From NCBI RefSeq assembly GCF_042242105.1, contig NC_092017.1:2393652-2457651 (forward strand): a stretch of 64,000 bases of DNA. Direction: 5' to 3'. Shown here in pieces: positions 1 through 64,000 of this stretch. The notes below the pieces were generated by a model. It worked only from the letters and a program-made list of their open reading frames with translations, ran no database searches and had not been told where the DNA came from. How positions within the stretch are numbered: the stretch's first letter is position 1; each line of letters starts with the position of its first letter. This DNA comes from Pempheris klunzingeri. Lineage: Eukaryota > Chordata > Actinopteri > Acropomatiformes > Pempheridae. Made by a program: the position numbers and the translations under genes.

Positions 1-1547
1 ATATTTTCAGGATTTTGAATTGTATCTGTTGTGGGATGGGGAGCCAGTGGAGGCTTTGGAGGAGGGGGGATGATGTGGTCTTGGGTGCACAGTTTTGGAT
101 GTACTGTTGTTTGTTTAGGCATTTGGGTGATGTGGTGCAAAGAATGCTGTTGCAGTTGTCGATTCTGAATGTGATGATGGCATGGATCAGGATTTTGGCA
201 GCAGAGAGGGAGAGTGGCGCAGCACGGCGCTCCGCTAAAGACATGCGCAACTTCTATTTGCAGTCCGACCATGTCATCCAGCAAAGAGCAGATGAGGCGG
301 ACAGGAAGTCAGACAAACAAAAGGCAAAGAGGATCTGCTCAGTTTTCAAAATAAAAGCTGCAGTGCAGACCTTCAATCGTATAGCTCACCACCACATCAA
401 TATTATTTAATAATCAGTTGCACCAGGCCAGACATTAATCGGGCAGAGGGGTTTGTGACAGTATGATCAATGAGAGGTTCACCTTGGATTTGGAAAAAAT
501 GCCTTCACTTTCACTTTAGCTGCTGTCTGTAGGCTACAGCATAACAAGATAGTAAATACAAACAAGAAATACATTTAAACCATGCTTAAAGAATATTTAT
601 TTACCACAAAAAGCTGTTCATGACCTTTTTCATGCTGAAGTTTTTTTTCATACATCTAGGCATAAACTGACCTATGCTGTTGTAAATGAGCATTCTACAG
701 TAGCAATGATGATTCCCTAAGAAAAATACTGCAGAAAGTGTGAAATGTTCCTTGCAACCGAGAAACCAATTTCAGTTCATGTTACGAGTTCAGTCAGCAC
801 CTCCTCTCCTCTACTGGAAATGGCCAGGCCTACGTAGTGACTGTATATTTTGCTCAGCTAATAACTAGAAGAATTTGACTCCCATTTTCAAGGCCCATGT
901 CTGCTTTGACTTCACATCACTCATGCTAGCTCATAAAACTAATCTAATCTAGTGTATGAACCAAGTGTGAGAAGTTTGTCACTTTACAGTCTCTAAAGGT
1001 CAGAGCAGACATCTGGGGTTGTATTCAAATAGTGTCTTATCTTACCATCAGTCCCTCTAAAGGCACTAAAGAGAAAATAAGTCATTATCACAAAGCTGCT
1101 AAAAGCACTGAGAGAAGTCTTAAACTAAGAGAAGGGAAATTGAATTAAATGGAACATGATGTTTAATTTCAACAATTTCTACAATTGTATTTAAATAGTA
1201 CCAAATCAAATGTATTCATTACCTTTTTTAATAAATTTAAATGTAAACATTAATTAGATTAAAAGTTTAATTGTATAGATAGAATAGAATAGAATAGAAA
1301 TATTAGATTAAAATATGCTTTTATTCATTATTGTGCATCACAGTAACAAAGTAATGATGCTGCTTGTAGGTTCACATGAAAATTCAATTTTGGGATCAAT
1401 GCTGTAGTCACTCTATCTGTCTTTTTTGATACAACCACACAAGTCAGAAATGTTCAAATACTACACGAGAGCTTGATTATTTGCACATGGTGGGAATTAA
1501 ATAATTGACAATTCAGGTGTCACATATGTGTTTCCTTTGTCTTGTAG
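1..1547. other. Non-coding stretch upstream of the artemin-like exon
   Basis: I recognise no exon here. An open frame covers 15-410, but its predicted protein resembles no family I know and it has no clear splice context. Around 1040-1330 the DNA is AT-rich, with a short (agaat)n run near 1280-1300. The signal-peptide and propeptide exons of the ligand gene are either upstream of the window or too divergent to see. Confidence 0.5.
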
Positions 1548-1957
1548 AGAAGTGGTCACTGATGCAAGAACAGGAAATCCAGCAGAGCAGATGGCAACGC
1601 TCCCCTCGTGACTCAAACTTGCCCAGAACGTCAAGGAGGAACCGCAAGAAGACAAAGGGCAATCGTGACTGCCACATGGAGAAGAAGCAGATGCGGGTGC
1701 GAGATCTTGGTCTCGGCTATGACTCAGACGAGATAGTCCTCTTTAAGTACTGTGTTGGTACGTGCCATAGCTCCCGCAAGAACTATGACCTGACCCTTAA
1801 GGCTCTGATGGACAACGGGAGCATCTCCGGCAAGAAGATCAGCGGTCACCCCTGCTGTCGGCCTACTCGCTATGAAACTGTGTCCTTTATGGACACCCAA
1901 ACGACGTGGCAGACAATTAAGTGTCTCTCAGCAGCCAACTGCAGCTGTGTTGGCTGA
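1548..1957 (+). CDS. artn: GDNF-family ligand, mature-domain exon (artemin-like), 5' partial
   Basis: This is the last coding exon of a secreted neurotrophic factor of the GDNF family. Such ligands act as disulfide-linked dimers on a GFR-alpha co-receptor and the RET kinase. The exon follows the acceptor cttgtag, is entered in phase 1 and ends at a TGA at 1955-1957. A basic stretch (RTSRRNRKK), likely a furin-type cleavage region, precedes the cystine-knot domain. The knot shows DC, the block LGLGYDSDE, KYCVGTC, PCCRPTRYETVSFMD and a C-terminal CSCVG. The block PCCRPTRYExVSFMD with TW and LSA fits artemin better than neurturin or persephin (family knowledge). A cysteine in IKCLSAANCSC is extra to the usual seven. 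Upstream exons were not found. The assignment to the GDNF family is firm; the choice of artemin is an inference. Confidence 0.8.
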
Positions 1958-3670
1958 TTGCAAAGATTTATCTGCAATGCATACACACCAAAAAGCTCCT
2001 GTGTGAAAGAGCAGGATGCCACAAGACCTGGTCCCAAGTGGTTGACTTAACCCTTGTTCATGTGGTCTGAGGCTTGGGCCAGGGATGGGATCCACAGTGC
2101 AGTGGCCAGGGCCCTCCCTTTGCTAATAGCTTGGCTGTTGTTAATGGAGGTTCAGATACCTTCAGATGGGGCTTATGGTACCAGCAAGCTATCTGAATGT
2201 TTGCCACTAGCCTGTGCTAGTGGAAGGTTTGTTTAAATGCCATCAGCAATAAGCACAGAGGAGAATACTCTCAGTACTGTACCAGTCCATAGTGGATTAT
2301 ATGTCTTCCTTCATTCAGCCTATTGAAGGCTTTGCAATGCAACACCCTCTTTTTGCCATGTTGAAGGTCTTCAGCACTTTGGCAAAAGAAGCGCAGAGTA
2401 GCTGATTACATTTCTAAGCAATTAGCTTGGCTATCTCACCAGAATTCAGTATATTAAACTTCTGTGGTACTGGAACCAACTGGTAACTTGTGTGTTATTT
2501 TTGGCTGGGAGTTGTTGATTTCACTAGTAATTCATTTTCTGCAGAAATCTTAGTATCTTATCAGCTGATACATTATCTAGTCCTCAAGAAGAAGCTATAC
2601 AGACAGAAACATACAGACTCCAGCAGGTATGAAGGGTAAACTCTTTCTCAATTTATATGCACATTTTTTTCATTTATACCAATTAATTATAATTATGGAA
2701 ACATTATTCCTGTGAACTTAAACTTTTTTCAAGGGACCAAAATGATATCTTGATGAAACAAACCTGCAATGAGCATTACTTTGTGTTCAATAATTTCAAA
2801 CTTCTATCCTTTACAAATATATAAAAAAGAATTCTAGAGACAAAATGTAAGTCAAAGAATCAGCAATATTGGTTTTCATTTGAATTAATTATTTGACCTG
2901 CTGCTTGCAGCTGGAAAGTTGTCTTTTTGTTAAATTTGTTACGGTGTTACATTTTTGCATGCAACCATCCAGCCCTGCCTTAAATGTAATGGCAAGTTGA
3001 AAAACTTGAATTAAATAACACGATTTCAATAAAAGTTCTATTAAAATAAATTGAAGTTCAAGCTGGTTAATGGTTTTTACATATGGCTCAAACTGTGACC
3101 TATCAGCTTCAAATGCTATGTGAGCATTGTAAGACATTTTAACATTTACATTTTGTTCCATTAGCCTGCTGACAACTTAACATGCTAACAGAGTTAAAAA
3201 CTCAGTAATTGGTCCAGTCCACCTTATCTAGTTTAGTTTGAGAATTACTGTACAGCCGCATCTGACCATTGTTTAATTCTTTTTCTTTTTCTTGCTTTGT
3301 TGTTTTATAGCATATAAAACTCACCCATTGTTTGCCAAACCTTGCCAGTTACCCAGTGAACCTCCATGATGGAGGAAAATGTGATTTCACCTGCAAAGCC
3401 TCTATTATCATTTACAGCCTCAAATCAACCAAAAACTCAGTTTAACCAGTTTAAAGACCAAATACTATAATGTGAAGACATGCTATTAAGAACATATACG
3501 TTTACAGAGGTTTTAAACTGTTTTAATACAGTGGTCCTATAAGACCTAAATTTGCTGTCACCATGTGATACAATTCTACCTTTCTTTCCAGGGCAGCTCA
3601 GTATCATACTGTCTTGTCAAGGAAAACTCATTATGAAACCAGGTGTAGCTGTCCTCCAATGTCCTAACAG

Positions 3671-3714
<44 letters not shown>

Positions 3715-4045
3715 CATCACAAATATAGTCACAAGCATAGTCACAAGCCAACCATCATTCAGAATGACAGCTTTTCACCACATGTTCTATTTTCAGTGTG
3801 ACATGATGTGACATGATACCACTCACTACCACCTGAACTTGGATTGGAACAGTATACCAACACTGTTACACCAGTTATTTGGCGAGTTTTATATGGTACA
3901 GCATGTATAAAATTGTAACCACTGTATGGTTGTATGGCAGATATCACGGTTATGACAAGAAAACTCTGCTTGCACAAAAAACTGGTAATATAAGAAAGTT
4001 GAAATACGGAGAATATTGCAATTCTGTTTTGCATATAATAATAAA
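1958..4045. other. Artemin-like 3' flank, no further gene seen
   Basis: The first few hundred bases are probably 3' UTR, but I see no confident polyadenylation signal. The rest is AT-rich and shows no exon or transposon that I can name. Confidence 0.45.
3669..3714. repeat. (TC)n(AC)n microsatellite
   Basis: A TC-dinucleotide run passes directly into an AC run, a compound simple repeat. Confidence 0.9.
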
Positions 4046-4047
4046 TA

Positions 4048-4283
4048 CACTGTTGCCCATAAAGTTGGAATAAAATGTTTTTTACCTCTTCTCATGAAAT
4101 GATTGTGACAATGTGATTTATTCTTGATAAATAAAGTTTATATCTTCTCAACTTTATTGATCAAACTCTTCCAAACAGATCACAGTGAAACTTAAACCAC
4201 AATGAACCTTTGCAAACTGTGTATTCAGGCTTTAACAAGATTGGGGGTATTGAACAATTATTCCAACTTTATGGGCAACAGTG
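4048..4283. mobile_element. 236-bp Tc1/mariner-type MITE, copy 1
   Basis: The element starts CACTGTTGCCCATAAAGTTG and ends with its inverse, ..CAACTTTATGGGCAACAGTG after a short mismatch, so it has terminal inverted repeats of about 25 bp. TA lies on both sides (4046-4047 and 4284-4285), the target duplication typical of Tc1/mariner transposons. It has no coding capacity. A close copy lies at 50387-50624, which confirms the boundaries. Confidence 0.9.
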
Positions 4284-4285
4284 TA

Positions 4286-6479
4286 TAAAGTATAGTAATA
4301 AAACTATATATTTAGATTGGGGATTGAAATAGCAATAAAATACCAAATAATAGTAAGACAGTAAGAAAAAATAAGTTATTTAATTGATCATTTTAAGCAC
4401 AGAAAAAACAGGACATGATCTCTCAGTGGCTTTTCAGCCACAAACAATGTCAACTGTGTTGCTTGCAAGGTGTCTGCAGGGGCAGGCCACATAAATACCT
4501 TAGTTTTAAGTGTGCAAACTGATGCAGTTGGTTGAAATGCTTATCAAAAATATAACAATGAAACAACTGAATTACACTTATTTTGACTCATTATTACAAT
4601 ATATGTCGCCGACCAATAAAAAAAGATATGGACCCTAATAAGCGGAAATAGAGTATCACGTCATATTTATTTTGTGCTTCCAAGTGCTCTAGGTTCATTC
4701 ATTCATTCATTCATTCATTCAAGATTTTGTGTTCAATTGCATTGAAAACTACTCTGAAAACATCCAAATGAAGTACTGGCCTGTTTGTGTATCACTGAAG
4801 AGTGCGTTGATCCCCAGATAACACTGGGATAATGAAGCAGTTGGTTCTGCCTCACACACCTCAGCTGTCTGGATTTCTTTTGTTGTGTTTTGTTATTAAG
4901 GATCATCTGAAGAATACTTACAGCCAAGCTTGCACACAGTCTCACATTTACCTTCATTTACAGCAACTCGTGCTTGTACTTTATTATGGAGACCCTGTAC
5001 TGAAGAAGTATACTGCGGTAATAAAACAGTTTATAATGCTTCATTGTGGTGTCAGCTTGTGTGGATACAGTAGTAGAATGTGGTGCAATGCAGTATAACA
5101 CTAACAACATGAGTCAAAATTCAACCTAAGTTTTCTGTTACATGTTGCTTTATTCTTCAAGCTTCTTCTTTGTATTAGACCGTTCTGATGTGTTTCCTAT
5201 CAATAAAGTAGCCATGTATATGTATGTTTTTCCATGTAGCACATCATGAAGACAGGGGCAGGCATGTTCACAAAATACTTGGCAGACAAGTGAATGAACC
5301 ATCTGTTTTCAGCAAATCAGATCAATGAACCATATGATGTTGTTAAAACTGTTACTGAAGCCAGTCGAGTAGCTAAAAGATCTTTTCCATCAAGAAAAAT
5401 ATTCAGTGCTGTTATTTTGCTCCTTTCAAAAAATAAATACTCATTATCGTTATCTGCGCTATCCACCTTTCTTGTTTTGGATCAGTTGTCTCTCACTGTC
5501 GTCACACCTGAACCCTGCCTGTAGTGTAATGCTGATTGGTCCAAAACACTGTGTTTTTTACCACAAACATATAGCTTGGAGTCACAAAGCCAGCTGCCTC
5601 ACAAGGCTGCTACATCCCTCAATGTATTTGCCTTGCCAACACATTGTACAATAGTCTCATCATGATATTCAAATCCCAAAACATGTTCATTATGAAGTGT
5701 ATGGTGTGTGGAATGTGCCACCAGAATAACAATCGGCTCAAATGAGGTTTTCCCGTGAAACAGCAGCACTATTTAACTCACACTACCAACGGGTTTAGCA
5801 CAGTGTATAACTGTTGATAACGTCACAGTAGCTGTAAGCAACTAGCCTAGTATGTATAGAAACCTGAATGTAAAGAAAGGGGAAGCTGCCACCTGTTGGT
5901 AGAAAGAGTTTGTCACATTAAACCAAACTCAATTCTATATACTACATCATCACTACCTCATAGCTGTGAGCTTTGATGAGTGCGCACATTGAAAAAAACT
6001 ATTCATAGGGCCATTAAATTCATTTGATTTCTCAATAAGAAGCTTAAAATGGGCCCTGAACTTAGATTATTTGTCAAAATAAGATTTATTTTGCATTTCT
6101 TATTTTAAGCAACTGATTGGAGGTTAGGGAAAAAGTATACATCTTTATATTTCCCTATTTTGATGAATTAACTATTTCATTCTACAACACAGCGTTGCAC
6201 AACAAAATGCAAGTTGAAGTCCGGTTTGCTGCATAATAAGAAAATAACTGTTTTATGGTGAAATGTGGACAATGAATTGAGGAGTTTTATAGCCTGAAGA
6301 AAGAAGCAGATACTTCTGTATCTTCAGGGTGAACAGGTCATTACTGTACTACACTCTCCTGTCCTGAGCCATGCACATCCCATGCCAGTTGGTGATGTTT
6401 CAAGTCATGATGTCTTCTGTTGACAAGAGTTGACAAGAACATGGCATGGGAATATTTCTCAAGAATTACAGCTATTTCT
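4286..6479. other. Intergenic DNA without recognised genes
   Basis: I see only short chance frames. The one clear feature is an (ATTC)n run at 4694-4720. Around 5886-5899 there is a CTCF-like motif, reported in the findings. Confidence 0.5.
4694..4720. repeat. (ATTC)n tetranucleotide repeat
   Basis: About six and a half perfect ATTC units in tandem. Confidence 0.95.
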
Positions 6480-6960
6480 GAGCTTTCCCCACCAGGGTGG
6501 AGATGTGTGGTAACCACGACAGGTTCTCTGTGATGCTGATTCCCAGAAACTTCAAATTGCTCACCTGTTCCACATCACCTCCACTGCTGTAGACATCGTT
6601 GTGTCTTTGCCTCCTTTTTTCCAAAACGATCAACTATTTAGTTTGCCGCTGTGGTGCAGCAGGTTGTTCTCTGTGCAGCACTCTGCAGGTTCCTCCTGAT
6701 ATGAATATTCACTGTTGTTTGTAACCTGGCCGATGATGATGGTGGTGTTGTTGTCTCGACAGAGTTCAGGGGTTGAAGTGGTGGGGGAACAGTGTGAACA
6801 GGAGGGGGCTGAGAACACAGCCGTGGGGTGCATGGATGTATTGTACGAACTGGATATCAAAGGCAAAGATAGTGACTGTTCTGTCCAAGAAGAATTGCTC
6901 ACCTGGCGCACATGCCAAAAAAGTTTCACACTCACGGGTTAGCTTCTGGGTTATGTGGCC
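6480..6960 (-). mobile_element. Decayed non-LTR retrotransposon, reverse-transcriptase remnant
   Basis: Read on the minus strand, 6766-6963 contains HGCVLSPLLFTLFPHH, which matches the 'PQGCVLSPLLFTLY' block of LINE reverse transcriptases in fish. Frames before and after it are broken, so the copy is dead. The DNA at 6480-6600 looks like the downstream part of the same element (inference). Confidence 0.7.
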
Positions 6961-7139
6961 CACTGAATGTGGACAGTAGTGATCATCCCATCATGCCTCT
7001 GGCCCAGCCGCACTTAAGTAATTGGCTTGTACTAAAGCAGCGACTTCATTCAGCAAAAAGAAAAGAGTCTTTTCCAGGCTATAGAGACGTTTTACAAAGA
7101 CTAAACCCCTATGGCTTAAAAATATACCGCTGGTCTGGT

Positions 7140-7560
7140 ATCCAGTTCTTGTAATACATCCACACTACATCTCCAGTGTTCAACACTACAGTGGAGGAGG
7201 AGTGACGGCAATCCAAAATGTCTGGGGTCTGTTTGTGAAGCCTAATACCCAGTAGCAGAGTGTAGTACTCCGACCCACAGTGCTAGGTTTGCCCATCAGC
7301 TTCATGAGGGAGCATATTTGGTGGTGCACTCTGCACCATTGTGCTGTTGTCTAATAACCATAGTCACATTGTTTGTAACGTGTACACACATTTTGCCAAT
7401 AAAACTGATTCTGATTCTGAGATTGTGTTGAATGGCCTGCTGAAATCAAAAGATAGCATTCTGATATCGGTGGAGGACAAATAGAGAGATGTTATCTTCT
7501 GTGGATCTACTGGATCTGAATGCAAAGAGGCTGGTTGGGTGTCACGGCTTCATATACTCA
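7140..7560. mobile_element. LINE 3' tail and further LINE remnant
   Basis: The tail CAATAAAACTGATTCTGATTCTGA at about 7398-7421 has the short tandem ending (TTCTGA units) typical of teleost LINEs. The following 130 bases read like antisense LINE coding sequence. No intact frame exists. Confidence 0.55.
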
Positions 7561-8103
7561 ACACTGGGGCGGTATTAGAATGCACATTGTGACATCAGAG
7601 AGTTTAGTTGTTTAGTCAAAGTAACAAGTCAAAATTGCAATACAGCCATGTAAAACAAATGACTTCTTTATACGATGAATACGATAAAGACAGTTTGAAA
7701 TGTCTAATCTACTGCAACAGGCAGCCACCCTGCGGCAGTCACACAGCAGTCTGTTTTACCCTTCAGGCTTGCCGTAGTGTTGTGCAACATTTAGCGCGAA
7801 CTTTAACAGCATCCGGAAAAATATAAACACAGGAGAACTGCAGCTGCTTGTCAAGCTAACGATATTCATTCATAACAGCGCCGTTGTTTGACTGTACTAA
7901 CTGTAGTTGGCAATACTATTTGTTAAGTCAGAGCCCACCGTTTAAGTAACAGCTAAAGAGCAGCACAGACACGTCACGAGCCTGTTCAGTGTGGGAGAGA
8001 AGCACCAGCTGTCTCTGGGTAACAGGAGCAGAAGCAGCTAGTGCTACATCAAGCGCTAGCAAGAAGAGCAGGAAAGGACTCTCACGTCGAACAAACACAG
8101 AAA
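7561..8103 (+). promoter_or_regulatory. rad54l 5' flank and probable 5' UTR
   Basis: This stretch lies between LINE remnants and the rad54l start codon and has no recognised gene. It probably holds the promoter and 5' UTR, but I see no clear TATA box. The assignment rests only on position. Confidence 0.4.
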
Positions 8104-19043
<10,940 letters not shown>

Positions 19044-19146
19044 CGGGAGGCAGACAACAGACTTTTTAGCACACTGCCACATGTGCTGAAACTGATATTT
19101 ATTTACTGTTGAGTTGTTCTATTGATTTTTTTATTAAAACAGAGAA

Positions 19147-19152
19147 AATAAA
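19147..19152 (+). terminator. rad54l polyadenylation signal
   Basis: An AATAAA lies about 105 bases after the rad54l stop codon, with an ATTAAA shortly before it at about 19133. Either would fit a short 3' UTR. Confidence 0.65.
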
Positions 19153-19274
19153 GGAAAATATAAGTGATCTATCCAAATCATGTAAACTGCTAATGGATCC
19201 ACCAGTTGAACATCAAACTGGTGTGTCCAGCTCACTGTGGTGTTTGGACACCTTCTCATTCAGTGTTTTTTCTT

Positions 19275-19800
19275 TATTCTTTATTTTCTACATTGTAGAT
19301 TAATACTGAAGACACCCAAACTATGAGGGAACACATATGGAACTATGTGGTTTCCTGTGATGACAGCTGTGTAGACTCTTAACAGTCCCTCAGACTTATT
19401 TTGTGGAATTTCTCATGGCAAAGGTACGGTTGGTCCACAGCTCTATACAGTGAACAGCCCTGTTTGACAACTGTTCTAGTCCATATTGTGCAAGAATCAG
19501 TCAACTGAGAGAAGAGAAAGGACAGTCCGTTGTTGTAATGCTTTGGGACGAGTTGGAGTGAAGGAAAAGCAGGCAACAAGTGCTCAGCACCTCTGGGAGC
19601 TCCTTCAAGACCATCCAGGTAACGACCTCATGAAGCTGACTGAGAGAAAGCCAGGACGGCGCAAAGCTGTCATCAGATCTACTTCGAAGAAGCTAAAATA
19701 TAAAACAAGTTCTGGGTCGTTAAACACTTTCTAACATGTTGTTTACTATGTAACTTCATATGTGTTCAATATTAATCTACAATCTAAAAAAGAATCTCTA
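19275..19800 (+). mobile_element. Degenerate Tc1-related element between rad54l and slc5a9
   Basis: The left end has ..TCTACATTGTAGATTAATAC and the right end ..ATATTAATCTACAATCT, which are inverse to each other. Inside are words of the common salmonid and percomorph Tc1-related repeat, such as 'gaagctgactgagagaaagccaggac'-like sequence at 19630-19660 and AAGCTAAAATATAAAACA at 19690-19707. It carries no working transposase. The same family recurs at 29800-30110. Confidence 0.75.
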
Positions 19801-20528
19801 TATGGTGGGAACAGTTGAACACACTGCACACAGCACTCTTCAGTAGTGCTGACAGCAGTGATGTAGCACAGGGACACCTTCCAACCCAACCTCACTTTTC
19901 ATCTGAGAGGACTCCGTGTTGTTGAGTTACCTCTCTGACGAGGGGCTTGCTAGCTCATGGGACATTGCAACATGTTGTAGCTCTATTGTATTGTTTCCAT
20001 CTAAAATCTGTCCCTTTAATCACAGTTATGCTGCTGTCCTCTGAGGCCAGGCAGGATGCTGTCTGGTGCTTTGCTGGCATTCAAGGAAAACTGCAACATG
20101 CCTGCAGAATACATTTAGCATGGCAGTGGCTGTTATTTGGGGGGAGTCTAACATTCTCGCTAATATTTACTAAGTATTAATATTAACAATATAATATTAA
20201 TGGATACTAAAAATGAAACCATACTATTGTTCATATTCATCCATAGTAAACACTTTATAATCTGGTAGAGAGAAGTTACTATGAAACAAGTGAGGAACAA
20301 ATGCACAATCATAATCTTTTAGTTTTAGTGAAACTAAAAGATTATGTTGAGTTATCAGTGTAAGTACTGGTAAAATACTCAGGAATGAATGAGGGATTAC
20401 CTTTGAACCTCTCAGTATGATGCACCACTTTATCTGTGGGGACACAAAAAGGCTGCTTACTTTTGATAATGAGCTCAATGTGATTATGAGTTGTAATAAA
20501 AGATTTTTCTCTTTTCCATAACTTTGAA
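19801..20528. other. Gap between the convergent rad54l and slc5a9 3' ends
   Basis: No gene is seen. A near-perfect hairpin lies at 20310-20346. Confidence 0.6.
20310..20346. repeat. Perfect 16-bp inverted repeat with 5-nt loop
   Basis: The left arm CATAATCTTTTAGTTT and the right arm AAACTAAAAGATTATG are exact reverse complements around the loop TAGTG. It lies about 180 bases beyond the proposed slc5a9 polyadenylation signal. Confidence 0.9.
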
Positions 20529-20534
20529 TTTATT
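20529..20534 (-). terminator. Probable slc5a9 polyadenylation signal
   Basis: TTTATT on the plus strand is AATAAA on the minus strand, about 225 bases after the slc5a9 stop codon. Confidence 0.55.
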
Positions 20535-20757
20535 GCACTTTTCTAGGAGACGTGTGCATTTATGTCACTCCTGAAGAGTGCTCAGCGTTTATAACTTGAT
20601 TACAGACTTTGTAAGTCAGTTAAAGACCTTGCCAGTGGACAGATTGGAGTGTACAGTGATCATTTTTAACACTGAATATTTCCTGTTTGCTGACCAAATG
20701 CCAATCCACTACAGCAGTCCGATTATAGCAAGTTCAGGGTTTTATGAATCCTGCATA

Positions 20758-22109
20758 TTAGGCAAAGTATCCCCAGAGAAATACATTAACTGCCAGTAAC
20801 AGCAGGGCATTCACATTGCAGACTCTTCTCCAGAGTGGCTCCTCCTGCAGGGAATTCAGTTCACTCTTTTCAGTCACAGGAGATACAGAGCCAGATCTCA
20901 AACCAGTGAGGCCACAGAGCCACAGAGCAGCTCTCTGCCACCGGGAAGCTGGCAAGCGGTCCGAGTCTGGGCTGATGTCGGAGTTCATGGGGTCAGAGGT
21001 CATCTGGGGACCTGTGAGGTCGATCCGATGATCCTGGCTATGTCTGGACCACCAGGTCAGCCTGAACAGCTGGACATGAGAGCAGCAGATCACACGTCTG
21101 TGTTAGTGTTTTCACTTGACACCTTTCAGTGCTCACCACGGCCTACTGTACAATTGGGGACGTAGTAGTACAGGTTCACATTTGAATGTGGACTAGCCCC
21201 TCCCCACTGCAGGAATTAAATGTGTATTAGCCATTGGGGGGGGGGGGGATAATAATTCATGCCAGGAATAACATCATTCTGGGTCAACGTCCACATTCAC
21301 TGCATTCAGTTCCTAAACATTCGGTTGAGATAGAGTTTTGCCACTAAGCTCAACCGTGCATGAAAATAATAATTCTAATAATAACCCACTGCAGCCTTTT
21401 TTAACATGTAAGACGAAACGTTTTAAACCATCTACTATTGTGAAGTTCTGGGAAGCACCAAGTTGTGCTTTTGGCCACATGTAGACCCTGATTACTGGGT
21501 GATGTAAGCCCACCACAAACTGCAATGCTTCAACAAACACTGTTTTTATTGTGTTTGTGGTGCAGCTGTCAGTGGACTATTCAATATTAACATCAGTCTT
21601 TGTCGTCTGTGAGAATGCAAAATGCTCAGTAATAAAACTGTGTCACAGTAACTGTGATGTTACTTTTGACTATAAATCTTAGGAGGCTTCCTTCAATAAT
21701 GTCTCTCAGGTCGGATAGAAGTGGTTAACACTTTGTGCACGGATTGTTGACGGGTTTGTAATTAAAGGCAGCATCTGCATGTTTCAGACGACACAGACAG
21801 CAGCCTTAAAGGGAGAAACTAGCAAGAGTCGGTAGATTTCATTTTAAACCTGAGAACATGAATCAAATCGATACGCGTACACTTCCTTACATGTTCTTTA
21901 GGTATTGGGGCGGTGGCCAAGCTGACAGCAACGATGATGAGGCAGGTGAGAGCCAACAGGATGAGAGCGAAGTACAGGTAGTGGACATCAGCCAAGACGG
22001 CAGGCCGGCGATCAGGCTGGCCGCAGGAAGGAGGTGTGTAGGAGAACTCCAGAACCATGCGGATCAGTCCCACTACAAGTCCAATCATCAGACCCCAGAA
22101 TGCACCCTG

Positions 22110-22145
<36 letters not shown>

Positions 22146-25100
22146 CAATATTAACTACAGAAACAAATGAAAATGACCTCAAGGATCTGCATGTCTAATC
22201 TTGTGGCCGTGTCTCTATCTATCTCTTTTTTAAAAAAGAAGAGCACAGTTAGCAAAGAAACATTTATTGATAACCTTCCGCTCACCATAGTCACCACTCT
22301 ACATCTCAGTGAAGGAATGAACAGAAATAAATAAACTCTTATTCAGTGATGACAGACGGTCAAATAGAGGTAACCTGGATTTAATTATGCTTGATGCAAT
22401 GAGATGATTCTCATTGCATCAAGCTTAAATTTGGATTTCTACATCGAGGCTTCATCTTCCTAAATAAATGACACCAATTAGTACCAACTGAATGACACAC
22501 TCACATCCTCCTTCCCATATTCATTGGGAGTAAGGAACATTCTGCCGCTTCAGACCTTCATCAGTGTAAAACATGTACACTACTCACAAAAAGTTAGGGA
22601 TATTCGGCTTTCAGGTGAAATTTCAGGATGAACCACCACCAATACATTTCCTGCTTCAGTTAGAATTGGTATTTAAACAGTCCTCCTCATCCTGCTGTTC
22701 ACATTCTGACATCAGGAGACCAAGACGACACCTAACAATTGATCAGCAGCACCTCACAGTCACAGAAAGGAGAGGAGTGGACGTCCTTTGGCCACATCCC
22801 AATGTTACGTTTACCCTCGTTTACCCTCCACTGTTGTTAGCTTTTCTTTCAATAAATTGTTTAAGATGAAGAAACTACCATTGCATGCTGATACTTAAAT
22901 GCCCTACTTTCATGATATAATGTCACTGTAGCATTCACTTTTTACATTTTCCATACGTTTCACCTGAAAGTCGAATATCCCTAACTTTTTGTGAACCCTG
23001 TATTTGCTCGAGTAATTTAATGTGAAAAAATCCTCTGCAAGCAGGCACTCTACTCACAAGGTAATACAGTGACGTTTGGCCATGTGATCATCATAATTGT
23101 TTTGTTTTTGCCTTGTTACGTTTGTGGAAAGTGGCATGTTTGTGTGTGTATGTGGAAGAGACGTACCTGCTCGTTGGCACGTGGCCAAAAGATGGCCGTT
23201 AGGAATACAGCGGTAATGGGCGGAGCCAGAAAGCTGGTGACTGACTGAATATAGTCAAATAGCTGTCCACTATTGGCTGTTTGGATGATTGGAATCCACA
23301 AAAGACTAATGCACACTAAGACCAGGATGAAGACCCTGAAAGAACACGACATTAGGACGTCAAAGTGGTAAGAACACACAGTGACCTACTTTAAACTCCA
23401 CCAACCTCGTGTCTGTGTGGTTCTAAATCACAAATGATACAAAAGATAACAAATACATTTCACTGCATCATCAGTTAAACTCGTCTGGAATGAATGGATG
23501 GCCAAGAACCATCCGACGCACAGGCAGAGGGAACACAGCAACACGTAGATGTGGTGGTCAGCACGGATCGCCTCACAGCAAGAAGGTTCCAGGTTCGAAT
23601 CCAGGTTGGAACCTGGAACCTTCCTGTGTGGAGCTTGCACGTTCTCCCCCCGTGCCTGCGTGGGTTTTTCCAGCTTCCTTCCACAGTCTAAAGACATGCA
23701 GCTTAGTGTGAGTATGATGTGTGCATGAGTGGTTGTCTGTCTCTGGGTGTTGGCTGATGACCTCTCCACCCAAAGTCAGCTGGCTCCAGCTCCCCCGCGA
23801 CCCTGACGGATAATGGATGGATGTACTGTGTATCCCTCCCTCGTGTTGTGTATTGTTGTGTAATGTGTCACTGTGATTGCTTGTTTCCCTTTTTGTATGT
23901 CTATTATGTATGAAAGTAAAAGTGTTCATAAAAAATACTCTCAGAATTCATTCATTACTCCGTTCAGACAACTCAAATGGATCAGTTCTACTCTACTAGG
24001 CACCAGATGTAGAGCAAACCATTTCGCAAAGAAACTCCAGAAGAAAACTAGAAGATTATTTATGCATCACTCTCTTGGCACTCCTGGGCTGATGTATCTC
24101 ACCATCCCTGTAGTCTTGGAGACGCAGCCACAATAACATTAATCACACTAGTACTAGTACTCCTCTTGGCCATTACAAATGTCTGGAACACAATCCTCAT
24201 TAACTGGAAATCAAGAAAGGCCATAAGCATTACATGGAGCAGAGCATCGTTTTTTTAAAAATCACAGATTATACAATCTGACTCAGCCTTTACCTCCCAC
24301 TCATCAACTTCCTGCAGTCTTGTTTTGACCTTCCTTACACTACATATCACACCAGCAACATGCAGTACAAGGGTAAACCACCATCAGGCACAAATCTCAA
24401 ATATTGTCCCTGGTTGTGTATTTATGTGGCAGAGTGTGATCTCCGGCTTACCCCTACCTTCCAACAACCATAAGTTCCATTTCTGAGGCTTTAGGCCTGG
24501 CTCTGTGATAGAGGTCCAGTGTAAACAGAGTAGAGCTGCTGTTAAAGATGGAAGTCAGAGATGACATGAGTGCAGCTAACATCACTGCTAGCATCAGACC
24601 ACGAAGACCTGCACAGGCAGAAGGAAAGGTCTACATTACATTACACAGTATGTCCCACTGTAAAGGCACCAAGCAGTACCTCACTGCCTCCAGTCATTCC
24701 AGGGAGGGGACAGCGGGAACTGCCTGGCAGGTCAAAACAACTGAGGCAAGCATCTTGGTTAAAAGAGGAGCAATGAAGGAGCTGATAATGTGTCCATGCT
24801 GCTGGTGTCCAGATGTCCTAAGCTGTAGAGCACAGTTAGTTATAAAGAGCTGCCTAAAGCTAGCTTGCACAGCTACTACTATGTAAAATGAGTGATTTTT
24901 GATTTGGTTTACAAGCTGTTTGTGTAGACAGAGAGAGAAATAAAGAGAAAGAGTCCTACGAACACTATGATGTAATTACAGCATCAGAATGTCTTCAGGT
25001 GGGTAGCTGTCAGACAGGATGTCACACAGGGGTGAACGGCGACTCTAAAAGTGTGTAGTAAATAACGTTTGAATTTCAAGCACTGCATGGATTTAAGTAT

Positions 25101-25609
25101 GTCCAAATGTCCTGTCACCAGGCACTGAGGATGAAAAGAGCCCAGCGACTGAGTGCAAGGTGAAAGATTTTAAGCGAAAACGTCCAAAAATCAAATCTGG
25201 ACTAAAGAAGTATGTACTATGTCCAATGCAAGTGTTTAATAGCTCTGTACGGTTGTGTGTGTGTGTGTGTGTGTGTGGATGTGCTCTTGGATTACACGCT
25301 TAATGGGGTCAGAAAATTGGGAGAACACCCACAGTATACTGTAGGGCCCACAGTGTTTTTGTGGGTTCCATTTGGCTGGAACTCCACTGGGGGAACAACA
25401 TTTTTCTGAACTATGCTGTTATTTTGTTATTGACAAAACTAAAATGATCCAAAAGTAACTAAAAGTATATAATAAGTACAATAGATTTCTGGTGATTAAG
25501 GTTAAGGTCAGAGTCAGGGAAACACTGTAGTCACAGTATACATTGTGTCTATGGGAAGTCCCCACAAAGATAGCAACACATATTGTGTGTGTGCGTGCGT
25601 GCGTGTGTG

Positions 25610-25648
<39 letters not shown>

Positions 25649-27397
25649 CAGACTCACCGACAGGCATCAGCTCCACCACTAGTTTAGGGTATGCAATGTT
25701 GGAGCAACCAACTGAAGCTCCGCACACTCTCTGACACACTGATGGATCGACACAACCCACCTCATCTACAAACACACAGACAGAGACAGAGAGAGGACAC
25801 AAGACGGAAGACATGAAGTCACTGGTTTATTAGAATAGTTGAAATATTCATGACAATAGTGCATGTTGCCATAGAAGCAACACATTTGTCAGATTCATAT
25901 GTTATAAAAAGATAGAGATTTAGGGGGCGGTGCAAATTTGGATGGCAGCCATTTTTTAAAAAATGGCACCAAATGTTAATGTATGTTGCAGAAAACTGAT
26001 CTAATTATTGATGTTAGCCACGGCGTGTTCAAGCTGAGTGAGTCAGACGTCACAAGACAACAGACATGTTTTTCCCCTCTTTATGTATTTAAGGATCTTT
26101 TTTTTTAAAAAAAAAAGCTTTTGACCTGAAAAAAAGAAACAGAAAAACCTTGACTTCATAATAAAATGACAACAACAACATGTATAGAATAGCAAGCTCT
26201 TCAGCTTTCCCCTGGTGGCTCATACAACAGTTTGATTTTGCCTAACTACCAACATGGGGGCGGACTTAGCGAAGGGTCAATTCAACAAATACATTTGGCA
26301 AGAAACCCACGGAACTAAACATATTTGGGCAAAATGATGCATGTACAGCACGTCAACATAACAAAGCGTTTGATACGTCCAATGAGAGGCAGACAGATTT
26401 ACCTGGGAACAACGCTCTGCTGATCATGCCGGGCATGACAATGAAGAACATGGGCAGTAATTTGAGGTAGCCTCCCAACACACTGCCTGCTTTGGCATGA
26501 GACAAAGACTTGGCTGACAGAGACCTCTGGACTATAACCTGCAAACACACATGTAGATATTTGTCTTTCTCTTCTTGTGAGGACCGACCACCACAACTAA
26601 ATACCTTTTTTTGTAAACCCAAACCCTGACTCCTCGCTAGCGAGCCAAGGCAGCACCTTAAAACTGAAAATCTGGCGCTGAAATTAAAATGTGTCATTCA
26701 AAACAAACCCTGAGAGGTTGGCAGGGAAACACTTGTATTTCAAAAAGTTGTACTGGCACTGAAAACGTTTTTTTTTACATTTTTAAAAAAGGAAAAAACA
26801 GGAGAATTCAATTTTCAAAAACTTGACAAAAATCCAAATCAAAGGATTCTTCTGTTTTTCAGTGACGTTGTTCAGTTTCTTTCTTAATGTCACTCTTTTG
26901 GTCAGAGACAGTTTTCTCAGTCCAGCTCCATTCAGACGCCTCATCCTCACCCACCAGTAATGACGATCTTTCACAAGTTCACGAGGTCCCAAACCTCAAG
27001 CGTGTCCATTCTGGACACCACTAATGCACAGGTGCTGTAGTGTGATCTATAATGTTCCTGGTATCATTCACTATCAACAAAGCTAATGGCTGCTTGTCAG
27101 TTTTTTAGATCCCTCACCTGCATTCAAAAATTGCATGGACTGCATGTATGAGCGTAGGTTGAGTCACCTGATCTGCGCACCAGACCCATGTAGCCAGAAC
27201 AGTGAGGCCAAACACCAGACCCGGCCAGGGTAAATCCCCTGACACCGGGTCTCTGAACAACCGGAAGGCATCACTGCGAGGTAGGTGGCAGGTGGTGTTG
27301 GTGACTGTCACAGAGGGAACGGCTGACATATAACGGTCCACGAGGCCCTCATACCAGCCAACTCTGGAGAATGCTGAAAAATGTACAAACACACACA

Positions 27398-27462
<65 letters not shown>

Positions 27463-27575
27463 CACTTTAGAATTGATAAATACTAGACTGGGTTTACCTA
27501 TGAAAGACTTCCAAGGATTAATGTGAATGTGAGTGTTTTTCTGCAAAAAGACGGAAGAGAAAATTGGGCAGAATC

Positions 27576-27617
<42 letters not shown>

Positions 27618-28438
27618 TACCTATGAACATTAGTGCAAATGCTCCTCCAACCATGATCAGGGTCTGTAGTGCATCAGTGTACATTACTGCTGCCAAACCA
27701 CCTGCACACACACATTCACACATATTGTTATTGTGTAAAATGTGTGTGAGTATCAGGATTTTTATTGTTAACTGTCCTATGATGCAGCATTTTAACAAAT
27801 AAACCAGTTTGTTTAGACAGTACTGCGTGTTGGAGTACACAGTGACACTCTTCCCTGATTAATTCATAGTCTTTTTCCACATTTCGTTCTTTTAATAGTC
27901 CTATTTAAGCTGTGTCTTGGATAATAATATAGTCAGGGACAGAAGGAGGAAATATTTGGATTAAATGGTGGTTTCTATGAGGCTAAGGTACAGTATGTGT
28001 TGACATGAGATAGATTTCCATAATTTCAACTTTCCCTTTAACATATCCTGCTAAATTATTTCTACAGATTACGAGACAATCTCATCATACCATGAATTAT
28101 TATATTGTGAACTGACAGACAGACGATCCATAAATGCCCACAGGAGATGCTTTTATTGACCCAAAGGGTCCTGTGTCACACCAGTGGGGGGGTCCAGGAA
28201 GAAAACCTAAGGACTTTGGGAAACTGAGTTCACAAAAGGGAGGTCCGTTTGTTAGATGAAGAAACATTTCACTTTTTTGAGGTGGTGGAGGCCCGACAGA
28301 TGAACACAGCCAGACAGACTACTGGAAGTACCATCAACGGAAGAACATCAGCAGGACAGATACGTCACTCGCCACTGATTGGTCCAGAAGAAGAACCCCT
28401 GGCTGACTGAATTAGAGTGAATGAATACAGAACATTGA

Positions 28439-28482
<44 letters not shown>

Positions 28483-28667
28483 GTTACCTGCTACAGTGTA
28501 AGCAGCAGTGACCAGCAGCAGTATGCCAGTGGACAGGTAGAGATCCCAGCCCAGCGACATCTGTATGAACAACGCCCCCGAAAAGATATCTGTCTGAGTA
28601 ACAAACACACACACACTGTCATATGTATGTCACTTGGGACAAAAGACAAAATAAATAAGAAATATAA

Positions 28668-28701
<34 letters not shown>

Positions 28702-31700
28702 CTCCATGTCTCACAGATATTTTGGTGAAGATGTAGAGGATAAGCGACAAAACAGACATATATATGCGTATCCTCCGGCCTCCAAAGCGCTTGGCCAGGT
28801 ATTCAGGCATGGTCATGACACCAGCAGAGATGTAGACGGGGATAAAGATCCAGCCGAGAGCGACCAGGACCCACGCTGCCTACACACACAGCTTCAGGTT
28901 ACTGCAAGACACTCGGGAAACATTCTCAGTCAGGAATCACACCACTCACCAATGTCACATTTGGCCCAGGCACCCAGGCAGGCTTTACTAATCTACCACT
29001 TCCATCCTGTGTGCTAGGAACAGTGGGACAATGACAAATAATATCCCAGCAGCCCCGCTCCACAGGCGCCCTGGCTGTTTTGCTTGATGCCCCTTGCCAG
29101 GCCTGCAATTCTAGGAGCTCTCTCTCTCTCTCTGTCCAACCTCCACCCTGACAGAAAGCCCCCCCCCCCTCTGAGCCTGGGTCTATTCCAGGTTTCTTCC
29201 TGTTAAAGGGGAGTTCTTCCTCCACTGTGTCCTAATCTAATATCTGATGCTGCTCATGTGGGGATTCTTTTCATCTTTAATGTTGAATTCCTGAATCGTT
29301 GGGTCTCTCTCTAATTAAAGAGTTTGGTCTAGACCTGCTCTTTATGGAAAGAGTCTGGAGATAACGCTGTTGTGAATTGGTGCTCTATAAATAAAGATTG
29401 ATTGATTGACTGATTGATCTTTATTTATATAGCACCAATTAATAACCAGTGTTATTTCCAGTGTAATTTAACCAGTGTTATTCCATAAAGAGCAGGTCTA
29501 GACCAAACTATTTATTACGAGAGAGACCCAACGATTCAGGAATTCAACATTAAGGATTCACACATGAGCAAGCACATGTTTTTGACCGGCAGCAGACCCT
29601 CCACACAGCCATGGACAAATATGGACTGCTGAAATAAAGAGAGGAAAACAAAGATAAAATCTGATGGATAATAATTATTACAATTAATGTAGCGGTTATA
29701 GTTTAAAAAGCAAATATAAAAGTAAGTAGAAGTGTACATATGTGTGTGTGTGTGTGTGTAGATATATAAACATATATTTATATATAGGTTGAGACGATCA
29801 TTTGTTTTTCAACAGGCTATGTGAGGGCTGTTTGACCAAGAAGGAGAGTGATGGAGTGCTGCATCACATGATCTGGCCTCCACAGTCACCTGACCTGAAC
29901 TAGAATCAAACTAGATCACTAGATGAGGAACACCAAGAGTGTGCAGAGCTGCTATCAGAGCAAAAGGTGGCTACTTCTATCTACATCTAAAATCTAAAAT
30001 ATATTCTGGTTTGTTTAACACTTTTTTGTTAACTGCATGATTCCATGTGTGTTCCTTCATAGTTTTGATGTTTTCAATATTGATCTACAATATAGAAATA
30101 TATACAAAACATACACATCTAGTCCCAGATGTGTGTCTTACATTCCATTCAAATCCCCCGACAGCGATCCCTCCGGCTGCTCCTGTTCCTGCCAGACCAA
30201 TAAACAAACCGCTGCCAACATTACTGGACATCAGAGAGGCTCCGATCTGTAACCACATAACACACACACAACCAAAACGGCTTTTCTTATAGGCACCTAT
30301 TCCGAGACACAGTTGTAAGTACATGGAATTAAGACGGCAGGTTAGGGAACAAAGGGACAACAACTTTGTGTTTAAGAGAGAAATAAATCAATTCAATAAA
30401 TAATTCAATAACTATTGATCACAGAAACGTTAGTACTTGTTCACATGGCAGGTCAAATGGATAAAGGGGTAAAACGTTATGACATATTCATATCAAAGCC
30501 AGGGCAGTGATAGACTGACCGATGGTACATTTCCTTCAGTAAACATAGCTGCTTCATCAAGTCCATTGTCAACAGGCAGCTGGTAATGTCACTGCCACTG
30601 GCTCCACACAGACATTAATTGTGCGTCATAAGTCTTATTCTAACGTTTACCAACTTCCAAATGAGTCATTTCATTGTACTGTACCGTGAGGAGTTTTAAA
30701 ATAAGGAGTAGGCTGCTATAAAACGATCCCAGGTGACTGTCTGTGCCTTTTGTGCCTGCTTAACTACCGCAGAGTTAAGACAACTGTAGCTGTACCTGGG
30801 TAACCAGTATGCTCTTTGTAGTTGTTAGCCAGGCTGCTATGTGTTAGCCAGGCACGTATGTGTGTGTGCTGGTGTCTTGGTTCTCGCCCCCCCGCAGGTT
30901 CCTCCTCTGCAGTAGAGGTGCAACAGGTGTCCCTAATCCAGTGATTAGCAGGAGTGTATATGATCTGCTGCTACATCCACTCTGTCCCCCTCCTTCATTC
31001 AGCCAACACCAGTGTGAACAGACGTGTGACTGTCGTTTGATCAGTGTGATCTTAGTGTGGTTGTTGTGAGGCAGTAGGTTTCCCAGTGGCAGTGATTTTG
31101 TTGTTAAGTTTTCCACAGTTGATTAGTGGCATTCAGCTTTTGAGCTCGCTTTAAGTTGTGTAATCTTTGGTTTACTTCATAAATATTTGTTTTCTACTCA
31201 CAAAGCTGAAAGTTTTAAAATTTTGCCAATACACCTAATTTGCAATGGGGGTTGAATAATTTGGTACATTACAGGTGAAAATATTAATATAATAATATTT
31301 TGTGCCACATGCATCCTAAAGCTCAAGAATGAACTCACAGTACGGTGGCCTCTGACCACCTGGCTAACTACCAACTTAGTGTTACAATAGGTGCAAGAAC
31401 AGCTGAACTAAATGATTCACTGTTAAAACAGAACAAGTATTCAGACAATAGAGCATACGGTATGTTGACCAAGCCATATAGTGCATAGCACATTAAAATG
31501 GAACAGAGAAAAAAACCTCATGGACAACAGTCAGAACTTTGGTACTCACAGGCCACCAGGTCATTGAACGGCCAGCCAAGAAGTACCCCCCCACGGTGTT
31601 GCGATTGGCTCGCACTGATGACTGTTGAAGAGACAGGGAAAAGATCAAAACGTGTGGTCTTGTATGCAATATCCTCCATTTACAACCGAAATAAAGTCCA

Positions 31701-32251
31701 AGTTTCCACATTGGATAGATCAGCCAGCTGTGAGATAAATCTGTTCATGATGCCTTGGCCAGAAATCAAAGTAGGGATGAGTTCCCAGGATTGCTGTGCT
31801 TTATTATGGTCTTCATAAGTATCATGATAAGTATCATGAGTAAATACTGAGGCATTTTCCTTATAAAAAGACTGATAATCTAATAATGGCTGTTCCCTTG
31901 CACGCACTGACTCATCAAAGAACAAGAGCCATAAGCAGGCAGGCACCTTTCAGGTAGCCTAGATTCTGAAAGAAATCATTTCTATCCATGTTTAGAAACA
32001 GTGTTTTCTTTATTTATCATTATTTTTTTCGTACATATTTTTAATCACATTTTTAATCTGTTTACCGGAGATAGGCCTTAAGATATCTGAAGGTGTAAGT
32101 GTAAAGTGAGTTGAGTCACTTCCAGGTCTTACCCAGATCCCAACTACCATGACAAAGACAAAGTAGATGACAACCACAGCGATGTCAGCAGCATCCAGAC
32201 TGAGAACTGTGCTAGGAGGTGCCGTTGTAGTGAGCCCAGAGGAGCTGCTGC
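20758..32251 (-). CDS. slc5a9: Sodium/glucose cotransporter 4-like (SLC5A9), N-terminal exon missing
   Basis: This is a plasma-membrane Na+-coupled sugar symporter of the SSS/SLC5 family; human SGLT4 prefers mannose, fructose and 1,5-anhydroglucitol. Thirteen minus-strand exons join in phase: 32133-32251, 31550-31621, 30142-30246, 28715-28879, 28488-28593, 27621-27701, 27168-27373, 26403-26538, 25658-25765, 24458-24608, 23167-23335, 21891-22106, 20758-21069. They give 648 residues against 681 in human. Visible SGLT blocks include [79 protein letters not shown] (a likely extracellular N-glycosylation loop), [44 protein letters not shown] and the C-terminal [28 protein letters not shown], the C-terminus and TNTTCHLPR favour SLC5A9 over SLC5A1/2. 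The first model exon is entered in phase 1, so a short exon with the ATG lies upstream and was not identified. No break was seen. Confidence 0.93.
22112..22143. repeat. (AC)n tract at an slc5a9 acceptor
   Basis: On the minus strand this is a (TG)n run immediately before gcgccag and the exon ending at 22106. It occupies the place of the polypyrimidine tract. Confidence 0.95.
22389..22424. repeat. Perfect 16-bp inverted repeat with 4-nt loop
   Basis: GCTTGATGCAATGAGA, loop TGAT, then TCTCATTGCATCAAGC. The arms match exactly. It lies in the intron between slc5a9 exons 11 and 12 of this model. Confidence 0.95.
22578..23000. mobile_element. Non-autonomous mariner-type element, about 423 bp, in slc5a9 intron
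   Basis: The left end CACTACTCACAAAAAGTTAG..ATTCGGCTTTCAGGTGAAA mirrors the right end TTTCACCTGAAAGTCGAAT..CTAACTTTTTGTGAACCCTG, giving inverted repeats of about 45 bp. TA flanks both sides (22576-22577 and 23001-23002). The short interior has no transposase frame. Confidence 0.88.
23530..23830 (+). mobile_element. tRNA-headed SINE-like repeat, copy 1
   Basis: The head holds TGGTCAGCACGG and a B-box-like GGTTCGAATCC at about 23594. The body 'gcacgttctccccccgtgcctgcgtgggt' and the end CCTGACGGATAATGGATGGA are the abundant teleost repeat whose full form has been seen many times in fish genomes. Related copies lie near 48300, 53600 and 62450 in this window. Confidence 0.75.
24609..25657 (-). 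other. slc5a9 intron with short CA/GT tracts
   Basis: No recognised exon or transposon. (GT)n lies at 25254-25277 and a longer mixed GT/GC tract at 25585-25640, next to the donor of the exon at 25658-25765. Confidence 0.6.
25585..25640. repeat. (GT)n tract just downstream of an slc5a9 donor
   Basis: On the minus strand an imperfect (CA)n run begins 17 bases after the end of the exon at 25658-25765. Confidence 0.93.
25766..27167 (-). other. slc5a9 introns flanking the exon at 26403-26538
   Basis: Apart from the exon at 26403-26538 there is no recognised feature. Long T and A runs at 26098-26118 form a snap-back palindrome. Confidence 0.5.
27389..27460. repeat. (AC)n tract upstream of an slc5a9 acceptor
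   Basis: A run of about 70 bases, read as (TG)n on the minus strand, ends about 15 bases before the acceptor of the exon at 27168-27373. Confidence 0.95.
27578..27615. repeat. (GT)n tract abutting an slc5a9 donor
   Basis: On the minus strand the donor gtagga of the exon at 27621-27701 is followed directly by (CA)n. Confidence 0.95.
28440..28481. repeat. (GT)n tract abutting an slc5a9 donor
   Basis: On the minus strand the donor gtaaca of the exon at 28488-28593 runs straight into (CA)n of about 40 bases. Confidence 0.95.
28670..28700. repeat. (GT)n tract near an slc5a9 donor
   Basis: The (CA)n run on the minus strand begins about 15 bases after the donor of the exon at 28715-28879. Confidence 0.95.
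29155..29418 (+). mobile_element. LINE 3' end, plus orientation
   Basis: The sequence contains TGAGCCTGGGTCTATTCCAG, TTTCTTCCTGTTAAAGGGGA, GGTCTAGACCTGCTCTTTAT and an (ATTG)n-type ending, the well-known 3' terminus of a teleost L2-like LINE. It lies in slc5a9 intron DNA, antisense to the gene. Confidence 0.8.
29419..29575 (-). mobile_element. Same LINE 3' end, inverted, truncated
   Basis: It starts TTTATTTATATAGCACCAAT and runs through AAAGAGCAGGTCTAGACCAA and CCCAACGATTCAGGAATTCA, the reverse complement of the adjoining copy. The two tails meet end to end and form an inverted repeat of about 150 bp per arm. Confidence 0.8.
29800..30110 (+). mobile_element. Tc1-like remnant with transposase C-terminal trace
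   Basis: The plus strand at about 29868-29901 reads [11 protein letters not shown], the conserved WPPxSPDLN block near the catalytic end of Tc1 transposases. The frame stops directly after it. The sequence then runs into the family end (AAATCTAAAATATATTCTGG, TTTGATGTTTTCAATATTGA). The right part overlaps no coding exon; the next slc5a9 exon starts at 30142. Confidence 0.8.
30247..31549 (-). other. slc5a9 intron
   Basis: At 31190-31262 lies a single Tc1-type terminal repeat (CCTAATTTGCAATGGGGGTT), like those at 33440 and 33915. I recognise nothing else. Confidence 0.55.
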
Positions 32252-33099
32252 CTGCATGGCAAGTATAGAATAGAACTTCACTATGATGGCATTTCCCTCT
32301 CTCTGACAAACATATACCTAACTCTAAAATAACAAACACAAACCAGAAGGCACAGTACAATATATACAAAGTAGACATGTGTGAGGAACAGATCAATTGT
32401 TAGCTAAAGCTAGCAATGGAGGTGGGAATGGAGTCAGACAGCAAAACTATTCTGAGGATATCAGCACCATAAATCTCACAAGTAAGAGAATTATATGTTG
32501 TGATTGTGATATAATGTGAGCTCCTATAACTGCCAAACATTATAGGCACATTCTCTCTGCTGCAGGGGAGCCTTCCTGGCATCTTCATGTGTTAGTTATT
32601 TACTCCCTAAATTGGCATTCAGTCAGTAAAACTCTGAGAAACTCTGGTCTAAACATTTTGAAGTCAGACTCCAAATCATCAGTCATAATGTAATGTTGAT
32701 AATGTCCCAAACCCAGTTCACAGTCAGTGTTTGTCTCCCACAGTGCCCACGGAAGAAATGGCAGACACAGAGACCAGAGAAATGACTGGTATTCACTTAG
32801 GAGCAATCAAAGTCTCCTGGAAGTTCATCCAACATTCAAGGAAAATACATATAGATATATATACATAAATACAGTAGGTATACTGGGCACCGGCTTGTAG
32901 TCTGATGTGAGGTGATCAAGATAGAGACCTAATATACAGAGCTCCCCCTCAAAAGGGATTTCTATAACAGCCATAGGTGAGACCAGGTTGAGTATGTCTC
33001 TCCCTAGAACAACTGGATTTTTTAGTATTCCCACACACAGTGCAGCAGAGCAGAATACCAACATTAGCAATGTATTTGGTAGAGTTGTCAGGAATGTTA

Positions 33100-33102
<3 letters not shown>
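32252..33102. other. slc5a9 upstream intron or 5' flank
   Basis: The missing N-terminal exon of slc5a9 should lie in or beyond this stretch. I could not find a convincing ATG exon ending in phase 1. Confidence 0.4.
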
Positions 33103-33131
<29 letters not shown>

Positions 33132-33345
33132 TAGAGCCAATTCATAACAAGTGTTCCATAAAGAGCAGGTCTAGACCAAACTCTTTAATTAGAGAGAGAC
33201 CCAACGATTCAGGAATTCAACATTAAGGATTCAAGAATCCCCACATGAGCAGCATCAGATGTTATATTAGGACACAGTGGAGGAAGAACTCCCCTTTAAC
33301 AGGAAGAAACCTGGAACAGACCCAGGCTCAGAGGGGGGCGGCTAT
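33103..33345 (-). mobile_element. L2-type LINE 3' end, third copy
   Basis: (ATCA)n followed by TTTATTTATATAGAGCCAAT, GGTCTAGACCAAACTCTTTA and CCTGGAACAGACCCAGGCTC. It is the same family as 29155-29575 and has the same minus orientation as the LINE body at 34870-37960, of which it may be the separated terminus (inference). Confidence 0.8.
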
Positions 33346-33439
33346 GTTAGAATTATTCTGATGAAGTTTCGGTGTCACACAGGTTTTGAAAAGCATATTC
33401 TGACTCATTTTCTGCAATATCGACTTTTAGATCATCTGT

Positions 33440-33956
33440 CCAACCCCCATTGCAAATTAGGTATATTGCCAAAATTTACAAACTTTCAGCTGTGTTCAAT
33501 GAACAACTCAAACAAGAACAATTGAAACAGCTCAATACAACTAAGATTGCAAGTGGTTTCTCCTAATTCAACACAAAATGCGACATTTGGATGCATGTTT
33601 GAAATATGGGTAAGTCAAGAGAACTGTTCAAACAGTAGAAAGAGGAGATCATTGACTTGCACAAACAAGGAAAAGGATACAAAAAGATAGCAAAGGTACT
33701 GAATGTTCCTACAGATGCTGTTGGAAGCATAGTTTGCAAGTTCAAAGATAAAGGAACACTGGCTACACTACCTGGATGTGGCAGAAAGAGGAAGCTCTCA
33801 ATGGCTGCCACCAGATCTCTGAGGAGGCAGGAGGACAAAAAGACCTGCAGCAAGACTTGGTGGCAGCAGGCACTGAGGTTTCAGTTTCTAAAGTAAGGTG
33901 CATACTGAATGCTGAATTTGCAATGGGGGTAGAATAATTTTGAGAGCAACTGTGCA
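33440..33956 (+). mobile_element. Internally deleted Tc1 transposon
   Basis: The left terminal repeat has CCAACCCCCATTGCAAATTA and the right end has TTTGCAATGGGGGTAGAATA followed by ATTTTGAGAGCAACTG. In between, plus-strand frames give the paired-like DNA-binding head of a Tc1 transposase (KGYKKIAKVLNVPTDAVGSI). A stop precedes this part and the catalytic half is absent, so the copy is dead. Confidence 0.85.
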
Positions 33957-34278
33957 ACCGTGGCAAACATGTCTTCAACCGTAGCCAACGTGTCTTCAAC
34001 TGTGGCTAACAAGATAGGCTTCTGTCTTGCCCTGGTTGGAGGTAAAATGCTGTATCTTGATGAGAAGTTGCTTCATTAGCTGTTTTAACATGTATTGGTC
34101 TCATTGTATTTCTGTGCCTCTCCCCCAGTGTCCCGGTCTTACTTGCTCTGGAAAGCTATAAAGGCTGTTTCTTACATGCCATAAAGCTTGTAAGCTTGTT
34201 GGTACAAAGGCAGTTGTTCAAAGAGCTTACAAGTACAAAACGGAGTTAAAGAAGGGTCAGACCTGTAGTGAGACTGGT
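33915..34278. repeat. Long direct repeat, left copy
   Basis: From the right Tc1 terminal repeat (about 33915) to GTAGTGAGACTGG (34266-34278) the sequence is repeated almost base for base at 38003-38335. The left copy has about 30 bases near 33980-34010 that the right copy lacks. Confidence 0.9.
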
Positions 34279-34660
34279 ATGCATGTTGATTCCAATTTTC
34301 CAGATCGTGTTGACTTCTAACAGACGCTCAAGTCTGTCTCCAAGTAATTCTGACTGAGTAACAGAGTAACATCAATCCCGTTGGTAAACTTGACAGAAGC
34401 TTAATTATTAATCAGTTTGTTACTGAGTTGGTCAAACTTCACTGGTGAGCTATTATCTCTAGCATAAAGACTAGCATAAATGACGTAATTTAAAAAAAAT
34501 ACATATATGTCTATGTAGTTTATTCATATTTAGCTGGCCAATATGCTACTTAAACTTAATTTGACAAAAAAAAGTGTTTAAATCGCACATTAAGCTCCCA
34601 GTTTCTTGGGAAACCCCACATGACAACTGGTCTGTAATGACTCTGGATGGATGGATAGAT
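34279..34660. other. Unassigned DNA between direct repeat and LINE
   Basis: I recognise no gene or repeat family in this AT-rich stretch. Confidence 0.4.
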
Positions 34661-34669
34661 GCTGTGATT

Positions 34670-34860
34670 CATGAAGCCAGAGAACCACAGCAGGAGAACC
34701 AGGACCAGGATCCACAGGAACCAGAGAACCACAGCAGCAGGACCAGGACCAGGATCCACAGGAACCAGAGAACCACAGCAGGAGAACCAGGACCAGGATC
34801 CACAGGAACCAGAGAACCACAGCAGGAGAACCAGGACCAGGATCCAAAGGAACCTGAGAG
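34670..34860. repeat. Minisatellite, about four units of about 45 bp
   Basis: The unit contains CCAGAGAACCACAGCAGGAG and ACCAGGACCAGGATCCACAG. It lies in what should be the 3' UTR of the LINE next to it. Confidence 0.9.
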
Positions 34861-34869
34861 ATGAGGAAA

Positions 34870-37800
34870 GCACAGAAAGGCTCCGGAGAAGATACCAAGT
34901 TAGTAACAGACATTAAAGAGACATGAAGCATCAGGATGGAGAGAAAGAGGAGGAGAGAGGAGCCCAGTGCATCATGGGAGTCCCCCAGCAGTCTAAGCCT
35001 ATAGCAGCATAACTAGGAGCTGGTCCAAAGCCTGAGCCAGCCCTAAACTATAGGCTTTATCACAAAGGAAGGTTTTTAGTCTACTCTTAAATGTAGAGAG
35101 GGTGTCTGCCCCCTGAACCCAAACTGGAAGGAGGTTCCACAGGAGAGGAGCCTGATAGCTGAAAGCTCTGGCTCCATCACTACTTTAGAGGACTTTAGGA
35201 ACCACCAGTAGGCCTGCATTCTGGGAGCACAGTGCTCTAGTGGGGTAGTACGGTACTATGAGATCTTTAAGATATGATGGAGCCTGACCATTAAGAGCCT
35301 TGTAGGTGAGGAGAAGGATTTTAAACTCTATTCTAGATTTTACTGGAAGCCAATGAAGAGAAGCCAGTACAGGAGAAATATGGTCTCTTCTTAGTTCTCA
35401 TCAGAACACGAGCAGCAGAGTTCTGGACCAGCTGGAGAGTCTTTAACGACTTATTGGAGCAGCCTAATAATAATGAGTTACAATAGTCCAACCTAGAAGT
35501 GATAAATAAGTGGACTAATTTGGGCCTGATTTTAGCAATATTACGTAGATGGAAAAAGGCAGTTCTAGAAATCTGTTTCATGTGGGAGTTAAAGGACAAA
35601 TCCTGATCAAAGATAACTCCAGATTCCTCACAGTGGAGCTGGAGGCCAGAGTAATGCCATCCAGAGCAGTTATATTGTTAGAAAAGGTGTCTCTAAGGTG
35701 TTTGGGGCCGTGCAGAATAACTTCAGTTTTGTCTGAGTTTAGCAGCAGAAAGTTGCTGCTCATCCAGGACTTTATGTCCTTAAAGCAGACTTGGAGTTAA
35801 CTGATTTGATTAATCTGGCTTTATTGATAAGTATAATTGGGTCTCATCTGCATAACAGGAAATTAATAGAGTGTTTCCTGATAATATTACCCAGAGGAAG
35901 CATATATAAGGTAAATAGTATCGGTCCAAGCACCGAACCTTGTGGAACTCCATGTCTAATTTTAGTGTGGACAGAGGACTCATTGTTAACATTTACAAAC
36001 TGAAATCGATCTAATAAATAGGACTTAAACCAGCTTAATGCAGTTCCTTTTATGCCAGTTAAGTGTTCTAGTCTCTTTACAGGATGTGATGGTCAATGGT
36101 GTCAAAAGCAGCACTCAGGTCTAACAAGACCAGTACAGAGAGAAGTCCTCTGTCTGATGCCAGAAGGAGGTCGTTTGTAACCTTCACCAGTGCTGTCTCT
36201 GTGCTGTGGTTCGCTCTAAAACCTGACTGAAAGTCCTCAAATAGACTATTAGAATTTAGAAAATTACACAGCTGATTAGCTACAACTTTCTCCAGGATCT
36301 TTGAGAGAAAGGGAAGGTGGGATAAAGGTCTATAGTTGGGGTAGGCTTTTTCAGAAGAGGTTTAATTACTGCTACTTTAAAGGACTGTGGTACGTAGCCT
36401 GTTAGTAAAGACTGATTGATCATATTCAGTAAGGACGTGTTAATTAAGGGTAGGACTTCCTTAAGTAGCCCAGTAGGAATGGGGTCTAGGAGACATGTTG
36501 ACGGTTTGGATGAGGAAATAATTGAAGCCAATTCAGCAAGATCAATAGGAGAAAAACAGTCCAAATACACATCCGGTGTAACAGCTGTTTCTATGGTTCT
36601 TAGGTTTGAAGTTGAGTCAGAGCCTGTTGAGGGCAGGAGGTGATGAATTTTGTCTCTAATAGTTAGAATTTTATCATTAAAGAAGCTCATAAGGTCGTTA
36701 CTGCTGAGCTCTAAGGGAACACAAGCATCAATAGAGTTCTGGCTCTTTGTCAGCCTGGCTATTGTGCTGAACAGAAAACTAGGGTTGCTTTTATTTTCTT
36801 CTATTAATGAGGAGTAGTAGGCTGCTCTGGCATTACAGAGGGCCTTTCTATAGGTTTTAAGACTGTCTTGCCAGATTAAACGGGAGTCTTCCAATTTGGT
36901 GGCCCGCCATGTCCTTTCTAGTTTGTGTGAATATTGCTTAAGCTGGGAATTATACCAGGGAGCTTGTGTCTTTTCTTTCATTATCTTCTTTTTTAGAGGA
37001 GCGATAGAGTCTAGTGTCATTCGCAGTGAACCTGCAGCACTATCAACCAGATAATCAATTTGGGAGGGGCTGAGATTAGCATGGGGGTCATCCATAGCAC
37101 AGGGACACACTGGCTGAAATACTGAAGGAATCACCTCCTTAAATTTGGCAACAGCACTATCAGATAAGGATCTAGTGAGGACCTCTCTGTCATATAGTGC
37201 ATAGTCCAGTAAGAAGAAATCAAATGTTATCAGGTAATGTCTGATAGAATAGAGTTATGTGGAAAGACTGTTAACTGTTCAGTTTCAACACCATAAGCCA
37301 AGACAAGGTCAAGAGTGTGGTTAAAACAGTGAGTGGGTTCATTTACACTCTGAGAGAAGCCAATTGAGTTCAATAGTGAGACAAAAGCAGTGCTGAGACC
37401 ATCATTATCATTGTCCACATGAATATTAAAGTCACCTACTATAATCACTTTGTCCACACTAAGGACTAAGTCTGATAAAAACTCTGAAAACTCAGTTAAG
37501 AATTCAGAGTCTGGACCAGGAGGGCGGTACACTGTGACAACCAACACTGGTTTTAGAGTTTTCCAGGTTGGGTGTGAAAAACTAAGAGTAAGACTTTCAA
37601 AGGAGTTATAATTAAGTTTGGGTCTAGGTTGGACTAATAAACTAGAGTTAAAGATTGCGGCAACTCCACCTCCTCGTCCAGAATCTCGAGGAATATGAGT
37701 ATTAATATGACTGGGAGGAGTGGCCTCATTAAGGCTAACATATTCCTCAGGACGTAGCCAGGTTTCTGTCAGACATAATAAATCAATATGATGGTCAGAT

Positions 37801-37960
37801 ATCAGATCATTTACTAAAACAGCTTTGGATGGCAGAGATCTGATGTTTAAAAGTCCACATTTCACTCTCCTGTCCTGTTTCATAGTGCCAATGGTAGTAT
37901 TAACTCTGATTAGAATTAGATCCTCTCCTGTTGGACTTAAATGATCTGAACGGTCGAGGG
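34870..37960 (-). mobile_element. Nearly full L2-type non-LTR retrotransposon, inactive
   Basis: Minus-strand frames follow the order expected for this clade. 37230-37883 is an apurinic endonuclease-like domain ([44 protein letters not shown]). 36280-37134 is the linker and start of the reverse transcriptase ([32 protein letters not shown]). 35810-35992 carries [11 protein letters not shown], and 35578-35763 and 35333-35599 carry NSDKTEV, LDYCNSLLLGCSNKSLK and QNSAARVL. Frameshifts separate these parts. The catalytic YADD reads YADE. The element therefore cannot be active. It lies between two copies of a direct repeat of about 340 bp. Confidence 0.9.
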
Positions 37961-38002
37961 ACCTCTAATCACTGTAGTGACCTCTAATTTTGGAAATACA
38001 CA

Positions 38003-38335
38003 TAATTTGCAATGGCAGTAGAATAATTTTGAGGGCAACTGTGCAACCGTGGCCGACATGTCTTCAAAAGATAGGCTTCTGTCTTGCCCTGGTTGGAGGT
38101 AAAATGCTGTATCTTGATGAGAAGTTGCTTCATTAGCTGTTTTAACATGTATTGGTCTCATTGTATTTCTGTGCCTCTCCCCCAGTGTCCCTGTCTTACT
38201 TGCTCTGGAAAGCTATAAAGGCTGTTTCTTACATGCCATAAAGCTTGTAAGCTTGTTGTTACAAAGGCAGTTGTTCAAAGAGCTTACAAGTACAAAACGG
38301 AGTTAAAGAAGGGTCAGACCTGTAGTGAGACTGGA
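38003..38335. repeat. Long direct repeat, right copy
   Basis: This matches 33915-34278, including the Tc1 terminal repeat remnant (AATTTGCAATGGCAGTAGAA). The match ends at GTAGTGAGACTGG, after which the flanks differ. Confidence 0.9.
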
Positions 38336-38941
38336 GTCGCAGCAGAGTTGTATTTGTGACACTCACCACCACTAAACCCCCAGTAACATCATCAGTACAG
38401 CGATCCTCATCAGTGGGGGTGGAGGGCTCAAATATGTAGTGTAAAGATCGGATACAGTTAGTTAAAAACATTACGTGATTGTATGAACAATCTCTCAACA
38501 AGAGGTGGAAAACAGCAGCTGCAGCACATCAACACAAACACAGTCACTCATTGTATAACCTGATTTAAATCAAAAGCTTCAAACAGTGGTGGTAGCTTAG
38601 TGCCAGGTACGTGCACACTGGCTTTAACTTACTTTAACCTTAAGCAATGTTATGTGTGTTTCATTTTACACATATTTAAATAAATAGACATGAACAGACA
38701 CACACAAACATGACTGGAGGTTCTGCCCACGATACCGTGGTTTCTGAAAACCCAGAAAATCTAATATCTATATTTATTTAACTAGAACTAGGATATTAAC
38801 ACATATGTAAATGCACTCACTGATAATAAAATCATTAAAAGACACCTGTAAAAATAATGAACAGATGAACTGAAACAGAATTAAATTGAGTACTGCTTAC
38901 ATCAATGAGTGAACGGACTCGGAGTATATTTTCACAAAAAC
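38336..38941. other. Gap beyond the ndufa11 3' end
   Basis: No recognised gene. A minus-strand frame at about 38350-38450 ends at a gtgagt-like donor and was considered as a first slc5a9 exon, but its phase does not fit. Confidence 0.4.
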
Positions 38942-38947
38942 TTTATT
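38942..38947 (-). terminator. ndufa11 polyadenylation signal
   Basis: TTTATT on the plus strand (AATAAA on minus) lies about 45 bases after the ndufa11 stop codon. Confidence 0.75.
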
Positions 38948-38991
38948 ACGCTCATTATTTTTACAACATATAGTTAATCTTACAGAGATCT

Positions 38992-39109
38992 TCATAGTTT
39001 GGGTGGTCCAGCTAGCTTCCATCCCTCCGTCTTGCCAACTTTTGTGAAGAAGGCCAGTGTACCCAGACCCAGACATGCTGATGTACCGGTCATAGCACTG
39101 TGGGCTGGA

Positions 39110-39162
<53 letters not shown>

Positions 39163-42100
39163 CTTCAATTAGACAAACTTAGCATCATTTTTACAATCTG
39201 CCATAAAACTCTAAGAACTAATCGATCACTTTATTTGTCCCAAAAAGGCATTTGGTTGCTTTTCAGTACTGCCATCCTGTTTCTCATAGCCATAGGTCCC
39301 CAAGCCATGGAGCAGGTGGAGCACCTGTTCCCACTATCACAGATGGGGGAGTAAACATGTTTTTGCCACGTTTTGATCATTTGCCATTTTTTTAACATTT
39401 TAGCAAGTCTGGATCAAAAGGAGTTCTGTCTGGCTGTGTAATATGTAGTATGTAAATTAAAATGTACTGAAGTTGTATCCGGAGCCATGCTTTCACAATT
39501 GTAGCACACAACCACAAGGTCTACACACACAGCAGGACTGACTGTTAGACACATTCTCACCTAGTGTTACTGGAATACTTTGTTTGGTTTAGGCAAATGA
39601 GGCAGGACAGAATGCAAAAGTATGCTATGGCTGTAATTCAGAGTTTACCAAAAATGAAACATCTTTTTTTTCTTTTTTTTTTTTTTACAAGAAATCTGAA
39701 GAAGTCCTCTCTCCCATTAGCACTAGCTTCACAGTGGAGCATTCAGGCCCAGTCAGGACTACAAACAGCACTACGGTGGTCCAAACAAATCACCAGACAA
39801 CTACCTAAGATGCAATAACTAACTATGTTACTGCTCCCTGGATGTCTGTGTGGTTTGTTTTCAATCACTGACTTCAGGAAATCAGGCGATATAGTTTAAA
39901 GTCTGACAAGGACAATCATAAAGGTGAGGTCCTGGTGGGTGAATGGGTCTAAAACTTTTATCAGGGAGACTGGGGTTCAAGTCCCATGTTGATATACACC
40001 ATCTCTGTGCCCCTTTAGGGTTTAGTTCTAAGTTCATTGATAACTGGAAGCTGAGATGTACATGATGTTGAATCAAAAGCTTGGTTTTGAGTCAGAATAC
40101 GTCCACATAAGTTAAGTAGATTTGCAATTTGTCTTGGCAAACTATGAAATATATGCATCATGCCCACAAAATGTTATCAGTCGCTCACTGCTGAAACTAG
40201 TGCAGGGCACAATGAAAAACTAATGTTTTATGTCGCAATATAAACTGAACTGAAAATGCAGCTTTGCTGGTTGTGATTAAAGGCTCTATGTTGTAGGAAA
40301 TGGTATTTTCAGGTGTTAATTAAATGAAAATTTTCATGCCACGTCTCCCCTTGCCTGTAATTTACCATGCACCTCCACTTTTAACAATAGCTAGGCTCCC
40401 ATGGCAACAGAAATGCACAAAAATGGCCTTTATGACCATTGCAAACTGCCTGTCCCCGGCCAATGTATATTTCTATTTGTTATAGAGTTAGGTAAAAGTG
40501 TCGTAATGTATTTTCACTAGGGGTGTGAGTCTTTGGGAATGTCATGATTCAATGCCGATTCAGATTCAGACTGGCTGTCTGATTACATTCAAAAACGATT
40601 CTCAATTTTCAAACTCTCAAAAGCTTTTTGACTGAATGAATAGAAAAGGGGGGGGGGAAGAAAGTCTCTTGTGTCAACATACTGCGAACAAAACCATTCA
40701 TTAGTGTCTTTGATGCACTGAAATATAATATGAAACATAACTGGCTATTAAGACGGATGATCTGCAGCCTTTCTATTTTCAAAGTTAACAGCAATGATTT
40801 CCTTCATTGGTGGACACTGATTGATTTGTGGGTGCTAGAGAAACGGAAGTCAGGAATAAGCAAAAGCGCACAGGACAGATACTTACTTCTGGCTCCCAAG
40901 AAGATTCCAGAGGCACAGCCCCCTATGAAGTAATTCAGTGGATCCTCTGGGGCTTCACGAGCCTGCGCACTGAGACACGTTGCCATGCCGAAGATGGCTC
41001 CCATGGTGGCTGGTACAACACAAACCAACAGTCATATCAGCATTACAGAATTTGATGCGATTTGTGTGATCCAAAGATCGGTACCTTAATGCATTTAGCC
41101 AAAAATGTCACATGACTTAGATATCGACAGTTTCACATCCATAATTGTTCTTGCTCTGAACTGCAGCTCATTGGGTTCAAAATGAAACAATGAGGTTGAC
41201 ATGCAAATGGGAAATCGAGTCAGATAAGATGCAACCGGTGTCTGGCACAACAGAGTGTGTGCATGTAGTGAGCCAGTGTGCACATACAGCAAGGAAAGGG
41301 AACAAATAATAGAAATAATAAAATGCCAAAAAGAACAAACAGCAAGAGGTTTCTATATTCATCATAACCTATATTCATTTCGTCTTGGTACCATGGTATT
41401 GTGAAAGAGTTGACCAGCATTGTATAACTTGTCCACAATAAATTAGTATTTATCAAAGGCCAAAAATGACAAATTCTAACCTTCCCTACTGGGTTCATCA
41501 GTGATGATGTAAGACTGGCCAAAAAATTGTTTCTTGTAACAACTACATGCATTTCTAAGGTTTCCACGACTTATCCATTAAGAGAAATATAAGGAGTGGA
41601 AATTAGGTCTTACTGAGGTATCAAGGTTAAAACAGAAATGTGGTGAAGTTACAAGGAGCTGCAGCCAAAGCCTCTAGATGCACAGCCATAAAACTGGTGA
41701 CGCATGTTCACAATATGATGTGCCACCTATGATCTATAGTGACACTGTAGACCATGCAATCGTGTAGCCAGGGATTTTTAAATGACAGTGTGAATCCTTA
41801 CCCATCGTAACAGTTGCGTTGGTCGCCCTCTGGAGCGCTGCCAATGCAGAATCAGGCTGGAATGCCACTATGTGATAGGCTGACCCCACCAGTCCTGAAA
41901 ACAAAAAAACTTGAAGTAAACAAAGAGAAACTTTCATCTATAGCTGACTCTGTGTTGCCTGTGTCAAAGTCAACTGTGTCTCTAGTAGTCTATGGAACGT
42001 AAAACAGAAAAATGGTTCTAAATCTAATCTAAACAGACTCTAGAAAAGCCTAGATTACTTATCTATCAGCTAATTACTGATTTTAATGCTCATTTTGTAA

Positions 42101-43900
42101 ATGTTCCATTGTATTTCATTCAGGCAACAGTGCTTGTTTATGTTGGCAAGACCATAGACTACATATAAGAAGTGGATACAGCCACCGTAACGTCACCCGT
42201 GGACTGTAATTTTGAAGCCTCGAGTTCAGCATTTTCAAAATTGCAATCTTCATTTTGGAGCCACGAGTGAGCCCCCCTTACCGTGGTGAAATAGGCAACA
42301 TATCCCCGAGGTTTGGTGGTTTTCTGATTACCACAAACACATGTACCATATCATATGTGTTAATATGTTCCGCTGACTTTAACAAAAGAATAACAAAATG
42401 TTATTGCTAACAGTTGATCAGATTAGTTATAACAACTTTACTACATACCGCCACACTGGTTAACATGGATACAAAAGTAAATTATGCATAATAACAGTCT
42501 TGCATATTTCCGTCAAAGTCTGTGTTAAAATGCAAATGCATCCAAAGTGTGCTTCGGTTTCTGTTTTTAATGTTCTGCATCAACCCCAGGTGGAGCTTGA
42601 GGCAACAAATTGTAAAAGACTGATTACTGACAGTACATTGACATTACTAACAATGAATAATAGTTGCCGTATTTCACATAAAAACATTATATTACTGTCA
42701 TCTCACGAGCTTATACGTGGATCTTATACGAGTGTGACTATGTGCTCTCTGGAGCTGTGTAGAACTACACAACTTAAGCAATGTTTCCACCCAATGTACC
42801 CAGGAGAAACTAAAGGTTCCTTCCTCCATGTCTTCTACATTTCCATCACGGTGTAAAAGGCCTGTGAAGATTTGGCAATTTAGTCCACTGACTAATGAAG
42901 AAGAGTGGTGGGCGAGCAAGCTAGAGACTGAATGTAGAGAGGGGGAAGTGTTAACAACGAATCGTAGAAATCAAGCATTATTTTCTGACTGTCTCACAGC
43001 AGTTATGTTCCAAAGAACAAATGAACACTGCCACACACAGAAGATTCACTGTGTCTGCTGTCAGGTCTCAATATGTGTGTCTAGTTGAGCCCTGCAGCTC
43101 TGAATACAGAGCAGAGCCACAGAGACAGCCATGTTAACTTCACACTAACATCCTCAGTGATGAGTGTATCCAGTGTATATTTGTATACATTGTATTTTAG
43201 GAAAATCAGTCTTTATAAAAAGGTGGCTGAAATAAAATGCTGCAAATATGCGAATGAACTTGAACTAATGAAACGTTCAGCGGTGCAAGTCCTGCTCCGA
43301 AGTTTAATACTGTGGGGGAAACACAGAGACCCTACGAAGGTTCCCAGTTACTGGGGAAAGTTCCTGCGATGGAAATCCGGCTTCAGCCTCACATCAACAT
43401 TGTTGACGAAATCAGCCAAATCAAAACCAAGGTGGTACTTGACCGTTTCATTCCTGTATTAGTTCAGCTAGAGAGTCAACCTGTCCAACAAACCTTTACA
43501 GCCTGGCTAACGTCACTTCACACACCGGGGTTAAATAGCACTGTTGACTTGGTTGTAGAACTCAGACATTGGCTGTTCCTGACTTAAAAATACACTGCAA
43601 AACACACCTGCTGTCAAATTGAAATATATATATAGCAAAACAAATTAATTGAGCGTATCGTTTTGTTGCTCCCTGAACATTTCGTACCAGTCCTGGGTTA
43701 ACTTGCTAGCTCAACCGCCTTAGCATGAATCACAACACTTACGCTAATTCAATACAGTAAGCTAGCTTTCACAGCCCAGCACAGCACCCTGCGTCTGTAT
43801 ACTTTTCTCAAAGATATTTACCCAAAGCAGTGCCTAGTTTTGTAGTGACCCATGTCTTTTCGACACAGTCGGTGCCCTCTGGTATGTCCCAGTACCCCAT
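38992..43900 (-). CDS. ndufa11: NADH dehydrogenase 1 alpha subcomplex subunit 11, complete
   Basis: NDUFA11 (B14.7) is an accessory membrane subunit of mitochondrial complex I with four transmembrane helices, related to the Tim17/22/23 family. Four minus-strand exons join in phase: 43822-43900, 41802-41894, 40887-41009, 38992-39104, giving 135 residues against 141 in human. The N-terminus [12 protein letters not shown] matches the conserved YWDIPDGTDC. Exon 2 gives [11 protein letters not shown]. Exon 3 gives [20 protein letters not shown] then [12 protein letters not shown] and LGAR, the family's best-conserved block. Exon 4 gives the last helix and ends [14 protein letters not shown]. The ATG at 43898-43900 is the first in frame. 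The gene looks intact. Its exon 4 acceptor is preceded by a long (TG)n tract. Confidence 0.95.
39109..39160. repeat. (AC)n tract at the ndufa11 exon 4 acceptor
   Basis: On the minus strand (TG)n runs to within a few bases of tctccag, the acceptor of the exon ending at 39104. Confidence 0.95.
39161..40886 (-). other. ndufa11 intron 3
   Basis: At about 39925-39985 a B-box-like GGTTCAAGTCCC with an upstream GGTGGGTGAATGG hints at a decayed tRNA-derived SINE head. I recognise nothing else. Confidence 0.4.
41895..43821 (-). other. ndufa11 intron 1 with interspersed repeat and unclassified frames
   Basis: At about 42145-42290 ('accatagactacatataagaagtgga', 'cgtcacccgtggactg', 'ggagccacgagtgagc') lies a common short teleost interspersed repeat. 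Plus-strand frames at 42828-43088 and 43085-43587 have an odd coding-like look ([20 protein letters not shown]) but I cannot place them in a family; they may be a decayed transposon. Confidence 0.45.
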
Positions 43901-44309
43901 GTCGGACTTAGCAAGGACGCAGTTTAACTAACGGAGTTCTCGCGAGACACTTCTTCCCCCAATGCTTTGTCGGCTGATAACCCACTTTACATATTTACAG
44001 CGCACTACCGCCACCTCCTGGTGTGGAGTGTGATGCGTTGGCACTAAAATAGTGGGAAAATAGGGTTTTTGTTGTTGTGGATTAAATTCTTTTTTCCTCA
44101 GCTAAAAGTGTTATGCAGCAAAAACTGGCCACCCACTACTCTACTGTAACAATGAAGTTTACATTTTCACAATTATCTTGAAAATGGTCTAGTCTATTCT
44201 AGAATTTATCTAGTAAATACATTCTTTCATGGTAAGTAAATTCTTTCATTGTTAAGTCTCGCATGTCGCCTACATCATTGCTCCAATGATGTTTCTTCTT
44301 TAAAAATAA

Positions 44310-44870
44310 GAATGGTGTGCTAGGCGGTTAAGGAAGATGGTATAGGAGATTGTACCAAAGGCTGTGGAGAGGTCAAGGAGAATGAGAGTACTGATGTTTC
44401 TACAATCAGCAGCGATGAGTCGATCGTTGGTGATTTGGGTTGGGGGTGACTGAGGCCATTTAGAAAGAGCAGGATACTGTACCAGACTTCAAGGAGGTGT
44501 TGATGACACTGACCATGATGGGGCAGACGACAGGCAGACATGCTTTGACTACGGCTATAAAGGCGTGGCGTCCTTGGAGCAGGTGGGAGCCCCTAGTCTT
44601 AGCGACCAGCATGGTCACCAGGAGAGCATCCACAGGCGCGAAGGCAGAGAGGCAGCACGGTGACGAGTGAGCAGGGGAGGGGGCAGTGTCCTGAGGCGGA
44701 GCAGGGACTGGAATTGGGGAGGCAGGTGGCAGAAGTTGCTGATGGATAGCATCAACCTTCTTCTGGAAGAAATCCAAGAGCTTGGAAAAAGGGTTGGTGT
44801 CACCTGGAGGGAGGTTGGTGTCAGTGGGGGAAAGTAGGCAGCCTAGAGCTGAGAACAGTAGTCTGGGGGG
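44310..44870 (-). mobile_element. LINE reverse-transcriptase remnant
   Basis: The minus-strand frame 44460-44777 ends in CPIMVSVINTSLKSGTVSCSF-type sequence, which matches the block before RT domain 1 in fish LINEs ('iiNtSLxsGtvPxsfK'). The part at 44310-44450 looks like the antisense of the following RT segment. Both are broken. Confidence 0.65.
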
Positions 44871-45671
44871 GGGTTTCTGGTCAGTAACGATAGTGGAAAA
44901 CTGCTTCTTGTTTTTTTAGAGATCCTCCTTGTAGGAGCTCACATGGTCTCTGTAGGTCTGAATTTTAAATGTAGAGACAAAAACACCCCAGTTTTGCACA
45001 TGTGGTGTCATTGCCTCAGCTTGTGGGAAGTCCCACTTGAGAAGGATGTGTCAATTCATGCATGTGGTGCGTTTTATTCTCTCGAGTCAACAGCATCCTT
45101 GCTCTACTGCTCTTCTTTTCTAAAAATCCTATTTTCTAAATCTCAGAGACCGCTGGGCCAATCATCCCAAAACTTATCTTACTGTGAGTTGTTAGAGGAA
45201 TTACAATGATACATCAATCCGTTTCAACTATACAAAGAAAGGTATATGAAAATAGACACGTAGTCATGTGAAACAGTCTTCACAAAAGCTCCTAAGCTGC
45301 ATCAAATGTTCCTTAAAGTAGAATTTATATACACCAACAGAACGTGTATTTAGACTTTGTCTTAAACAAAACACTAATGTCACATTAACTTCCTTGGCTG
45401 CCTTGAGTAAAAACTAGTCTCTGCCTTTCTGATTCTGCTTTTCCCACATGCTAATGTTGCTGGGCGTTCATTAAAGTGTATGGATGATGCCCCACATCTG
45501 CTTCCAAACCAACAGACTTCTTTGTATTTGGTAAAGATGGCTCCTGTTTCATCTTCATGACAGTAGTGCTGTATGTACACACGTTTTTCAGATTCCATGA
45601 GCGTACTGAGAGTCCGTATTAAACTAAATGTAGATCAATGATCCCAGGAGGAGTTAACAAAAAAAAAGCAC
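44871..45671. other. Intergenic DNA between LINE remnant and mrpl55
   Basis: Only chance frames. Nothing is recognised. Confidence 0.5.
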
Positions 45672-45677
45672 TTTATT
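45672..45677 (-). terminator. Possible mrpl55 polyadenylation signal
   Basis: TTTATT on the plus strand, next to an A run, lies about 515 bases after the mrpl55 stop. It would imply a 3' UTR of about 0.5 kb. Confidence 0.4.
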
Positions 45678-46192
45678 CAAATGGAGGGTTTGTTTAACAT
45701 GTCATCTAAGAGCAGGGAGATGACAGGCCGCTGCCTGTGGCAACACACCAGTGACAGTACACTGTCACTACCTACCTACTGGCAGTACCTCTGTCTTTGT
45801 GAATGGCCGACCAACCAGGGCACAACACGCCCATCAACATTTGCAACAGCAGAACAACAACATCTATAACAACAAGTGTTATATGAAAATTCCCCACCCA
45901 GATAAGCAGCTTTACAATAATTTATTACCTTAAAACTGTTACATATTCGAGGTTTAACAGGTTATGTACACTTCACAGAAGGGAACGTCAGAGTCCAAGT
46001 TTAACTCTGCAGCAGACCTCCCCCCCTGCTGCCCGTGATGTTCAGTCATCCTACCATAGAAATGTCATGTAGTCCAGGTTACAGTGTTCCATGATTGATC
46101 GTTATCTTTTTTGGTACATGAATGTTCCAATTTCTAAATACTTTGTGGGCAAACGCTGTCCCAGTTCCACTTTACATTCACAGACGAAGACG

Positions 46193-47940
46193 TTACTTCC
46201 TCTTCCAGAAGTGGCTGTATTTGTCAGCTTTAAAGTCGTCTTCATAGTAGACTGCCGTCTCTTTTTTCGTCTTCTTCACTTCTCTCTTTTTCTGTCGAGC
46301 TCGACGCTCTTCTTCCGACAGAGTGGCCAGATTAACTGGCATCTTTTAAAACACATGAAGAAACACCATTACATTTACAAAACATGAAACATGAACGTAC
46401 ATACTACCTGACTCATGTGCTACAGGACCAGTGCAGCTTCATATCTTCAGCATGCACATTCTGATTCTGTCATTATGTGACTGTTAGTTGTCAGTATTAA
46501 CAGGATTGGGTTAAGGTAGGGTAAGGTAAAGTAGAGTAACCGGTCGGGTGATTAGACTTAACTTAACATATAAACCAGATTTAGTTAAAGTTAAAATACA
46601 CAGATGCTATTGACAGCACAGTAAAGAGATCGTCCGACAAACTGGAAATGACGTAGCACCGGAGAAGAAGAACATCAGACACCATCAGACTCAAGTCTGA
46701 TGAAATAACCCCGATCGGGCCGTAGTGACGTCATCAGGGTTATCTCAGCTTTTGCTTGGGGACTAGAAATGTATAACTGTTCTCAACCCATACATCACTT
46801 TAACCCCTGATGTGTTTTATCTGTCCCTGGAAGTCCCCAAACTCAGAGAGACGCTAGGATCAGTAGCTCTTGTTCTAGTGGCATATGTTGCTTCTGTTGA
46901 TCACTGCTGGTTTATGGGATGTTGTTGTCATTTTACTGGCTTACAGCAGTTGTTGCTCCTCTTCCACTGCCTTAAAGGGGCGAGCACTGTGTAAAAAGCT
47001 GATACCACAACATTATAGTATGTTAAATACCAGGCACAGCTGCTTGTCAGGAAAACAACAGGTCATACAGCCTGAGGATAGAGGAGATCATTTTCATGTG
47101 GCACACAGCAGCAACACACCACTGCCAGTTATCTCTGCTATGCCTTGCAACAGTTTACCACGGGCCCTCACTACAGCTACAGGAAACAGTTCAAACTGGA
47201 GGCAGACAACATCCTTCTTTCGGCACTAGTATACCAGCATACTAACAGTGACCTGCTGAAATGAAGAGAACTAGTACATGTATATCATAACTATCTATCT
47301 ATTTTGGTATTGGTCCAGATCTAGATGAAATGTCCGAGACATTGTTCTACTAAAAACTATGCATATTCAGTGTGTCCCTCATGTTTCCATAAGCTAGAAA
47401 AATAAAACCAGTGTTGAAAATGTAATTCATTCAGCTTGAGTTTATTCTAAGGAGACTTTCCAGTGGTTCCTGAAGAGCACACAGCTGAGTGGAGCAGGTG
47501 TTGTACTCACCATGAGGACGCGCCTGGGCTCTCTGTATCTAATGCTGACCGTGGATCCGTCAGGCCTGACCAGCAGCACGGGGTACAGCCGCTCGTATCT
47601 CTGGCGACCGTAGCGGACCACCGAGGTCCTGTTGGAGTTCAGCTGCGGCGTGTGGCTGTGGAGCAGAGAAGCCTGGCCACGGAGCGGCCACACCGGCGAG
47701 CAGTCTGTCCGGGGGGGGAGGACAGGGCAGACACACCTGCCGGACACACACACAGCATTATGGGAAACTCAAGCTACTTCATCCATGGAAGTAAACAGCT
47801 CGACGGTTCAGCAGTGACCCTTCGTCTCCTCCGAGCTACAGGTTGGACAGCCTAACTTCAGCTCTTGTGTTAACCTAGTGACAGAGCGAGTCTTACCGTG
47901 ACAGCACACTCCGTGGAGAACACAGCCTCAGTAGAAACAT
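46193..47940 (-). CDS. mrpl55: Mitochondrial large-subunit ribosomal protein L55, complete
   Basis: MRPL55 is a small metazoan-specific protein of the mitochondrial 39S ribosomal subunit. Three minus-strand exons join in phase: 47897-47940, 47511-47736 and 46193-46342, giving 139 residues against 128 in human. The N-terminus [15 protein letters not shown] is basic and leucine-rich, as expected of a mitochondrial targeting peptide. The conserved core reads [20 protein letters not shown] and EPRRVLM. Exon 3 starts exactly at [20 protein letters not shown] and ends in [12 protein letters not shown], which parallels the human 'yrqfWtrtkk' end. An eight-C run in exon 2 keeps the frame. The gene looks intact. 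The start is the only ATG before the core in this frame. Confidence 0.95.
46343..47510 (-). other. mrpl55 intron 2
   Basis: No recognised repeat family or exon. Its acceptor is ttttaaaag, with a poor polypyrimidine tract. Confidence 0.6.
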
Positions 47941-48289
47941 GTTCGCTGTTTGGAAGACAGACAATTTAAACGTAGGACGGCGGCCGGGTGGTGAAGCAGA
48001 CACACACCCGACAGGAAGCTCTTCACCGGAAGGTCAAACTTCTTCTTCTTCGTGTTTAATGGAGGATCGCAAAGTAACTTTCGAGGCGCATACCGCCACC
48101 TACTGTACAGGCCTGTGTAACACATGGCATTAAATCACCTGCATACTGATTCTTCTCTGAAGTCCTGCCCTGTTACATGTACTGTATTTATTAATGTCTC
48201 CCTCTCTGAATTATATTTCCTACAATGCCTGATAATGTGTTCTACATCTTCCAGAGTTGTACTGTTGCCCACATGTAGGAATGTTTCGG

Positions 48290-48550
48290 GTGTGACTCTG
48301 GTGGCCAGCTGGGGCCTTTCTGTGTGCAGTCTGCATGTTCTCCCTGTGCTTGCGTGGGTGCTCTCTTGGTAGCAATTGGTGATTGTGAGCAGCCCGCAGG
48401 TGTGAATGTGAGTGTGAATGGTTGTCTGTCTCTATGTGTCAGCCCTGTGATAGACTGGTGCCCAGTCCAGGGTGTACAGGGTCTCGCCCAACGTCAGCTG
48501 GGATTGGTTCCAGCACCCCAGCGACCCTTAAGGATAAGCGGTATAGATAT
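48290..48550 (+). mobile_element. SINE-like repeat, copy 2
   Basis: Words such as CTGCATGTTCTCCCTGTGCT, TGGTTGTCTGTCTCTATGTG, ATAGACTGGTGCCCAGTCCA and CCTTAAGGATAAGCGGTATA are the body and end of the abundant teleost repeat. The tRNA-like head is missing. Confidence 0.75.
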
Positions 48551-50386
48551 GTTATTTGCGTGTCAAATGTGTGCTCGGTAAGTGCAGAGCTGGATGAACT
48601 TGTGTTAAGAGCTGAACATGACTACGAATGCAGACAGAGTTATCTCATTTGTTGTACAGAAACTTGTCTCAAAGATCACAATGAAACCCCAAGCCTATTA
48701 CGATACTGACACATGTGAAGAGCAACTCTTCGACGAGACTACTTGAGAGATTATCTTTCAATCCTGCCAGGATGCCACTTGTGAATACAAGGAATTACTG
48801 TGAGGAAAAAGTGAAATCATTAAGGCAAAAATTGAGTTTAAAATAAATTGGAGGGTGAATTTGTAACTGGTAAAATAGGACAGGTGTGGGATGGATTAGA
48901 CACTTTAATGGGTACGTCCAGTAGAAAGTGATAGTCTTGGATGCAACAGTCAAACCTTTAGTAATGAACTGAACAACTTCTTCTGCAGCTTTGACACTGC
49001 AGGTGGCAGGACAGCCTGATGAAATATGAAAGAAATCTTCCTAAGACAGCAACAGTTATCACTGTGGATAACTGCAAGTCTTTATAAAACTTAAAAAGCA
49101 AATAAGACCTCTGGCCCAGCTGGACTACAAGGAGATTGTTTCAGTCTTTCCTTGACTCGTGCACACTGCCACAATCATGGAAACTAGCAATAATCAGGCC
49201 TGTGCCAAAAAATTAAATATGCCAAATGACTTTCAGCCAATTGCTATATCCTCCATATTGTGTAAAACTGTGGAACAAGTTCTGACCAGTCGTTTGACCC
49301 CCAATGTGGCCACTTTGCTAGATCCACTCCTGTTGGCATATAAGAGCAACAGAGGCACAAGTGATACTGTGCTGACTCAGCTTAACACAGTGACAGAACA
49401 ACTTATCCCAGAGGACATGCCAGGATTTTATTTGTGGATTTTAGCTTGGTGACGGCACTCTTCATTGATCTCAACATCAACGCAGGGTTAGTCCTCAGGG
49501 TCTGCCATCCACAGAGGGTCTGTGTCAGGGGCAGTTTATCAGTCATGGCTGCCCACAATGGTGTGCTCTTCCCCCTGTGCTATTCTCTCTCTTTACTTAC
49601 AAAGCCAAGATAAATGACAAATATTTCAGGATGACATTCAGATGACTTGGCTTTAGTTGGACATCTTGAGAAAATTGATTTATCCTCTTAAGACCTGAGC
49701 TCTTGTTTGATATGCATTTTTTATTTCTCCTTGCTATTTGGGCTTATTGGACCCTGATAAGTATAAAACCTAAGCATCATCTTTTTACATGGTATAGTTT
49801 TAGAGAAACATTATGTCCACATATGTGGACAATCAGTCTTAATTTCCAGAAAACACAATAAAGTCACCTTTGTGCAAAACTCTTTATTTCCAGCCTGAAC
49901 ATAGCAGTTTTTTTTCCTGACTGCTTGTGCATGTATTTATAACACATACAAAACATATTTTGCAAAAAACAATGTGAAATATCAACAATTTTGCCCACAT
50001 ACATGTCCATACGGCCCCAGCTAAGCAAAATTAACTACTATGGTAATATAACCCAAAATGTGATGTCCACGCATGTGTACGCCAGGTCTTTAGAGGTTAA
50101 TAGACGAAGCTACCTGTGTGGCCCACACTAGGGACCTTCAAACATGGTGTCATGTTAGCCAGCTGTAAATCATTGTGGCCAAGATGAATGAATTACTTAT
50201 CTGCACAAAACCAGATCTAAAAGCAGAGCCAGCTTCACCTGATGGTCAATGTGTTGAAACTGTGGACATCTTAAAATACCTTGGTACAGCACTGGACTCC
50301 CAGGTGAGCTGCTCTAAAAATACTCAGTATCTTTCCAAGAGATGCTCCCAGCGACTTTATCTTCTTAGAAAAAGTCACTGTGTATA
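48551..50386 (+). mobile_element. Decayed non-LTR retrotransposon, RT pieces
   Basis: The plus-strand frame 49159-49452 reads NDFQPIAISSILCKTVEQVL and LDPLLLAYKSNRGTSDTVL, the early RT domains ('DFRPVAltsilcKxxExxl', 'lDplQFAYkxxRgxxDA'). 50175-50438 reads VDILKYLGTALDSQVSC and RLYLLRK, the region after the RT palm. Frames are broken between them. The second piece is cut by the MITE at 50387. Confidence 0.8.
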
Positions 50387-50624
50387 CAAACTGTTGCCCA
50401 TAAAGTTAGAATCAAATGTTTTTTACCTCTTCTCATGAAATGATTGTGACAGTGTGATTTATTCTTGATAAATAAAGTGTATATCTTCTCAACTTTATTG
50501 ATCAAACTCTTCCAAACATATCACAGTGAAACTTAAACCACAACGAACCCTTGCAAACTGTGGATTCAGGCTTTAACTAAATTGGGGGTATTGAACAATT
50601 ATTCCAACTTTATGGGCAACAGTG
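50387..50624. mobile_element. Tc1/mariner-type MITE, copy 2, inside a LINE
   Basis: Nearly identical to 4048-4283 through its whole length, including AACTTTATTGATCAAACTCT and the right end TTATGGGCAACAGTG. The left end is slightly altered (CAAACTGTTGCCC). TA-containing words flank it (tgtata on both sides). Confidence 0.88.
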
Positions 50625-50714
50625 TGTATACTGTGTGATTTTAGAGCTAGTGTGAACTATTCTAGGGGACTTTAAATGAGAATATGGGACCTTTTAAAGG
50701 TTGTTTGTCTAGAT

Positions 50715-50968
50715 CAGGGCTGTCACATACATCAGCATACTGGTATCCCTCAAAGGGCCACATGTAACTGGAAGACACTATAAATGTAACTAAATGTAAT
50801 GTAAAATAAATGCAGCTACTCCTTAATGTTAAATGACTGAACTTTTTACTTATTCAACACAAAAGACATGCTGGTTTTTCTCCTTGAAGCACAAACATGT
50901 ATTCGCCTTCCCATCTTTCTTGAAACAGCCTTCCATCTGCATCAATTTTTCAGAGAGGAGGTGTGGCA
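50715..50968 (-). mobile_element. hAT left-end fragment, copy A
   Basis: From CAGGGCTGTCA to GCATCAATTTTTC it parallels 52901-53371, but lacks about 220 internal bases (break at TTCAACAC) and the part after TTTTTC. Confidence 0.75.
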
Positions 50969-51077
50969 GGAACATTTTCACATCTGAAAATATAGAGCCT
51001 TCAGTCATGACTAATAAAGCTGCCACCCTTCAGTATTAAGTTCATTGCACTACACCATGAAGTATTAGTTTTTCAGT

Positions 51078-51369
51078 GTGTTCTGTTCTAGTTTCAGCAG
51101 TGAGCGACAGCACCTGGACCTGCCCGCTGCGCCCCACCTGGACCAGCCCCCCGTACTGCACCTGGACCAGCCCCCAGATGTCCACCAGTCTCTGAGCCAG
51201 CCACCAGGTGCCCTGCGCCCAAGCGCTATTTTACTTGCTGCCCTAATAAACTGTCCTGCGGTTTCTCTTCTGTTCCTCGCTTCTTTTCTACCTCCTCCTA
51301 CTGGACCTCAGTGAACCCCCCCCCCCATTTCTACCTCTTGCTGCTCTTGCTGTTCCTGCCCCTGCTCTT

Positions 51370-51401
<32 letters not shown>

Positions 51402-51660
51402 GTCGCTCTCCTTCCCCTTGCCTCTCTCATGTCTCTTGCTCAGATGTCTCCCATCCTGCTCGCCCAAGTTCCCATCAAAGCTCTCCCCTTTCTCTCTCCC
51501 CAGGGTGGGAGGAGGACACCTGGACTTTGGTGCACCCCCGCCAGGCCAGTGAGTTATGGCCAGGCCTGGAGCCAGAGTGGGTAAGAAACATGAATAAGGC
51601 TATGAGATTGAGAAATGTGTTTGGCAGCAGGTGGTGAAAGAGATCTGCAGAACCTGCAGG
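51078..51660 (+). other. GC-rich stretch with repeated 'CACCTGGACC' words and a poly-C run
   Basis: CACCTGGACCAGCCCCC-type words recur at 51110-51180. A run of 26 C lies at 51376-51401. The segment 51502-51576 runs from a ctccccag acceptor-like site to a TGG|gtaaga donor-like site and could be an exon or part of an unknown transposon. I do not recognise a protein family. Confidence 0.4.
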
Positions 51661-52371
51661 TAAGTCTTCAGATAAGTCTTAAGGTAAGACTTAAGGTAAG
51701 TATTAAGGTAAGACTTAAGGTAAATATTAAGGTAGGTATTAAGGTAAGTATTAAGGTAAGACTCAAGGTAAGTATTAAGGTAAGACTTAAGGTAAGTATT
51801 AAGGTAGGTATTAAGGTAAGTATTAAGGTAAGACTCAAGGTAAGTATTAAGGTAAGACTTAAGGTAAGTATTAAGGTAGGTATTAAGGTAAGTATTAAGG
51901 TAAGACTCAAGGTAAGTATTAAGGTAAGACTTAAGGTAAATATTAAGGTAGGTATTAAGGTAAGTATTAAGGTAAGACTCAAGGTAAGTATTAAGGTAAG
52001 ACTTAAGGTAAGTATTAAGGTAGGTATTAAGGTAAGTATTAAGGTAAGACTCAAGGTAAGTATTAAGGTAAGACTTAAGGTAAATATTAAGGTAAGACTT
52101 GAGGTAAGTATTAAGGTAAGATTGAGGTAAGTATTAAGGTAAGACTTAAGGTAAGTATTAAGGTAAGACTTGAGGTAAGTATTAAGGTAAGACTTAAGGT
52201 AAGTATTAAGGTAAGACTTAAGGTAAGTATTAAGGTAAGATTGAGGTAAGTATTAAGGTAAGACTTAAGGTAAGTATTAAGGTAAGATTGAGGTAAGTAT
52301 TAAGGTAAGACTTAAGGTAAGTATTAAGGTAAGACTTAAGGTAAGTATTAAGGTAAGACTTAAGGTAAGTT
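51658..52371. repeat. 12-bp minisatellite resembling tandem 5' splice sites
   Basis: Roughly 59 tandem units of 12 bases, mostly AAGGTAAGTATT and AAGGTAAGACTT, with GTAGG, GTAAAT and ACTC variants. In the first half six units form a 72-bp higher-order repeat that recurs about five times; the second half alternates two unit types, with occasional 11-base units. Plus- and minus-strand open frames of 128-171 codons through it are artefacts of its periodicity. Confidence 0.97.
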
Positions 52372-52900
52372 TTTTGGTTTTCAAGGTCCCTTTAATAAAT
52401 CATTGCAGGGAACAAACAAAAATCACAGAGAGACCGTCACTATTACTAAGAGAAAAAAACCTGAAAACCAACCAAACCATTCGTCAATACAAAGTGAAAC
52501 GAGGTGCTGCTGTAATCAAACATCAGAAGGTCAGCACCAGTTCTCCACCTCCTCCTACACAACACAGAACGTCCCCAACAGTCCACCTGTGAACAAAAGC
52601 CTGCACATTGTCCACCGTTTGATAATATGCGTGCTGCACCTTTAGACGAGCCTTCACCGGTCCCTTCAGGGTGGATCCACACTACCAGCACTCTGGGCAC
52701 GGTTTCTCCGTGTCAGCCAGACAGCCAGCTTAGCAGAGCCAGACAAAAAATGAACCAAAGTGTGTACATGCTTCTTTTTCCCAGAGTATTTGGGGCCGTA
52801 TACAAACAAATCAAAGGAAAAAACCTCTCCGAGACCCTGAAACCATGTCCTTAGGAGAGGTGACGGCCGGGGACACTGACCAAAAAGATGCTGTAAGGCA
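52372..52900. other. DNA between minisatellite and second hAT copy
   Basis: Only chance frames; nothing recognised. Confidence 0.4.
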
Positions 52901-53542
52901 GGGCTGTCAAACTCCTTTTCACCGAGGGCCACATCCATCAGCATACTGGTATCCCTCAAAGGGCCACATGTAACTGGAAGACACTATAAATGTAACTAAA
53001 TGTAATGCAAAATAAATGCAGCTACTCCTTAATGTTAAATGACTGAATTTTTTACTTATTCAACTTACAAATATTACATATATATTTGTATAGATGTAAA
53101 AAAAAAAAAGGTGTTTGTTATTATAACATAAATCCTTTTAATTTATCAGGTTATGAAACCCACATTACTCCATCAATCAACGCTCAAACGTCGACACTTT
53201 GGCATACATAGCTCCGTGTTTGGTGTCAAAATGCCGACGTAGATTGTACTCTTTGACAACCGCCACCGCCTCATAACACAAAAGACATGCTGGTTTTTCT
53301 CCTTGAAGCACAAACATGTGTTCACCTTCCTGTCTTTCTTGAAACAGCCTTCCATCTGCATCAATTTTTCTCTTCCTGGACATTTTGGGTCATTGTTGGT
53401 ATTTCTAAATTCACTTCGCGGGTAACATAATCGGCATGCATTATGGGAAATGTAGTTTGTGGTTTTTGATTTTTGGATTTTAATACAATCAGACCTTTTA
53501 AGCTCTCGCGGGCCACATTTGGCCTTGAGTTTGACACATGTG
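52901..53542 (-). mobile_element. hAT-derived element, copy B, with zinc-finger-like frame
   Basis: It starts CAGGGCTGTCAAACTC and ends GAGTTTGACACATGTG, inverted terminal repeats of about 16 bp with mismatches. The minus-strand frame 53177-53383 reads MSRKRKIDADGRLFQERQEG, then CLLCYEAV and NLRRHFDTKH, a C2H2/BED-like finger found at the start of hAT-Charlie/GTF2IRD2-type proteins. The catalytic part is absent. Confidence 0.8.
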
Positions 53543-53579
53543 GTCTAGATGAATTGTTAATTGGAAGATCACTTAACGG

Positions 53580-53770
53580 GGGCTGAAGCCAGTGCCAGCT
53601 GACATTGGACGAGAGGCAGGGTACACCCTGGACCTACGCTCTGGACTGGTCGCCAGTCAATCACAAGGCCAACACATAGAAACAGACAACCATTCACGCT
53701 CACACACTCACACCTCCTGGCAATTTAGAGTCACCAATGAACCTAACCGGCATGCCTTTGAACTGCAGTA
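53580..53770 (-). mobile_element. SINE-like repeat, copy 3, inverted
   Basis: Antisense words of the same teleost repeat: GGTACACCCTGGACCTACGC, GACTGGTCGCCAGTCAATCA, AACAGACAACCATTCACGCT and AATTTAGAGTCACCAATGAA. Confidence 0.75.
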
Positions 53771-54889
53771 TTGTGACCAAGCAGCAGCCAGCCGCAAGCA
53801 ATTCTGCTTCTCTGCGTCCTGCCAAAGCTAAAGAAGCCATGCTAGAGTAGCAATACTCCTCAATACGTCTCTCTCAGTTAGCCCCACAGAGCAGCAGTTC
53901 TTCAATGGTTAGCTCCAACACTTGCTACATGGGGCTCCATCACTGTTTCCCTGTAGGAGCAAAGAAAAGTAGCTCTATTTTCTCCCAAACTCACCAACTA
54001 AGCAGTAGCAGTACGTTACACTTTCACACTCACCTCCGTGTTTCACTAGGTTTAGGTACATGTATGAAGCTGACCTTAATGGGATGCAGCTGCCTGTAGC
54101 TCAGCTCAACTTAGGGTACTGGAGCTGCTTATGGAGCGTTGAGTCAGATGGAGACTTGGAACTGCTCATATCCAATGAGGAGAATGACTGCCTTAGTGCC
54201 ATCATGTCAGGCTACAAAGGCTGCGCCATGGATGCATTGGACATGCAGTATGTGTGTAAACACGCTGCAAAGAAGCTCAGGCCCCACCCTGCAAGCAGAG
54301 ACAACCACATCTCCCTATGACATAAGAAAAACTGCCCAAGATAAAGACAACAGGTAAATCGCTTCCTCCCATCTTCCCAGAACTCCTGGATGAGCTGGCC
54401 ATGACATAGCAAGCCAAGCCATACAGAGACAAGATCCGGTAGTCCCTGCTCAAGAGCAAGGGGGTTGAGGCACGCATGCTGCATCAGATACTGCACTGGT
54501 TCCCAGTTATGGCTTCCCATCCTCAGCCCAACAACCCTATGACAGCATCGAGGTCCTCCAAACCTGACCGCTTTCAGTGTGGCCTGGCGAAGAGCTACAG
54601 AACTGGAGGATGAGATGATGGCAAGGCCAGGAAGAAAATGTACATAATTACCAGCCACTGTCTACACCTCCTGTCGTCCAGGCTACAGGCAGAAGAACGG
54701 GCCTGATGGTCCTACAAGAGAGAAGTAGGTGGTTAAACCTCACCAACCTCGCCACCAGGGGGAAAGAGGATCTCCTACACTAAAGCTCTATTTGCTCAGG
54801 TAAGCTCAGCTGAGCACAGCAGGTCCCTAACCCATGCCTGACCATAGGAACCCCAGGGCTCAGTCTGCTCAAACAAACCTCTAGTCTGT
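53771..54889. other. Probable old transposon DNA, unclassified
   Basis: Frames at 54060-54357 (+) and 54212-54658 (-) are open for 72-148 codons, but I cannot tie them to a family. The position next to an RNase H remnant suggests parts of the same LINE. Confidence 0.35.
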
Positions 54890-55440
54890 CCAGTCATAAA
54901 GTAGGTGCATCTGTAGTCCTAAATCTGGACTTACTAACTGAAACAGTGGTAATATGTTCAAGAGTAACAGAACAAGGCACTAAGATCAGAGTCACTTTGG
55001 TTCCTGCTCATATTATGGGTAATGACAGAGTGGACAAACTAGTCAAACAAGCTGTTAAAATATACAAATATGTCTTTTTGAACCTTGTCAGGTAGCAGGA
55101 ACTGTAGAACATGTGTGTGTTATCAGATATATATATCAGAGACAAAAGGACACGATGAAAGAAATGAAAAGATCAGGACTAATAGGAGCAGGGTTCAAGA
55201 GAGGACTGGAGTATGATGAAAATGAACAAGGCAGAAGATTTTTTTGTCAGTTGCCTTGAGTAGGGAAGTACTATTGTTTCTTTGTGTATACACGGTTTTT
55301 TCTGTATATATTATGTTTATTTAATTTTCTATTTCTTTAACTGTGTGCTTTGTCTGTCCCCTTGAGCTGCTGTAAATGCTGCAAACTTTCCCCACTGAGG
55401 GGAAAAATAAAAAGTTTTTATCTTTTTATCTTTATCTGAA
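54890..55440 (+). mobile_element. LINE 3' part with RNase H trace
   Basis: At about 54985-55060 the plus strand gives RVTLVPAHIMGNDRVDKLVK, which resembles the 'WVPAHxGxxGNExADxLAK' end of an RNase H domain. The element ends in A-rich DNA with TTTTTATCTTTTTATCTTTA at about 55415-55434. Confidence 0.65.
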
Positions 55441-55483
55441 GGGAAACACCTGACACTACTCCCTCCGGTACAATAGGGGGCGG

Positions 55484-55617
55484 TGCAAGCCGCCATTAAA
55501 CCAGGAGAGAAAGAAGAAGATGAAGAAGAAGAAGAAGAAGAAGAAGAAGAAGAAGAAGAAGAAGAAGAGTCTTGTGACCGAAATGAGGAAGTATTTGAAA
55601 GGACTCAGCTGCTGCCG
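55484..55617 (+). promoter_or_regulatory. Possible non-coding first exon of ctns
   Basis: GCTGCCG at 55611-55617 is followed by gtaagtaa, a strong donor. The next acceptor in reach is ctccag at 56591-56596, 27 bases before the cystinosin ATG. The 5' limit is a guess. Confidence 0.45.
55515..55569. repeat. (GAA)n trinucleotide repeat
   Basis: About 17 GAA units in a row after one GAT interruption. They give a poly-Glu frame that is probably not translated. The repeat lies in the likely 5' UTR exon of ctns. Confidence 0.95.
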
Positions 55618-56596
55618 GTAAGTAATCATCTCTATTGGGTCGGAGGAGGCATATGTGGTTCGCTTCTTCCATAGTTAACTGTACTTCACCGTGTTCCCAA
55701 TGGAGGAGACAGAAGAGTGACCTTCTGAACTTATTGTGAGTAAAGACGCAGGTCCCTGTTATTTATCCTCCAGACACCCGGAAGAAAAAAGGTTTGAAGA
55801 CTTAGAGTTTTTCCATGATTGAAGTAACTGGGACATAAAAACATATCACACAGGTTTGTTGTTACATACATTACAGTGAGCACATGAACTAGTGTTACAT
55901 TGGATCAACCTTGTCCCACTAAAAGGACCCTAGCAGCTACTGTTGACTTCCTGGTACTGTCAGGACTGCTCTGATGACACAGGACCGAACACCTCCAACA
56001 CCAAGGAGATGGTCATGGACTCACCCAGTCCCTTAGTGAGGAAGGGACATCAAGGTGGTGCAGTCCTACATGGGTGGACTGGAGGAGCAGCTCCTCTCTG
56101 AGGGAGGACTGAGGGGTACAGAGGGACCTGTGGCCCCACAGACACCAGACTGTACACCCCCTCAGCTGGGGGCAGTGGCTCATCACCCACCCCCCCTCTC
56201 TCCTTCTCCCCCAGCTCTCTGACTGACTTCACTGGAGCATTGACTTCATTGTCATTTATTATTTGTCAGTTTTATTGTTAGTTTGACTATTTGAGCTGTA
56301 GGATACCTGAACCCCCCCCCCCCCCCCCAGGGGATGAGTGAAGCATCTATCTACCCATTTATTTATTAATAAGAAAACGATACATGTTCTTTTCAGTTCG
56401 CTGTAATTCGATTATTTGTCTGTGACGCTGAAGTCCGGCCCGAACCATCACAGCCTTGGTTCTGTACTTACTCTGGTTTCATGTGCACCACGTCTAACCT
56501 GAAGCAGCGGTTCAATGTAATGATTTGACATTAGGAATGTGAATGAGATTGCTGTGTGTAGTTGCTGAGGTGCTTTGTGTGCCTTATGTCCTCCAG
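55618..56596 (+). other. Probable ctns intron 1
   Basis: Contains a C run at about 56312-56328 and short C-rich repeats. No gene is recognised. Confidence 0.45.
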
Positions 56597-56622
56597 GTTG
56601 GCAGTATCCTCAGGTTGCTGAG

Positions 56623-59600
56623 ATGTCTGGCTTGGCGAAAAGAAGGCTACCTGCTAAGCTCCTGCTCCTGCTGATGCTTACCAACATCTCTGGTGATTCA
56701 CTGTTATGGCTATTTAAAGGGATTCCACTGGCTTCAGTGGGAAAAAAATGATTCTAATGAGCCCACAGAGTGTGTGCTGACACAGAGGGCTCTGGCAAAA
56801 AAAGTGTGTGTGTGTGTGTGTGGTTCTGAAAATTCATTCATTCAAAACACATTCAATAACGTCTCTATGAGTATGATGACAAAATCATGAACACGTTTGC
56901 TATATGATGATGCCAGTCTGTGTACTGTTTGTTTCTGTGATCATCTTGGATTAACTGTCCACTTTTTCCTTGTCCTTCAGAGTCTGGAGTGCATTTGTGT
57001 GCTCCTGACAGTGTCACACTGGAGGAATCCTCTAAAGCCAACATCACCATTACTTCCAGGTAACTACAGAAACACAGGCTGCACGAGAGTTTCACAAAAG
57101 GTCTAACAAAAAGCAAGGTGCTTGCGATTTGCAAACCTGCTGTATAATCTGGATGCTCTGCAGGATTTGTTAGGCTACAAAATGCTTTTAACCAACCACA
57201 ACATTCATCTACAAGTTTGTTATTGTGTGCAATTGCTATCTCAGAATAGCAATTGTTATATGTATTGTTATATATTGCTGTTTAAAATCTATAGCTTCAA
57301 CCTCTATACTACTACAGACTGTGGTTGTGAATAAATGAATGGCACCAACACAACCAGGAGCATAATGCATAATAACAATGTTGCTGCATGTGACTTCATC
57401 CAGCTCTCGCTGGATCCTTTTATCAGCAACCAGACAGAGAAATCTCTGCTCTCCGTCAACTGTCCTTTTTGTTAAAAAGTTGCGGTCACCGTTGTGCATG
57501 CATGTAACACACAGGTAGCAATTGTGTCTGCAGCGTTAGCTCCACCTTTTAGTATTGGCTCAGCTCACTTAGAACCTCCATTAAAAGTGGTACCAAAAAA
57601 GGTACCAGGTACTATCCACAACTTTGGCCAATGGAAAACCCAAAAGAACTGTTTTCAGTGAGGAGAGTCAAGTCAAGCTGTACCATTCAGTGGAAAAGAG
57701 GCATGATACAACACTCACTTAATACAGTACTACAGTGCTGCAGTGAAGCTACTGAATACTGCTTCTGCCTCATGGCAAAGGCGTGAGTATGAATAAAGGA
57801 GAAACTAAAAAAGCAAATAAACATTTCAAGTTACAGAAATAACCGTTGGGATCCTGCTAGCTGTTCTGTCTCTATAGCTTGCTGAAGCAGCTGTCAGGAT
57901 CAGTGTTGTGCTGACAGGATGTTTGTGTCTTCCTCTAGTTTTCCTGTCACCCAGTCAGCTGTGCTTCATTTAAATGTAACCTACAGCTCCAAGTGGAACT
58001 ACTCCTCTATAATCACAGTGCCTGAGCAGGTAACGCATGAAGCTTCTTCTGGATCAGTCTGGATTTACGTGTTATGTTTATGGATCACTGAGCTTGGCAC
58101 CAGCTGATTGAAAGACAGACTAAGTTAGCCCTTTCCTCCAAACCCCTTTAAACACTTCCTGCACCCAGGCTAATAAGTTGTCTTTCCCTGCTTCCCAGAG
58201 GTGACAACATTCTTTTCCCTCCCCCTTCGTAGCCAGCCCCGGCCTCTTGCACCTGTAGCCACACCTAGCTTTCTTTCTCCTTTTACCCCTTCACTCTCTG
58301 TACTTCCCTTTACCAAAGGAGAAGAGGATGAATCTTAATGTTTTAGGTGACACCACTTTATCTTACCTCTAGCAGCATCTTCCTGTTCATATACCTTAGT
58401 ATGAATCCCATGAAATGAAAGTTGGCGAACAAAATGCCTCATAAATGTAGAGATAATAAAACTGTATCCACACTATGCTTATAGTGCCAATACACTTATA
58501 TTCCAAACTCCCCCTAGGAGAAAAGAAGCAGATAGGAAGTACAATCTGTTGCCGTCTTGTGTCCTAGAGCTCCACAGTTGTCCAAAAAAGATTAAGATGT
58601 TTCAAATAGAACGAACAGAACTTAGATCTCTGTGAGCTTGAACCACATTAAACTCATTATCAGTGTTGTGTACGCTGAAGAGAGCAGAATTAATAGCATG
58701 GATCACATTTAGCTCCGGTCTCGATGCCTAACTGAGCAGAGGATGCATGGAACTATGTACCAATCAGTTGTTGACAGTTTGTTTTCATCTTGTCTTTGGT
58801 TAGGTGCTGCTGCCAGTGAATGCAACCTCAGTCAGTTTCGATGTGAAATCCCATGATGTGGGTCAGGTGACCACATACCTGTTGAGCAACAACTCAGACC
58901 TCAACAGGTGAGTCAACACAGAAGCAGCATTTCACTTTCCTTATCTTCCATCAGTCTAGCATGGCAGTAAAGTCAGTCAGTGACTATCAGTGATACTACT
59001 GTGCACTATGCTACTTTGCCACTGTCCACTTTCTTAGTTTTTCTTTCTTCTGTAGTTTTCCTGTCAGAATCCGCTTTATGGTCGTCCACAGCCAAGCCCT
59101 GTCAGTAATCAGTCAGGTGATTGGCTGGATCTACTTTCTCGCCTGGTCGGTGTCCTTCTATCCGCAAGTTTGGGAAAACTGGAGGAGGAAAAGGTAATGT
59201 TCTGCTTGTCATGGCAGACAACTCCAGCTTAGATTTTTCCATTTCCAAACTAGAAACAGTTTGAGTCATTTTAAGTCTAAAAATAAGCAATGTAAGTGAA
59301 GAGTTGGGCTTTCTGTGACATCCACACCACCAGTTGTGTCATCATATAAACACTAAGCATCTGATGAGCTCAGAATTAATTCCAATCCCGAATTATTGCC
59401 ATAGTGAAAACTAGTTACATTACATTGATTTTTGCACCAAAAATAAGCCACAGGGGCCAGGCCAAGAAAGCGTAGCCTCCTTTTCATCAATCACAGGTGG
59501 TCATCTGAAATTAAGAAGCTGGATTCTCTGTTGGTGCACATCCAAGATATATGCAGAAGAATAAAGTTTCACATCACAAATGAATAATGATTTACTTCAC

Positions 59601-62600
59601 TTTAGATAGAGCTTTCCTTAAAAGAAAGTCCTCTGAAAATCAACTCGGCACAACTAACCAAACAAATAAAAAACTGTCTGACAACTGTCTATTTCCCTAT
59701 GGAAGCCCAGCGGTCATGCTGTTTCGACTTATCACTCTGCCTCCGATGTCTACTGAGATCTGATCTTTGCATAGTTGTGATTATGGTATAATTATAATAT
59801 ATAAAAATGCTGTGACTCAGACAAACAATGCTAACATGTTTGCTTCCAGTGTTGTAGGTCTCAACTTCGACTTCCTGGCTCTGAATCTAACTGGCTTCAT
59901 TGCCTATAGTGTCTTCAACATAGGGCTGTTCTGGGTGCCTTATATAAAGGTGACCTCATCCACTCACTCCATTTATATACACACACTTGTGTCTGATATA
60001 TTTTCTGCTCAGGTCACTGTTCAAGGTTTTAATCTCAAGTCAGCTGACAGTCCAGTGTGTAGTAGTAATACTTCAGGAACACAACATGTGTCTGATGGAC
60101 ATGTAATCATGGTTACATGAGGACTTTCAACCACTCCTAAATGGCTAAACTGTTGTTTAGAGCTACAGTAGGTTTGGAGTGAAGCATGTACAGTTTATAG
60201 TGTCTATTGTGTGTTCAGCTGCTTTATGTCTGTCCTATAGGAGGAGTTTCTGAAGAGGAACCCTAATGGAATCAACCCCGTCAGTGCTAACGATGTCTTC
60301 TTCAGTCTCCATGCCGTCTTGCTGTGTTTGATCTATGCCAGCCAGGCTGTGGTGTATGAGGTGTGTCTCTGTTTGATCCATGCCAGCCAGGCTGCTGGAT
60401 ACAGTTGTGCTCATGAGTGTACACACCCTGGCAGGATGTACGATGTGCACCGTTCTTTAAAGAAAACACGAGTGGTCAGGCAACAACATGGGATTCACAT
60501 GAAACTATCAGGCATCACAGAACAGCACAATCACTAAACAAACATACCCTTAGTATACACATACTGTGGATTTAGCATCAATGACGGCTTGCAGTCTTTG
60601 TGATAGTTGTGGATGAGGCCCTTTTATTTTCTCAGGTGGTAAAGCTGCCCATTCTTCTTGGCTAAAAGCCTCCAGGTCCCGTAAACTCATGAACTGCACA
60701 TTTGAGATCAGGAGGTCAGGAGACTGATGGCCACTCCAGAACCTTCACGTGTTTCTGCTGGAGCCACTGAAGGGTGCACTGGGCTTTGTGTTTGGGATCA
60801 TTGTCATGTTGGAAAGTCCCAGGCACAGCTTCCGGGCTGATGACTGCAAATTGTCCTCCAATGTTTTCTGCTAACATGCTGCGTTCATCTTGCCATCAGT
60901 TTGGACTAAATTCCCTGTGCCGTTGTAGCTCTTTCCTGGCCACTCGACCGTGCAGCCCATTTTTGTTAAAGTACCTCCTCATTGTGCATCTTGAAACAGC
61001 CACAGCTGTTTTTTTGCAGAGAAGCCTGTATTTCAGCTGAAGGTGCTTCTGGGTTTTTCTTTGCATCCCGAACAGTTTTCCTGGCAGTTGTGGCTGAAAT
61101 CTTTGTTGGTCTAGCTGACCGTGGCTTGGTATCAACAGAACCACTCATTTTCCTACTTCTTTATCAGAGTTTGAACACTACTAATTGGCATTTTCAAATC
61201 TTTGGATATCTTTTTTATATCCTTTTCCTGATGGACTGGACAGTTCTTTTGCTTTCCCCATGGCTCAGTATCTAGAAAACCTGTGCAGCTCTGGATGAAA
61301 TGTGCAGGGCTCTGCAGAGCTCAGAAACTCACTGACTATTTATACACAGACACTAATTACAATCAAACAAGTCACAGGCGTGGACACTTACCCCTAATAG
61401 CCATTTAAACCTGTGTGAATATTATCAGGCCAAACATTCAAGGGGGTGTACCCTTTTGATCAGGGCCATTTCAGTTCTCATTATGATTTAAAAAGGGCAC
61501 ACAGATAAGAAATGGCTTCACCTGACCACTATCTCTAAATAAAAGAATATATTCATATATAATATATATATATAGTCATATTTTCCAAAAAACGGCCAAT
61601 ATTTCACAAATTGTGCCGGGGTGTGTAAACTGTATGAGGTGTGTCTGTTTGATCAACATCCGCTCTCACAAGCATGAAAGTCCCAGTGAGTGAAAGTGAA
61701 GAGTGTCAGATATCTAAGCAAACGTTTACCATGCTCAGCAACAAAGAACTTGTGTGCTTACTTTTTCTGTCTGCGCTGTGTAGTTTATTTAGGATAGAGT
61801 AATCTAGTGCAGGGAAGGAAGGAAGGAAGCCTTAAAATGACATTAGTACTCATCTAAACCACACACTAACACCATATAGTGCATTATTACTACATTCATA
61901 ACCCAAAACAACAAACGAGTATAAACCATAGTTAAAGAAAAGAGAGTTAAAAAACAGAATGAAGAGAAAACACCAAGAGAAGTAAATAAGCACAACCTAC
62001 AGAACCGACGTTTCTATCAGGTTCAAGATGGAATAAGTTTTTAACTGTTGTAAAAGCTTACTCAGAAGACTTCAGTATCCAGTTCAGTGAACTCATAACT
62101 GTGGACCTCTAAATTTGATTATGACAGCGCTGCCGACCCTCAGGTGAGAGCAGAGTTTCTTTTGGTTGACGACCAGCTCTCCAGCGGTGGACTGGATGAA
62201 CTCCACTGACCCACTGCTGGATGAGTCATTCCACAATCTAATGGCTTTACTGTCCTGGAGTAGAAAGCAAATACTAACTGTGGGCACAGTAACAGAAGAG
62301 AAGCTTTTGTAGGAAGTGTTGAGCTCCATTGAACTTGTAACTAGAAACTTAAAAGCAGTCGAGGTGATTTGAATGAATGCGTGAAAGAAAAGCATGGTTC
62401 TGTTTAACAAGCGGCTGTTCTCAGCAGAGTATGACATCACATTAGGTGGTTAGCACTGTTGCCTCACAACAACAGTCTGCATGTTTTCTCCTGTACCAAA
62501 GACTGTACAGGTTAGGTTCACTGGTGCCTGAATCACCCATAGGTGGGACTGGCTGTCTGTCTCTGTGTCCTGCCTTTTGCCCAGTGTCAGCTGGGATTGG

Positions 62601-63267
62601 CTATAGCCCCCCTGCGACCCTGTAGAATAAGCGGTATAAATGAATTTACCGTCATAGTTCAGGGAATTATCATTATTCCAATTTTTGAATGCATCTTTAA
62701 AATGGCTCTGCAGTTTGTCTGGATATCCTTGAATCTGTTTTGGTGTGTAATCCACTGTTTCCTCTCTCTTCCAGAGGGGGGGCCAGAAGGTCTCCTGTAC
62801 AGCCTTGCTCTTGTTGCTGATTGGCTGGACATTTGCCTTGGTCAGCTTGTTTCTTGCGGTCGCCAAACAGATCAGCTGGCTGGTTTACCTGTACTACTTC
62901 TCCTACATCAAACTAGCAGTCACTCTGGTCAAATATGTGCCACAGGTACGTTGTGCACATGCACACACGAAGGGACCAAAGGAATGGAAACATCCTGCAC
63001 GCAGGAAATACTACCTTTTTGTTTAAGGATTCCATTTATGGTAGTGTGTGTTTCCTATTGTGTCTGTGTCAGTAGTGGCATTCAAAAGATGGATTAATGT
63101 TCAGTATAACACCAGTTATTGTGAGAGTTCTAAAGGTGTGTTTTTCCAGGTGTATATGAACTACAAGAGACAAAGTACTGACGGCTGGAGTATTGGAAAT
63201 GTGCTGCTGGACTTCACTGGTGGAATCCTCAGTATTCTGCAGATGATCTTACAGTCTTACAACAATG
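56623..63267 (+). CDS. ctns: Cystinosin, lysosomal cystine/H+ symporter, 3' partial
   Basis: Cystinosin exports cystine from lysosomes with protons; it is a seven-helix PQ-loop (SWEET-like) protein. Nine coding exons join in phase: 56623-56692, 56981-57059, 57939-58029, 58804-58907, 59056-59193, 59850-59949, 60241-60360, 62775-62945, 63150-63267. They give 330 residues of about 367. A signal peptide ([19 protein letters not shown]) is followed by a luminal domain rich in N-glycosylation sites (NIT, NVT, NYS, NAT, NNS). The first PQ loop reads [20 protein letters not shown], the second [40 protein letters not shown] and [14 protein letters not shown] are near-identical to mammals. The last exon(s), with the final helix and the lysosomal GYDQL-type signal, lie beyond 64000. 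A Tc1 element sits in the intron after 60360. Confidence 0.97.
60326..60401 (+). repeat. In-frame 45-bp tandem duplication at the end of a ctns exon
   Basis: GTTTGATC..GCCAGCCAGGCTG..TATGAGGTGTGTCT starts at 60326 and again at 60371. The unit covers the last 35 coding bases and the donor. The second copy is interrupted after TA at 60400-60401 by a Tc1 element and resumes at 61633. Confidence 0.9.
60402..61632 (-). mobile_element. Tc1 transposon, 1.23 kb, with exact TA target duplication
   Basis: The left end CAGTTGTGCTCATGAGTGTA and the right end ..GTGTGTAAACTG mirror each other over tens of bases with mismatches, and TA flanks both sides (60400-60401 and 61633-61634). The minus strand holds a Tc1 transposase, visible as [20 protein letters not shown] and [20 protein letters not shown] (DNA-binding part) and [15 protein letters not shown] in another frame. 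Frameshifts and stops break it, so it is not active. It lies antisense in the ctns intron. Confidence 0.93.
62440..62645 (+). mobile_element. SINE-like repeat, copy 4, in ctns intron
   Basis: Head AGGTGGTTAGCACTGTTGCC and TCACAACAAC, then CAGTGTCAGCTGGGATTGGC and GTAGAATAAGCGGTATAAAT. The middle is deleted. It is 130 bases before the next ctns exon. Confidence 0.8.
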
Positions 63268-64000
63268 GTAACTACTGTGCTTCATGCTGTTTAATACTCT
63301 ATGCTGCTATCATTCGTAGCATTAAGGACAGTCACACATTTAAAGGAGGGTTTGACAGAATGGTAATTTAGCTTCTGCGGTTGTAGACGTGTTCAGAGCT
63401 ATTCTTAAAAAAAAAAAAAGTGAAAACGCTTAAGAGGTTCATTCATTTACAAAAAGTCTGAAAGGTAAAAGAAACCCGATTTAGAAATGTCTTTGCCTTT
63501 GCACTGGCTGGAGGCGTCGTGGTTCCTGGATGCTCATACGTACATATGTCGTCTGTCAAGAACACCTAGAATGAACTTGTTTAAGTTTGGCTCAGACGTC
63601 CACGTGGGCTGCAGGATGAACTGGTCAGATTTGGGTGGTCAAAGGTTAAAGTCAGAACATTTTGAAATCCTAAAGGTCCGATGGTCTCCTGCACTATAGG
63701 CCAATATTCACAAGGGCTGATTGTGACCATATTTGACTGAATACTGAATTGGTGTGACACTAATTTGGGTGTGGACAGACATGAATGGTTGGTGGACGCA
63801 TTCATCTGTGAGGCTGTCATTCTAGTTTTCACATGTATATGTGTTTTCACTGTTTTGCAATGTCTATAGAAATGTTGAAATAATAATAATGATAATAATA
63901 ATAATATTAATGCCATCAGTCAAACGAATCTTTAACTTTGTGTGTTGTCTCTTTTTGGCAAATGAAGTACACCCCTAATAAGTGGAGTGTAAAGAAGAAT
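63268..64000 (+). other. ctns intron to window edge
   Basis: The donor gtaact follows the exon ending at 63267. No further ctns exon is visible before 64000. An (AAT)n tract lies at about 63880-63908. Confidence 0.7.

Follow-up and report, generated by a model that had tools for sequence, protein, structure and literature searches.

Is a tandem run of 5′ splice-site matches in a fish genome a working set of splice donors, or the overgrown remnant of a single exon end? The question is raised by a minisatellite in the stretch of the Pempheris klunzingeri genome analyzed here (64,000 nucleotides; hereafter, the window), in which the initial annotation saw about 59 near-consensus 5′ splice sites, a 72-bp higher-order repeat in the first half, possible growth from an exon-end donor, and a possible function in splicing or U1 binding. 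The minisatellite is real: Tandem Repeats Finder reports a period of 12 and 59.7 copies (51658–52370), and parsing on the plus strand gives 60 units. Twenty units are AAGGTAAGTATT (A) and 16 are AAGGTAAGACTT (B), with eight further types completing the unit string, HIBABFCADABACADABACADABFCADABACADABFBEGEBABEBABAGEBAGEBABABJ. The higher-order repeat is likewise present, as five six-unit blocks read off this string, with 98.8% identity at a lag of 72 over 51694–52090. Of 53 occurrences of the motif AGGTAAG on the window's plus strand, 51 fall inside the array, which excludes chance as the cause of the array. We rejected the idea that the array is coding: although much of it can be read in one open frame (KVSIKVRL), the three 11-bp units shift that frame. 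Elsewhere in the window, at 34677–34859, there is a 44-bp minisatellite of 4.2 copies, CCAGAGAACCACAGCAGGAGAACCAGGACCAGGATCCACAGGAA.

Judged by score, the array units are strong 5′ splice-site matches. With a donor matrix and a threshold of 8 bits, 59 sites score at least 8 bits in the 60-unit array (82 per kb); for the window outside the array, the same matrix finds 0.84 such sites per kb of plus strand and 0.70 per kb of minus strand, and it gives scores of 6.4–12.3 for ten donors of the CTNS gene read off the window, one of them from a presumed 5′ UTR exon. Against the 5′ end of U1, AUACUUACCUG, the unit AAGGTAAGTATT pairs at 10 of 11 positions, reproducing the initial count for the main unit, and AAGGTAAGACTT at 8 of 11.

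We searched for relatives of the array in the window's own assembly (646 Mb). Three loci carry an exact copy of the 20-mer AAGGTAAGTATTAAGGTAAG, namely the window and two others that we label C3 and C7, and the reversed control of this 20-mer has no match in the 646-Mb genome. A looser pattern, AAGGTAAGNNTTAAGGTAAG, occurs at four places, three of which are this array family. The fourth, on C17 (L054, 4801–5404), is an unrelated 24-bp array of GGTTAAGGTAAGGGTTATGATAAG that carries GTAAG, does not adjoin the array family, and has no match in the C3, C7, and C4 stretches. With four sites in 646 Mb, three of them one family, the array is not a widely dispersed satellite unrelated to any exon end, the outcome that had been named as speaking against an exon-end origin. 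Outside the fish genome, two array units have no matches in viral contigs, where the hAT-like and LINE-like peptides described below also have no relative; bacterial genomes yield a single match, in a Burkholderiales bin (L001, 7821–7857) where TCAATACTTACC is repeated about three times, the reverse strand of a similar unit and probably a chance resemblance.

The array on C3, in the region 24.770–24.781 Mb, comprises 34 in-register units and then GGTAA/GGTGA runs, and that on C7, in the region 26.750–26.760 Mb, has 22 units. All three arrays begin at the same base, directly after an exon-like segment, at CTGCAG/GTAAGT. A diverged fourth copy of the segment, on C4 (region 16.509–16.519 Mb), has no array: its boundary reads CTGCAG/GTCAGTCTTAAGGTAAACACTTTAG, and only two proto-units, CAG/GTCAGTCTTAAGGTAA, follow. 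Types A and B make up 36 of 60 units in the window, 27 of 36 on C3, and 12 of 22 on C7 (as tiled for that count), and the longest common run of units is five between the window and C3, two between the window and C7, and three between C3 and C7. The C4 copy looks like a pre-array state rather than a collapsed array, and the simplest order of events would run from a two-unit donor through growth and spread to separate changes in length. The proposed growth from an exon-end donor thus gains support from the three arrays at one exon-like boundary and from the two-unit copy. Upstream of that copy, on C4 (L048, L042), a stretch also present at the C3 locus is repeated six times in tandem at a spacing of about 1,350 bp.

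Whether the adjoining segment was ever an exon is less straightforward. A genome search with the peptide of the C3 segment, in which all 10 candidates were scored, gave four matches. The frame is open on C3, is interrupted by one TGA in the window, and is open on C4 at 55% identity; on C7 the match covers the first 35 residues, and a 17-nt deletion follows. The boundary at the array start is common to all four copies, including the arrayless C4 copy, which keeps it together with one 6-nt indel and an open frame. Between C3 and C4, however, substitutions fall at codon positions one to three 13, 11, and 14 times in 153 aligned bases, and the differing codons comprise 24 nonsynonymous and four synonymous cases, so that no purifying selection is seen over these bases. 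No exon-like peptide matched Pfam at the curated cut-off, the sole hit being a weak one to NCH2 (C4, E 0.029). The acceptor-like tract, the conserved boundaries, the open frames on C3 and C4, the single 6-nt indel, and the cassette ends downstream on C3 would fit a former spliced exon, while the even codon-position changes and nonsynonymous excess mean that it may be non-coding; with evidence both ways, we call it ‘exon-like’. Upstream, among the best 40 of 113 candidates scored for 50952–51656, 36 of the 46 listed matches fall in 50952–51108, a piece of dispersed repeat. C3 is the best-preserved copy, with its open frame, its 34 in-register units, and the further GGTAA/GGTGA runs. Downstream of its array (about 24776.4–24779.4 kb, L010), 13 cassette ends of the form AAAAAA/GTAAG or GTACG follow GAGAG-rich exon-like parts, spaced about 190–250 bp.

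A 2,828-bp insert bounded by hAT ends (50715–53542; Table 1) encloses the window copy of the array. The termini at these two outer ends are the same as those of other copies, and the 8-bp sequence GTCTAGAT stands on both sides of the whole insert; at the same spacing, other 8/8 matches form a single run (23456–23461) among 61,132 window positions. We read six other hAT copies. The three read to both ends have the same termini and exact 8-bp duplications (CTGTAGAG, CTTTAGAT, and ATCTAGAG), the remaining three agree over the 2–3 right-flank bases read, and the GTCTAGAT duplication is consistent with the NNNTAGAN flanks seen in the three fully read copies. The sequences flanking the insert (45000–50714 and 53543–57000) have no match in the C3, C7, and C4 stretches (29-kb stretches), whereas the insert itself matches. 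Given the hAT ends and the target duplication, the 2,828 bp behaves as one insert.

Table 1. Features in and around the hAT-bounded insert (window positions)
Feature	Position	Strand	Basis
Left copy of 8-bp target-site duplication GTCTAGAT	50707..50714		8/8 identical to 53543–53550
Truncated left end of hAT-like element (CAGGGCTGTC...), without internal parts and right end	50715..50951		Alignments
Piece of dispersed repeat, present upstream of the C7 array too	50952..51108		88% to C7; genome matches
CACCTGGACC repeats (24 bp) followed by acceptor-like, pyrimidine-rich tract that ends in CCCCAG	51109..51503	+	Aligned with C3, C7, C4
Exon-like segment ending CTGCAG/GT; in-frame TGA at 51635–51637 in window copy	51504..51659	+	Protein search and alignment
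Donor-like array, 60 units (57 × 12 bp, 3 × 11 bp)	51657..52373	+	Tandem Repeats Finder and unit parsing
Five 72-bp higher-order blocks within array	51729..52088	+	Unit string and lag-72 identity
3′ end of LINE-like element, short oligo-A tail toward array	52370..52896	-	82% to C3 17894–18380
hAT-like element with both ends; zinc-finger-like frame start on minus strand	52899..53542		Genome matches and Pfam
Right copy of target-site duplication GTCTAGAT	53543..53550		8/8 identical to left copy

The insert is a composite. Its truncated left end (50715–50951), which aligns to the complete element and to its C3 counterpart, is 96% identical to 52930–53071 and 53275–53370. The complete hAT-like copy has 74 matches in the genome, some full-length (best 40 of 48 candidates scored), and its minus-strand frame matches the Spin-doc zinc finger at 1.9e-5 (24.7 bits, under the Pfam cut-off of 27.3); none of the array-region peptides sent to Pfam, the hAT-like, LINE-like, and exon-like ones among them, reached the curated cut-off. 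The element at 52370–52896, presumably a Tx1-like LINE, has no Pfam hit. On C3 the LINE-like piece likewise comes after AAG and before TTTTTTGG; we rejected growth of the array from its tail, as the same C3 junction adjoins GA-rich repeats, not the array. The C3 relative shares the starting hAT end, with ACATAGAC in front of it, and has ATAGAC after the LINE-like piece, which suggests that it lost its right hAT end. No match to the hAT-like element was found in the C7 array-bearing stretch.

Foreign DNA enclosed by hAT ends has been described for maize Ac/Ds macrotransposons and hAT gene-fragment capture (PMC3260210), and hAT elements are described as making 8-bp target duplications (PMC3942097). 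The fish insert is alike in having foreign DNA between hAT ends and an 8-bp duplication; it differs in that the element has its own termini and a NNNTAGAN-like target in the copies read, and its movement is deduced from these features. Macrotransposition is the route by which we infer that the array reached its site. The flanks of the inner complete copy match at three of eight positions, which fits macrotransposition, but may also reflect filler DNA acquired inside one element.

The insert sits between two gene starts, MRPL55 to the left on the minus strand and CTNS to the right on the plus strand. The CTNS start codon is at 56623, and 169 residues match solved cystinosin at 5.9e-71; the last MRPL55 exon is at 46196–46342 on the minus strand (9.2e-8), with a likely start at 47940. 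We rejected a local origin from an exon of either gene, as the insert that holds the array has a target duplication of its own and about 4 kb separates the array from each gene. Two copies of a short repeat with inverted ends, 95% identical, are also present in the window (4049–4287 and 50390–50628).

The array is probably a donor minisatellite that grew by slippage within a low-copy gene-like family, was carried to this site by a hAT composite, and is now inert. The ancestor would have been an exon-like segment ending in CTGCAG/GTAAGTCTTAAGGTAA (or GTCAGT, as on C4) with two imperfect 12-bp donor copies, so that a 5′ splice site would have seeded the minisatellite, which then would have grown by slippage and block duplication. 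Expansion to mostly AAGGTAAGTATT and AAGGTAAGACTT units may have preceded the parting of the C3, C7, and window copies, each array later changing length separately. The window copy would have reached the MRPL55–CTNS interval, with its 8-bp target duplication, in a composite bounded on one side by the left end of a truncated hAT element and on the other by the right end of another that is complete. It appears to have lost much of its interior and to have gained the stop in its exon-like part. The order of these events and the present inactivity are both read from sequence comparison, by which the window copy looks dead.

The same data could be explained by an ordinary minisatellite that carries GTAAG by chance, next to an ‘exon’ that is non-coding repeat DNA and never was an exon. 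The codon pattern between C3 and C4 fits this, as does the unrelated GTAAG-bearing array on C17. A genome-wide count agrees as well: three copies of AGGTAAGT separated by gaps of 3–33 bases give 55 overlapping matches at eight places, against 84 matches for the reversed control, so this crude count does not favor donors as preferential seeds of minisatellites. Against a chance GTAAG, three arrays start exactly at CTGCAG/GTAAGT past an acceptor-like pyrimidine tract, the arrayless C4 copy keeps the boundary with an indel of 6 nt and an open frame, and the 13 cassette ends downstream on C3 are donor-like. We consider this explanation unlikely.

A working array would have a precedent, and the closest known case is the minisatellite of the human interferon-induced gene 6-16 (IFI6, G1P3). 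The title of a 1995 paper by Turri, Cuin and Porter (Nucleic Acids Res 23:1854) says that this minisatellite provides multiple splice donor sites; it is said to have a 12-bp unit in about 26 copies that start near the end of exon 2, and the reading frame reportedly stays open with downstream donors. Two downstream repeat units of 6-16/IFI6 are described as acting as donors, yielding three mRNA species (PMC4526556). The fish array is alike in consisting of tandem units that match splice donors (59 sites of at least 8 bits). It is unlike the human one in that donor use has been reported there, whereas the fish array is known here from its sequence; in that read-through of the exon frame meets TAA where the first unit ends on C3 and C4, and two units in for the window copy, so that downstream donors do not keep the frame open; and in that the window copy has a stop of its own and lies between hAT ends. 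Other minisatellites are more distant. CeRep25B of C. elegans is intronic and linked to alternative splicing, with a 24-base near-palindromic unit that the available text of its report does not describe as a splice donor (PMC4039745), and the polymorphic minisatellites in the first and third introns of the Sparus aurata growth hormone gene are presented, in the available text, without a stated splice-donor link (PMC3045353). Among the literature results listed, with limited coverage of subscription journals, none described a splice-donor minisatellite from fish.

If the C3 or window array did work in this way, it would be transcribed, and several units would serve as alternative donors, the downstream ones adding an in-frame stop. 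The strong donor scores, the open frame on C3, and the human precedent agree with such a reading, as does the fact that, on C3 and C4, downstream units immediately introduce a TAA in the exon frame. The window copy, however, has its TGA and lacks the downstream cassettes of C3, and no purifying selection is seen between C3 and C4. The units themselves were compared by column in 112 twelve-base units from the three arrays, leaving out four 11-base units. Columns −2, −1, +2, and +3 have no change, as would also be expected under constraint, but column +1, the G of GT, at which a change kills the donor, has the most distinct changes (six, in seven units). The core columns +1 to +5 have nine distinct changes and the other seven columns 17. 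Changes at +1 in several units indicate that donor loss is tolerated there, although the counts are too small to argue against weak constraint. We regard a working multiple-donor array as very unlikely. The U1-binding or donor function proposed in the initial annotation is not supported, given the stop in the exon frame, the hAT-bounded insert, the variability of +1, and the donor-motif clusters (55 against 84 reversed).

Least probable of all, to the point that we discount it, is a role for the window array in binding U1, either to hold back premature polyadenylation or to sequester U1 on antisense RNA that starts at the MRPL55 promoter. Pairing at up to 10 of 11 positions per unit, an AATAAA at 52394, 20 bases past the array, and the probable MRPL55 start, at a distance of 3.7 kb and on the other strand, would suit it, but the plus strand has eight AATAAA/ATTAAA hexamers between this start and the array, so the RNA may well stop short of the array, and the array arrived within transposon-bounded DNA.

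An unrelated donor-like array lies on the minus strand of C13 (19937500–19946500; L061, L062, L063), with 37 units of 14 bp (AAAGGTAAGTGGTG), 25 having GTAAGT and 12 GTTAGT. It starts at an exon-like end, GACTTGTGAAAG/GTAAGT, below a promoter-like stretch, and stops shortly before the ATG of an intronless open frame of about 500 residues that ends in 27-bp coding repeats (GDWQPPNLP) and matches no Pfam family at the cut-off. This array keeps open the notion that donors seed arrays; it is not evidence of function. A bolder proposal is that a donor seeds a minisatellite by slippage when a further near-copy of it stands 12 bp into the intron, that the C3 array is transcribed and forms a length-tunable donor cluster whose downstream units add a stop, and that the C13 array is a second such birth; we regard it as a long shot.

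For the array family, a slippage-grown donor minisatellite would offer a before-and-after picture of the possible birth of a donor array, with a two-unit precursor and three expanded descendants, one of them delivered in transposon-bounded DNA. It also makes a question testable: are minisatellites seeded by exon-end donors more often than by other sequence?
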